Source: an uncultured Burkholderiales bacterium (GTDB lineage Bacteria; Pseudomonadota; Gammaproteobacteria; Burkholderiales; Thiobacillaceae). Taken from it: a DNA stretch of 64,000 bases. The stretch spans positions 1 to 64,000 of the forward strand of contig CALEDT010000029.1 in NCBI GenBank assembly GCA_937949525.1, given 5' to 3'. This document shows, in pieces, positions 1 through 64,000 of the stretch (position 1 is its first letter; every line of letters begins with the position of its first letter). Below the pieces are notes generated by a model. The model was not told where the DNA came from. It searched no databases and was given only the letters and a program-made list of their open reading frames with translations. The translations under genes and the position numbers were made by a program.

Positions 1-2118
<2,118 letters not shown>

Positions 2119-2166
2119 ACCAGCCGCGCCGCGCGGCGCGGACCGAAACACGACCGGGAGGAACAC

Positions 2167-2841
2167 ATGGCCATCACCGATTGGCCCGAGGGCGAACGCC
2201 CGCGCGAGAAACTGCTGGCGCGCGGCGCCGGCGCATTGTCCGACGCCGAGCTGCTGGCCATCTTCCTGCGCGTCGGCGTCACCGGCAAGAGCGCGGTCGA
2301 TCTGGCGCGCGAGCTGCTCGCGCATTTCGGCAGCCTCAACCGCCTGTTCGCCGCCAGTCGGCAGGCGTTCGCCGCATTTCCCGGCATGGGTCCGGCCAAG
2401 TACGCGCAGTTGCAGGCGGTGCTGGAAATGGCGCGGCGCGCGCTGGGCGAGGCCATGCGTACCGGCGACGCGCTCGATTCCCCCGCCGCGGTGCGCGACT
2501 GGCTGCGCCTGCGCCTGGGCGGCCTGGGCCACGAGGTGTTCATGGCGCTGTTCCTGGATGCGCAGAATCGCGTCATCGAGGCCGAGGAACTGTTCCGCGG
2601 CACGCTGACGCAGACCTCGGTGTACCCGCGCGAAGTGGTCAAGCGTGCGCTCGCGCACAACGCCGCCGGCGTCCTGCTGGCGCACAACCATCCCTCCGGC
2701 GTGGCCGAGCCCAGCCAGGCCGACCGCTGGCTGACCGAACAGCTCAAGGCCGCGCTGGCGCTGGTGGACGTGCGCGTACTGGACCATTTCATCGTCGCCG
2801 GCAACCACAGCCTTTCGTTCGCCGAACGAGGGCTGCTTTGA
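2167..2841 (+). CDS. radC: RadC family protein (JAB/MPN-type)
   Basis: 224 aa; N-terminal HhH-like region and [14 protein letters not shown] metal-binding JAB motif; C-terminal [20 protein letters not shown]. Confidence 0.95.
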
Positions 2842-2906
2842 CCGCACGCGCGCTTTCCTGTATAAAGGCGGACTTTCCGTTTCAGCATCGTCCAGGGGTG
2901 TCCATC

Positions 2907-3140
2907 ATGGCCCGTGTATGTCAGATCACCGGCAAGAAGCCGATGGTGGGGAATAACGTGTCCCACGCCAACAACAAGACCAAGCGCCGTTTCCTGCCCA
3001 ACCTGCAATATCGCCGCTTCTGGGTGGAGAGCGAAAACCGCTGGGTGCGTCTGCGCGTGTCCAACGCCGCGCTGCGCCTGATCGACAAGAAGGGCATCGA
3101 CGTCGTGCTGGCCGATCTGCGCGCCAGCGGCGCCGCCTGA
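2907..3140 (+). CDS. rpmB: 50S ribosomal protein L28
   Basis: [39 protein letters not shown]...; the internal ATG at 2907 is the real start inside the spurious 1035..3140 ORF. Confidence 0.97.
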
Positions 3141-3154
3141 GTCGGGAGCGCATC

Positions 3155-3322
3155 ATGGCAAAAGGCGGACGCGAAAAGATCAAGCTGGAGTCCACTGCGG
3201 GCACCGGCCATTTCTACACCACCACCAAGAACAAGAAGACCATGCCGGAGAAGATGGAGATCAGCAAGTTCGATCCCGTCGCGCGCAAGCATGTGCCGTA
3301 CAAGGAAACCAAGCTGAAATGA
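3155..3322 (+). CDS. rpmG: 50S ribosomal protein L33
   Basis: Translated directly: [55 protein letters not shown], directly after rpmB. Confidence 0.96.
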
Positions 3323-3334
3323 GCCATGGGCTCA

Positions 3335-3374
3335 GGCAAAGAAAAACCCCGCTTTGGCGGGGTTTTTCTTTGCC
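3335..3374. terminator. Bidirectional intrinsic terminator between rpmG and the convergent desaturase gene
   Basis: Perfect inverted repeat ggcaaagaaaaaccccgctttggcggggtttttctttgcc with A-tract/T-tract on both sides. Confidence 0.9.
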
Positions 3375-3388
3375 GGTCGGCGCGCCGT

Positions 3389-4555
3389 TCACGCATAGCT
3401 GCGCAATTGCAGCGAGAACCGCGCCAGCGCCTCGATGCCGCTGGCCTCGGCCTTCTGGCACCACAACTGCATCTGCCGCACCAGTTGCTCGCTGCTGGCG
3501 GTGGAACGGCCCCACAGCGCGATGAGTTCCTGCCGCATTTGGTACAGCGTCTTGAGCCGTTCGCTCTGCGCCAGCACCGACAGCAGTTCGGCCTTGTCGC
3601 GCGGCGGCAGCGCGGCCTGATCCTGGTTCAGCCAGGTCCATACCTTGCCGACGTCGGGCAGGTTCTGGCGCAGACGGTCCAGTTCCTGCGCGGAGACCCG
3701 CTGCATCACGCGCGAATAGCGTTTCAGCACGTCGTAACGGTGCGTGATCACGGCATGCAGCAGATCGACGTCGCACAGGCGCTTGAATTCGCCCCAGCGC
3801 ACGCGCGGCGCCACCTTCTTCACCGTGGCCAGGCCCAGCACTTCCAGCACCCGGATGTAGGCCCAGCCGATGTCGAACTCGTACCAGCGGTTGGACAGCT
3901 TGGCCGAACTGGGGTAGGCGTGGTGGTTGTTGTGCAGTTCCTCGCCGCCGATGACGATGCCCCAAGGCAACAGGTTGGTGCTGGCGTCCTCGCAGGCGAA
4001 GTTGCGGTAGCCGCGGTAATGGCCCAGACCGTTGATGATGCCAGCGGCGGTGACCGGTATCCACAGCATCTGCACCGCCCACACGGTCAGGCCGATGGCG
4101 CCGAACAGCACCAGGTCGATGGCCAGCATGACAACGATGCCGAGCATGTTGTAGGGCGTGTACAGCCGGCGTTCCAGCCCGTCGTCGGGGGTGCCGCGGC
4201 CGTATTTCTCCAGCGTTTCGCCATTCTTCGCCTCTTCGCGATACAGCTCGGCACCCCGCAGCAGCACCTTGCGGATGCCCAGGATTTGCGGGCTGTGCGG
4301 ATCCTCGGCGGTCTCGCACTTGGCGTGGTGCTTGCGGTGGATGGCGACCCATTCGCGCGTGATCATGCCGGTGGTGAGCCACAGCCAGAAACGGAAAAAA
4401 TGGCTGGCCACGGGATGCAGGTCGAGCGCGCGGTGCGCCTGCGACCGGTGCAGGAAGATGGTGACGCTGGCGATGGTGACGTGGGTCAGTGCCAGCGTCA
4501 CCAGCACATAGCCCCACCAGGGCAGATCGATCAGACCATGGACGATGTCGGTCAT
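3389..4555 (-). CDS. Acyl-CoA/acyl-lipid delta-9 type fatty acid desaturase
   Basis: 388 aa; histidine boxes HRSQAHR, HRKHH and HNNHHAYPSSAKLS. Confidence 0.92.
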   Translation of the reverse strand: MTDIVHGLIDLPWWGYVLVTLALTHVTIASVTIFLHRSQAHRALDLHPVASHFFRFWLWLTTGMITREWVAIHRKHHAKCETAEDPHSPQILGIRKVLLRGAELYREEAKNGETLEKYGRGTPDDGLERRLYTPYNMLGIVVMLAIDLVLFGAIGLTVWAVQMLWIPVTAAGIINGLGHYRGYRNFACEDASTNLLPWGIVIGGEELHNNHHAYPSSAKLSNRWYEFDIGWAYIRVLEVLGLATVKKVAPRVRWGEFKRLCDVDLLHAVITHRYDVLKRYSRVMQRVSAQELDRLRQNLPDVGKVWTWLNQDQAALPPRDKAELLSVLAQSERLKTLYQMRQELIALWGRSTASSEQLVRQMQLWCQKAEASGIEALARFSLQLRSYA

Positions 4556-4625
4556 CAGGTACTCTAGGACGTTGCGGTGACGGCCATTCTACGCCGGTGC
4601 GGCGGAATTGCCGCGCTGGCGGCGG

Positions 4626-5183
4626 TCACGGTGCCGGCCGGTAGGGCAGCGCGTGCGCGTGGTGGCGCCGCCAGTTGGCGGCATAGGCCTGCGCGAGCGC
4701 GTCGTTGCCGCGCAGCACCAGCAGGTTCTCGGCATTGCGGTGCTGCGCGGCATGGGTGAAGTTGTACGAACCGGTGATGACCACCGACGCCGGACCGCCG
4801 GCATCGATCACCATGACCTTGTCGTGCGCGGCGGCGTGCTCGCCGTCCAGCCAGACCGGTACGCCCTGGCGCGCCAGCCAGTCGACGACGCTGGTCTCCA
4901 GCCGTTCGCTTTGCAGGCGGTCGGCGATCACGCGCACGTCCACGCCGCGCCGCCGGGCGTCCACCAGCGCCTGGGCGATGTCGCGGTGGGTGAAAGCGTA
5001 GGCCTGCACCAGCACCTGACGGCGTGCCGCGCGCAAGCTGGCGAGGATCAGCCCGGCGGCATCGTCGCCGGGCGTGAACGCGACCAGCACCTCGCCGCGC
5101 GCCTGCAGGCTCAGCGGCCCGCCGGCCTGGGCCGGCGGGCCGGCCAGCACGGCGGCGAGCAACAGGGCGAGGCGCAGCGTCAA
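4626..5183 (-). CDS. Exported phospholipase D-like (HKD nuclease) protein
   Basis: HDKVMVIDAGGPASVVITGSYNFTHAAQHRNAENLLVL is a PLD/Nuc-type HKD motif; hydrophobic N-terminus LTLRLALLLAAVLAGPPAQA. Proposed TTG start overlaps the stop of the upstream methyltransferase gene (ttga). Confidence 0.75.
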   Translation of the reverse strand: MTLRLALLLAAVLAGPPAQAGGPLSLQARGEVLVAFTPGDDAAGLILASLRAARRQVLVQAYAFTHRDIAQALVDARRRGVDVRVIADRLQSERLETSVVDWLARQGVPVWLDGEHAAAHDKVMVIDAGGPASVVITGSYNFTHAAQHRNAENLLVLRGNDALAQAYAANWRRHHAHALPYRPAP

Positions 5184-6541
5184 GCCGCGTGCTCCATGAC
5201 CGCGGCGAAGAAGCCATCGGTGCCATGGCGCACCGGGTCCAGGCGCAGCCACGGCCCCCCGGTCGACGGCATGTCGCGCGTGGCGGCCAAGCTTCCGGTG
5301 TCCAGCGCGCGGAAGGCCGGTCGATCGGCCAGGAACGCTTCGACGACGGCCTCGTTTTCCTCCGGCAACAGGCTGCACGTGGCGTACACCAGGCGGCCGC
5401 CGGGTTTGACCAGGGTCGCCGCCGCCGCCAGGATGGCGGCCTGCTTGTGCACCAGCTCGGCCACGGATTGCATGCTCTGGCGCCACTTCAGGTCCGGGTT
5501 GCGGCGCAGCGTACCCAGCCCCGAGCAGGGCGCATCCACCAGCACCCGGTCGAACTTGCCAGCCAGGCGCTTGACCTTGGTGTCGCGCTCATGCGCGATC
5601 AGCGCGCTCTGCACGTTGGTGAGCCCGGCGCGCGCCAGACGCGGTTTCATCTTCGCCAGACGGCGCGGCGACACGTCGAACGCATACAGCCGGCCGCTGT
5701 TGCGCATCAGCGCGCCCAGCAGCAGGGTCTTGCCGCCGGCGCCGGCGCAGAAGTCGCACACCATCTCGCCGCGCTTCGGCGCCAGCAACAGGCCGAGCAA
5801 CTGGCTGCCCTCGTCCTGCACCTCCAGCACGCCGTCCAGGAACAGCGGGTGACGCTGCAAGGCCGGCTTGCCGCGCACGCGGATGCCCAGCGGCGACCAC
5901 GGCGTCGGTGTGCCGGCGATACCGCTCGCAGCCAATCCGGCCAGCGCCTGCTCGCGCGTCGCCTTCAGCGGGTTGACGCGCAGGTCGAGCGGCGCCGGCG
6001 CGTTGAGCGCCGCCATCAGTGCCGGCAGATCGTCGCCATACAGCGCCGACAGCCGTTGGTGCAACCAGTCGGGCAGATCCAGCGCCACGGCGGCAGGCAG
6101 ACCGTCCAGGCCTGCCGCCTTGGCATCGCGCAGCCAGGTGAGCAGGTCCGCGGGCACGCGCCCCTCGAATTCGCGCAGATTGTGGCCGCCGAAACGCGCC
6201 AGCCAGGCCAGCGCCAGCCGGCGCGGTGTGGCCTGCGCGGTGCCGTCCAGTCCGGCAAGATACTGTAGCGTGCGCAACCGGCGCAGCACGCCGTACACCG
6301 TCTCCGCCAGCCGTTCACGTTCGCGCGGACCGAGTTTGCCGTGCTCGCGCAGAAAGGCGGACAGGCGGGCGTCGGCCGGCTGGGAGAAATCGAGCACCGT
6401 CTCCACCGCGTCGTAGGTGGCCTCCAGTGAAGCCTGACTCGATGCGCCGTCGTCCGGCGCGGATCGGGCGCGCGTGGCCTCGGCACGGCGCGGTCCGGGC
6501 GCGGCGACGCGGCGGGATGGGGAGGGGGGCGGGGCTTTCAT
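5180..6541 (-). CDS. RsmB/NOP family class I SAM-dependent RNA methyltransferase
   Basis: VCDFCAGAGGKTLLLGALM, VLVDAPCSGLGTLRRNPDLKWR and VYATCSLLPEENEAVVEAFL motifs; start placed at MKAPPPSPSRR (ORF extends to 6598). Confidence 0.9.
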   Translation of the reverse strand: MKAPPPSPSRRVAAPGPRRAEATRARSAPDDGASSQASLEATYDAVETVLDFSQPADARLSAFLREHGKLGPRERERLAETVYGVLRRLRTLQYLAGLDGTAQATPRRLALAWLARFGGHNLREFEGRVPADLLTWLRDAKAAGLDGLPAAVALDLPDWLHQRLSALYGDDLPALMAALNAPAPLDLRVNPLKATREQALAGLAASGIAGTPTPWSPLGIRVRGKPALQRHPLFLDGVLEVQDEGSQLLGLLLAPKRGEMVCDFCAGAGGKTLLLGALMRNSGRLYAFDVSPRRLAKMKPRLARAGLTNVQSALIAHERDTKVKRLAGKFDRVLVDAPCSGLGTLRRNPDLKWRQSMQSVAELVHKQAAILAAAATLVKPGGRLVYATCSLLPEENEAVVEAFLADRPAFRALDTGSLAATRDMPSTGGPWLRLDPVRHGTDGFFAAVMEHAA

Positions 6542-6654
6542 GCGGCCGGAATCTCTGTCGGATGTTGGGAACGCGGGCTCGCCTCGGGCGGCGCGCACGA
6601 TGTCGCATGGTAATCTAGCCTGGCCGTCGCCGCCCGTTCCCGTCCCCTGCCATC

Positions 6655-7656
6655 GTGACTTCCATCGACCCCGAATGCTCCGCCGACGACCGGGCGCGCG
6701 TCGCCGCCGCGGCCGGGATCCTGGCGCGCGGCGGCGTGGTCGCCCTCCCCACCGAGACGGTGTACGGCCTGGGCGCGGATGCCGCCAACCCCGACGCGGT
6801 GCGGCGCGTGTTCGCGATCAAGGGCCGGCCGGCCGATCATCCGGTGATCGTGCACGTCGGCGGCGCCGAGGACATCCCCCGCTGGGCGCGCGACGTTCCG
6901 GTGCAAGCCGAAATGCTGGCGCGGCGCTACTGGCCGGGTCCGCTGACGCTGGTGTTGCCGCGCGCCGCGGACGTGGCGGACGTGGTCACCGGCGGACAGG
7001 ACACCGTGGCGCTGCGCGCGCCGGCACACCCGCTCACACAGGCGCTGCTGCGCGCCTTCGGCGGCGGCATCGCCGCGCCCTCCGCCAACCGTCACGGCCG
7101 CGTCAGCCCGACCACGGCCGCGCACGTGCGCGAGGATCTCGGCGACGCGGTGGACATGATCCTGGACGGCGGCCCGTGCGCGGTGGGTCTGGAATCGACC
7201 ATCCTCGCGCTGGTCGGCGCGGAGCCGGTGCTGCTGAGGCCGGGCGCCATCAGCCCGGAGGAACTCGGCGCAGTACTCGGCCGGCCCGTGGCGCTGCCCG
7301 GCGCGACCACGCGCATACGCGCGCCCGGCGCGCTGGCGGCGCATTACGCGCCGCGCGCGCCGCTGGAGCTGTGTGCACCGCAGGCGCTGCCCGCGCGCGT
7401 CGCCGAGCTGCAGGCAGCCGGCGCGCACGTCGGTTGCCTGATCATGGACGGCGCGCCGGCGCTGCCCGCAGGCGTGGTCCATGTCACCCTGCCGGCGAGT
7501 GCAGCGGACTACGGTACCGGCCTGTACGCGGCGCTGCGCCGACTGGACGCCGCCGCCGTCGACCGCATCCTGGTGGCGCAACCGCCGCAAAATGCGGCCT
7601 GGCGGGCGGTCAACGACCGCCTGCGTCGAGCCGCACGCGGCTCGGCCAGCGGCTGA
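6655..7656 (+). CDS. L-threonylcarbamoyladenylate synthase (Sua5/YciO/YrdC family, with C-terminal Sua5 domain)
   Basis: VVALPTETVYGLGADAANPDAVRRVFAIKGRPADHPVIVHV; APSANRHGRVSPTTAAHV; GTG start. Confidence 0.93.
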   Translation: MTSIDPECSADDRARVAAAAGILARGGVVALPTETVYGLGADAANPDAVRRVFAIKGRPADHPVIVHVGGAEDIPRWARDVPVQAEMLARRYWPGPLTLVLPRAADVADVVTGGQDTVALRAPAHPLTQALLRAFGGGIAAPSANRHGRVSPTTAAHVREDLGDAVDMILDGGPCAVGLESTILALVGAEPVLLRPGAISPEELGAVLGRPVALPGATTRIRAPGALAAHYAPRAPLELCAPQALPARVAELQAAGAHVGCLIMDGAPALPAGVVHVTLPASAADYGTGLYAALRRLDAAAVDRILVAQPPQNAAWRAVNDRLRRAARGSASG

Positions 7657-7722
7657 CTGCCGCGCCGCCCCAAACGCGGCCACCTGCGCTAGCATGCGCG
7701 GCATCGAGCGAGGAGAGCGGCG

Positions 7723-8121
7723 ATGCGGCAGAACAAGTACACCGATCAGGCCCAGACGGTCCTGGGATTCATCGAATTTCTCGGCCTGGCGGTGATCACC
7801 GTGGCCACGGTGATCGCCGGCATCATCGAAGTCAACGTCATGGTCGACGCGCGTAACGTGACGCTGGCCGACCTGCTGCTGATGTTCCTGTACCTGGAAA
7901 TCCTGGCCATGGTCAGCGTCTACTTCTCGTCCGGCAAACTGCCGGTGCGCTTCCCCATCTACATCGCCATCGTCGCGCTGGCGCGCTACCTGGTGCTGGA
8001 CATCAAGAACCTGGACCACTGGCACATGATCGGCGTGGCCACGTCCATCCTGTTGCTGACCCTGGCGGTGCTGGCGATCCGCTACGGGCATATCAAGTAT
8101 TCGTATGGGGACAAGGAGTAG
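7723..8121 (+). CDS. Phosphate-starvation-inducible PsiE-like membrane protein
   Basis: 132 aa with four hydrophobic segments; LLLMFLYLEILAMVSVYFSSGKLPVRFPIYIAIVALARYLVLD resembles PsiE. Confidence 0.8.
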   Translation: MRQNKYTDQAQTVLGFIEFLGLAVITVATVIAGIIEVNVMVDARNVTLADLLLMFLYLEILAMVSVYFSSGKLPVRFPIYIAIVALARYLVLDIKNLDHWHMIGVATSILLLTLAVLAIRYGHIKYSYGDKE

Positions 8122-8411
8122 GACGTCCGGCCTGCGCCAGTCGGCCCCGACCCATGGACACTTTGAGAAACCGTCGTGAGCGGCCCGAATGCAAGCCGGA
8201 CGGAGCGCAGCGACCGGGACATATCAAGTGGACAGACCAGGGAGCGGGCACCGCCCTTTGCTGCAATCGGGTCGTGCTGCAGGTTTTTCGAGGTGCCCCA
8301 AAGCCGTGTTTGTCCAAGGTCCGAATGGACCCCGATCTGCCGAACGGTTAACGGACGCCCGTGGCTGGGTCGAGGTCGACCAGCCATCAACCGCCGGCGT
8401 TCCTCGACAAT

Positions 8412-8624
8412 TCAGTCCTTGTGTTCCAGTGGGCTGACGTTGGTCCGGGCGACGACTGGGCGCGAAAATGCAATTTCCAACGCCGTTTCCAGCCGAATTA
8501 CCCGTTCCGTCAGGTTCTCGATTTTCACCTGCTGCGCCTTGATGGTTCCGGCCATACGTTCCACGTTGTCGTTCATCTTGATGACCGTGGTGATCGCGTC
8601 CCACATTCTGTCGGTGACGCCCAT
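8412..8624 (-). CDS. Small predicted coiled-coil protein
   Basis: 70 aa; IKAQQVKIENLTERVIRLETALEIAF heptad-like; start overlaps the stop of the upstream gene (tgatg). Confidence 0.6.
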   Translation of the reverse strand: MGVTDRMWDAITTVIKMNDNVERMAGTIKAQQVKIENLTERVIRLETALEIAFSRPVVARTNVSPLEHKD

Positions 8625-8902
8625 CAGCGCGCCCGCCCATTTTCCATGGCGGCAATGCGCTCGTTCGAGGCTTCGACAAAGGCCAAAGCGTCTTCAATGG
8701 CGTCGCTCGCCTGGGCCGTGGTCTTGACCATTTGCTCGATCATTCCCTCAAGCATCTTCTCGTCCTCGCCCGGGTGAAACGACGCAGCTGCGCGACGCAG
8801 GAACTCGCCCATCGACAAGTGGGCTTCCTGAGCCATCCTGGCGATCATCGCCTTCTCTTCGGTGGTCACAAGGACCGGGATTCGTTCGGTAGCGGTTGCC
8901 AT
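8624..8902 (-). CDS. Ribbon-helix-helix-like small protein (predicted DNA-binding/regulatory)
   Basis: RIPVLVTTEEKAMIARMAQEAHLSMGEFLRRAAASF resembles RHH beta-helix-helix; ggag RBS 6 bp before ATG at 8902. Confidence 0.6.
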   Translation of the reverse strand: MATATERIPVLVTTEEKAMIARMAQEAHLSMGEFLRRAAASFHPGEDEKMLEGMIEQMVKTTAQASDAIEDALAFVEASNERIAAMENGRAR

Positions 8903-8985
8903 TGCTTGCTCCCTAATGGTCATGGTCAGCACATGCACAGTGTAGAACCTGCCCAGTGCTCTTCAAGCGTTTTCGCCGCACCCCG

Positions 8986-9828
8986 TCAAACCGTCTTGAC
9001 CACCAGCACCGGGCACGGAGCGTGGGTGATCACCTGTTGCGAGACGCTGCCCATCAGCAGGCGGTCGAGCCCGGTACGGCCGTGGCTGCCGAGCACGATC
9101 AGGTCGCAATCCGCGCTGGCGGCGGCGTCGAGGATGGCGCGGTGCGGCGGGCCCTCGGCCACCAGGCTGTCCGCCGGCACACCGTCCTGGCGCAGCAGGT
9201 CGCGCACGCGGTCGGCGATGTCACGCGCCTTGTCGCATTGCATCTCGTCGCTGGCGCACACCGCCAGCACGGTGAGCGGCAGGCCGCAACGCCTGGCGAG
9301 CTGGCCGGCGGCGACGGCGGCGGCATCGGAGCAGCGCGAACCGTCCACCGCCAGCAGGATGCCGCGTTGCCATATATCGGCAGCGGCCGGCACGACCAGC
9401 ACGCTGCAATGCACGTGGCCGACCACGCGCGCGGCGGCCTCGCCCAGCATCAGGCGTTCCAGCCAATGCACGCCGCGGCGCCCCATGACCACCAGGTCGC
9501 ACTGGCTCTCTTCCGCCTGCGCGGCGATCTCGCGCACCGGCTCCTCGCCGTAGCGCAATACCGGCGCGCAGTTGACACAGGCCGTGCCGGCCTGCGCCTC
9601 GACCGCGCGCAACACGTCGCGGCCCAGCGCCTCGCTCTGCATGACGCCGCCGGGGTTGAACATGGCGTAGCTGGGGTCGGTCCTGGCCATGTGCATGACC
9701 GTCAGGCGCGAGCCGCATTGGCCGGCCATGCGCAGCGCGACGCGCACTGCGCCGGCGCTGACCTCGCTGCCGTCGGTGGCGAGCAGCAGGTGTTCGAAAC
9801 GGGCCAGAGGGGATCGTTGGGTACTCAT
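8986..9828 (-). CDS. Universal stress protein with two tandem UspA domains
   Basis: LLLATDGSEVSAGAV...VVMGRRGVHWLERLMLGEAAARVVGHVHCSVLVV then ILLAVDGSRCSDAAAV...IVLGSHGRTGLDRLLMGSVSQQVITHAPCPVLVV. Confidence 0.93.
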   Translation of the reverse strand: MSTQRSPLARFEHLLLATDGSEVSAGAVRVALRMAGQCGSRLTVMHMARTDPSYAMFNPGGVMQSEALGRDVLRAVEAQAGTACVNCAPVLRYGEEPVREIAAQAEESQCDLVVMGRRGVHWLERLMLGEAAARVVGHVHCSVLVVPAAADIWQRGILLAVDGSRCSDAAAVAAGQLARRCGLPLTVLAVCASDEMQCDKARDIADRVRDLLRQDGVPADSLVAEGPPHRAILDAAASADCDLIVLGSHGRTGLDRLLMGSVSQQVITHAPCPVLVVKTV

Positions 9829-10028
9829 ACAGGGTTCCTCTTGGGGCACGGCAACCCTCAGCATAGCCGCACCAGCGCGAAATTCCGCGTCCTTGGAAAA
9901 TGACCTTTGCTCTATACTGCGCGGGCTTTGCGTGGCTGTCTGCGTAAGGTTCTGGGGGAGGAGGGCGCGCTCCGGCGCGCTTCCCAGACAGTGCAACCCG
10001 CTCATTTTTGTGGAAATGGAGGAGCACT

Positions 10029-10292
10029 ATGCAACTGACGGACAAGCACCGTGAGTACTGGAGCAGAAACCTGCGGCTCACAGCGATCCTGCTCGGGATC
10101 TGGTTCGTGGTGACCTTCGTGGTCATCTACTTCGCCCGCGAGCTCAACGAAATCGTCATCCTGGGCTTCCCGTTCGCCTTCTACATGGGCGCACAGGGCG
10201 CGCTCATCATCTATGTCCTCGTGATCTGGTACTACGCCCGGCGCATGAACCAGCTCGACCAGGAATACGGCGTGCACGAAGGGGAGGACTGA
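10029..10292 (+). CDS. DUF4212 / sodium:solute symporter small subunit
   Basis: MQLTDKHREYWSRNLRLTAILLGIWFVVTFVVIYFARELNEIVILGFPFAFYMGAQGALIIYVLVIWYYARRMNQLDQEYG; directly upstream of the large symporter. Confidence 0.92.
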   Translation: MQLTDKHREYWSRNLRLTAILLGIWFVVTFVVIYFARELNEIVILGFPFAFYMGAQGALIIYVLVIWYYARRMNQLDQEYGVHEGED

Positions 10293-10293
10293 C

Positions 10294-12405
10294 ATGGCCG
10301 CAAGTTCGCAAAGCCAATTTTTCAACCAGTTGAAGCGCTACTACACCTTCTATACGGGTGGCTTCCTGGCCTTCATCGTCGTGCTGGCCATTCTGGAACA
10401 GATGGGCCTGCCGGCGAAGATCATCGGCTACATCTTCCTCGCCGCCACCATCGCCCTGTATGCCGGTATCGGCATCATGTCCAAGACCGCCGATGTGTCG
10501 GAGTATTACGTCGCCGGCCGCCGGGTCCCCGCGCTGTTCAACGGCATGGCCACCGGCGCCGACTGGATGAGCGCCGCATCGTTCATCGGCATGGCCGGCA
10601 CCCTGTACATCGCCGGCTACGACGGCTTGGCCTTCGTCATGGGCTGGACCGGCGGCTACGTGCTGGTGGCACTGTTCCTCGCGCCCTACCTGCGCAAGTT
10701 CGGCCAGTTCACCATCCCGGACTTCCTCGGCGCGCGCTACGGCGGCAACCTGCCACGCACCATCGGCGTGCTGGCAGCGATCATCTGCTCGTTCGTGTAC
10801 GTGGTGGCGCAGATCTACGGCGTCGGCCTGATCACCAGCCGCTTCACCGGCCTGGAGTTCCAGATCGGCGTGTTCGTCGGCCTGGCCGGCATCCTGGTGT
10901 GCTCCTTCCTGGGCGGCATGCGCGCGGTGACCTGGACACAGGTGGCGCAGTACATCATTCTGATCATTGCCTACATGATCCCGGTGGTGTGGCTGTCGGT
11001 GCAACACACCGGCAACCCGGTGCCGCAGCTCGCCTACGGCCAGGTGCTGCAGAAGGTGACCCAGTTGGAGCGGGAGTTGAACAACCCGGACACGGCTCGC
11101 GGTGCCGCTGAAGCCTCGGCGCGTGCGACGCACAAGGCCAAGGCCGATGAACTGGAGGCGAAGATCGCCGCGCTGGACGAGGCCGTCGCTGCCGGCAACG
11201 GCGACGCGTTTGTCGCCCAGGCGCGCGAGGCCGCAGGCAATCCGGCCGACTTCCCGGCCACCGCGGCCGCGCTCAAGGATACCTGGAGCAAGGCCGCCGC
11301 CGGCCACAAGGGCAAGACCGGGGCCGTACCGGCGCACGCCACGGCATTCGCCGGCAAGGGCGCGGAGGCCAAGCTGATGAAGGAGAACCCCAACGCTACG
11401 CCGGAAGAAATCGCCGCCGCCAGAGCTGAGGACGAGCACGCCTCCAACGTCAAGCGCCGCAACTTCATCGCTCTGGTGCTGTGCCTGATGGTGGGTACCG
11501 CGTCGCTGCCGCACATCCTGATGCGCTACTACACCACGCCGTCGGTGCGGGAAGCACGCAGGTCGGTGTTCTGGTCGCTATTCTTCATCTTCCTGCTGTA
11601 CTTCACCGCGCCGGCGCTGGCCGTGCTGGTCAAGTTCGAGGTATACAACAACCTGGTGGGCTCGTCGTTCGCGACGCTGCCTGCCTGGGTGTCGAACTGG
11701 GCGGCGGTGGACGCGACGCTGATGAAGATCGTCGACGTCAACCTGGACGGCATCATCCAGTTGGCCGAAATCACCATCGGCGGCGACCTGATCGTGCTGG
11801 CCACACCGGAGATCGCCGGCCTGCCCTACGTCATCTCGGGCATGGTCGCGGCCGGTGGTCTGGCCGCCGCGCTGTCCACCGCCGACGGCCTGCTGCTGAC
11901 CATCGCCAACGCGCTGTCGCATGACGTGTACTACAAGATGATCGACCCGAAGGCGTCCACCGTGCGCCGCATCACCATCTCCAAGACCCTGCTCCTGGTG
12001 GTGGCGCTGACCGCGGCCTACGTGACCTCGCTAAAACCGGGCGACATCCTGTTCCTGGTGGGCGCGGCCTTCTCGCTGGCGGCCTCGGCCTTCTTCCCCG
12101 CCCTGGTGCTCGGCGTGTTCTGGAAGCGGGCGAACTACACCGGCGCGGTCATCGGCATGCTCGCCGGCCTGGGCACCTGCATGTACTACATGTACATGAC
12201 CTACCCGTTCTTCGGTGGGGTGCCGGCCAACGAGTGGTTCGAGATCAAGCCGATCGCCGCCGCCGTGTTCGGCATGCCGGTGGGCTTCGTCGGCATCATC
12301 GTCGGCTCCCTGCTGACCGCGGCGCCGGCCAAGGAAATCCAGGAACTGGTCGACCACGTGCGTTACCCCAGCCTGGAAGGCGACATCGATACCAAGGCGG
12401 CCTGA
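10294..12405 (+). CDS. Sodium:solute symporter, large-subunit (VC_2705-type) family
   Basis: 703 aa; SSS signatures (YYVAGRRVPALFNGMATGADWMSAASFIGMAG; GGLAAALSTADGLLLTIANALSHD). Confidence 0.92.
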   Translation: MAASSQSQFFNQLKRYYTFYTGGFLAFIVVLAILEQMGLPAKIIGYIFLAATIALYAGIGIMSKTADVSEYYVAGRRVPALFNGMATGADWMSAASFIGMAGTLYIAGYDGLAFVMGWTGGYVLVALFLAPYLRKFGQFTIPDFLGARYGGNLPRTIGVLAAIICSFVYVVAQIYGVGLITSRFTGLEFQIGVFVGLAGILVCSFLGGMRAVTWTQVAQYIILIIAYMIPVVWLSVQHTGNPVPQLAYGQVLQKVTQLERELNNPDTARGAAEASARATHKAKADELEAKIAALDEAVAAGNGDAFVAQAREAAGNPADFPATAAALKDTWSKAAAGHKGKTGAVPAHATAFAGKGAEAKLMKENPNATPEEIAAARAEDEHASNVKRRNFIALVLCLMVGTASLPHILMRYYTTPSVREARRSVFWSLFFIFLLYFTAPALAVLVKFEVYNNLVGSSFATLPAWVSNWAAVDATLMKIVDVNLDGIIQLAEITIGGDLIVLATPEIAGLPYVISGMVAAGGLAAALSTADGLLLTIANALSHDVYYKMIDPKASTVRRITISKTLLLVVALTAAYVTSLKPGDILFLVGAAFSLAASAFFPALVLGVFWKRANYTGAVIGMLAGLGTCMYYMYMTYPFFGGVPANEWFEIKPIAAAVFGMPVGFVGIIVGSLLTAAPAKEIQELVDHVRYPSLEGDIDTKAA

Positions 12406-12444
12406 GCGCCGCCCGACCGCCCCGGACGGGGCGGTGGCTTGACC

Positions 12445-12470
12445 AGGCCCGCGCAAGCGGGCCTTTTTCT
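12445..12470 (+). terminator. Intrinsic terminator after the symporter operon
   Basis: aggcccgcgcaagcgggcctttttct: GC hairpin followed by T-tract. Confidence 0.8.
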
Positions 12471-12504
12471 TGCCAGCCGGCGCCAGCCGGTACACTCAAC
12501 GCCC

Positions 12505-14091
12505 ATGTTCCCCGTATCCTGGAAAGTCCTGCTCGCCTACGGTCTCGGCGGCGTGGTGCTCAACGTGCTGAGCAACCCGCAGACCGTCCTGCCGCTGGCG
12601 CTGGCGCCATGGACGCCGCCGCCGGGACTGGCGCTGGCCTTCCTGCTGCTGTACGGCCTGCATTACGCGCCGTGGCTGATCGCCATGACCTTCCTGTTCG
12701 GCCTGCCGCTGCATGGCGCGCCCAAGGAATGGTTGCCGGCATTGTGGGGGGCTACGCTGCTGATGCTGGGCCTGGTCGCGCTGGCCGGCGTCCTGCTGCG
12801 CGTGCTGCGCATCGATCCGCGCCTGACCACGCTGCGCGATCTGTCCTGGCTGCTGGTGGCGGCGGTGGCGGCGGCCTGGCTGGATGCCGCGGTACAGGTG
12901 TTCTCGCGCAGTCCGGAGGCGGCGCCGGACGTGTTCGCCTGGCTGGCGGATCTGGTCAACGTCTGGGTGGGCGCGCTGATCCGTCTTCTGGTGATCCTGC
13001 CGCTGGTGCTGGTGCACGCGCGCGACCTGCGCCGCGAGTGGCGGCCGACGCGCGAGAACGTGGTGCAGGGTTTGGCCATCCTGCTGGCCTTGTGGGTGAT
13101 CTTCGGCGTCCAGTACACGGATGAGTTCAAGTTCTTCTATCTGCTGTTCCTGCCGCTGATCTGGATCGCCATGCGCCACGGCATCCGCGGCGCCACCATC
13201 GCGCTGGCCGCTTCGCACGTCGGCATCAACGCCGTGCTGGAGTGGCGCGGCCTGCACGCCATCACCGTGGTGGAGTTCCAGATGCTGATGCTGGGCCTGG
13301 CGTTCACCGGCCTGTTCCTGGGCATGACCGTGACTGTGCGGCGCGCCACCGAGGAGCGGCTGCACCAGCGCGAGGCGGAACTGAACCAGGCCATGCGTCT
13401 GGCCGCCGCCGGCGAGATGGCGCAGGCCATCGCGCACGAACTGAACCAGCCGCTGTCGGCCGTGGCCAACTATGCGCGCGCCAGCCGCGCCATGCTGGCG
13501 GACCCGGCGCGCCACGGCGCGCTGCTGGCGGACACGCTGGAGAAGATCGACCGCGAGGCCAACCGCGCCGGTCAGGTCATGCGTCGCCTGCGCGAGTTCT
13601 TCCGCGGCGGCGGGCTGCGCCGCGAACGTTTCAGCGTCGCCGCACTGATCGAGGAGAGCCTGGGCCAGTTGCGCCGCAGGGTGGAGCGCGAGGGCATCGG
13701 CATCCATCTGCGTCTGCGCGAGCCGTTGCCGCTGCTGTATGCGGACCGGGTGCAGATGGGCACCGTACTGCACAATCTGCTGGTCAACGCGGTCGATTCG
13801 CTGGGCGCGGACGATCGGCCGCTGCGCGAGATCGACATCGAGGCGACCGGCCTGGAGGACGGGCGCGTGCGCATCTGCGTGGCCGACACCGGCGCCGGCG
13901 TCGCCAGCGACATGGAGCAACGCCTGTTCGATTCGTTCGCCACCAGCAAGCCGGAGGGCATGGGACTGGGCTTGGCGATCAGTCGCACGCTGGTCGAGGC
14001 GCATGGCGGCCAACTGTGGATGGAGAACGCGCGTCCGGCCCGTTTCTGCTTCACACTGCCATGCCCGGCCGAGGATGACGACCACCGATGA
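12505..14091 (+). CDS. Membrane sensor histidine kinase
   Basis: Multi-TM N-terminus (~280 aa), H-box GEMAQAIAHELNQPLSAVANYARASR, N/G boxes NLLVNAVDSLG, VADTGAGV, GMGLGLAISRTLVEAHGGQL. Confidence 0.92.
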   Translation: MFPVSWKVLLAYGLGGVVLNVLSNPQTVLPLALAPWTPPPGLALAFLLLYGLHYAPWLIAMTFLFGLPLHGAPKEWLPALWGATLLMLGLVALAGVLLRVLRIDPRLTTLRDLSWLLVAAVAAAWLDAAVQVFSRSPEAAPDVFAWLADLVNVWVGALIRLLVILPLVLVHARDLRREWRPTRENVVQGLAILLALWVIFGVQYTDEFKFFYLLFLPLIWIAMRHGIRGATIALAASHVGINAVLEWRGLHAITVVEFQMLMLGLAFTGLFLGMTVTVRRATEERLHQREAELNQAMRLAAAGEMAQAIAHELNQPLSAVANYARASRAMLADPARHGALLADTLEKIDREANRAGQVMRRLREFFRGGGLRRERFSVAALIEESLGQLRRRVEREGIGIHLRLREPLPLLYADRVQMGTVLHNLLVNAVDSLGADDRPLREIDIEATGLEDGRVRICVADTGAGVASDMEQRLFDSFATSKPEGMGLGLAISRTLVEAHGGQLWMENARPARFCFTLPCPAEDDDHR

Positions 14092-14693
14092 CCGAACCCT
14101 GCGTCTACATCGTCGACGACGACGAAGCAGTGCGCGATTCGCTCGCGCTGCTGCTCAACTTTCGTGGCCTGCGCAGCCGCACCTTCGCCAGCGCCGAGGC
14201 ATTCCTCGCCGCCTGGCAGCCGGACTGGCGCGGCTGCCTGCTGCTCGACCTGCGCATGGCCGGCATGGACGGCCTGGCGCTGCAACAGGCGCTGGCCGAG
14301 CGCGCCTGCGAGCTGCCCATCGTATTCCTCACCGGCCACGGCGACATCGCGCACGCGCGCGCGGCGTTGAAGCGGGGCGCCGTGGATTTCCTGGAAAAAC
14401 CCTATGCCGAGCAGGCGCTACTCGACGCCATCGGCGAGGCGCTGACGCGCGACCGTGCCCGCCACGAAGCGGCTACGCGCGCCAGCCAGGTGCGCGCGCG
14501 CATGGCGCGTCTGTCCGAGCGCGAGCGGCAGGTGCTGGAATTGGTGGTGGCCGGCAAGCCGAACCGCGACATCGCCGCGCTGCTGGACATCAGCCCGCGC
14601 ACGGTCGAGGTGTTCAAGGCGCGCATGATGGAGAAGATGCAGGCGCGCAGCCTGCCGGAGCTGGTGCGCATGCATCTGGAGGCTCAGGACTGA
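14088..14693 (+). CDS. FixJ-like two-component response regulator (REC + LuxR-type HTH)
   Basis: YIVDDDEAVRDSLALLL, LLDLRMAGMDGLALQQAL, LSERERQVLELVVAGKPNRDIAALLDISPRTVEVFKARMMEKM; ATGA overlap with the kinase. Confidence 0.93.
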   Translation: MTEPCVYIVDDDEAVRDSLALLLNFRGLRSRTFASAEAFLAAWQPDWRGCLLLDLRMAGMDGLALQQALAERACELPIVFLTGHGDIAHARAALKRGAVDFLEKPYAEQALLDAIGEALTRDRARHEAATRASQVRARMARLSERERQVLELVVAGKPNRDIAALLDISPRTVEVFKARMMEKMQARSLPELVRMHLEAQD

Positions 14694-14778
14694 CGGCTGC
14701 GCGGGCAGCGCGCCGTATGGGTTTCCCTTACGCGACGGCACGAATGCCAATGCCGGCGTCGGGGTCGACAATGCCGCC

Positions 14779-15333
14779 ATGCCTGCCAGCCTGCAATCGT
14801 GGACACTGCCGCCGACGCCGCGCGACGTCGATGAGGAGCGCGCGCGCCGCAAGGAGCACGTCCGTGCCGTGCTCAAGCTGTTCCGGGTCACGCTGGACGC
14901 GGTGTGTCGCCACGCGGAATGGACCGAATCCCGTTATGGCATCGGCACCGCGCCCTTGTGGGCGCTGTGGGAACTGGCGCAGACGCCGGGCCAGCGGGCA
15001 GCCGATCTGGCGCGTGCCATGGCGGTACACCGGGCGACGGCGGAAGAACTGTTGCGCGAACTGCTCGCGCGCGGCCTGGTCGAGCGTGGCGACGTCGAAG
15101 GCGGCGCCGCCACCCATCGGCTCACGGCCGCCGGACGACGCATCGCCGAGGACGCCGGCGACAACGGCCAAGGGGTGCTGAAAGTGGCGCTGGAGCATCT
15201 GCCGGAAGCGGGCCTGGCGGCCCTGCTCGACGCGCTGCGGCCGATGACCGAGCGGCTGCCGTTGCGCGAAAGCGCCGCCGCCATGCACCCGGTCGCACAC
15301 CTGCTACGGCCGATGCGCGACGGCGAGTGTTGA
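14779..15333 (+). CDS. MarR-like winged-helix transcriptional regulator
   Basis: LWALWELAQTPGQRAADLARAMAVHRATAEELLRELLARGLVERGDVEGGAATHRLTAAGRRIAED is MarR-like wHTH. Confidence 0.7.
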   Translation: MPASLQSWTLPPTPRDVDEERARRKEHVRAVLKLFRVTLDAVCRHAEWTESRYGIGTAPLWALWELAQTPGQRAADLARAMAVHRATAEELLRELLARGLVERGDVEGGAATHRLTAAGRRIAEDAGDNGQGVLKVALEHLPEAGLAALLDALRPMTERLPLRESAAAMHPVAHLLRPMRDGEC

Positions 15334-15342
15334 GACGGCGCG

Positions 15343-16011
15343 ATGGACACGCAGATCAACATCTTTCTCGGCTCGCTGGAGGCGGTGTGGAGCGAGATCG
15401 CCCTGTTCCTGCCCAAGCTGCTGGCCGCGGTGGTGCTGCTGGTGGTGGGCTGGCTGATCGCGCGCGTGCTGCGTGCCGGCATGCGCCGCGCCTTGGAAGC
15501 GCTGGGCTTCGGCCGCATCGCCGAGAAGTCCGGTCTGGAGGCGCTGCTGCGTCAGGGCGGCATGGAACTGACGCTGGCGCAGATCATCTCCGGCTTGGTG
15601 TACTGGTTCGTGCTGCTGGTGGTGGCCATCTCGGCGGCCAACAGCCTGGGCCTGGAAGTGGTCGCCTCGCTGATCAACCGCGTCGTGCTGTATCTGCCCA
15701 ACGTGGTCGTGGCCATCCTGGTGCTGGTATTCGGCACGCTGCTGGCGCGTTTCTGCAATCGCCTGATGTTCGCCTGGCTCAACGGCATCAAGGCGCCGCA
15801 TGCCCTGTTGCTGAGCACCGGCACCGAATACGCGGTGCAGTTGTTCGCGCTGTTCCTGGCGCTGGAACAGCTCTCCATTGGCATGCAACTGCTCACCGTC
15901 ACGTTCGCCATCGCCTTCGGCGGGCTGGTGCTGGCGCTGGCGCTCGCCTTCGGCCTGGGCGGCCGCGACTGGGCGGCGGAACGCATCCGCCGCTGGTCCG
16001 ACAAACTGTGA
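15343..16011 (+). CDS. Mechanosensitive-channel-like TM-helix repeat membrane protein
   Basis: 222 aa; several TM helices with LPNVVVAILVLVFGTLLARF motif typical of MscS TM-helix/CmpX-like proteins. Confidence 0.7.
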   Translation: MDTQINIFLGSLEAVWSEIALFLPKLLAAVVLLVVGWLIARVLRAGMRRALEALGFGRIAEKSGLEALLRQGGMELTLAQIISGLVYWFVLLVVAISAANSLGLEVVASLINRVVLYLPNVVVAILVLVFGTLLARFCNRLMFAWLNGIKAPHALLLSTGTEYAVQLFALFLALEQLSIGMQLLTVTFAIAFGGLVLALALAFGLGGRDWAAERIRRWSDKL

Positions 16012-16139
16012 GGTCACGATGACGGCCTGCCGATGGTTTGCACCGAATGCCGATCAGGCCGCGCCCCCGACGCGTGCCGCGCACCGATCCTAGAGGTCCC
16101 TTGAGCAGGACAGCTGCGGAAGAACGATAGCAGCATTCC

Positions 16140-16168
16140 AGGCGGCTCCGGCCGCCTGCTTTTTTTGT
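16140..16168 (+). terminator. Intrinsic terminator after the mechanosensitive-like gene
   Basis: aggcggctccggccgcctgctttttttg. Confidence 0.75.
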
Positions 16169-17045
16169 CGATGCCGCATGTCACCCGGGGCGCTACCATG
16201 GCAACCCGATCGCCCGCCGCCGGAAACGCCATGACCCGCCACCTTGCGCTGTACCGCGCCCTCCCTGCCCGACCGATCACGGCCGCGCTGTTGGCGTTGA
16301 CGCTGACACTGGGCCAGCCGCCCGGCGCGCACGCGGCGTTGCCAGGCGCCGCTGCGGAAAGCCCGCATACCACGCATTTCACCATCGCCGACCGTTGGGG
16401 CAACGTGGTCAGCCTCACCACCACCATCGAGGCCACCTGGGGTTCCGGCATCACCGTGCCGGGCTATGGTTTCCTGCTCAACAACGAGCTGACCGACTTC
16501 GATTTCGCCCCGACACCTGGCGCCAACGCCGTGGCGCCGGGCAAACGGCCACGCCACGCTCCAGCATGACGCCGACGCTGTTGCTGCGCGACGGCCGCGT
16601 GCAGGCCGCGCTGGGATCGCCCGGCGGGCCGACCATCATCCACAGCGTCCTCAACGTGATGGTGAACCTGCTCGACCACCGCCTGCCGCCGGAGCAGGCC
16701 ATCCGCGCGCCGCGCCTGTCGGTGACACATGCCGACGGTCTGGTGCGCTGCGAGGGCGGCGAAGCGTACCTGCACCCAGGCGTCAGCATCGCCACACAGG
16801 ACGCGCTGCGCGCACTGGGTCATGTCGGCCTGGGCGACCCGGGCACGGATGCCTGCGGCGGGCGCATCGGCTCGGTGCAGGCCATCGTGCGCGACGCATC
16901 GAGCGGCGCATGGGTCGGCGCCGCCGATCCGCGGCGCGAGGGTACGGTCATCCGCGTGCCGGCGACGGCAGGTCAGAACAGGCTCAGTTGCCCACCGGCC
17001 ACCGGCGGCCGGAACCGGTCGCACGCGAGCGGCGGCAGTTCCTGA
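16165..17045 (+). pseudogene. Gamma-glutamyltransferase remnant: signal peptide joined to small-subunit region, then frameshifted
   Basis: Frame 1 gives MTRHLALYRALPARPITAALLALTLTLGQPPGAHAALPGAAAESPH-TTHFTIADRWGNVVSLTTTIEATWGSGITVPGYGFLLNNELTDFDF...PGKRPR; frame shifts and continues as SSMTPTLLLRDGRVQAALGSPGGPTIIHSVLNVMVNLLDHRLPPEQAI... Large subunit absent. Confidence 0.82.
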
Positions 17046-18046
17046 TCCAGCCCCAGCCGTCTGCGCGCCACCGCCACGCGCCGGGCCAACAGGTCGGCGA
17101 ACACGCCGGTGCCGCGCTGGCGTAGCCCGAATTCCGCGCTGTTGTCGCGCCCACCGCGCATCTGCCGCAGCAGGCTCATCACGTGGCTCGCCGAGCGCGG
17201 GCGATGGACGTCCAGCCAGTCCTGGAATACCTGTTTCAGTTCATGCGGCAGGCGCAACAGCACATAGCCGGCGGTGCGCGCGCCGGCGTCACGCGCTGCC
17301 GCCATCACCCGTTCCAGATCGGCATCGGTGAGGCCCGGAATCACCGGTGCGACCAGTACCGCGCAGGGGATGCCGGCAGCGGCGAGACGTTCCAGCGTGC
17401 GCAGCCGTCGGGCCGGGCTGGCGGCGCGCGGCTCCAGGCGGCGCGCCAGTTCGGCATCCAGCGTGCACACCGACACGGCGGCGTGGACCAGGCCATCGGC
17501 CGCCATGTCCGCCAGCAGGTCCAAGTCCCGTTCCACCAGGCTGGACTTGGTCACCAGCGTGAGCGGATGGCGGCTCTCGGCCAGCACGTCCAGCACCTGC
17601 CGGGTCAAACCCAGCCGGCGTTCCACCGGCTGCCACGGATCGGTGTTGGCCCCCAGGGCCAGCGGTGCCGGCCGGTAGCCCGGCCGCGCCAGTTCGGCCC
17701 GCAGACGCGCGGCGATCTGGGGCCGGGCGATGATGCGCGTCTCGAAGTCCAGGCCGGGGGACAGGCCGTGATAGGCGTGGCTCGGCCGCGCGTAACAGTA
17801 CACGCAACCGTGTTCGCAGCCCTGATACGGATTCACCGAACGGTCGAACGGAATGTCCGGCGACTCGTTGCGGCTCAGGGCGGTGCGCGTCGGCTGTTCG
17901 ATGACCTGCGTGAGCGGGAGCGCCGGTTCCGCGTCATCGCGCATCCAGCCGTCGTCCTCGGCGATACGCGCCAAAGTCTCGAAGCGGTGGGCGGGATTGG
18001 AGACGGCACCACGGCCGCGACTGGGGTTGGGGTTGGGGTTGGGCAT
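16973..18046 (-). CDS. PA0069-like radical SAM protein
   Basis: GRGAVSNPAHRFE N-terminus and radical SAM CEHGCVYCYARPSHAYHGLSPGLDFETRI; start at MPNPNPNPSRGRG. Confidence 0.9.
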   Translation of the reverse strand: MPNPNPNPSRGRGAVSNPAHRFETLARIAEDDGWMRDDAEPALPLTQVIEQPTRTALSRNESPDIPFDRSVNPYQGCEHGCVYCYARPSHAYHGLSPGLDFETRIIARPQIAARLRAELARPGYRPAPLALGANTDPWQPVERRLGLTRQVLDVLAESRHPLTLVTKSSLVERDLDLLADMAADGLVHAAVSVCTLDAELARRLEPRAASPARRLRTLERLAAAGIPCAVLVAPVIPGLTDADLERVMAAARDAGARTAGYVLLRLPHELKQVFQDWLDVHRPRSASHVMSLLRQMRGGRDNSAEFGLRQRGTGVFADLLARRVAVARRRLGLDQELPPLACDRFRPPVAGGQLSLF

Positions 18047-18175
18047 GACACCGATTGTGCGCGCGTGCGTCGGGGACGGCCATGGGGTCACGCGCGTCCG
18101 CATGAGGAACTCCGGGCCACGTCGGCACTCTGCGCCAGGTAAGCCACGCCCGTCCCGTTACAGGATGATCCGCAC

Positions 18176-18592
18176 ATGACCTTCACCAGCAAACCCGCCT
18201 CGCGTTGGCGCACACGCGCCATCGTGCTGCTGCTGTTCCTCGTCGTCGGTGGCTTGATCTGGAGCCAGTTGCCACGTGGCGCGTATCCCACCGACGTCTC
18301 GCGCGTGGGCGCCGGTCGGCCTGCGCTGGTGTTGGCGTTCGACATGAATTACGGCGGCGGCGCGGCGGCCATGGAGTTGATGAACGCGGTGCGTCGCGAT
18401 TACGCCGAACGCGTCGATTTCCTGGTCGCGCACCTGGGCATGGCCGACGGCCAGGCGTTCGCCGCGCGCCACCGTGCGGGCGACGGCACGCTGCTGTTGT
18501 TCGCCGGGGATGGCGAGCTGCTGGGCCGGCTGCATCACCCGCGCGACGTCGACGAACTGCGCCACGCGCTGGATGCGGCGTTCGGACGTTAG
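18176..18592 (+). CDS. Membrane-anchored thioredoxin-fold-like protein lacking CxxC (hypothetical)
   Basis: N-terminal TM helix; RPALVLAFDMNYGGGAAAMELMNAVRRDY...VDFLVAHLG...GTLLLFAGDGELLGRLHHPRDVDELRHALDAAF follows a thioredoxin-like layout without catalytic cysteines. Confidence 0.55.
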   Translation: MTFTSKPASRWRTRAIVLLLFLVVGGLIWSQLPRGAYPTDVSRVGAGRPALVLAFDMNYGGGAAAMELMNAVRRDYAERVDFLVAHLGMADGQAFAARHRAGDGTLLLFAGDGELLGRLHHPRDVDELRHALDAAFGR

Positions 18593-18742
18593 CCCGCTTC
18601 GGCGCGGGCGCCGTCAGCGACGCCCCGCGGATGCAGTCCCGATCGCGCGTGCTAAGTTGTGTTGAGGGCGCCGTCGCGCCGGCTGACAAACGTTCCCGGC
18701 TGCTCAGGCACCATTTCGCGATCAACACACGAGGAGGTCGGC

Positions 18743-19579
18743 ATGAAAATCCACAATCATCGCCTGGTGCAATCCGACGGGTCGCCGGTGCGCTTCGTCG
18801 CGACACCGAATAGGGGCGGAATCATGCGCCCCGAGTATCTGGTGATGCATTACACCGCCGGGGCCAGCGCCGAGGGGGCCATCGCCTGGCTGCGCGACGC
18901 GCGTGCGCAGGCGTCCGCACATCTGGTGATCGCGCGTGACGGCGGCATCACCCAGATGGTGCCGTTCAACCGCGTCGCCTGGCACGCGGGCCGGTCGACC
19001 TGGGATGGCCGTTCCGGCCTGAATGCGTTCTCCATCGGCATCGAGCTGGACAACGCCGGCAGGATGGAGCGCGTGGGCGGACGTTGGTTGGCTGCCGCGA
19101 CCAAGCGCGCCTATGCCGAGGACGACGTGCTGGTGGCCCGCCACAAGCACGATCCGGTCGGCGCGCCGGAAAGCGGCTGGCACGAGTACACCGAAGCGCA
19201 GTTGGAAGCCGCGCTCGCCGTGGCGCTGCTGCTGATGCAGCGCTATGCACTCAGCGACGTGCTCGGTCACGAGGACATCGCGCCCGGGCGCAAGAGCGAT
19301 CCGGGCCCGGCCTTCCCGATGGCCAGCTTCCGTGGTCGGCTGCTGGGCCGCCACGCCGACCAGCCGGAGATATTCCTGACCAGCACCGCGCTCAACATCC
19401 GCGGCGGTCCGGGCACCAGCCATGCCGCGTTGCCCGGCAGCCCGCTACGCGCCGGCACGCGGCTGGCGGTCATGGACAAGCAGGCGGTATGGTGGCGTGT
19501 GGAAGTGGTCGACGCCGTCAGCGACGAGGCCGTCGAAGGCTGGGTGCACAGTCATTTTCTGCGGCCCGAGGCAGTCTGA
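18743..19579 (+). CDS. N-acetylmuramoyl-L-alanine amidase (amidase_2/AmpD-like) with C-terminal SH3-like domain
   Basis: YLVMHYTAGASAEGAIAWLRD...ASAHLVIARDGGITQMVPFNRVAWHAG...SIGIELDN...LGHEDIAPGRKSDPGPAF; C-term TALNIRGGPGTSHAALPGSPL. Confidence 0.9.
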   Translation: MKIHNHRLVQSDGSPVRFVATPNRGGIMRPEYLVMHYTAGASAEGAIAWLRDARAQASAHLVIARDGGITQMVPFNRVAWHAGRSTWDGRSGLNAFSIGIELDNAGRMERVGGRWLAAATKRAYAEDDVLVARHKHDPVGAPESGWHEYTEAQLEAALAVALLLMQRYALSDVLGHEDIAPGRKSDPGPAFPMASFRGRLLGRHADQPEIFLTSTALNIRGGPGTSHAALPGSPLRAGTRLAVMDKQAVWWRVEVVDAVSDEAVEGWVHSHFLRPEAV

Positions 19580-19624
19580 CGCGATTCGCGCGACGAGCCG
19601 CGCCGAGTCCGGCGCGCAGCGGCG

Positions 19625-20227
19625 TCAGGCCGCGCCGGGCATGTCCAGATCCGCCACCAGCGGCAGGAGATCCGTGCGCTCGGCATCGCGCACCAGACGG
19701 CGCGCCGTCTGCGGCTCGTGCGTGAGCAGGTGGTGCACCACTTCGGTGACGCGCTCCGGCTGGTTGCAATGGTGGTATGCCATGCCCAGCGCGTACCAGA
19801 CGGGACCGAACATGGGTTGCAGCCCGGCGGCATGGCGCAGCGCCTCTGCGGCCGCGGCATGTTCGCCGAGATGCGCCAGATTCATGCCCAGGCCATACCA
19901 GGCCTGGTCGAGTTTGGGATCGAGTTCGGCGGCTCGACGCAACGCCTCCACCGCCGGTGCGCGCTCCCCCGCCTGTTCGCGCACGTAGCCCAGGTTGAAC
20001 CAGGTGTCGGCGCCGCCTGGATCCTGCGCGAGCGCGCGCTCCAGCCAGCTTTCGGCCTCGCGCCAATGCTGCTGCTGCGCCAGCAGCCAGGCGATGGCAC
20101 GCATGGTTTCCACGTGGCGCGGGTCGGCCCGGTGGGCATCCTGATAGGCGGCCAGCGCGCTGGCGTGGCGGCCCAGCCACTGCATCAGCATGGCACGCAG
20201 GCTATGTCGCCAATGATCGTAGTTCAT
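19625..20227 (-). CDS. Tetratricopeptide-repeat protein
   Basis: Repeated TPR units (ADTWFNLGYVREQAGERAPAVEALRRAAELDPKLDQAWYGLGMNLAHLGEHAAAAEALRHAAGLQP). Confidence 0.85.
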   Translation of the reverse strand: MNYDHWRHSLRAMLMQWLGRHASALAAYQDAHRADPRHVETMRAIAWLLAQQQHWREAESWLERALAQDPGGADTWFNLGYVREQAGERAPAVEALRRAAELDPKLDQAWYGLGMNLAHLGEHAAAAEALRHAAGLQPMFGPVWYALGMAYHHCNQPERVTEVVHHLLTHEPQTARRLVRDAERTDLLPLVADLDMPGAA

Positions 20228-20388
20228 GGAGTGGCTCGGCGGCGGAGAAGCGCGGATTGTCCCGGCGGCGGCGACCAGCGGCAAGCACGCCGCACGTCGT
20301 TCGCGGCAGGTCATGGGCGGCACGAGCCATGGCCAAGCATCGGCCCTGATCCCTACAATGTCGGCCTCATCGCCATCGAGTACCCCGC

Positions 20389-20688
20389 ATGCCGTTCGAT
20401 CTGTTGCTGGTGACCATCCTGCGCGCCTTGGTCCAGGTGGCGGGTTACGCGCTGATCGGCCAGGGCGTGCTGGCGCTGCTGGCGGGCAGCCGGCGCGATC
20501 AGAACATCTTTTACGTGTTGCTGAAGACCATCGCCTCGCCGGCGGTGAAGGCGGTGCGCTTCATCGCGCCGCGTTTCATCATCGATGCGCACATTCCCTT
20601 CCTGACCTTCTTCATCCTGTTCTGGCTGCTGGTGGTGTTGACCGCGCTCAAGCACCATCTTTGCGGACTGCACGAGCTGGCCTGCTGA
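20389..20688 (+). CDS. Small membrane protein of unknown function upstream of second symporter
   Basis: 99 aa with two strong hydrophobic segments; 16 bp upstream of the symporter ORF. Confidence 0.65.
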   Translation: MPFDLLLVTILRALVQVAGYALIGQGVLALLAGSRRDQNIFYVLLKTIASPAVKAVRFIAPRFIIDAHIPFLTFFILFWLLVVLTALKHHLCGLHELAC

Positions 20689-20704
20689 TCCAGGGGCGCC
20701 GGCG

Positions 20705-22621
20705 GTGAAACGGGGCTATCCGCGCAACCTGTTTCGCTACTACAGCTTTTATACCGGCGGCTTCGTGCTGTTCCTGTTCACCCTGGCGGTGGCCGAATAC
20801 ATGGGTACGCCGGAGCAGTGGATCGGCTGGATCTTCATGGCGGCGACGGTGCTGCTGTACGCCACCATCGGTTTCATCAGCCGCACCTCGGACGTGGATG
20901 AGTTTTACGTCGCCGGCCGCCGCGTGCCGGCGGTGTACAACGGCATGGCCACCGGCGCCGACTGGATGAGCGCGGCATCCTTCATCGGTCTGGCCGGCAC
21001 GCTATACCAGAAGGGCTATGACGGCTTGGCCTTCGTCATGGGCTGGACCGGCGGCTACGTGCTGGTGGCGCTGCTGCTCGCCCCCTATCTGCGCAAGTTC
21101 GGCCAGTTCACCATTCCCGATTTCATCGGCGCGCGCTATGGCGGCGACCTGCCGCGCGCCATCGCCGTGGGTGGCGCCATCCTGGCGTCGTTCACCTACG
21201 TCACGGCGCAGATATTCGGCGTGGGCATCATCACCAGCCGCTTTCTCGGCATCGCCTTCGAGACCGGCGTGTTCGTCGGCCTGGCCGGCATACTGGCCTG
21301 TTCCTTCCTGGGCGGCATGCGCGCGGTCACCTGGACCCAGGTGGCGCAGTACATCATCCTGATCATCGCCTACCTGGTGCCGGTGGTGTTCCTGTCCTAC
21401 AAGGTGGCGGACCTGCCATTGCCTCAGTTGGTGTATGGCGAGGTCATGCAACGGCTGCAGGAACGCGAGCTGGAACTGCGCGCGGATCCGGCGCAGGCGG
21501 AGGCGCGCACCCTGTACGCGGAGCGCGCGGCCGCGCTGGAACGCGCGCTCGACACCGATGCGGCGGGGGCCGCACAACGCGAGCGCATGCTGCGCGAACT
21601 GCGCGAGGCGCGCGCCAAGGCGCAGCCGGTCACGCCCCACGCCGAGGCGTTCGCCGGCGCCGACGCGGCGCAACGCGACGACGCGCGGCGCAACTTTCTG
21701 GCGCTGACCATCTGCCTGATGGTGGGCACGGCCGCTCTGCCACACATCCTGATGCGCTTCTACACAACGCCGTCGGTGCGCGCGGCACGCAACTCGGTGT
21801 TCTGGTCGCTGCTGTTCATTTCGCTGCTGTACCTGACCGCGCCGGCCTACGCCGTGTTCGCCAAGTACGAGGTGTACAGCAACGTCATCGGCACGGCCAT
21901 CGCCGAACTGCCATCGTGGGTGGAGTCCTGGGCGCGGGTGGGTCTGGTGGCGGTCGAGGACATCAATGGCGACGGCATCCTGCAACTGGCGGAACTGACC
22001 CTGAACCCGGACGTGATCGTGCTGGCGACCCCGGAGATCGCCGGGCTGCCCTACGTGGTGGCCGGGCTGGTCGCGGCCGGCGGTCTGGCGGCGGCGCTGT
22101 CGACCGCGGATGGGCTGCTGCTGACCATCGCCAACGCGCTGTCCCACGACGTGTACTACCAGATGATCAATCCGGCGGCATCGACCCGCCGCCGTCTGGC
22201 CATTTCCAAGGCCCTGCTGCTGGGTGTGGCGGTGGTCGCCGCCTGGGTGGCATCGCTGCGGCCGGACACCATCCTGTCGATGGTGGCCTGGGCATTCTCG
22301 ATCGCTGGCGCCTGCTTCTTTCCGGCGCTGGTGTTGGGCATCTTCTGGCAGCGCGCGACCCGCCAGGGCGCGATCGCCGGCATGCTCGTCGGCCTGGGCG
22401 TGACCCTGTTCTATCTGATCGGCGTCAAGTTCTTCGCGATGCCCAAGTGGTTCGGCATCAGCGACCTGTCCGCCGGCGTGTTCGGCCTGTCCGCCGGGTT
22501 CGCCACCCTGGCCGTCGTCAGCCTGCTGACCCGCCCGCCGGACGCGCGGGTGCGACGCATGATGCGCGAGCTGCGCTATCCGCGCCTGCCGGCCGAAACG
22601 GTGCGCACTCCGGTAGAATGA
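20705..22621 (+). CDS. Second sodium:solute symporter, large-subunit (VC_2705-type) paralog
   Basis: 638 aa, strongly similar throughout to the 10294..12405 product; GTG start. Confidence 0.92.
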   Translation: MKRGYPRNLFRYYSFYTGGFVLFLFTLAVAEYMGTPEQWIGWIFMAATVLLYATIGFISRTSDVDEFYVAGRRVPAVYNGMATGADWMSAASFIGLAGTLYQKGYDGLAFVMGWTGGYVLVALLLAPYLRKFGQFTIPDFIGARYGGDLPRAIAVGGAILASFTYVTAQIFGVGIITSRFLGIAFETGVFVGLAGILACSFLGGMRAVTWTQVAQYIILIIAYLVPVVFLSYKVADLPLPQLVYGEVMQRLQERELELRADPAQAEARTLYAERAAALERALDTDAAGAAQRERMLRELREARAKAQPVTPHAEAFAGADAAQRDDARRNFLALTICLMVGTAALPHILMRFYTTPSVRAARNSVFWSLLFISLLYLTAPAYAVFAKYEVYSNVIGTAIAELPSWVESWARVGLVAVEDINGDGILQLAELTLNPDVIVLATPEIAGLPYVVAGLVAAGGLAAALSTADGLLLTIANALSHDVYYQMINPAASTRRRLAISKALLLGVAVVAAWVASLRPDTILSMVAWAFSIAGACFFPALVLGIFWQRATRQGAIAGMLVGLGVTLFYLIGVKFFAMPKWFGISDLSAGVFGLSAGFATLAVVSLLTRPPDARVRRMMRELRYPRLPAETVRTPVE

Positions 22622-22648
22622 CCCGCACCCGTCCCACTGCCGCGCCTC

Positions 22649-23716
22649 ATGTCCGCCCTGAGAAACGACTCCCTGCTGCGCGCACTGCTGCGCCAACCCG
22701 TCGATCACACGCCGATCTGGCTGATGCGTCAGGCCGGACGCTACCTGCCGGAGTACTGCGCTACGCGGGCGCGCGCCGGCAGCTTTCTGGAGCTGTGCAA
22801 ATCGCCCTCGCTCGCCACCGAGGTCACCCTGCAGCCGTTGGCGCGCTACGACCTCGACGCGGCCATCCTGTTCTCCGACATTCTGACGGTGCCCGACGCC
22901 ATGGGCCTGGGCCTGTACTTCGCGGAAGGCGAAGGTCCGCGCTTCGAACGACCGCTGCGCGAAGAGTGGGCCATCCGCGATCTGCGCGCGCCGGATCCGC
23001 ACGATCACCTGCGCTACGTGCTCGACGCGGTCGCGGAGATTCGCCGCGCGCTGGACGGCTCGGTGCCGCTGATCGGCTTCTCCGGCAGCCCGTTCACGCT
23101 GGCATGCTACATGATCGAGGGTGAGGGCAGCGACACCTACGCCCAAGCCAAGAAGCTCATGTACGCGCGGCCGGACCTGATGCACCACATCCTCGACGTC
23201 ACCGCGCGCGCCGTCACCGACTACCTCAATGCCCAGATCGAGTCCGGCGCGCAGGCAGTCATGGTATTCGATTCCTGGGGTGGCATGCTGACGCAGGCGG
23301 CATACCTCGAGTTCTCGCTGCCGTACATGGCGCGCATCATGGCGGCACTGACGCGCGAGCGCGAAGGCCGCGTGGTGCCACGCATCGTCTTCACCAAGGG
23401 CGGCGGGCTGTGGTTGGAGCACATCGCCGCCTGCGGCTGCGACGCAGTCGGCCTGGACTGGAGCATCGACATCGGCGACGCCCGCCGGCGCGTAGGCGAT
23501 CGGGTGGCGCTGCAGGGCAACATGGATCCCACCATCCTGCTGACCACTGCGGCGGCGGTCACGACGGAAGCGGAACGTATCCTCGCGTCGTTCGGCCAGG
23601 GCAGCGGCCACGTGTTCAATCTGGGCCATGGCATCTCCCAGTTCACGCCGCCCGAACACGTCAGCGCATTGGTGGAAACCGTGCGCGCGCGCAGCCCCGC
23701 CTACCATGGCCGCTGA
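22649..23716 (+). CDS. hemE: Uroporphyrinogen decarboxylase
   Basis: [58 protein letters not shown]. Confidence 0.97.
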
Positions 23717-23777
23717 GGCGCCCGGTCTGGAAAATCGCCTGTTGACGCGGCAAAAAGGCGGCAATTATAGTCCCACC

Positions 23778-23969
23778 ATGCAGGCCGAACTGGATGCCCT
23801 GGAGGGCCGGATCACGCAATTGCTGGAGCGCTTCCAGGCGCTGCGTCTGGAGAATCTCAAATTGCGCCAGCAGGTGGTCAGTCTGGAGAGCGACAACAAG
23901 AAGCTGCGCGAACGTATGGACGAAGCCGGCGCGCGCCTGGAATCCCTGTACAACCGGTTGCCGGACTGA
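23778..23969 (+). CDS. ZapB-like short coiled-coil protein upstream of zapA
   Basis: MQAELDALEGRITQLLERFQALRLENLKLRQQVVSLESDNKKLRERMDEAGARLESLYNRLPD. Confidence 0.75.
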   Translation: MQAELDALEGRITQLLERFQALRLENLKLRQQVVSLESDNKKLRERMDEAGARLESLYNRLPD

Positions 23970-23971
23970 TC

Positions 23972-24289
23972 ATGCCATCGCCCAGCCCCCACCATGTCAG
24001 CTTGGACGTCGCCATCATGGGGCGGGAGTTCCGCGTCGCCTGTCCGGAAGAGGAGCGCGAGGGTCTGTTGCAGGCGGTCAGTCACCTCGACCGCAAGATG
24101 CGCGAGATCCGCGACGCGGGCAAGGTGATCGGCCTGGAACGCATCGCCATCATGGCCGCGCTCAACATCACTCATGACTATCTCGCCGCGCGCCCGCCGG
24201 AGCCGGACACACGCGTTTACCGCGAGCGCATCGATCGACTTTCCGCCATGCTTGATCAGGCGCTGGCGCAGCAAGATAATCTGTTCTGA
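23972..24289 (+). CDS. zapA: Cell division protein ZapA
   Basis: VSLDVAIMGREFRVACPEEEREGLLQAVSHLDRKMREIRDAGKVIGLERIAIMAALNITHDYLA. Confidence 0.92.
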   Translation: MPSPSPHHVSLDVAIMGREFRVACPEEEREGLLQAVSHLDRKMREIRDAGKVIGLERIAIMAALNITHDYLAARPPEPDTRVYRERIDRLSAMLDQALAQQDNLF

Positions 24290-24325
24290 ACGTGGCCGGC
24301 GACGATGCTCGGCCTCGAGTTGCAA

Positions 24326-24508
24326 TCTCCCTGCGGCGTACGCGATGGTTGCGTATTCTTTGAACCGATAAGCGTAAGCTTAGGCTGTGGAACATCGATC
24401 GCTGGTGTGCGCGTGGCATCCGTCCATGTACCCGAAGCGATCTGACCATGGCCACTCTTGAACCCTGGGTTCAAGATTGCGGCCAGGACGGCGTTCGCGG
24501 GGAGTCCC
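24326..24508 (+). ncRNA. ssrS: 6S RNA (approximate ends)
   Basis: Position between zapA and 5-FCL gene; tgaaccgataagcg near the 5' side, cttgaaccctgggttcaag hairpin, and closing stem ctccctgcggcg...cgttcgcggggag resemble known gammaproteobacterial 6S RNA. Confidence 0.85.
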
Positions 24509-24513
24509 CTCCT

Positions 24514-25128
24514 TTGGACCTCGATGACAAGGCGGCACTGCGGCGCATGCTGCGTGCGCGGCGCGGCAGCGTCGATGCCCAGTCGCGCCGGCGTGCGGCA
24601 TGCGCGCTGGTCAAACGCGCGCTGCACCACCGCCTGATTGCACATGGTCGGCGCGTTGGTTTCTACATGCCGGCAAAAGCCGAGATCGACATTCTGCCGC
24701 TGCTGGCGCGCGCGCGCGCCATGGGCGCGGAATGCTTCCTGCCGGTGTTGGCGGCGCGCGACGGCAGGCGCCTGTGGTTTGCGCGGCTCGGAGCGCGTCC
24801 CCGCTGGACCGTCAACCGCTATGGCATCGCCGAACCGGTACACCCACGCGCACGCCGGTTGCGCGCCCGTCAGCTCGACACGCTGTTCCTGCCGCTGCTG
24901 GGGTTCGACCGCGCAGGTTGGCGCATCGGCATGGGTGGCGGATATTACGACACGAGCCTGGCCTATCTGCTCGGACGACAGCACTGGCGCAAACCACGCC
25001 TGATCGGTGTGGCCTTTGCCACCCAGGAAATCCCAGCCGCGCCGCGTGACCCTTGGGACGTGCCGCTGGACGGCGTGCTGACCGAACGCGAATTCGTGCG
25101 CGCCCGTCGCCGCGGTCAATATCGGTAA
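24514..25128 (+). CDS. 5-formyltetrahydrofolate cyclo-ligase (YgfA-like)
   Basis: RVGFYMPAKAEIDILPLL, LPLLGFDRAGWRIGMGGGYYDTSLAYL; start uncertain: the ATG at 24448 lies inside the 6S RNA, TTG at 24514 follows a ggggag RBS. Confidence 0.88.
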   Translation: MDLDDKAALRRMLRARRGSVDAQSRRRAACALVKRALHHRLIAHGRRVGFYMPAKAEIDILPLLARARAMGAECFLPVLAARDGRRLWFARLGARPRWTVNRYGIAEPVHPRARRLRARQLDTLFLPLLGFDRAGWRIGMGGGYYDTSLAYLLGRQHWRKPRLIGVAFATQEIPAAPRDPWDVPLDGVLTEREFVRARRRGQYR

Positions 25129-25778
25129 GCGCCGCGCTGCGCCAGCCAGGGGTTGTCGGCCGGATTCAACGTCGGCAGCCGCAACCAAGTGTCGGCGGCC
25201 GTTTGCCGCGGCGTTTCGCCCGCGCCCCGCGACGGGCTGGCGACCGCGTAACCGACATTGAGCCAGCGCCGGGTCTTGTCCGGATCACCCAGGCGCATCC
25301 ACACGTTGTAGTGGAAGCCTGGATCGAGGCCGGCCAGCATCCATTGCAGATAGAGCCAGGGATCGACGAACTCCGCCCAGTTGCGCACGGTGGCCGGGTC
25401 GAGCATGCGACCGAGCAAGTGCGGGTAGGTCTCCGGGGTGAGTGCCACCGCGGCCAGCGCGGTCATGAACTGCGGCTCGGTCACGGCATCCAGCCAGTCG
25501 GCGAACAGCCGCGGATGCTTCAGTGCCAGGCCATTGCGCGTGGGATCCAGCATGCGCTTCAGCCAGGCCTCACTGCCCTGCGGCGCGACTTCCAGCGCCG
25601 GCGCAGCGGAACCGTTGGGCCAGACCAAGCGTTCCACCACTTGACCGTCGGGCAGCAGCACGCGCTTGACCGAGTACATCGCGCCGCGCGACTCCGTGAC
25701 CTGCGGCGTCTGTGCGCAGGTGTGGGTGCCAAGACCCAGCATACACACGAATAGCAATGTCACTTCGAGGCGGGACAT
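25116..25778 (-). CDS. Exported (D/T/E)P-repeat protein of unknown function
   Basis: Signal-like MSRLEVTLLFVCMLGLGTHTCAQ; repeated units ...LDPATVRNWAEFV/DPWLYLQWMLAGL/DPGFHYNVWMRLG/DPDKTRRWLNVGY. Confidence 0.75.
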   Translation of the reverse strand: MSRLEVTLLFVCMLGLGTHTCAQTPQVTESRGAMYSVKRVLLPDGQVVERLVWPNGSAAPALEVAPQGSEAWLKRMLDPTRNGLALKHPRLFADWLDAVTEPQFMTALAAVALTPETYPHLLGRMLDPATVRNWAEFVDPWLYLQWMLAGLDPGFHYNVWMRLGDPDKTRRWLNVGYAVASPSRGAGETPRQTAADTWLRLPTLNPADNPWLAQRGAYRY

Positions 25779-25842
25779 GACCGAGCAACCGTACCGATGG
25801 GAATGATTTATATGCTGAAATACTAACATGCAAAAACAAAAT

Positions 25843-25875
25843 AAAAAGGGCGGAACCGCGGTTCCGCCCTTTTTC
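25843..25875 (-). terminator. Strong intrinsic terminator downstream of the NP-repeat gene
   Basis: aaaaagggcggaaccgcggttccgcccttttt, a long perfect palindrome. Confidence 0.85.
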
Positions 25876-25912
25876 TGCCCGGCAGTGCGCCGGGACGTCT
25901 GCGCCGATGCGA

Positions 25913-26572
25913 TTACTTGGCGGGAGCAACCGGCACGGGGATGAAGCCGGCGAACGGGTTGGGGATGGTGCCGTAGGTGGCCGGATTCAGGAAACCACCC
26001 CAGGTACCGTAGGTCTTGGGATCGGCAGCAGCGCCGGCCCACTGGGTGTACAGATTGGGGTTCAGCGGCGCCATCATCAGGTTCAGGTTGGCCGGGTTGA
26101 TCGGAGCCAGCGCCCAGTTCATGTACAGGTTGGGGTTCAGCGGCGCCATCATCAGTTGCAGCGCGCGCGGATCAACCGGGGAAGCCAGCCACTTCATGTA
26201 CAGGTTGGGGTTGAGCATCGGCGCCATGGCGGCGGTATAGAAGTTGGGATCCATGGAAGCGGCCAGCCACTTCATGTACATGTTGGGATCCAGGAACGCG
26301 GCGTAGGCTTTCAGGATGTCAGGAGACATGCCGGCCTGGGCCATGCGGGTGTAGGTAGCGGGATCCAGGCTGCGCTGCATCATGATCAGCGCGGTGGCGG
26401 GATCCATCAGGTTGGTCATGGCCTGCACGGCGGCCTTGGGATCCTGAGCGATCTCAGCAGCTTTGACCGGGTCCAGCAGGGCGGCGGCGGTGGATTCCGG
26501 CGTGGCGGCGCCTTGGGCAAAAGCGGTGGGGGCGACCAAGGCCAGGATCAGGGCGGAAAGTTTCTTCATCAT
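25913..26572 (-). CDS. Exported NP/DP-repeat protein of unknown function
   Basis: Signal peptide MMKKLSALILALVAPTAFAQ; ~14 units of about 12-13 residues each beginning (D/N)P, e.g. NPNLYMKWLASPV/DPRALQLMMAPL/NPNLYMNWALAPI/NPANLNLMMAPL. Confidence 0.85.
   Translation of the reverse strand: MMKKLSALILALVAPTAFAQGAATPESTAAALLDPVKAAEIAQDPKAAVQAMTNLMDPATALIMMQRSLDPATYTRMAQAGMSPDILKAYAAFLDPNMYMKWLAASMDPNFYTAAMAPMLNPNLYMKWLASPVDPRALQLMMAPLNPNLYMNWALAPINPANLNLMMAPLNPNLYTQWAGAAADPKTYGTWGGFLNPATYGTIPNPFAGFIPVPVAPAK
26044..26290 (-). repeat. ~75-bp tandem coding repeats inside the NP-repeat gene
   Basis: tgtacag(a/g)ttggggtt recurs at about 26047, 26122 and 26197 (75-bp period), and tgtacatgttgggat at 26275. 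Confidence 0.85.
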
Positions 26573-26750
26573 GTGCTCCTAGAGGGTTGATAACAAAGGG
26601 GAAAACTTGTGATCGGGTACTGAGCCGTCAGTATAGTCCAGCATATTAGAACATTCGATTAATTGGCCTACAACGACCAGAGCCGTGATTGCAATGTTGC
26701 GCAACAACCACAGGTTCGCCACACCGGAGCGTACTGTTGTGTGAGCCGCT

Positions 26751-27458
26751 TCATTCGCCGAGATAAGCCGAGCGCACCTGAGCGTCGCATGCAAGTTGCG
26801 CAGCCGGGCCATGCAGGGTGATGACGCCGCTTTCCATGACATAGGCGCGCTGGCTGACCTTGAGCGCGAGATGGGCGTTCTGCTCCACCAGCAGTAGTGT
26901 GACACCCTCGGCGGCGATGGCCGCGATGGTCTCATAGATCTTGGCGACCATCAGCGGGGCCAGACCCATGCTCGGTTCATCCAGCAACAGTAGGCGCGGC
27001 CGCGCCATCAACGCGCGGGCGATGGCCAGCATCTGCTGCTCGCCGCCGGACAGTGTGCCGCCCAACTGCGCGCGGCGCTCATGGAGGCGGGGGAACAGCG
27101 CGTAGACCCGCGCCAGATCGGCACGGATACCCTCGCGATCGCGTCGGCAGTACGCGCCCATGTCCAGATTCTCGGCCACGGTCAGGCGACCGAAGATGCC
27201 GCGACCTTCCGGCACCAGCGCCATGCCGCGCGCGACGATGGCGTCGGTGGGCAGGCGGCGCAGCGACGCATCGCCGAAGTGCACGTCCCCCTGCGCCCGC
27301 ACCAGGCCCATGATGCCCTTGAGCGCGCTGCTCTTGCCCGCGCCGTTGGCACCGATCAGGCAAACCAGTTCGCCGCTGCCGACCTCGAAATCGATGCCGC
27401 GCACGGCATGGATGCCGCCGTAGGCCACCTTGAGGCCGCGCACCCGCAGCAGGCTCAC
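26751..27458 (-). CDS. livF: Branched-chain amino acid ABC transporter ATP-binding protein
   Basis: LIGANGAGKSSALKGIMGL, LSGGEQQMLAIARALMARPRLLLLDEPSMGLAP; GTG start overlapping livG stop. Confidence 0.93.
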   Translation of the reverse strand: MSLLRVRGLKVAYGGIHAVRGIDFEVGSGELVCLIGANGAGKSSALKGIMGLVRAQGDVHFGDASLRRLPTDAIVARGMALVPEGRGIFGRLTVAENLDMGAYCRRDREGIRADLARVYALFPRLHERRAQLGGTLSGGEQQMLAIARALMARPRLLLLDEPSMGLAPLMVAKIYETIAAIAAEGVTLLLVEQNAHLALKVSQRAYVMESGVITLHGPAAQLACDAQVRSAYLGE

Positions 27459-28222
27459 GCGGCCTCCCCGCCCAGGTAGGCGGCGATCACCGCCGGATCG
27501 GCGCGCACCCGGGCGGGCTCGCCTTCGGCGATCTTGCGGCCGTAGTCGAGCACCGCGACCCGGTCGCACAGCCCCATGACCAGCTTGACGTCGTGTTCGA
27601 TCAGCAGCAGCGTCAGGCCATCGGCACGCAGACGCTGGAACAGGTCGGCCATCTGTCTGCGCTCGGTGGGGTTCATGCCCGCCACCGGCTCGTCCAGCGC
27701 CAGGAGGCGCGGCTCCGTGGCCAGCGCACGGGCAATCTCCAGACGGCGTTGGTCGCCATAGCTGAGATGGCCGGCCAGCGTGCGCGCCTTGCCACGCAAG
27801 CCGACATGGTCGAGCAGCGCAACGGCACGGTCGCGGATCGCCGCCTCCTCGGCGCGCGCGCGCGGCGTGCGCAGGATGGCGCCGACTAGGCCGATGCGGG
27901 TACGCACATGGCGGCCAACCATGACGTTCTCCAGCGCGGTCATGTTGGCGAACAGACGGATGTTCTGAAAAGTGCGCGCGAAACCGGCCTCGACGATGCG
28001 ATGCGGTTTGAGGCCGTTAAGCAGCACGCCGCCCAGGCGCACCTCGCCGCCGGTCAGGTCATATAGACCGGTCATGCAGTTGAACAGGGTGGTCTTGCCG
28101 GCGCCGTTGGGGCCGATCAGGCCGTAGATCTCCCCATCACGCACACTCAGCGATACATCCTCCAGCGCGATCAGCCCGCCGAAGCGCTTGGTGACGCCCT
28201 GGACTTGCAGCAGATCCGCCAT
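27455..28222 (-). CDS. livG: Branched-chain amino acid ABC transporter ATP-binding protein
   Basis: VTKRFGGLIALEDVSLSV, GPNGAGKTTLFNCMTGLY, LSYGDQRRLEIARALATEPRLLALDEPVAGMNPTE. Confidence 0.93.
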   Translation of the reverse strand: MADLLQVQGVTKRFGGLIALEDVSLSVRDGEIYGLIGPNGAGKTTLFNCMTGLYDLTGGEVRLGGVLLNGLKPHRIVEAGFARTFQNIRLFANMTALENVMVGRHVRTRIGLVGAILRTPRARAEEAAIRDRAVALLDHVGLRGKARTLAGHLSYGDQRRLEIARALATEPRLLALDEPVAGMNPTERRQMADLFQRLRADGLTLLLIEHDVKLVMGLCDRVAVLDYGRKIAEGEPARVRADPAVIAAYLGGEAA

Positions 28223-28223
28223 G

Positions 28224-29336
28224 TCAGGCCTTGGCGTCGTAGAGCGAGGCCTGTTCCTGCTCGGCGACACCGTCCCGGGCGGTGAGCTCGCGCTTGCGCT
28301 GACGTGACGGGATCAGACCGGCCGGGCGATAAATCATCATGATCACCAGGGCGATGCCGAACAACAGCATGCGCAGATCGGCCGGGTCCAGCACCACGTG
28401 GCCCAGCGTGGCGCGCTGCAGATCACCGAGATAGCGCAGTGCCTCCGGGATCACCGTGAGCAACGCCGCGCCGAGGATGACGCCGGGAATGTGGCCCATG
28501 CCGCCCAGGACGATCATGCACAGCACCAGGAAGGATTCCCACAGCGAGAAACTCTCCGGACTGACGAAACCCTGGAACGACGCGAACAGGCCCCCGGCCA
28601 GGCCGGCAAAAGTGGCGCCCATGGCGAACGCCAGCAACTTGACGTTGCGCGTGTTGATACCCATCGCGGCGGCCGCCACTTCATCCTCGCGCAGCGCCGC
28701 CCAGGCGCGGCCGAGGCGCGAATCCTGCAGGCGGATGGCCACCGCCATGACCAGCAACGTGAACGCGAGAAACACGTAGTAGTACAGATAGGTCGACGGC
28801 ACGGTCACGCCAAACAGTTCCAGTGGCCGGCTCAAGGCGTGGCCGCCGATAGTGATCGGGTCGATCAGGTTGATGCCCTGCGGGCCGTTGGTGAGGTTGT
28901 ACGGCGCGTTCAGGTTGTTGAGAAAGATGCGGATGATCTCGTGGAAGCCGAGCGTGACGATGGCCAGATAGTCGCCGCGCAGGCGCAGGGTCGGCGTGCC
29001 CAGCAGCACGCCGAACAGGCCGGCCAGCGCCATGCTGATCGGCAGGATGGCCCAGAACGGCAGATGCAGGCCGAAATGCGGACTGGCGAGCAGGGCGTAG
29101 ACATAGGCGCCGATGGCATAGAAGGCGATGAAGCCCAGATCGAGCAGGCCGGCGTAGCCGACCACGATGTTCAGGCCGAGCGCCAGCAGGATGTACAGCA
29201 GTACGAAATCCAGCACGCGCACCCAGGAGTTGCCCAGGCCGGCGCCGACCAGGAACGGCAGCGCCACCAACAGCGCGGCGAGCAGCGCGAAGGCCAGGCG
29301 CGGGCGCGCGCGCAGGGCGTCAAGCGCGGTTCGCAA
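28224..29336 (-). CDS. livM: Branched-chain amino acid ABC transporter permease
   Basis: LNIVVGYAGLLDLGFIAFYAIGAYVYAL and GINTRNVKLLAFAMGATFAGLAGGLFASFQGFVSPESF. Confidence 0.93.
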   Translation of the reverse strand: MRTALDALRARPRLAFALLAALLVALPFLVGAGLGNSWVRVLDFVLLYILLALGLNIVVGYAGLLDLGFIAFYAIGAYVYALLASPHFGLHLPFWAILPISMALAGLFGVLLGTPTLRLRGDYLAIVTLGFHEIIRIFLNNLNAPYNLTNGPQGINLIDPITIGGHALSRPLELFGVTVPSTYLYYYVFLAFTLLVMAVAIRLQDSRLGRAWAALREDEVAAAAMGINTRNVKLLAFAMGATFAGLAGGLFASFQGFVSPESFSLWESFLVLCMIVLGGMGHIPGVILGAALLTVIPEALRYLGDLQRATLGHVVLDPADLRMLLFGIALVIMMIYRPAGLIPSRQRKRELTARDGVAEQEQASLYDAKA

Positions 29337-30249
29337 CCCGTTCCCCCAACAGGCCGGAGGGGCGGAACACCAGCACCAGGATCAGCACGAAGAAGGCGAA
29401 TACGTCCTGATAGTGGCTGCCGAGAAAACCGCCGGTGAGGTCGCCGATGTAGCCCGCGCCCAGCGCCTCGATGATGCCCAGCAGCAGGCCGCCGAGCATG
29501 GCGCCGGCGATGTTGCCGATGCCGCCCAGCACCGCCGCCGCGAACGCCTTGAGCCCGAGCAGGAAACCCATGTGGTAATGCGCCAGACCGTAATAGGCGC
29601 TGACCATGACACCGGCGATGGCGGCGATGGCGGCACCGATGACGAAGGTGGCGGAGATGACCCGATCGACGTTGACCCCCATCAATGCCGCCACTTCCTT
29701 GGATTGCGCCGTGGCGCGCATGGCGCGGCCCAGACGGGTACGCTCGACCAGCAGCCACAGGCCGGCCATGGTGGTCAGCGACAGCGCGACAATGACCAGT
29801 TGCAGGTCGGTGATGTGCGCACCGAACACCTCGTACTGCCCCTGCGGCAAGATGGCGGGAAACGCCACGTACTGCCTGCCCCACACCAGCATGGCCACGT
29901 TCTGCAGAATGATGGACACGCCGATGGCGGTGATCAACGGCGCCAGGCGCGGCGCGCGGCGCAACGGCCGATAGGCCACCTTCTCGATCGCGAACGCCAG
30001 CGCCATACAGGCCGGTATCGCCACGAGCAGGCCGGAGAACACCACCATCAGGCCGGGCAGTTCCGGCGCCATGCCGAGCAGCAGACCGATCACGGTCAGC
30101 GCCACCATGGCGCCGATCATGGTGACCTCGCCGTGGGCGAAGTTGATCAGCTCCAGGATGCCATACACCATGGTGTAGCCCAGCGCCACCAGGGCGTAGA
30201 TGCTGCCCAGCACCAGGCCGTTGATGAGCTGTTGCGTCAGGATGTCCAT
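29320..30249 (-). CDS. livH: Branched-chain amino acid ABC transporter permease
   Basis: LINGLVLGSIYALVALGYTMVYGILELINFAHGEVTMIGAMVAL; ALMGVNVDRVISATFVIGAAIAAIAGVM. Confidence 0.94.
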   Translation of the reverse strand: MDILTQQLINGLVLGSIYALVALGYTMVYGILELINFAHGEVTMIGAMVALTVIGLLLGMAPELPGLMVVFSGLLVAIPACMALAFAIEKVAYRPLRRAPRLAPLITAIGVSIILQNVAMLVWGRQYVAFPAILPQGQYEVFGAHITDLQLVIVALSLTTMAGLWLLVERTRLGRAMRATAQSKEVAALMGVNVDRVISATFVIGAAIAAIAGVMVSAYYGLAHYHMGFLLGLKAFAAAVLGGIGNIAGAMLGGLLLGIIEALGAGYIGDLTGGFLGSHYQDVFAFFVLILVLVFRPSGLLGERVANRA

Positions 30250-30301
30250 GAGCGATGAAGACCGGGCGAGGGCGTCGCCCCGGCCAAGTCAGCGGGTCGG
30301 G

Positions 30302-31444
30302 TCAGCGTTTCACCGTCTCCAGCACCTGCCAGGCGCCGTCCTTGACCTGATACAGCGTCACCGCGCCACCCAGCGTGTCGCCTTTGTGGTCGAAGCGGAT
30401 CGGACCGGTGACGCCGTTGTGATCGGTGTTCGGCAGCTCGGCTAGCACCTTGGCCGGTTCGGCCGAATTGGCGCGGATCATCGCCGATACCAGCACATAG
30501 ACCGCGTCGTAGGCATACGGCGCATACACCTGGATCACGCCGTACTTGGCCTCGAAATCCTCGCGGAACGCGGCCCCACCGGGCATGGAATCGATGGGCA
30601 GACCGGGCGAGGAGGCGATCACGCCTTCGGCGTCCGCGCCCGCCAGCTTGATGAAATTGGCATTCTGCAGGCCGTCGCCGCCGAGCAGGCGGGCGTTGAC
30701 GCCCAACCGTTTCATCTGCTTGGCCATGGGCCCGCCCTGCGGGTCCATGCCGCCGAAGAACACCAGGTCGGGCGACTTGCCTTTGATATTGGTCAGGATG
30801 GCGGCGAAATCGGTGGCGCGGTCGTTGGTGAATTCGCGAGCGACGATTTCGGCGCCGGCGGCGCGCGCGGCCTTCTCGAATTCGTCGGCGAGACCCTGAC
30901 CGTAGGCGGTGCGGTCGTCGATCACCGCGATGCGCCGCGCGCCCAGCGGGCCGGTGGCGTATTCGCCCAACACCTTGCCCTGCTGCTCGTCGTTGGTCAT
31001 CACCCGGTAGGCGGTCTTGTAGCCCTGCGCGGTGTAGGCGATGGCGGTGGCGGACGGCGAGATCTGCGGAATGCCGGCATCGTGATAAATCTTGGAAGCG
31101 GGGATGGTGGTGCCGGAGTTGAGATGGCCGATCACCGCCTTGACGCCCTGGTCGACCAGCTTCTGCGCGACGATGGTGGCGGTCTTCGGCTCGGCATGGT
31201 CATCCTCGCCAATCAGTTCCAGGCGCACCTTGCGGCCGTTCAGCACCAGGCCGCCGGCGTTGATTTCCTCCACCGCGAGGCGCGCGCCGTTCTCGTTATC
31301 CTTGCCCAGATGCGCCTGCGGACCGGTGAGCGGCGCGACGGAGCCGATGCGGATGACGTCGACATCGGCGGACTTCTTGTCGCCGCAACCGGCGACGAGC
31401 AGCGCCAGCATGAGCGCTGAGGAGGCGAACAGGGTGGATTTCAC
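30302..31444 (-). CDS. Branched-chain amino acid ABC transporter substrate-binding lipoprotein
   Basis: Lipobox-like ALLVAGCGDKK; IRIGSVAPLTGPQAHLGKDNENGARLAVEEINAGG...; LivK/LivJ-type. Confidence 0.93.
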   Translation of the reverse strand: MKSTLFASSALMLALLVAGCGDKKSADVDVIRIGSVAPLTGPQAHLGKDNENGARLAVEEINAGGLVLNGRKVRLELIGEDDHAEPKTATIVAQKLVDQGVKAVIGHLNSGTTIPASKIYHDAGIPQISPSATAIAYTAQGYKTAYRVMTNDEQQGKVLGEYATGPLGARRIAVIDDRTAYGQGLADEFEKAARAAGAEIVAREFTNDRATDFAAILTNIKGKSPDLVFFGGMDPQGGPMAKQMKRLGVNARLLGGDGLQNANFIKLAGADAEGVIASSPGLPIDSMPGGAAFREDFEAKYGVIQVYAPYAYDAVYVLVSAMIRANSAEPAKVLAELPNTDHNGVTGPIRFDHKGDTLGGAVTLYQVKDGAWQVLETVKR

Positions 31445-31551
31445 GCGGGACTCCGTTGGGCCGTTCGTAACGGTGGATTTATATCACACCGCCGACGGCG
31501 CTTTCCGAACGCACCGATTCCGGCCAGCCACAGGCGTATCGCACCGCGTAA

Positions 31552-31578
31552 AAGAAAAAGGCCGGGAAATCCCGGCCT
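31552..31578 (-). terminator. Intrinsic terminator downstream of cytochrome c gene
   Basis: Minus strand ggccgggatttcccggccttttt hairpin plus T-tract. Confidence 0.85.
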
Positions 31579-31596
31579 CTCGGTGTGCTTGCGCGG

Positions 31597-31902
31597 TTAC
31601 AGCGACAGCACCCAGTCCGCCAGCTTCTTGGCGTCGGCGTCGGAAACCTGCGGGTGCGGCGGCATCGGTACCGGACCCCAGACGCCCTTGCCACCCTTCT
31701 TGATGACGTGGACCAGATGCTCGGCGGCTTTGGCATCACCCTTATACTTCTTGGCGATGTCCTTGTAGGCGGGGCCGACCACCTTGCGTTCCAACTGATG
31801 GCAGCTCATGCAGGCGCTCTTCTTGGCCAGGGCCTCGTCGGCGGCGGCGATGTTGGAGCCGATGGCAAGCGCGGCAGCGGCGGCGATCACGATAGCTTTC
31901 AT
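31597..31902 (-). CDS. Small periplasmic c-type cytochrome (cytochrome c551-like)
   Basis: Signal peptide, CMSCH haem motif, GPVPMPPHPQVSDADAKKLADWVLSL. Confidence 0.92.
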   Translation of the reverse strand: MKAIVIAAAAALAIGSNIAAADEALAKKSACMSCHQLERKVVGPAYKDIAKKYKGDAKAAEHLVHVIKKGGKGVWGPVPMPPHPQVSDADAKKLADWVLSL

Positions 31903-31953
31903 GTCGAAAATCTCCTTATATGGGTGAAGGCAACAGGTGTTGCGCAGCGGATA

Positions 31954-33993
31954 TTACTTGACCGCGGGTTCACTGAAAATGGCCAAAAGATCCGTCAATT
32001 GGACTATTTCAGGTAGGCAGTTAACGCCCGCGCAAACGTAGGCGTTGACGGTGCTGCCCAGCGGTTTGCGCAAACTGGTAGGAATTTCCCAGGCTTCGAC
32101 CTGCGCGCCGAGCGCGAACACCAGCGTGGCATCGTCCGCCACGCGCCCGACCGCCCAGCGCCAGTCAGCCAGCGCCTCATCCGGCCCGCGCAGCACCACC
32201 AGACGCGGCGGCTGCAGTCGCTCGCGCAATGCGCCGAGCAAACCGGGCAAGGTCGCCGGCTGCGCTTCCAGCTCGGGCATGAACAGCGCCACGCATCGAC
32301 GCGCGGCGGCTTCGTAATCCGGCCGCTGCAGCAGCAGCGCGAGGCGACCGAGCGAGCGCGCGGCGACGCCGTTGCCGGACGGCATGGCCTGGTCGTAACC
32401 GTTCTTGATGCGCTGGATCAGCCGCTCGTGATCGTGACTGGTGAAGAAGAAGCCGCCCGCGTCCGCATCCTCGAAATCCTGCAGCAGCGTATCGGCGAGG
32501 GCGCGCGCCCAGGTCAGCCAGTCGGCGTGCCAGTCGGCCTGCGCCAGTTCCAGCAGGGCATCGAGCAGAAAGGCATGGTCGTCGAGGTAGCCGTTATGGC
32601 AAGCACGGCCGCCCTGCCAGGTCGCCGCCAGACGGCCGTCCCGCCAGACACGGGCGTGCAGCGCGCGCGCCGCCCGTGCCGCCAGATCGATCCAGTCGGC
32701 GCGGGCGCAACGGCGGCCGGCACGGGCCAGACCGCGGATCATCAGCGCGTTCCAGGCGGTGAGCACCTTGTCGTCGCGCGCCGGCGCCACGCGTTGCGCG
32801 CGCGCCGCATACAGGCGTCGGCGCGCACTTTCCAGCAGCCGTTCCGCCTGTGCGCGGTCGATGGCCAGTTCCTGCGCCACGGCCTCCACGGTACGCACGC
32901 GCTGCAGATGCCAGGCGCGCTGCTCGAAATTGGCCGCGCCGTCCAGACCCCACACCAGGTAGGCCACGGTGTATTCCTCGGCCAGCAGCAGGGCGGCGAT
33001 CTGCGCCGGTGTCCACAGATAGAACCGCCCCTCCTCGCGTTCGCTGTCGGCATCCTGGGCACTGTAGAACAGACCTTCCGGCGAGGTCATCTCGCGCACC
33101 AGCCACTGCACCAGCAGCTCGGCCGCGCGCATGAACCCGGCCCGTCCGGTGACCGCCCAGGCATCGCCATACAGCGCCAGCAGCGCGCCGTTGTCGTACA
33201 GCATCTTCTCGAAATGCGGGATGGACCAGCGTTCGTCCACCGAATAGCGGAAGAAGCCGCCGCCCAACTGGTCCATGAGGCCACCCGCGGCCATGTTTTC
33301 CAGCGTATGCAGCACCATGGCGCGTGCTTGCGCATCGCCCGACCAGAGCAGGAACTCCAGCTCCGGCGGACGCGGGAACTTGGGCGCGCCACCGAAGCCG
33401 CCGTGGCGTGCGTCGTAGCCGCGCGCGAGGTCCGCGACGGCGCTGTGCAACGGCGCCGCATCCAGCGCCACCGCGGCGCGGGGCTGCGGCGCGCTGCGCG
33501 CCATGGCGTCCAGCAGCGCCGCATGGCCGGCCTGGATGTCGGCGCGCCGCTCGCGCCAGGCCGTGGCCACGGCAGCGAGCACCTGGGGGAATCCGGGCAG
33601 GCGGTAACGCGGCTCGGGCGGAAAATAGGTGCCGCCGAAGAACGGCACGCCGTCCGGCATCAGGAACAGCGTGAGCGGCCAGCCGCCGGCGCGACCGGTC
33701 AGCACCTGCAGGGCGTGCTGATAGATCTGGTCGAGATCGGGCCGCTCCTCGCGGTCCACCTTGATGCAGATGAAGTCGCGGTTCATGGCCGCGGCGATGT
33801 CGGCATCGCTGAACGACTCGCGCGCCATCACGTGGCACCAGTGACAGGTGGAATAGCCCACCGACAACAGGATGGGCTTGTCCTCGCGGCGCGCCAGCGC
33901 AAGCGCGTCCGCGTCCCAGACGCGCCAGTCCACCGGGTTGTCGGCATGTTGCAGCAGATAGGGACTGGTCTCGCGGGCGAGCGAATTGGCCAT
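31954..33993 (-). CDS. Thioredoxin domain-containing DUF255 (YyaL-like) protein
   Basis: [21 protein letters not shown]...[23 protein letters not shown]; start at 33993. Confidence 0.93.
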
Positions 33994-34056
33994 GGCGACG
34001 CGGCACAGCGCAAAACCTGCAGTGTAGGCGCGGGCGCCATTACCTGACAAATATGG

Positions 34057-35361
34057 TCAGGATTGCAACAGGGCCTCGCAGGTGCGTGCCAGCAGCGCCA
34101 TGTCGGCGTCGTCGACCACATAGGGCGGCATGAAATAGACCGTGTCGCCGATCGGCCGCAGCAGCACGCCCTGCGCCAGCGCGCGGCGGTGGAAATCGCG
34201 CGCGAAATGCGGCGGCGCTTGGGCCACGTCGAACGCCCAGATCATGCCGGTGTGGCGGAAATGGCGCACGCGCGGGTGCGCGGCGAGGCCGGCCAGCAAG
34301 GCGTTGAAGCGTGCGGCCTTGGTGCTGTTGGCTGCGAGCACGTCATCCGCCGCGAAGATGTCCAGCACCGCCAACGCGGCGCGGCAGGCGAGCGGATTGC
34401 CGGTGTAGGAATGCGAATGCAGGAAGCCGCGCGCGGTGCGCTCGTCCAGGAACGCGGCATGGATGTCCTCGCGCGTGAGCACACAGGACAAGGGCAGATA
34501 ACCGCCGCTGATGCCCTTGGAAAGGCACAGGAAATCGGGGCGGATGCCCGCCTGCTCGAAAGCGAACAGGGTGCCGGTGCGGCCGAAGCCAACCGCGATC
34601 TCGTCGGCGATCAGATGCACCTGGTAGCGGTCGCACAGCGCGCGCGCGCGCGTGAGCCAGACGGGGTGATACATGGCCATGCCGGCGGCGCCCTGCACCA
34701 GCGGTTCGACGATCAGCGCGGCGGTGGCGTCGGCATGCGCCGCGAGCCAGGTTTCCAGCTCGGCCGCCGCGCGCAACGCATAGGCTTCGGCGGATTCGCC
34801 CGGTTCCGCCAGGCGCCAGTCGGGGCTGGCGACCTGATGGCTGTGGCACAGTAGGGGCGCATAGGCGTCCTTGAACAGCGCGACATCGGTGACCGACAGC
34901 GCGCCCAGGGTCTCGCCGTGATAACTCCGGCGCAGCGAGACGAAACCGGTCTTGGTGCCGCGCCCGACGTTGCGCCAGTAGTGGAAGCTCATCTTCAGCG
35001 CGATCTCGGTGGCACTGGCGCCGTCCGAGGCGTAAAAGGCATGGCCCAGCCCGCTCAGCGCGGCCAGACGCTCGGACAGTTCGACCACCGGCGCATGCGT
35101 ACAGCCGGCCAGCATGACGTGCTCGATGCGGCCGAGCTGATCGATGACGGCAGCGTTGATGCGCGGGTTGGCGTGGCCGAACAGGTTGACCCACCAGGAC
35201 GAGATGGCGTCGAGATAGCGACGGCCGTCGTGATCGTACAGCCACGCTCCCTCGCCGCGCGCGATCGGCAGCGGCGGCAGGTCGCGCAGGTGCTGCATCT
35301 GCGTGCAGGGATGCCAGACGGCGGCCTGCGTGCGCTCCAGCCAGTCGCCGTTGCTCACCAT
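34057..35361 (-). CDS. bioA: Adenosylmethionine--8-amino-7-oxononanoate transaminase
   Basis: VWHPCTQMQHLRDLPPLPIARGEGAWLYDHDGRRYLDAISSWWVNLFGH; class III aminotransferase with LSKGISGGYLPLS. Confidence 0.93.
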   Translation of the reverse strand: MVSNGDWLERTQAAVWHPCTQMQHLRDLPPLPIARGEGAWLYDHDGRRYLDAISSWWVNLFGHANPRINAAVIDQLGRIEHVMLAGCTHAPVVELSERLAALSGLGHAFYASDGASATEIALKMSFHYWRNVGRGTKTGFVSLRRSYHGETLGALSVTDVALFKDAYAPLLCHSHQVASPDWRLAEPGESAEAYALRAAAELETWLAAHADATAALIVEPLVQGAAGMAMYHPVWLTRARALCDRYQVHLIADEIAVGFGRTGTLFAFEQAGIRPDFLCLSKGISGGYLPLSCVLTREDIHAAFLDERTARGFLHSHSYTGNPLACRAALAVLDIFAADDVLAANSTKAARFNALLAGLAAHPRVRHFRHTGMIWAFDVAQAPPHFARDFHRRALAQGVLLRPIGDTVYFMPPYVVDDADMALLARTCEALLQS

Positions 35362-35373
35362 GGCGCGACCGCC

Positions 35374-36141
35374 TCAGGCAAAGAACCCCTTGGACAGCAG
35401 CTCCATGGTCAGCAGGCGGTAGTCATGGGCGCCGGGCGAGTCCGAGGAATAGGCGAAGATGTCCATGCCATGCGCGGGGCTCTCGGACAGGGCCGGGTCG
35501 TCGCTGATGCGGGTATCGCACAGGTTGTCGCCATAGCGGCTGCGCAGGCTGGCCAGCGCTTCGCGGCAGTGAGCCTTGGCTTCGTCGAAACGGGTGAGCA
35601 CGATGCGCCGTTCGATGCGCCGTTTCAGCGGCCCCTCCAGCACGTTGAGGGCCACGTCCAGACGGCTCAGGCCCTGCATGGCGAGGAAATCCGCAGTGAC
35701 CGGGATCAGCACCCGATCGGCCGCGAACAGCGCATTGAGCGCGAGCACCCCCAGCGCCGGTGCGCAATCGATCAGTACCGGGGTGTCGTGCGCATGCGCG
35801 AAAGCGGTGGTCAATCCCTTGCGCAACGTGGCAGCGACGCCCGGCTGCGCAGCCAGTTGCGCCTCGATCTTGGACAGGTCGGGGTGACCCGGCAGCAGAC
35901 GGATGTCGTTGGTCAATCGGCGCAGCAAGGCGTGAATGGGCGTCTGGTCGCGGAAGAACGCCGCGCTGGTGCCGGCCGCCGGCGGATTGCGCACGCCCAG
36001 CGCCAAGCTGACGTGCGCCTGCGGGTCGAGGTCGAGCACGACCGGTTTGCGCTCCAACAGGGCCAGGGAAGCGGCCACGTTGAGCGTGGTCGTGGTCTTG
36101 CCGACGCCGCCCTTCTGGTTGAATACCGCGATGACCGGCAT
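35374..36141 (-). CDS. ParA family ATPase (orphan, no adjacent ParB)
   Basis: MPVIAVFNQKGGVGKTTTTLNVAASLALLERKPVVLDLDPQAHVSLAL deviant Walker A; LIDCAPALG. Confidence 0.9.
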   Translation of the reverse strand: MPVIAVFNQKGGVGKTTTTLNVAASLALLERKPVVLDLDPQAHVSLALGVRNPPAAGTSAAFFRDQTPIHALLRRLTNDIRLLPGHPDLSKIEAQLAAQPGVAATLRKGLTTAFAHAHDTPVLIDCAPALGVLALNALFAADRVLIPVTADFLAMQGLSRLDVALNVLEGPLKRRIERRIVLTRFDEAKAHCREALASLRSRYGDNLCDTRISDDPALSESPAHGMDIFAYSSDSPGAHDYRLLTMELLSKGFFA

Positions 36142-36148
36142 GGGTCGC

Positions 36149-37975
36149 TCACTCCACGGTGACGGACTTGGCGAGATTGCGCGGCTGGTCGACGTCGGTG
36201 CCCTTCAGCACGGCTACATGATAGGCCAGCAGTTGCAACGGTACACTGTAGACGATGGGTGCGGTGGTCGGGCGGATGTCGGCCAGCGTCAGGTTCTGAT
36301 AGTGGTCCAGTTCGATCCTGACGTTGTGGTCGGAGAACAGGAACAACTCGCCGCCGCGTGCGCGCACTTCCTGCAGGTTGGACAAAACCTTGTCGAGCAG
36401 CGGATCGTCCGGCAGCGCGCAGATCACCGGCATGTCCGCATCCACCAGCGCCAGCGGGCCGTGCTTGAGCTCGCCAGCGGGATAGGCTTCGGCATGGATG
36501 TAGGAGATTTCCTTGAGCTTGAGCGCGCCTTCCAGTGCGATGGGGTAGAACGGCCCGCGCCCGAGGAACAGCGCGTGATGCTTGTCGGCGAACGCCTCGG
36601 CCATGGCGCGTATGGCGTCCGACAGTTCCAACACCACTTCCACCTGACGCGGCAGCGCATGCAGTTCATCGACCAGACGCCGCTCGTCCTCCGCCGACAG
36701 GCCGCGCTGCTTGGCCAGCGCCAGCACCACCAGACGCAGCGCGGTGAGCTGGGTGGTGAACGCCTTGGTGGAGGCCACACCGATCTCCGGACCGGCACGG
36801 GTCATCAGCGCAACATCGGATTCACGCGTCAACGACGATTCCGGCACGTTGCAGACGGTCAGGCTGCCAACATAGCCGGCCTTCTTGGCGAAGCGCAGCG
36901 CGGCCAGCGTGTCGGCGGTCTCGCCGGACTGGGAGATGGACAGGAACAACGTGTCCGGCGGCACCACCACCTTGCGGTAGCGGTATTCGCTCGCCACCTC
37001 GACACTGCAGGGGAAGCCGATTTCCTCCAGCCAGTAGCGCGCCACCAGGCCGGCGTGGTAGCTGGTGCCGCAGGCGACGATGTGCACGCCGCGCGCGCGC
37101 TCGAACAATTGCCGCGCTTCGTGGCCGAAGCTGTCCTGCAGCAGCCGCCCCTTGTAAATGCGCCCTTCCAGCGTCTCGGCGATGACCGCCGGCTGCTCGA
37201 AGATTTCCTTCAACATGTAATGGCGGTACGGCCCTTTGTCGGCGGTGGAAGCCGACAACTGCGACAGACGCTCGGCGCGCGACACCGGTCGGCCTTCCAC
37301 GTCGTATACCTGGACACCGTCGCGCCGGATCTCGGCGATGTCGCCCTCCTCCAGAAACACGAAGCGCTGCGTGACCGGCAGCAGCGCGAACACGTCGGAG
37401 GCGATGAAGTTCTCGCCCACGCCCAGGCCGATGACCAGCGGGCTGCCGGCCCGCGCTACCACCAGGCGATCCGGCTCACCCGGGCTGGCGACGGCCAGGC
37501 CGTAGGCGCCGACCAGTTGCCGGACAGCACGCTGCGTGGCGCGCAACAGGTCGGGCTCCTCGTCCAGCAGGTGCGCCAGCAGATGGGCGATGACCTCGGT
37601 ATCGGTCTCGGAGGTGAAGTGATAACCGCGCTGGCGCAGCGCCTCGCGCAGTTCAGCGTGGTTCTCGATGATGCCGTTGTGCACCACCGCCACCTTCTCA
37701 CCGCTCATGTGCGGATGCGCATTGCGCTCGGCCGGCATGCCGTGCGTGGCCCAGCGGGTGTGGGCGATGCCCAGGTCGCCGGTGATGGGATTGCTCTCCA
37801 GCAACTGGCGCAGCATGGCCACCTTGCCCAGCGCGCGGATGCGGCCGATGCCGCCGTCGGGCTGGCGCACTGCCAGGCCGGCGGAGTCGTAGCCGCGATA
37901 CTCCAGACGTTGCAGACCCTCGATCAGGATGGGGACGACGTTGCGTTGCGCGATGGCGCCGACGATACCGCACAT
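36149..37975 (-). CDS. glmS: Glutamine--fructose-6-phosphate aminotransferase
   Basis: [37 protein letters not shown]-term [11 protein letters not shown]. Confidence 0.97.
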
Positions 37976-38034
37976 GGCTCAGACTCCGGATGCTGTGACG
38001 AAAACGGTTGGCTGGGTCGGTTGCGCCGCAGGCA

Positions 38035-39417
38035 TCAGGGTTTGTCCCGGGCGGCCTTGATCGGCCGCTGCCAGCCGGGCACCGTGACCTGGCGTGCGCG
38101 CGCCAAGGTCAGCTCGCCGGCCGGCGCGTCGCGCGTCAGCGTGGTGCCGGCGCCCAGCGTGGCGCCGCGGCCGACGGTGACCGGCGCGACCAGTTGCGTA
38201 TCCGAACCGATGAAGGCCTCGTCCTCGATCACCGTGCGATGCTTGTTGGCACCGTCATAGTTACAGGTGATGGTGCCCGCGCCGATGTTGACCTTGCGCC
38301 CGACGCTGGCATCGCCCACGTAGGACAGGTGGTTGATCTTGGAATTGAAGCCGACCTGGCTGTTCTTCAGCTCGACGAAGTTGCCGATGTGGACTTCCTC
38401 GTCCAGTACGCTACCCGGTCGGATGCGCGCATAAGGGCCGATCACCGCGTTGGCGCCGATGCGTGCGCCTTCGATATGGCAGAACGGCTTGATCTCGACC
38501 CCGGCCGCCACGTCCACGTCCTTGAGCACGCAGTGAGCGCCGACGCGCGCGCCGTCTCCCAGCGTGACCCGGCCCTCGAATACCGCGTTGACGTCGATCA
38601 GCACGTCCCGGCCGCAGCGCAATTCGCCGCGCACGTCGATGCGCGCCGGGTCGATCAGCGTGACGCCTTCGGCCATCAGCGCGTGCGCGATCTCGCGCTG
38701 ATGCACACGCTCCAGTTCGGCGAGCTGCTGCCGGCTGTTGATGCCCAGCACCTCCCACTCGGCGCCGGGATGGCATGGGATGACCTGCACCCCATCCTGT
38801 ACGGCCATGGCGATGATGTCGGTCAGGTAATACTCGCCCTGGGCGTTGTCGTTGCGCAGCCGCGCCAGCCAATGCGCGAGGCGCGCGACGGGCAGGCACA
38901 GGATGCCGGTGTTGACCTCGTCGATGGCCAGTTCTTCGGCACTGGCATCCTTGTGCTCGACGATGCGCTGCACCCGCCCACCGGCGTCGCGCACGATGCG
39001 GCCGTAACCGGCCGGGTTGGCCAGACGCGCGGTGAGCAGGGCGACCGCACCCTGGCCCGCGATCAGCGCCATCTCGCGCAGCGTCTCGACGCGGGTCAGC
39101 GGCACATCGCCGTACAGGATCAGGCACAAAGCGGCGTCGTCCAGGTGGGGCAGCGCCTGTTGCACCGCGTGGCCGGTGCCCAGTTGCGGCTCCTGCCGTG
39201 CCCAGGCCAGGTCGGCGCGGCCGATGGTGCGCGGCAGCGCATCGCCGCCGTGGCCATAGACCACGCAGATACGGGCCGGGGCGAGGGCGTCGGCGGCGGC
39301 GAGCACGTGCGCCAGCAGCGGACGGCCGGCCAGCGGGTGCAGCACTTTGGGCAGATCGGATTTCATGCGCGTGCCCTTGCCGGCGGCGAGGATCACGACG
39401 TTGAGCGGGTCGGTCAT
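38035..39417 (-). CDS. glmU: Bifunctional UDP-N-acetylglucosamine pyrophosphorylase/glucosamine-1-phosphate acetyltransferase
   Basis: [33 protein letters not shown]; left-handed beta-helix C-terminus; start at 39417. Confidence 0.96.
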
Positions 39418-39504
39418 GGGGAATCTGGCGGGCGAAACCGCGCGCAGTATAAACCGACGGCATGGGGTTGGGCGTGGCATGCGCCCTGCCGCGGACCAGC
39501 AACG

Positions 39505-39535
39505 AAGAGGGCGGCCGCGGCCGCCCTCTTCGCCG
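39505..39535 (-). terminator. Likely intrinsic terminator of the atp operon
   Basis: gaagagggcggccgcggccgccctcttc long palindrome between atpC and glmU. Confidence 0.6.
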
Positions 39536-39550
39536 GTCGCGCCAAAACGC

Positions 39551-39976
39551 TCAGTGTTTGATCTTGCGCAGCTTCTGGATGGCCTGCAACTGGGCCACGG
39601 CTTCGGCCAGTTCCGCCTGGGCTCGCGCGTAGTCCATGGCCGACGAACGGTTCTTCATGCTTTCCTCGGCCTGGCGTTTGGCCTCCAGCACACGGGCCTC
39701 GTCCAGATCGGCACCGCGGATGGCGGTGTCCGACAGGATGGTGACCACACCCGGCTGCACTTCCAGGATGCCGCCGGAGACGTAGATCAAATCCTCGTCA
39801 TCGCGCTCCGGCACCTTGATGCGCACGGAACCGGGCTTGATGCGCGTGAGCAGTGGCGTATGGCGCGGATAGATGCCGACCTCGCCCATCTCCGCGGGCA
39901 CCACGACGAATTCCGCCAGCCCGGAGTAGATGGACGCTTCCGCGCTGACGATGTCGATGTGCAGAGTCATTGCCAT
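39551..39976 (-). CDS. atpC: F1F0 ATP synthase subunit epsilon
   Basis: [48 protein letters not shown]. Confidence 0.96.
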
Positions 39977-40018
39977 GGTGAATTCCTCGTTGCCGCGCGC
40001 GCGGGGCGCAGGTCCGGC

Positions 40019-41407
<1,389 letters not shown>

Positions 41408-41426
41408 CTAGCTGATTTCGTAACGG

Positions 41427-42293
41427 TTAGACGGCCGCGGCGCCGGCGACGATTTCCGACAATTCCTGGGTGATGGCGGCCTGGCGGGTCTTGTTGTAGA
41501 CCAGCTTGAGCTCCTCGATCACGCTCTTGGCGTTGTCCGATGCGGCCTTCATGGCCACCATGCGCGCCGACTGTTCGCAGGCAATGTTCTCCGACACCGC
41601 CTGATAGATCAGCGCTTCGATGTAGCGCACCATCAGGCCGTCGACCACGCTGCGGGCTTCCGGCTCATAGATGTAATCCCAGTGGTAGGGCGCCTTTTCC
41701 AGCGCCTCCTCGGCATTGAGCGGCAACAACTGGCGCAGCGTCGGCTCCTGCTTCATGGTGGAGATGAAGCGGCTGTAGATCAGGTAAAGCGCGTCGATGC
41801 GGCCTTCCTTGTAGGCGTCCAGCATGACCTGCACCGGCCCGATCAGGCGCTCCATGTGCGGCGTATCGCCGATGCCGGTGAGTTGCGCGCGAATGTCGGC
41901 GCCCAGGCGCTGCATGAAGCCCAGCCCCTTGTTGCCGATGACACCGACGTCGACCCCGATCCTGGCTTCGTCCCAGCGCTTCAGTTGCGCCAATGCCAAG
42001 CGCAGGGCGTTGGTATTCAGGCCGCCGCACAGCCCCTTGTCGGTGGTCACGACGATGAGGCCGACACGTTTCACGGTTTCACGTGAAACGACGAACGGAT
42101 GGCGATACTCGGGATGTGCCTGGCTGAAGTGGGCGGCGACGCGCGCGATCTTCTCGGCATAGGGACGCGCATGACGCATGCGCTCCTGCGCCTTGCGCAT
42201 CTTGGCGGCGGCGACCATCTCCATCGCGCGCGTGATCTTGCGCGTGTTCTCCACGCTCTTGATCTTGCTGCGTATCTCTTTTCCGGCGGCCAT
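41427..42293 (-). CDS. atpG: F1F0 ATP synthase subunit gamma
   Basis: [42 protein letters not shown] extended artefactually to 42509. Confidence 0.97.
42076..42089. promoter_or_regulatory. parS-like site inside atpG
   Basis: GTTTCACGTGAAAC, perfect 14-bp core palindrome; encodes VSRET on the minus strand. Confidence 0.85.
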
Positions 42294-42324
42294 GGCGGGC
42301 TTCCTGGTACGGTTCGGCGCGCGC

Positions 42325-43866
<1,542 letters not shown>

Positions 43867-43885
43867 AGCTACTCCAAGTTTTCAT

Positions 43886-44419
43886 TCAAGCCTTGAGGGT
43901 GGCGCCCAGACTCTGCAGTCCGCCGCGCACCGACGCATCCATGACCTCGTCGCCGACGCGAATCAGCACGCCGCCGATCAGTTCCGCATCGACCGATTGG
44001 GTGACGTTGACCTTGCGTCCGAAGCGCTGCTGCAGACGCTCGCCCAGCGCGGCGAGCTGCGCGTCGCTGAGCGGATAGGCGGAAGTGATGTGTGCGTCCA
44101 GCACACCCTCACGCGCGGTCTTGATCGCCTCGAACTGGGCGACGATCTCGTCCAACAGCGCCAGGCGCTTGTTCTCCGCCAGCACCGCCAGCAGATTGCG
44201 CCCTTCCGCACCCAGTCGCGGACCACACACGGTGTCGATCAGATCGACGATGCGGGCGGTCGGCACCGCCGGATTGGCGGCGAGCGCCGCGATCTGCTCG
44301 TCGCCGGCCACGGCCGCGAGCAGCGCCAAGCGATCCGACCACGCCTGCCAGGCATCGGTGGCCGCCGCCAGTTGCGCCACGGCCTCGGCATAGGGACGGG
44401 CCAACGTCGCGCGTTCCAT
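43886..44419 (-). CDS. atpH: F1F0 ATP synthase subunit delta
   Basis: ARPYAEAVAQLAAAT...; C-term SVDAELIGGVLIRVGDEVMDASVRGGLQSLGATL. Confidence 0.96.
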   Translation of the reverse strand: MERATLARPYAEAVAQLAAATDAWQAWSDRLALLAAVAGDEQIAALAANPAVPTARIVDLIDTVCGPRLGAEGRNLLAVLAENKRLALLDEIVAQFEAIKTAREGVLDAHITSAYPLSDAQLAALGERLQQRFGRKVNVTQSVDAELIGGVLIRVGDEVMDASVRGGLQSLGATLKA

Positions 44420-44421
44420 GA

Positions 44422-44892
44422 TCAGAGCTCGTTCCGGATGGTTTCGAGCAGTTGCGCGTGGGCGTCGGCGTCGATCTCGCGGCGCAACACCCGCTCCGCG
44501 CCGGCCACCACCAGACGCGCCACGTCGGCGCGCAACGCCTCGCGGGCACGGTGGGTTTCCTGCTCGATCTCCGCCTTGGCGGCATGGATCATGCGGTCGC
44601 CCTCTTCCTTGGCGGCGTTCTTGGCTTCATCGATCAACTGGGCGGCACGCTTTTCCGCCTGCGCGATGATCTCCGATGCCTTGGTCTTGGCGTCGTGCAG
44701 GGTCTCGCTGGCGCGCCGGGCGGCCAGCTCCAGCTCGTGCTTGCCGCGATCGGCCGCAGCCAGACCGTCGGCGATCTGCTTGCGGCGGGACTCCAGCGCG
44801 CCGACGATATGCGGCCAGATGAACTTCATGCAGAACCACACGAAGATCCCGAAGGTGACCGACTGCCCGATCAGGGTCATATTGATGTTCAT
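44422..44892 (-). CDS. atpF: F1F0 ATP synthase subunit b
   Basis: [55 protein letters not shown]. Confidence 0.96.
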
Positions 44893-44926
44893 GACCGCTC
44901 CTATTGCGGGTTGAGGCGAAGAGGGA

Positions 44927-46063
<1,137 letters not shown>

Positions 46064-46417
46064 TCAGTTGTTGTTCAGGACAGCCGCCGCGATCACCCAT
46101 GCGATCTGCCCCACGATAAATCCACCCAGCAGCGGCAGGGCGTCCAGACGCAACCCGCCCAAGCCTGCCGCCAGCAATACCGCGACCACAAAAAACCGTT
46201 CCAGCGCGGAACGGTTGAATGCCTTTAAATGCCGCGCCCCGTCGCTAGGTACCGGCACCCGGCCACGGTACCAACGCCAGACCAGCAGGCCGGTGTTGGC
46301 CAGCGCCACGCAACCGCCGAAGCTCAAGGCCAGCGCGTGTGTGGCGCCGGATATCGCCCACATCGCCAGCGCCAGCGGAACGATGACAGCCGCCTGCAGC
46401 GTCAGGGCGAAAAACAT
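46064..46417 (-). CDS. atpI: ATP synthase subunit I
   Basis: 117 aa, four hydrophobic segments, first gene of the atp operon. Confidence 0.85.
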   Translation of the reverse strand: MFFALTLQAAVIVPLALAMWAISGATHALALSFGGCVALANTGLLVWRWYRGRVPVPSDGARHLKAFNRSALERFFVVAVLLAAGLGGLRLDALPLLGGFIVGQIAWVIAAAVLNNN

Positions 46418-46523
46418 TAGCGCAGAATGATATAAGAATTAGAGCGTCTAATGCAATCATCAAACGCTTTGATGAATTTGCGCTCGGCGCGTCCGACGGC
46501 CATGGCGTCCAGCGGGTTGCCGC

Positions 46524-47363
46524 TCAACGGATGCGCGCCAGCAGGCCGTCCAGCGCTTCCAGGCTGGCGAACTGCACGGTCAGACGGCCGGCGCCCTTGC
46601 GATTGGCCGAGATGCGCACGCTCGTGCCCAGGCGTTGCGCCAGCTCCTCCTCCAGCCGCGCGACGTCGCGATCCTTCGCCAACGGCGCATCGACGCGGGG
46701 CGGCTTGGCCAGACGCGCGGCGAGCCGTTCCGCTTCGCGCACCGACAGGCCGCGACGCGCGACTTCGCGCGCCGCATCGAGCTGGCGGGCATGGCCCAGC
46801 GGCAGCAGCGCGCGGGCATGGCCCATGTCCAGCTCGCCGTTCATCAGCATGGACTGTACCGGCTTGGACAGTTGCAGCAGGCGCAACAGGTTGGACACCG
46901 CCACGCGCGAGCGGCCGACCGCATCCGCGGCGCTCTGGTGCGTCATGTCGAATTCCTGGATCAGGCGCTGGATGCCCTGGGCTTCTTCCAGCGGATTGAG
47001 ATTCTCGCGCTGGATGTTCTCGATCAGCGCCATCTTCAGCGCCACGTCGTCGGCCACCGCGCGCACCAGCACCGGGACTTCGCTGAGACCGGCGATCTGG
47101 CTGGCGCGCCAGCGCCGCTCTCCGGCGATGATCTCGTAGCGCCCGCCGGCGATGGCGCGCGCCAGGATGGGCTGCATCAGCCCCTGCGCGCGGATGGATT
47201 CCGCCAGCTCGGCGAGCGCGCCTTGGTCCATGCGCGTGCGCGGCTGATACTTGCCGGGCACCAGGCTCTCCACCGGCAAGGTCAGCAGACGCTCGCCGTC
47301 ACCGGTTTCCCCTTCCCCAAGCAGCGCGTCGAGGCCCCGCCCGAGTCCTTTCAACTTGGCCAT
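46524..47363 (-). CDS. parB: Chromosome partitioning protein ParB
   Basis: KGLGRGLDALLGE..., GRYEIIAGERRWRASQIAGLSEVPVLVR, IENIQRENLNPLEEAQGIQRLIQEF. Confidence 0.96.
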   Translation of the reverse strand: MAKLKGLGRGLDALLGEGETGDGERLLTLPVESLVPGKYQPRTRMDQGALAELAESIRAQGLMQPILARAIAGGRYEIIAGERRWRASQIAGLSEVPVLVRAVADDVALKMALIENIQRENLNPLEEAQGIQRLIQEFDMTHQSAADAVGRSRVAVSNLLRLLQLSKPVQSMLMNGELDMGHARALLPLGHARQLDAAREVARRGLSVREAERLAARLAKPPRVDAPLAKDRDVARLEEELAQRLGTSVRISANRKGAGRLTVQFASLEALDGLLARIR

Positions 47364-47400
47364 CTGGTTATTCCTTTTTCCTACTTTACGATCGCGCGGT

Positions 47401-48174
47401 TCAGCGGGCGCGCCGGCGGCCCATCAGCTCACGCGCCAGCGCGACATAGGCCTGCGCACCGCGCGAGGCGCGATCATAGTTCAGCGCCGGCAGGCCGTGA
47501 CTGGGCGCCTCGGCCAGGCGCACGTTGCGCGGCACCACGGTGGTGAACACCTTGGCGCCGAAATGACCTTTGAGCTGATCGGACACATGTTGCGCCAGCG
47601 TGTTGCGGTGATCGAACATCACGCGGGCGACCCCCTCGATGACCAGCGCCGGGTTCAGGCGGGCCTTGATCTTCTTGATGGTGTTGACCAGATCCGCCAG
47701 ACCCTCGATGGCGAAGTATTCGCACTGCATGGGGATCAGCACCGCATCGGCCGCCGTCAGCGCGTTGACGGTGAGCAGGTTGAGCGCGGGCGGACAGTCG
47801 ATCAGGATGAAATCGTAGCCGGGCGCCACCGTGTGCAGCGCGCTTTTCAGTCGATACTCGCGTTCACGACTGTCCACCAGCTCCACCTCGGCGCCAGCCA
47901 GATCGCGATTTGCCGGCAGGAGGTCGTAACCGGCCCCAGTGGATCGGGCGCACACGGTGGCGACATCGGCCTGGCCCAGCAGCAGGTGGTAGACGGTGTG
48001 GCGCAGGTGTTGTTTGTCCACGCCGCTACCGGTGGTGGCATTGCCTTGCGGGTCCATGTCCACCAGCAACACGCGCTGGTCCAGGCTGGCCAGGCTGGCG
48101 GCCAGATTCACCGCGGTGGTGGTCTTGCCGACACCGCCCTTCTGATTGGTGATGGCGAGGATGCGCGCGCTCAT
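47401..48174 (-). CDS. parA: Chromosome partitioning ATPase ParA/Soj
   Basis: [53 protein letters not shown]. Confidence 0.96.
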   Translation of the reverse strand: MSARILAITNQKGGVGKTTTAVNLAASLASLDQRVLLVDMDPQGNATTGSGVDKQHLRHTVYHLLLGQADVATVCARSTGAGYDLLPANRDLAGAEVELVDSREREYRLKSALHTVAPGYDFILIDCPPALNLLTVNALTAADAVLIPMQCEYFAIEGLADLVNTIKKIKARLNPALVIEGVARVMFDHRNTLAQHVSDQLKGHFGAKVFTTVVPRNVRLAEAPSHGLPALNYDRASRGAQAYVALARELMGRRRAR

Positions 48175-48803
48175 GCCGGCTCCATGATGATGATATGCCG
48201 CCGGGCATCCAACCCGGGCACGTGGACAGGCCGGACGTCGAGCACGCGGGCACCGCTCAGCGCGGCAAGCTCCGCATCCGGGCGCTGCCCCTTCAGCGCC
48301 AGCCAGCGCCCGCCCCCCGGCAGTAGGTGGCGGGTCAGGCGCACGAACTCGGCCAAATCGCTGAACGCGCGTGCGACGATCTGGGCATAACCGGTGTCGG
48401 GACGGTGATCCTCGACGCGCGCATGCACCACGGCGACCTGATGCAAGCCCAGCTCGATCACGGCCTGGCGCATGAAGCCGCAGCGCTTGTCGCTGCTGTC
48501 GAGCAAGGTCACGGCCAGTTCGGGCCGGGCGATCGCCAGCGCGATACCGGGCAGCCCCGCCCCGCTGCCGACATCCAGCAGCGGCCCGTCAAAGAGATCG
48601 GGCAGGATCGCCAGGCTGTCGAGCAGATGCAGCTTCAGCATGCGCTCCGGCGTATCGATGGCGGTGAGGTTGTACACGCGATTCCACTTCTGCAGCAACG
48701 CCAGATAGGCCAGCAACTGCTCGTGCTGACGCGGCGACAGCGCGATGCCCAGGCCATCCAGGCCGGACGCCAGGCGCCGGGTGAGTCGGTCGTCGGTGCT
48801 CAT
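48171..48803 (-). CDS. rsmG: 16S rRNA (guanine527-N7)-methyltransferase
   Basis: [31 protein letters not shown], position between mnmG and parA. Confidence 0.95.
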
Positions 48804-50689
48804 GCGGCATCACCGGCCAGCTCGCCGCGCTTCAGATGCACCATCAGCACCGCGATCGCGGCCGGCGTCACGCCGGAGATGCGCGCGGCCTGACCGAGCG
48901 TGGCCGGGCGCACCTGGTTCAGCTTCTGCCGCACCTCGATGGACAACCCGGTCAGTGCCATGTAGTCGAAGTCGGCCGGCAGCGGCGTTTCCTCGCGCGC
49001 GCGCTGGCGTTCGATTTCCTCCTGCTGGCGCGCCACGTAGCCGGCGTACTTGGCATCGATCTCGAGCTGCTCGCGCGCCTGCGCGTCATCCAATCCCGGC
49101 CCGGCGCCCGGCAACGACATCAGCGCGGCGTAGTCCACCTCCGGCCGGCGCAGCAGGTCGAACAGGCTGTACTCACGCTCGATCGCCTTGCCCAGCACCC
49201 GCTCGGCCTGTTCGCGCTCGAGCAGCGCCGGGTTCACCCAGGTGCAGCGCAGGCGCTCGCCCTCGCGTTCGATCGCGTCGCGCTTGGCCGCGTAACGCGC
49301 CCAGCGGGCATCGTCGACCAGGCCGAGACGGCGGCCGTGTTCGGTCAGGCGTCGGTCGGCATTGTCCTCGCGCAGGCTCAGTCGATACTCGGCACGGCTG
49401 GTGAACATGCGGTACGGCTCCTGCACGCCACGCGTGGTCAGGTCGTCCACCAGTACGCCCAGATAGGCTTCGTCGCGGCGCGGCCACCATGGCGCCTCGC
49501 CGCGCGCGCGCAACGCCGCGTTGGCCCCGGCCAGCAGGCCTTGGGCGGCCGCCTCCTCGTAACCGGTGGTACCGTTGATCTGGCCGGCGAAGAACAGCCC
49601 GGCGATGGCCTGGGTCTCCAGGCTGGGCTTGAGCGCGCGCGGATCGAAGTAGTCATACTCGATGGCGTAACCGGGACGCAGCAGGTGTGCCCGTTCCAGG
49701 CCGCGGATGGAGCGCACCAGTTGCAACTGCACGTCGAACGGCAGGCTGGTGGAGATGCCGTTGGGATAGAACTCGTGCGTGTCCAGCCCTTCCGGCTCGA
49801 GAAACACGTTATGGCCTTCCTTGTCGGCGAAACGGGTGATCTTGTCCTCGATGGACGGGCAGTAACGCGGTCCGACCCCCTCGATCACCCCGGTATACAG
49901 CGGCGAGCGATCCAGGCCGGCGCGGATGATGTCGTGCGTGCGCGCATTGGTCTGCGTCATCCAGCATGGCAACTGGCGTGGATGCATGGCGCGCGAGCCG
50001 ACAAAGGAGAACACCGGCGCGGGCTCGTCGCCGGGTTGTTCGCGCATTACGGAAAAATCGATGCTGCGGCCGTCGATGCGCGGCGGCGTGCCAGTCTTCA
50101 GCCGCCCCACCGGCAGGTTCAGCTCGCGCAGGCGCGCGGCCAAAGAGCGGGCCGGCGGATCGCCCATGCGTCCGGCGGCGAAATTCTCCAGCCCGACATG
50201 GATCAGTCCGGCGAGGAAGGTGCCGGTGGTCAGTACCACGGCGCGCGCGCGGATGTCGATGCCCAACTGCGTGCGCACGCCGACGACGCGTTCACCCTCG
50301 AGCAGCAGGTCGTCCACCGCCTGTTGCAGCAGGGTCAGATTGGCCTGGTTCTCCAGCCAGCCGCGGATCGCGCGTTTGTACAGTTGACGGTCGGCCTGCG
50401 CGCGCGTGGCGCGCACCGCCGGTCCCTTGGAGGAATTGAGGATGCGGAACTGGATGCCCGCCTGGTCGGTGGCCAGCGCCATGGCGCCGCCGAGCGCATC
50501 GACCTCCTTGACCAGATGGCCCTTGCCGATGCCACCGATGGATGGGTTGCAGGACATCGCGCCAAGGGTGTCGATGTTGTGCGTGAGCAGCAGCGTGCTC
50601 CGGCCCATGCGCGCGGCGGCCAGCGCCGCCTCCGTGCCGGCGTGGCCGCCACCGACCACGATGACATCGAATTCTTCCGGAAAAATCAT
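48800..50689 (-). CDS. mnmG: tRNA uridine-5-carboxymethylaminomethyl synthesis enzyme MnmG (GidA)
   Basis: [23 protein letters not shown]...[25 protein letters not shown]. Confidence 0.98.
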
Positions 50690-50749
50690 CGACTTGCCAC
50701 GATCCTGCGGACTCCTTGGGAGGGCGCGATTCTACGCCAGGGCGACGGG

Positions 50750-50765
50750 TGTTTCACGTGAAACA
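50750..50765. promoter_or_regulatory. parS site (perfect 16-bp palindrome)
   Basis: TGTTTCACGTGAAACA upstream of mnmG, identical to the canonical ParB-binding consensus. Confidence 0.95.
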
Positions 50766-50810
50766 GGGTTGGTCGGCTGCCACCAGACCGCCGCCAAGGT
50801 CTGCCCGCGC

Positions 50811-53630
50811 TCAGCCGGTATTGCGCATGCCGGCGGCAATGGCATTGATCGAACGCAGCAACGGCTGCAACCAGGGGCTTTCCGCCTGCGCCTCGGGTGC
50901 GATCGCGCGCACGCGGCGCAGCAGCGCAACCTGGATAGAGTTGAGCGGGTCCAGATAGGGATTGCGTCCGGCCAGCGAACGCGCCAGCTCCGGCGTGTCC
51001 TCCAGCAAAGTCCTGCTGCCGGCGACCGCGAGTATCTGCGCGCAGGCGCGCCGGAATTCGGCGCGGATGGCGGCGAACACCGCCGCCGCCTGCTCGGGGT
51101 CCTCGCACAACTCCGCATATTCACGCGCGATACCCATGTCCGCCTTGGCCAGCGCCATTTGCGCGTTGGCCAGCAGCGTGCGAAAGAATGGCCACTCGCG
51201 ATACATGCGCTGCAACTTCGCCAGGCGTGCGGGGTCGTCGGCGCGCCACGCCTCCAGCGCCGTGCCCACGCCGTACCAGGCCGCCAACGCATGGCGCGAC
51301 TGCCCCCAGGCGAAAACCCAGGAGATGGCCCGCACCGACGCACGCGAGCGGTCGCCATGCTTGCGGTGCGACGGGCGCGAACCGATGTTGAGCCAGCCGA
51401 TCTCGCGGACCGGCGTCGCCTCGTAGAAATAGTCGAGAAAGCCCTCGGTGCGCTCGGTGAGCGTTCGGTAGTGCGCCTCGCCGACGCGCGCGATCTCGTC
51501 CATGATGCCCAGGTCGTCGCGCCTGTCCTCGGAGCGTGCACGCACCAAGTGGCTGCTCGCCTTGAGCAGGCCGGTCACGCCCACGGTCAGCTCGTAGATG
51601 GCGGTCTCCATGTTGTTGTACTTGTAGAACAGCACCTCGCCCTGTTCGGTGAACTTGATCTCGCCGCGCACGGTGGCGGGCGGCTGCGCCAGGATCGCCT
51701 CGTGCGTCGGGCCGCCGCCGCGGCCGACGGTACCGCCACGGCCATGAAACAACCGGCAGCGTATGCCCTCCGCATCGCACAAGGTGATGATGCGTTTCTG
51801 CGCCTCGTAAAGACGCCAGGACGAGGCGAGGATGCCGCCATCCTTGCAGGAATCGGAATAGCCCAGCATCACCTCCTGGCCTTCCTGGTAGGCGTGCAAC
51901 AGGGCGCGATACTCCGGCTGGCGCAGCAGGCGCGCCAGAATGTCGTCCGCGCGCGACAGATCGTCGATGGTCTCGAACAGCGGACTGACGCCGATGTGGC
52001 AATACCACTGCCCCGCCAGCCGGCCCGCCAGGCCCGCGAGGGCGGCCAGCAACATGACCTCCATGACATGGGACGCGGCATGGGTCATGGAAATGACGTA
52101 ACGGCCCATGCATTGCGGACCAAGCTCGCGGCGCATGTGGGCGATGAGCTGAAACACGCGCAGCGTTTCGCGCGTCGCCTCGCTCAACGCCGCCGGATCG
52201 AACACCAGCCCGTCCGGGTGGGCAACACACTGCGCCAACAACTCCAGGCGCCGGCCCTCGTCCATGCCGGCGTAATCGATGGCGGCGGCATGGCGCAGTA
52301 TCTCGGCGACGGCGACACCATGCCGCGCCGACTCCTGACGGATGTCCAGGCGCATCAGATGGAAGCCGAAGGTGCGCACCAGCATGATCAGGTCGTCGAG
52401 TTCGCCGTGCGCCACGGCGCCATCGCCATGGCTGATCAGCGAGTCGCGGATCACACACAGGTCGTCGAGCAGCGCCTGCGCGCCGACATAACCGGGCGTC
52501 TCGAAACTGACATCGTGATCGTCGATGGCCCTGCGCACCAGCTCCAGGTTGCGCATCAGGCGATGGCGCACGAATGCCAGCTTGCGCCGATAAGGCTCCT
52601 GCTTGTAGCCATGAGGCCACGCCTGCATGGCCGCTGCGTAGGCCGCCGCATCCTGCTCGACACTGGCCAGGAACGCCGACGAGGGCTGACACAGCCCGGT
52701 GGAGAACGACAGCAGCTCGCTGAGACGCTCCACCCGCCGCAGGTATTCCTCCAGTGCGGTGCGCGACTGCATGCGCCACGCCAGCGCGGTCACCTGCGCG
52801 GTCACCAGCGGATGGCCGTCGCGGTCGCCGCCGATCCAGGAGCCGAAACTCAGGAAAGGATGATCAGCGCAGCGCGCTGCCAACGCCTCGCCGTACACAT
52901 CCTGCAACGCGCGCCGGTAGTTGCGGTAGACGCCGACCACCGCATGGAATAGTGACTGCGGGAAGTACGACAGTCCGGCGCGGATCTCGTCCCGCACCTC
53001 CAGGCGGTAATCCCGCACCTCATCGGTCTTCCACAGTACCTGGATCTGCGAAGCCAGGCGACGCTTGACCTCGTCCCGATACATACCGGACTGACGCGGA
53101 TCCTCCAGCTCCTCCAGGCTCAGGAAGATGGCGCGCAGCGCGCCCTTGATGGTACGCCGCTTGGCTTCCGACGGGTGCGCGGTGAGCACCGGCATGTAGC
53201 GCAGTTCACGCAACAGCGGCGCCAGCTCGTCGGCGCTCACCCCCTCCTCGCGCAACGCCAGCAGCACGTCGTGAAACGATGCGGGCCACATGTGCTTGCC
53301 GGCACGCACTGCGCGCCGGCGGCGCGCAAGATGATGCGATTCCTCAGCGATGTTGAGCAGGCTGAAATAAATGTTGTAGGCGCGCACGATCTGATTGAGC
53401 GCCTCCGGCGTCAGCCGGTCGATGGCGCGCATCAGCTCGGCGCGGGCATCGTCGTCATCGCGTTCGCGCAACGCGATGAAACCGAGACGCAGGGTCTTCA
53501 ACGAAGCATAGACCGACGGCTTGAGCTGCGCGCGCAGCACCCGGCTGAGCGGCTGGATCAACTGGCGCACGCGCCGCTGCAGGCCGACTTCGGGGAGGGC
53601 GGCGTCCTCCGTCGTTTCACGTGAAACCAT
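50811..53630 (-). CDS. ppc: Phosphoenolpyruvate carboxylase
   Basis: VLTAHPSEAKRRTIKGAL, MLGYSDSCKDGGILAS, FHGRGGTVGRGGGPTHEAILAQP. Confidence 0.96.
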   Translation of the reverse strand: MVSRETTEDAALPEVGLQRRVRQLIQPLSRVLRAQLKPSVYASLKTLRLGFIALRERDDDDARAELMRAIDRLTPEALNQIVRAYNIYFSLLNIAEESHHLARRRRAVRAGKHMWPASFHDVLLALREEGVSADELAPLLRELRYMPVLTAHPSEAKRRTIKGALRAIFLSLEELEDPRQSGMYRDEVKRRLASQIQVLWKTDEVRDYRLEVRDEIRAGLSYFPQSLFHAVVGVYRNYRRALQDVYGEALAARCADHPFLSFGSWIGGDRDGHPLVTAQVTALAWRMQSRTALEEYLRRVERLSELLSFSTGLCQPSSAFLASVEQDAAAYAAAMQAWPHGYKQEPYRRKLAFVRHRLMRNLELVRRAIDDHDVSFETPGYVGAQALLDDLCVIRDSLISHGDGAVAHGELDDLIMLVRTFGFHLMRLDIRQESARHGVAVAEILRHAAAIDYAGMDEGRRLELLAQCVAHPDGLVFDPAALSEATRETLRVFQLIAHMRRELGPQCMGRYVISMTHAASHVMEVMLLAALAGLAGRLAGQWYCHIGVSPLFETIDDLSRADDILARLLRQPEYRALLHAYQEGQEVMLGYSDSCKDGGILASSWRLYEAQKRIITLCDAEGIRCRLFHGRGGTVGRGGGPTHEAILAQPPATVRGEIKFTEQGEVLFYKYNNMETAIYELTVGVTGLLKASSHLVRARSEDRRDDLGIMDEIARVGEAHYRTLTERTEGFLDYFYEATPVREIGWLNIGSRPSHRKHGDRSRASVRAISWVFAWGQSRHALAAWYGVGTALEAWRADDPARLAKLQRMYREWPFFRTLLANAQMALAKADMGIAREYAELCEDPEQAAAVFAAIRAEFRRACAQILAVAGSRTLLEDTPELARSLAGRNPYLDPLNSIQVALLRRVRAIAPEAQAESPWLQPLLRSINAIAAGMRNTG
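53614..53627. promoter_or_regulatory. parS-like site at the 5' end of ppc
   Basis: GTTTCACGTGAAAC, perfect 14-bp core; immediately follows the ATG of ppc and encodes VSRET. Confidence 0.88.
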
Positions 53631-53644
53631 CGCGGGTTCTCGTT

Positions 53645-55513
53645 TCAGACATGGGCATAGAGTTTGTGGTACAGGCCGCCGCGCGTCATCAGACTGTCAT
53701 GATCGCCTTCCTCGACCACGCGGCCATTCTCGAACACCAGTATACGGTCGGCCTGCCGCACCGCGGACAGGCGGTGGGCGATGATCAACGTGGTGCGGGC
53801 GCGCAGAAAGCCGCCCAGCGCTTCGTGCAACTGCCGTTCCGTGGCGCTGTCCAGCGCCGAGGTCGCTTCGTCCAGGATCACCACGCTCGGCCGAGTCAGG
53901 ATCATGCGCGCCATGGCCAGGCGCTGACGTTGGCCGCCGGACAGCCGCACTCCATGCTTGCCGACGATACTATCCAGCCCTTCGGGCAGCGTTGCGACGA
54001 AGTCGCGCAACTGCGCGATGTCCAGAGCCCGCCACAACTCGGCCTCATCCGGTTTCCGGCCCATGCCCAGGTTGTCACGCACACTGGCATTGAACAGCAC
54101 GGGATGCTGCAACACCACGCCGACGTGCTCGCGCACCGTGGCCCAGCCGATCTCGCGCACGTCGACGCCACCATAACGGATGCTGCCCGAACTGAGCGGA
54201 TAAAGCCCCAGCAAAGCCTGCACCAGGGTCGACTTGCCGCCGCCCGAGGCCCCGACCAGGGCGACCTTCTCGCCCGCGGCGATGTGCAGGCTGACACGGT
54301 CCAGCACGCGCTCGCCCTCGCCATAGGCGAAGCTCGCGTCTTCCAGGGTCACATCGACGGTCGGGCGGCCGGCGAACGGGTTGCGGCGCTCCGTATCCAC
54401 GCGCATCGGCGTCAACGCCAGCAACCCGTTGATGCGCGCAAGCGCTGCATTGGCGGCGAACCAGCCGTGCTGGATGTTGATCATCTCCTGCACCGGCGAC
54501 ATCATGAACCACAGGTAACTGAACACCGCCAGCATCTCGCCGATGCTCAGGTCGCTGAACACCACCATCAGCATGGCGCCGGCGCGGAAGGCGTCGAACC
54601 CGGCCAGAAACACGAACATCGACGCGCGATTCATCGCATCCGACTTCCAGGCAAAGGCCGCGGCATGTCGGCGTATGTCCGCCGCGCGTTGCCCGACCCG
54701 CGCCAGGTAATGGCGTTCCCGGTTCATCGCGCGTATCTGATTGAGCGCATCCAGCGTCTCCGCCAGCGTCTCCTGGAATACTTCGAACGCGGCGTTCTCG
54801 CGCTTCTTCCAGGTCTTGACGCGTTTGCCCAGACGCGCGGAGAAACCGATCACCAGTGGATTGAGCAGCAGTATGAACAACGCCAGTTGCCAATGGATCC
54901 ACAGCAACACGATGCTGACGCCCAACAAGGACAGTACCGCCACCACGAAGCCCGATACCGACGCACCGAGGAAACCGTCGATGGCATTGACGTCGGTGAC
55001 GAAGTGCGAAGTGACGCGGCCGGAACCCAACGTCTCGTATTCGGACAGTGCGATGCGCGACAGGCGATGCAACATACGCAGGCGCAGGCGGTACACCACC
55101 TGCTTGGAAACCAGCGAGAACGTGCGCGTCTGCCAGACGTTGAGCAGGATGGAGATCAGGCGCAGGCCCAGGCTGAGCAGCAGCGCCAGCAGCACGAACA
55201 ACACCGGGCCGTGCCAGTGCTCGGGGAACCACGGAGCGAAGAACGCGATGAAGGCCCCCGGATGATCCAGCAACACCTCATCCACCAGGATGGGCAGGAA
55301 CAACGGCACCGGCACCGCACAGATCACCGCCAGCACCGCGATCAGGTTCGCCTTGAGCAGCGCACCGCGATGCGCCTTCAGTTCGCCCAGGATGTGGCGC
55401 CAAGTCAGGGTGCGCGGACCATCCGTGCCCACCGTCATGAAATCGTCATCTGCGTCATCCCGGTCACGCACGCCCACCAACGCCACTGCCGCATCGTTCA
55501 TCGTTCCAACCAA
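53645..55513 (-). CDS. ABC transporter, fused permease/ATP-binding (exporter, MsbA-like)
   Basis: TM domain then VALVGASGGGKSTLVQALLGLYPLSSG..., LSGGQRQRLAMARMILTRPSVVILDEATSALDSATE. Start may be 55501. Confidence 0.92.
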   Translation of the reverse strand: MVGTMNDAAVALVGVRDRDDADDDFMTVGTDGPRTLTWRHILGELKAHRGALLKANLIAVLAVICAVPVPLFLPILVDEVLLDHPGAFIAFFAPWFPEHWHGPVLFVLLALLLSLGLRLISILLNVWQTRTFSLVSKQVVYRLRLRMLHRLSRIALSEYETLGSGRVTSHFVTDVNAIDGFLGASVSGFVVAVLSLLGVSIVLLWIHWQLALFILLLNPLVIGFSARLGKRVKTWKKRENAAFEVFQETLAETLDALNQIRAMNRERHYLARVGQRAADIRRHAAAFAWKSDAMNRASMFVFLAGFDAFRAGAMLMVVFSDLSIGEMLAVFSYLWFMMSPVQEMINIQHGWFAANAALARINGLLALTPMRVDTERRNPFAGRPTVDVTLEDASFAYGEGERVLDRVSLHIAAGEKVALVGASGGGKSTLVQALLGLYPLSSGSIRYGGVDVREIGWATVREHVGVVLQHPVLFNASVRDNLGMGRKPDEAELWRALDIAQLRDFVATLPEGLDSIVGKHGVRLSGGQRQRLAMARMILTRPSVVILDEATSALDSATERQLHEALGGFLRARTTLIIAHRLSAVRQADRILVFENGRVVEEGDHDSLMTRGGLYHKLYAHV

Positions 55514-55616
55514 ACCTTTGATTTCAAACAGTCAACTCAAGCCGCGCGCGATGCGGTCGATGGCATGAGGCTTGCTGATAATTAAGTAATAGCAACTCAC
55601 CCTCGAGGCCGACGCG

Positions 55617-55976
55617 ATGTTAGACGAACCTTTGGACCTGCGCCTGCGTGAACACTTCTACGACAACCAAGGCTGGGACCAGCAATGCGCGCTGGAGCGC
55701 CGCTTCGCGCGCATCGCCCGCGAACTGGTGCGCCGTTGGCAGCATGGCGATGTCGACGACTACCTCGACCGGCTGTTGATCGACGATCGCGGCAACCGCA
55801 TGGGCTTTCCCCACGAAGTGCTGGAGGAACTGATCTTCCTGGCCAGCATCCGCTGGCACCTGAACCATGACCAGGCCAACCGCTGGGCCCAAACCACCGC
55901 CCCGGAGTTCAGCTTCCACGCCAGGGACGACACCGCGCGCGCGCAGGATGCTGGTCGCGCCTGGGTGCTGGAATGA
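55617..55976 (+). CDS. Hypothetical protein, 119 aa
   Basis: Single open frame on the plus strand between two minus-strand genes; no family recognised. Confidence 0.6.
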   Translation: MLDEPLDLRLREHFYDNQGWDQQCALERRFARIARELVRRWQHGDVDDYLDRLLIDDRGNRMGFPHEVLEELIFLASIRWHLNHDQANRWAQTTAPEFSFHARDDTARAQDAGRAWVLE

Positions 55977-55997
55977 GCGGTGAATCGGAGGGTTGAT

Positions 55998-57326
55998 CTA
56001 CTTGCCGATGCAGAACTGAGCAAAGATCACGCCCAGCAGGTCATCGGCGTGGCAGGCGCCGGTGATCTCACCCAGAGCGTCCTGCGCCAGGCGCAACTCC
56101 TCGGCGAACAACTCCGGCTGCAGCACAAGACCACGTGCGACGGCCAGATGCTCACCGGCACGGCGCAGCGCATGCAGATGGCGCGTGCGGGCGCTGATCA
56201 CACCTTCGCCGGTGCCGCGCCAGCCGGCCAACGCCAGTAGCCGGCCGCGCAGCAGGTCGATGCCAGTACCGATCTTGGCGGACAGCCAGATTTCATCGCC
56301 CTCGATGCGCGCCGTCTCCGACGTCAGGTCGATCTTGTTGTGGACCGTGATCACCGGTATGTCCGGCAGGCGCGCGAGGATCTCCGCCTCTTCGCGACCC
56401 ACCCCGTGCTGCGCATCCACCAGCAGCACGGCGATGTCCGCACGCGCCAATTCCGCCCAGGCCCGGGCGATGCCCAGGCGCTCGACCGGATCCTCGGTAT
56501 CGCGCAGGCCGGCGGTATCGATCAGGTGCAGCGGTATGCCATCGATCTGCATCGCTTCACGCAACACGTCGCGTGTAGTGCCGGCAACGTCGGTGACGAT
56601 GGCGGCGTCGTAGCCTGCCAGCGCGTTCATCAGACTGGACTTGCCGACATTGGGCTGGCCGATGAGTATGACATTGAGACCCTCGCGCAGCAGGGCACCC
56701 TGGCGTGCCTGCTCCAGCACGGCGGCAAGCCGGTCCGCGGCGACATCGAGCCGACCGGTGAGGTCATGGTCGCGCTCGATGTCGATGTCTTCTTCGGGAA
56801 AGTCGAGTATCGCCTCCACCAACGCGCGCAGTTCGATCAGGGCGTCCCGCACCGCATCGACCCGGCGCGAGAACTCCCCTGCCAGCGACCGCCGCGCCGC
56901 ACGCGCGGCTTCGGCGCTGCCGGCATCGATCAGATCGATGATGGCCTCCGCCTGCGCCAGATCCAGCTTGCCGTTCAGAAAGGCGCGTTGACTGAATTCT
57001 CCCGGCGTCGCCAGGCGCGCGCCCAGTTGCAGGCAACGCTCCAGCAGCAGGCGCTGCACCACCGGCCCGCCATGACCCTGCAGTTCGAGCACATGCTCGC
57101 CGGTAAACGAGTGCGGCGCGGGGAAGTAAAGCGCGATGCCATCGTCGATGACTTCGCCATCGGCAGCGAGGAACCGCGCGCGCGCGGCATGGCGCGGCGC
57201 GATCTCCCGCCCGAGCAGGCCGGCCATGAACGGCCTCGGATCGTCGCATGACAGACGCACCACGCCGATGCCGCCCCGACCGGGCGGGGTGGCCACCGCG
57301 CAGATACTGTCGCGCGTGTTGGTCAT
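55998..57326 (-). CDS. mnmE: tRNA modification GTPase MnmE (TrmE)
   Basis: [57 protein letters not shown]-terminal [13 protein letters not shown]. Confidence 0.97.
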
Positions 57327-57372
57327 CGACCGCCAGCCGCGTCCAAACCCGAAGCCGCAGCGGATTGCCGGA

Positions 57373-59058
57373 TCAGCGTTTGATGTTGGGCGCCGCCTTG
57401 GCGGCACGCTCGATGACGGTGTTGATGCGCCACTGCTGCAGGATGGACAGCACGTTGTTGACCAGCCAGTACAGCACCAGGCCGGCGGGGAAGAAGATGA
57501 ACATGATGGAGAACAGGATGGGCATGGCCATCATGACCTTCTGTTGCACCGGGTCCGGCGACACCGGCGACAGCTTGACCTGGATGAACGACGTGATGGC
57601 CATAACGATGGGCAGGACGAAATAGGGATCCGGCTGCGACAGGTCGGTGATCCAGCCGGCGAACGGCGCCTGACGCAGTTCCACGGCGCCCAGCAGCACC
57701 CAGTACAAAGCGATGAACACGGGTATCTGCACCAGGATGGGCAGACAGCCGCCGAGCGGATTGATCTTCTCCTCCTGGTAGATCTTCATCATCGCCTCGT
57801 GCATCTTCTGGCGATCGTCACCGTAGCGTTCCTTGAGGCTTTGCAGGCGCGGCGCCAGCTTGCGCATCTTGGCCATGGACTTGTAGCTGGCCGCGGACAA
57901 GGGATAGAACACCAGCTTGATCAACACCGTCAGCAGGATGATGGCCACACCCCAGTTGTGCACCAGACCATGCAGCCAGTTGAGCAGAATGAACAGGGGA
58001 TAGGCCAGCACCGTCAGCCAGCCGTAATCGACCACCAGATCCAGGCCGGGCGCCAGCGTCTTGATCTTGGACAGTTCCTGCGGGCCGGCATACAGGCGCA
58101 TGCGCGCACTGGCTTCCTCACCCGGGGCTATGGTGAGTCCGGCCTGGATCACACCCGCCGTGTACTCGTCGTTGCCGAGCGAACGGGTATAGAACTCGCG
58201 CGGCGTGGTATCGTTGGCGTCGGCCATCAGCCAGGCGGCGACGAAGTGGTGCTGCACCATGGCCAGCCAGCCGTCACGTGCCTCGCGCACGTGATCCGCC
58301 TTGTTCTTGGCGATGTCCTCGAAACTGACTTTCTGGAACTTGCCCGCCTCGGTGTAGATGGCCGGTCCGGTAAAGGTGTAAACCATCCAGGACTCGCCTT
58401 CCGGGGCTTTGCCATGGCGCAGGAACTGGTAATAGGGAAACGCCTCGATACGCTCCTGGCCACGATTGACCACCCGCGTATCGATGTCCACCAGATAGCT
58501 GCTGCGCCGGAAGGTATAGGTACGGTGGACCTCGGCGTACGGCAGGTCGGCGCGCAGCGCAACGCTCACCGTATCCTCGCCATCCCGCAGCCGATGCTCG
58601 CCGGGCACGAGCTCGAACACCGTCTTGTGTGTGGGCAGATCACCGCCGACGAAACCCATCTGCGCGAAATAGTTGCGCCCGGCCTTCTGTTCGAACAATC
58701 GCAGCGGCTCGCTGGAATCCTCATTGTGCCGATAACCGGTCAACACGAGCTCACGCAAATCGCCGCCGTGCGCGTCGATCTCCGCGACCAGTACATCGGT
58801 CACCACGCGAACACGCGCGCCGCTCAGGGCCTCCTGCGCTTCCGCTGAGGGCTCGACGGCGCGCAGGGATGCGCCCGGCGAGGGGGTGGCGGCATCACCG
58901 CCGGGCGCTGCCGACGTGCCGGCTTCAACCGTCCGCGCGTCGCCGGCTTGTGCTGCCTCCACAGCCGGCTTGGGCCGGTTGTAGTCCTGCCACGCCTCCC
59001 ACAGCAATAGCAGCGAGAAGGAAAAGACGACGAACGCGACGATGCGCTGGATATCCAT
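57373..59058 (-). CDS. yidC: Membrane protein insertase YidC
   Basis: [76 protein letters not shown]. Confidence 0.97.
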
Positions 59059-59070
59059 GACAGTGTTGAC

Positions 59071-59487
59071 TCAGAGCGGTTTCGTAGGCAGGTCTTGCGT
59101 CATCCCGGTGGCGTCCACCCTACGACGACGCACGCAAGACGCGCATTTTCGCAAACTCGCAAGAAAAGTTCGCGACAGATCGACGTCGGCCATGCGCCCG
59201 CGCACACGCGCGACCACGTCGAGGCCGGTCATCTCATGCTGATTCAGACGGAAGGTCTCACGCAGCAACCGTTTCACCCGGTTGCGCGCGACCGCGGTGG
59301 CAATGACCTTCCGCGGCACGATCATGCCCAGGCGGGCATACGGAAGGCCGTTGGGTGCGGCGAGCACGTCCAGGCCGCCCTGACCCTGACTACACCTGAA
59401 ACGAAAAACGGATGAGAACTCATCCGCCGAGCGCATTTTTCGGCGCCACCCGAAGGTGAACCGCGCGCCGGGCGCCACGTTCGACAC
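59071..59487 (-). CDS. rnpA: Ribonuclease P protein component
   Basis: RLGMIVPRKVIATAVARNRVKRLLRETFRLNQHEMTGLDVVARVR; start uncertain (GTG at 59487 or 59478); upstream part of the ORF overlaps rpmH. Confidence 0.9.
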   Translation of the reverse strand: MSNVAPGARFTFGWRRKMRSADEFSSVFRFRCSQGQGGLDVLAAPNGLPYARLGMIVPRKVIATAVARNRVKRLLRETFRLNQHEMTGLDVVARVRGRMADVDLSRTFLASLRKCASCVRRRRVDATGMTQDLPTKPL

Positions 59488-59518
59488 GTGCCGGATCGAA
59501 CCGGCCGGCCGGCGCGGA

Positions 59519-59653
59519 TCAGACGGCCAGACGCTTGCGGCCCTTGGCCCGGCGCGCATTGATCACGGCGCGACCGCCCACGGTCTTCATGCGCGCACGA
59601 AAACCATGGGTGCGCTTGCGGCGTACGACGGAAGGTTGGTAGGTGCGTTTCAT
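59519..59653 (-). CDS. rpmH: 50S ribosomal protein L34
   Basis: Translated from the minus strand: [44 protein letters not shown]. Confidence 0.97.
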
Positions 59654-59803
59654 GACGGTTCCTCGGAGAACTTCGACGAAGCTGGGAAAAAGCGTGGCAT
59701 TACACCGTCAATACAGGGGTTTGTCAATCTTCACGCTGGTCCGACGCCCACGCGACGACCGCCGGCGAGGTGCTAGAATCGCCTTCCATTCCGCCGCGAC
59801 GTC

Positions 59804-61219
59804 ATGCCAACACCGCTCATGGATAACTTCTGGAGCCACTGCCTCGCGCATTTCGAGCGGACCCTCAACAGCCAGCAACTGAACACTTGGATCCGCCCTT
59901 TGACCCTGTGCGTCACGCCGGGCCGTGTCGCCGTCAAAGCGCCCAACCGTTTCGTCGCACAATGGGTGCGGGATAAGTTCCTGCGCGACATCGACTCGCT
60001 GGCGCGCGAGTATTTTTCCGAACCGCCGATCATATGCCTGGAAATCGCCGACGCGACTTCCACGCCGGCCGCCCCGGTTGCCGAACCCACCGATGACCGG
60101 CCGGTCGGCGTCACCGACCGCACCCGCCGGTTGGCACCAGCCCCTGCCATCGTGTCGACATCCAGGAACAAGGACACCGCCAAGCCACCCGCACTGGACG
60201 AAAGTCGCCTCAACCCGCTGTTCAACTTCGACACCTTCGTGCCCGGCAAAGCCAACAGCATGGCGCGCGCTGCCGCGTTGCAGGTCGCCGACAATCCGGG
60301 TGCAGGCTATAACCCGCTGTTCGTCTATGGTGGTGTCGGCCTGGGCAAGACCCACCTGGTCCAGGCCATCGGCAACCGCCTGGTCGAGCAGGACAACCGT
60401 GCACGGGTACGCTACATCCACGCCGACCGCTATGTGTCCGACATGGTGCGCGCAGTGCGCTCCAACGCCTATGACGACTTCAAGCGCCGCTACGACAGTC
60501 TGGATCTGCTGCTGATCGACGACATCCAGTTCTTTGCCGGCAAGGACGGCACGCAGGAACAGTTCTTCTACACGTTCAACACACTGATCGAGGAACACAA
60601 GCAGGTCATCATCACCAGTGACACCTTTCCCAAGGACATGGAAGGCATCGAGGAGCGCCTGAAATCTCGCTTCAGTTGGGGTCTCACGGTCATGCTGGAA
60701 CCGCCGGAACTGGAGATGCGGGTGGCCATCCTGCTCGACAAGGCTCGCTTGGACAAGGCCGAACTCGATGAAGGCACGGCGTTCTTCATCGCCAAACAGG
60801 TCCGTTCCAACGTGCGCGAACTGGAAGGTGCATTGAAAAGGGTGATCGCGTTCGCGCGTTTCAACAACCGGCCGATTTCCGTGGAACTGGCCAAGGAAGC
60901 GCTCAAGGATCTGCTCTCGGTGCAGAACCGCCAGGTATCGATCGAGAACATCCAGAAGACCGTCGCCGACTATTACAAGATCAAGGTCGCCGACATGTAT
61001 TCCAAGAAGCGGGTGCGCAACGTGGCCAGACCGCGCCAGATGGCGATGTACCTGGCACGCGAACTGACCGACCTGTCCTATCCGGAGATCGGCCTGTCCT
61101 TCGGTGGCCGCGATCACACCACGGTATTGCACGCATGCGCCAAGATCGAAGAACTGAAGGCGCAGGACCCCACTCTGCGCAAGGACTACACCTTGCTGTT
61201 GCAGGTACTGACCGGATGA
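59804..61219 (+). CDS. dnaA: Chromosomal replication initiator protein DnaA
   Basis: YNPLFVYGGVGLGKTHLVQAIGN, LLIDDIQFFAGKDGTQEQFF, domain IV ARPRQMAMYLARELTDLSYPEIGLSFGGRDHTTVLHA. Confidence 0.98.
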   Translation: MPTPLMDNFWSHCLAHFERTLNSQQLNTWIRPLTLCVTPGRVAVKAPNRFVAQWVRDKFLRDIDSLAREYFSEPPIICLEIADATSTPAAPVAEPTDDRPVGVTDRTRRLAPAPAIVSTSRNKDTAKPPALDESRLNPLFNFDTFVPGKANSMARAAALQVADNPGAGYNPLFVYGGVGLGKTHLVQAIGNRLVEQDNRARVRYIHADRYVSDMVRAVRSNAYDDFKRRYDSLDLLLIDDIQFFAGKDGTQEQFFYTFNTLIEEHKQVIITSDTFPKDMEGIEERLKSRFSWGLTVMLEPPELEMRVAILLDKARLDKAELDEGTAFFIAKQVRSNVRELEGALKRVIAFARFNNRPISVELAKEALKDLLSVQNRQVSIENIQKTVADYYKIKVADMYSKKRVRNVARPRQMAMYLARELTDLSYPEIGLSFGGRDHTTVLHACAKIEELKAQDPTLRKDYTLLLQVLTG

Positions 61220-61466
61220 TCGCCCAGTTTGCCCGACCTGCCGCTGCGACGCGGTCACCGTGGACAAACCTGTTGGCATACGGGGGATGAAATGTGGATA
61301 ACCGCCGCCCTAGCCGACATCGGAAAATCCATACACATTGTGCCCACACCCTGACCACAGCCTTGTCAACGGCTTTTTCCACAGCCCAAGTCAATGATTT
61401 TGATAAACTTTAGCCGCTTATCCCACGCTTGTCCGCGGCCTAGTCATCACTATTAGGAAGAACTCC
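61220..61466. other. Candidate oriC (dnaA-dnaN intergenic)
   Basis: Perfect DnaA box on the minus strand (tgtggataa 61293-61301), ttttccaca at 61375-61383, cgtggacaa at 61259-61267, and an AT-rich stretch tcaatgattttgataaacttta; flanking genes diverge in orientation. Confidence 0.65.

Positions 61467-64000
<2,534 letters not shown>

Follow-up and report, generated by a model that had tools for sequence, protein, structure and literature searches.

Two adjacent genes on the minus strand of a 64,000-nucleotide stretch of DNA from an uncultured Thiobacillaceae bacterium (the window; contig CALEDT010000029.1) encode probably exported proteins, P1 and P2, built from short units that open with Asp-Pro or Asn-Pro, and the question raised by this locus is to which family they belong and what such a chain of units would do outside the cytoplasm. 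The first-pass annotation of this DNA had reported the two open reading frames, about 14 (D/N)P units in P1, more diverged units of the same type in P2 and a 75-bp repeat in the DNA spanning two units. All of these were recovered in our analysis, as the following features show.

25913..26572, minus strand: P1, predicted exported (D/N)P helix-repeat protein, 219 aa (ORF, repeat statistics, AlphaFold, orthologues)
26516..26572, minus strand: probable signal peptide of P1, MMKKLSALILALVAPTAFA (sequence inspection; the hydrophobic N-terminus is conserved in the family alignment)
25985..26473, minus strand: repeat domain of P1, units mostly of 12-13 residues, each opening with D/N-P
26037..26186, minus strand: 75-bp DNA repeat, equal to 25 residues or two units, in two copies that are 72% identical
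25843..25874, minus strand: perfect inverted repeat of 16+16 nt with a T tail, between P1 and P2
25116..25778, minus strand: P2, diverged family member, 220 aa, with fewer units and a conserved C-terminal NPWL...YRY
25260..25556, minus strand: segment of P2 matching the P1 repeats (E 1.2e-7)

The mature part of P1 carries 14 DP/NP dipeptides, and 10 of these have another at +12 or +13, while 20,000 shuffles of P1 gave a mean of 0.08 such pairs and a maximum of 3. P2 has 7 dipeptides and 3 pairs at this spacing, a number never attained in shuffles. The DNA repeat in the P1 gene was found by two methods, as a spacing of 75 and as a TRF period of 75 with 2.3 copies. P1 and P2 are homologous, since a genome search with P1 retrieved P2 (E 1.2e-7) and phmmer aligned the two at 33 bits (E 4e-9). 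We took ATG 25778 as the start of P2, the mechanically called frame opening further upstream at a GTG; from this start the N-terminus of P2, MSRLEVTLLFVCMLGLGTHTCA, resembles by inspection a Sec signal peptide, as does MMKKLSALILALVAPTAFA of P1. P2-type proteins also share a V-x3-DG-x-V region, predicted to form a hairpin, in addition to the NPWL...YRY at their C-terminus. The inverted repeat between the two genes is a probable intrinsic terminator, and P2 is therefore probably a separate transcription unit; as terminator-like sites were no more numerous than in shuffles (1 found against 1.2 expected), a count that is weak by itself, this reading rests on the perfect 16-bp arms.

The family is apparently undescribed, in agreement with the first-pass annotation, which had recognised no characterised family. 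Neither P1 nor P2 scored above cut-off against Pfam and NCBIfam or matched any PDB sequence, and we found no description of the family in the literature on such repeats beside DUF302 or in sulfur globules. A match to phage coat GP8 (E 7.7) and matches to MatP and TetR among family members were dismissed as noise. The AlphaFold model of P1, predicted from an alignment of 20 relatives, is all-helical (mean pLDDT 80.7, pTM 0.68; pLDDT 85-92 across residues 21-180) and consists of a row of short helices, one per unit and mostly 11-12 residues long, nearly all of which start at D/N-P. The proline-capped short helices proposed earlier are thus borne out for P1 at the level of a confident model; as a whole they may form either of the two arrangements suggested in the first-pass annotation, a solenoid or a surface coat. 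The prediction for P2 was weak (pLDDT 63, pTM 0.39), a hairpin followed by about nine short helices. In Foldseek, the P1 model had no match at E <0.001 among PDB and viral models (best E 2.0, TM 0.15), and no solved structure of the known helical solenoids (TPR, armadillo, HEAT) matched its fold; the D/N-P single-helix repeat is of structural interest as no solved fold was matched.

A family-wide profile, built from 881 units of 13 residues and 352 units of 12, gives the chemistry of the 13-residue unit. Positions 1, 3, 7 and 10 are polar, and large hydrophobic, aromatic or Met residues occupy positions 4, 5, 8, 9, 12 and 13; position 8 is often W or M, and position 5 often Y or F. Charged residues make up 10.5% of mature P1 as against 22.5% of the neighbouring LivK. 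Family members, probably exported through Sec, would then have a body of successive short amphipathic helices, each with Asp-Pro or Asn-Pro as its N-cap, and we infer that outside the cytoplasm these helices make up a scaffold whose large Met/aromatic-rich face binds a hydrophobic partner.

The distribution of the family bears on what this partner may be. Thiobacillaceae are typically sulfur-oxidising, and 52 of the 118 sampled genomes of this family, including 23/23 of the host genus, carry members, the remaining 66 having none; among the named records, relatives are present in Thiobacillus, Hydrogenophilales bacteria and Parasulfuritortus cantonensis, the last a cultivated carrier with homologues of both P1 and P2 (L068). 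Outside the host family we found two carriers (G300 and G438) among 398 genomes of the order, seven more among 369 of the class and one of another class (G956) among 279 of a phylum sample. Beyond the host's own family, the divergent relatives are spread over seven families of its class and reach one further class. Phage and plasmid collections contained no relatives, so that nothing points to an origin from mobile elements or phages. The survey of taxa and neighbourhoods that the first-pass annotation had called for thus placed carriers in two classes and, moreover, several relatives inside sulfur-oxidation clusters.

L217, L218 and L224 (Thiobacillaceae): SoxY, SoxZ, exported rhodanese, DUF302, family member, cytochrome c and flavocytochrome c sulfide dehydrogenase (neighbours in L224 named from Pfam matches)
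L184 (Thiobacillaceae): FccB-FAM-SoxY-SoxZ, FAM being the family member; L181 is arranged identically as far as the contig end
L138 and L139 (G300, G438): YeeE-type Sulf_transp, D/N-P repeat protein, DUF302
L153 (G517): YeeE, family member, two further N-P repeat proteins, DUF302, SoxZ, SoxY
L246 and L247 (G956, another class): YeeE-DsrE2-FadL-type porins-FAM-DUF302, and a further FAM beside an exported rhodanese

These clusters are of several different arrangements and come from two classes. The relatives within them in Thiobacillaceae are about 40-50% identical to P1, those of G300, G438, G517 and G956 being more distant. In G956 the further family member, away from the DUF302 arrangement, lies about 5 kb from aprBA. 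The Met-rich proteins of G300 and G438 are less surely homologous to P1 than the other relatives, because the comparison is based on repetitive sequence; their homology is supported by the neighbours that they share with L153 and L246. It has been noted that sox clusters without soxCD can contain DUF302 proteins (PMC5037610), although in T. thioparus the DUF302 genes lie outside the sox operon (PMC5248467). Two observations were made alongside: the exported rhodanese-like proteins of L217, L218, L224 and L247:6479-7162, from two classes, share a conserved SRPCPPFCIQPM stretch, and the two further exported proteins beside the family member at L153:10078-11501 have a related N-P-rich repeat (NPATYMQWMNPAAY-like).

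SoxZ was present in 8/8 family-positive genomes of the class sample, the host included, compared with 197/369 overall; as SoxZ is common in this sample, the chance of such a result is about 1%, or about 2% when 6 taxonomic families are counted, and the evidence is modest. G300 and G438 also have SoxZ, which brings the carriers tested to 10/10 (the host and nine outside its family). In a tree of 127 members the P1 clade, the sox-cluster clade and a distant sulfur-linked clade fell into one set (SH-aLRT 95), the P2 clade lying apart and nearer the OmpA group described below, although branches are long, the search was quick and the deep joins are unsure.

Taken with the unit profile and the low charge of P1, the clusters, the SoxZ count and this grouping lead us to propose, tentatively and at somewhat under even chances, that members of the family act in the periplasm as hydrophobic scaffolds of helices, to which zero-valent sulfur is bound or which coat it. 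The partner would most likely be S8 or polysulfane made by Sox and sulfide dehydrogenase; in the periplasm the scaffold would disperse, coat or tether this sulfur, and the same pool might be acted on by DUF302, exported rhodanese, YeeE and DsrE2. The first-pass annotation proposed no biological role, and the link to sulfur oxidation is new relative to it. A precedent is offered by SgpA-SgpD of Allochromatium vinosum, Sec-exported, hydrophobic or repetitive sulfur globule proteins, SgpD having regularly spaced proline of the P-X2-P type and its gene being a separate transcription unit away from the sulfur operons; in purple sulfur bacteria the hydrophobic globule proteins coat the sulfur (PMC10386293). 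By description, the only level at which they were compared, P1 and P2 resemble these proteins in hydrophobic or repetitive sequence, regularly spaced proline (as in SgpD) and sulfur-oxidising hosts, would share Sec export if their signal-peptide-like N-termini act as such, and like sgpD have genes outside sulfur operons, but the D/N-P unit of P1 spans 12-13 residues and differs from the spacing in SgpD. Outside purple sulfur bacteria, little is understood of how water-insoluble sulfur is held and handed over in the periplasm when Sox is incomplete; this exported repeat family, which is present in several copies and has members in sox/fcc/YeeE/DUF302 clusters, supplies named, testable candidates for sulfur handling.

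Against a role in sulfur stand the 66 genomes of a typically sulfur-oxidising family that have no member, and the fact that most loci, that of P1 included, do not adjoin sulfur genes. Neither P1 nor P2 has sulfur genes next to it, and a sulfur role for these two would follow from homology to their relatives. A Liv-type (LivH-bearing) ABC transporter cluster adjoins 21/31 P1-type loci, P1 itself among them, and a second family member lies alongside in 16/31. We did not adopt the transporter as the partner of P1, taking the synteny as weak since other members lie elsewhere; a Liv-like cluster beside the member in G547 has another orientation and was treated as a possible coincidence. One orthogroup adjoins mla phospholipid-transport genes in 40 loci (L133 and 39 others). 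The genome search found seven family loci in the host, an eighth match (E 0.4) being discarded as DnaJ, and none of the seven adjoins sox/fcc/YeeE/DUF302 genes. Besides P1 and P2 they are as follows, the neighbours on C59, C41 and C9 being named by reading the sequences.

Contig C51: paralogue adjoining the mla operon
Contig C59: paralogue between a cytochrome and a ferric-iron-type ABC transporter
Contig C41: paralogue near NfeD/stomatin-like genes
Contig C9: paralogue near rnf-like genes
Contig C1 (L005:1393-2844, G000): OmpA-domain paralogue, with D/N-P repeats, a proline-rich linker and a C-terminal PF00691 (E 5.9e-19)

Sets of paralogues resembling that of the host occur across the genus, with 4-11 copies per genome in most carriers, and long open frames like that of the OmpA-domain paralogue recur there as well. 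This paralogue shares PF00691 with OmpA-like peptidoglycan-binding proteins, and its N-terminal part is D/N-P repeat and not beta-barrel; the domain is absent from P1 and P2. We argued that if the family were simply a structural coat or spacer on the outer membrane or peptidoglycan, held by the OmpA-domain paralogue and having no specific sulfur link, then the anchor and its recurrence, the copy number and the mla neighbourhood would all be accounted for, but a generic coat is not expected in sulfur clusters of several arrangements in two classes, and we regard this explanation as unlikely. Under the sulfur-scaffold proposal the same paralogue would tie the scaffold to peptidoglycan. That proposal can be extended: exported proteins of single-helix repeats would be a new class that provides the protein interface with elemental sulfur in Thiobacillaceae and further sulfur-oxidising bacteria, and paralogues would have become specialised, some for sulfur clusters, others for lipid transport at the outer membrane or for anchoring to peptidoglycan. 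We consider this extension doubtful.

The hydrophobic partner might also be a protein or a lipid. The STI1/DP domains of Sti1/HOP, Sgt2 and ubiquilin consist of five short amphipathic helices with a Met-rich hydrophobic groove (PMC8010706), and the P1 family is like them in its short amphipathic helices, often D/N-P-opened and Met-rich, with a large hydrophobic face; short amphipathic helices with D/N-P caps are present in P1 by the AlphaFold model and the unit profile. STI1/DP domains are eukaryotic, cytosolic and of five helices, whereas the P1 family has 10-24 units in a row, and the likeness is in helix style only. A periplasmic holdase would be the counterpart of what STI1/DP domains are in the eukaryotic cytosol, its capped Met-rich helices offering flexible hydrophobic grooves to outer-membrane proteins, lipids or transmembrane segments. 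It would suit the orthogroup beside mla and the OmpA-domain paralogue, and the Met-rich G438 relative matches Pfam UBQLN1 (E 7e-14) and RPAP3_C (E 2.7e-6). These matches may, however, be compositional, the protein being 30% Met, and STI1 or ubiquilin models matched no member of the 20-protein family alignment, to which P1 belongs. As a holdase would also leave the SoxYZ/DUF302/YeeE clusters unexplained, we consider it improbable. Because the STI1 profile fails and the Sgp proteins were compared by description only, we call the family possibly globule- or hydrophobe-binding-protein-like, and not a member of either group.

The high Met content of the G300 and G438 relatives (22-30%) would also suit a sacrificial oxidant sink or a metal-binding protein. 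MrpX, a Met-rich periplasmic peptide, works with its methionine sulfoxide reductase in this way, and the most extreme relatives are like it in being exported and Met-rich. The family differs from MrpX in that Met is not conserved, falling to 1.4-9% in host members whereas W, Y and D/N-P stay, and in reading the neighbours we noticed no methionine sulfoxide reductase. Met shares its unit positions with Leu and further hydrophobic residues, and a Met sink or metal-binding protein is in our judgement very improbable. Elsewhere in the window, a 6S/SsrS RNA (24325-24507, plus strand, 69.2 bits) lies just upstream of a 5-formyltetrahydrofolate cyclo-ligase-like gene.
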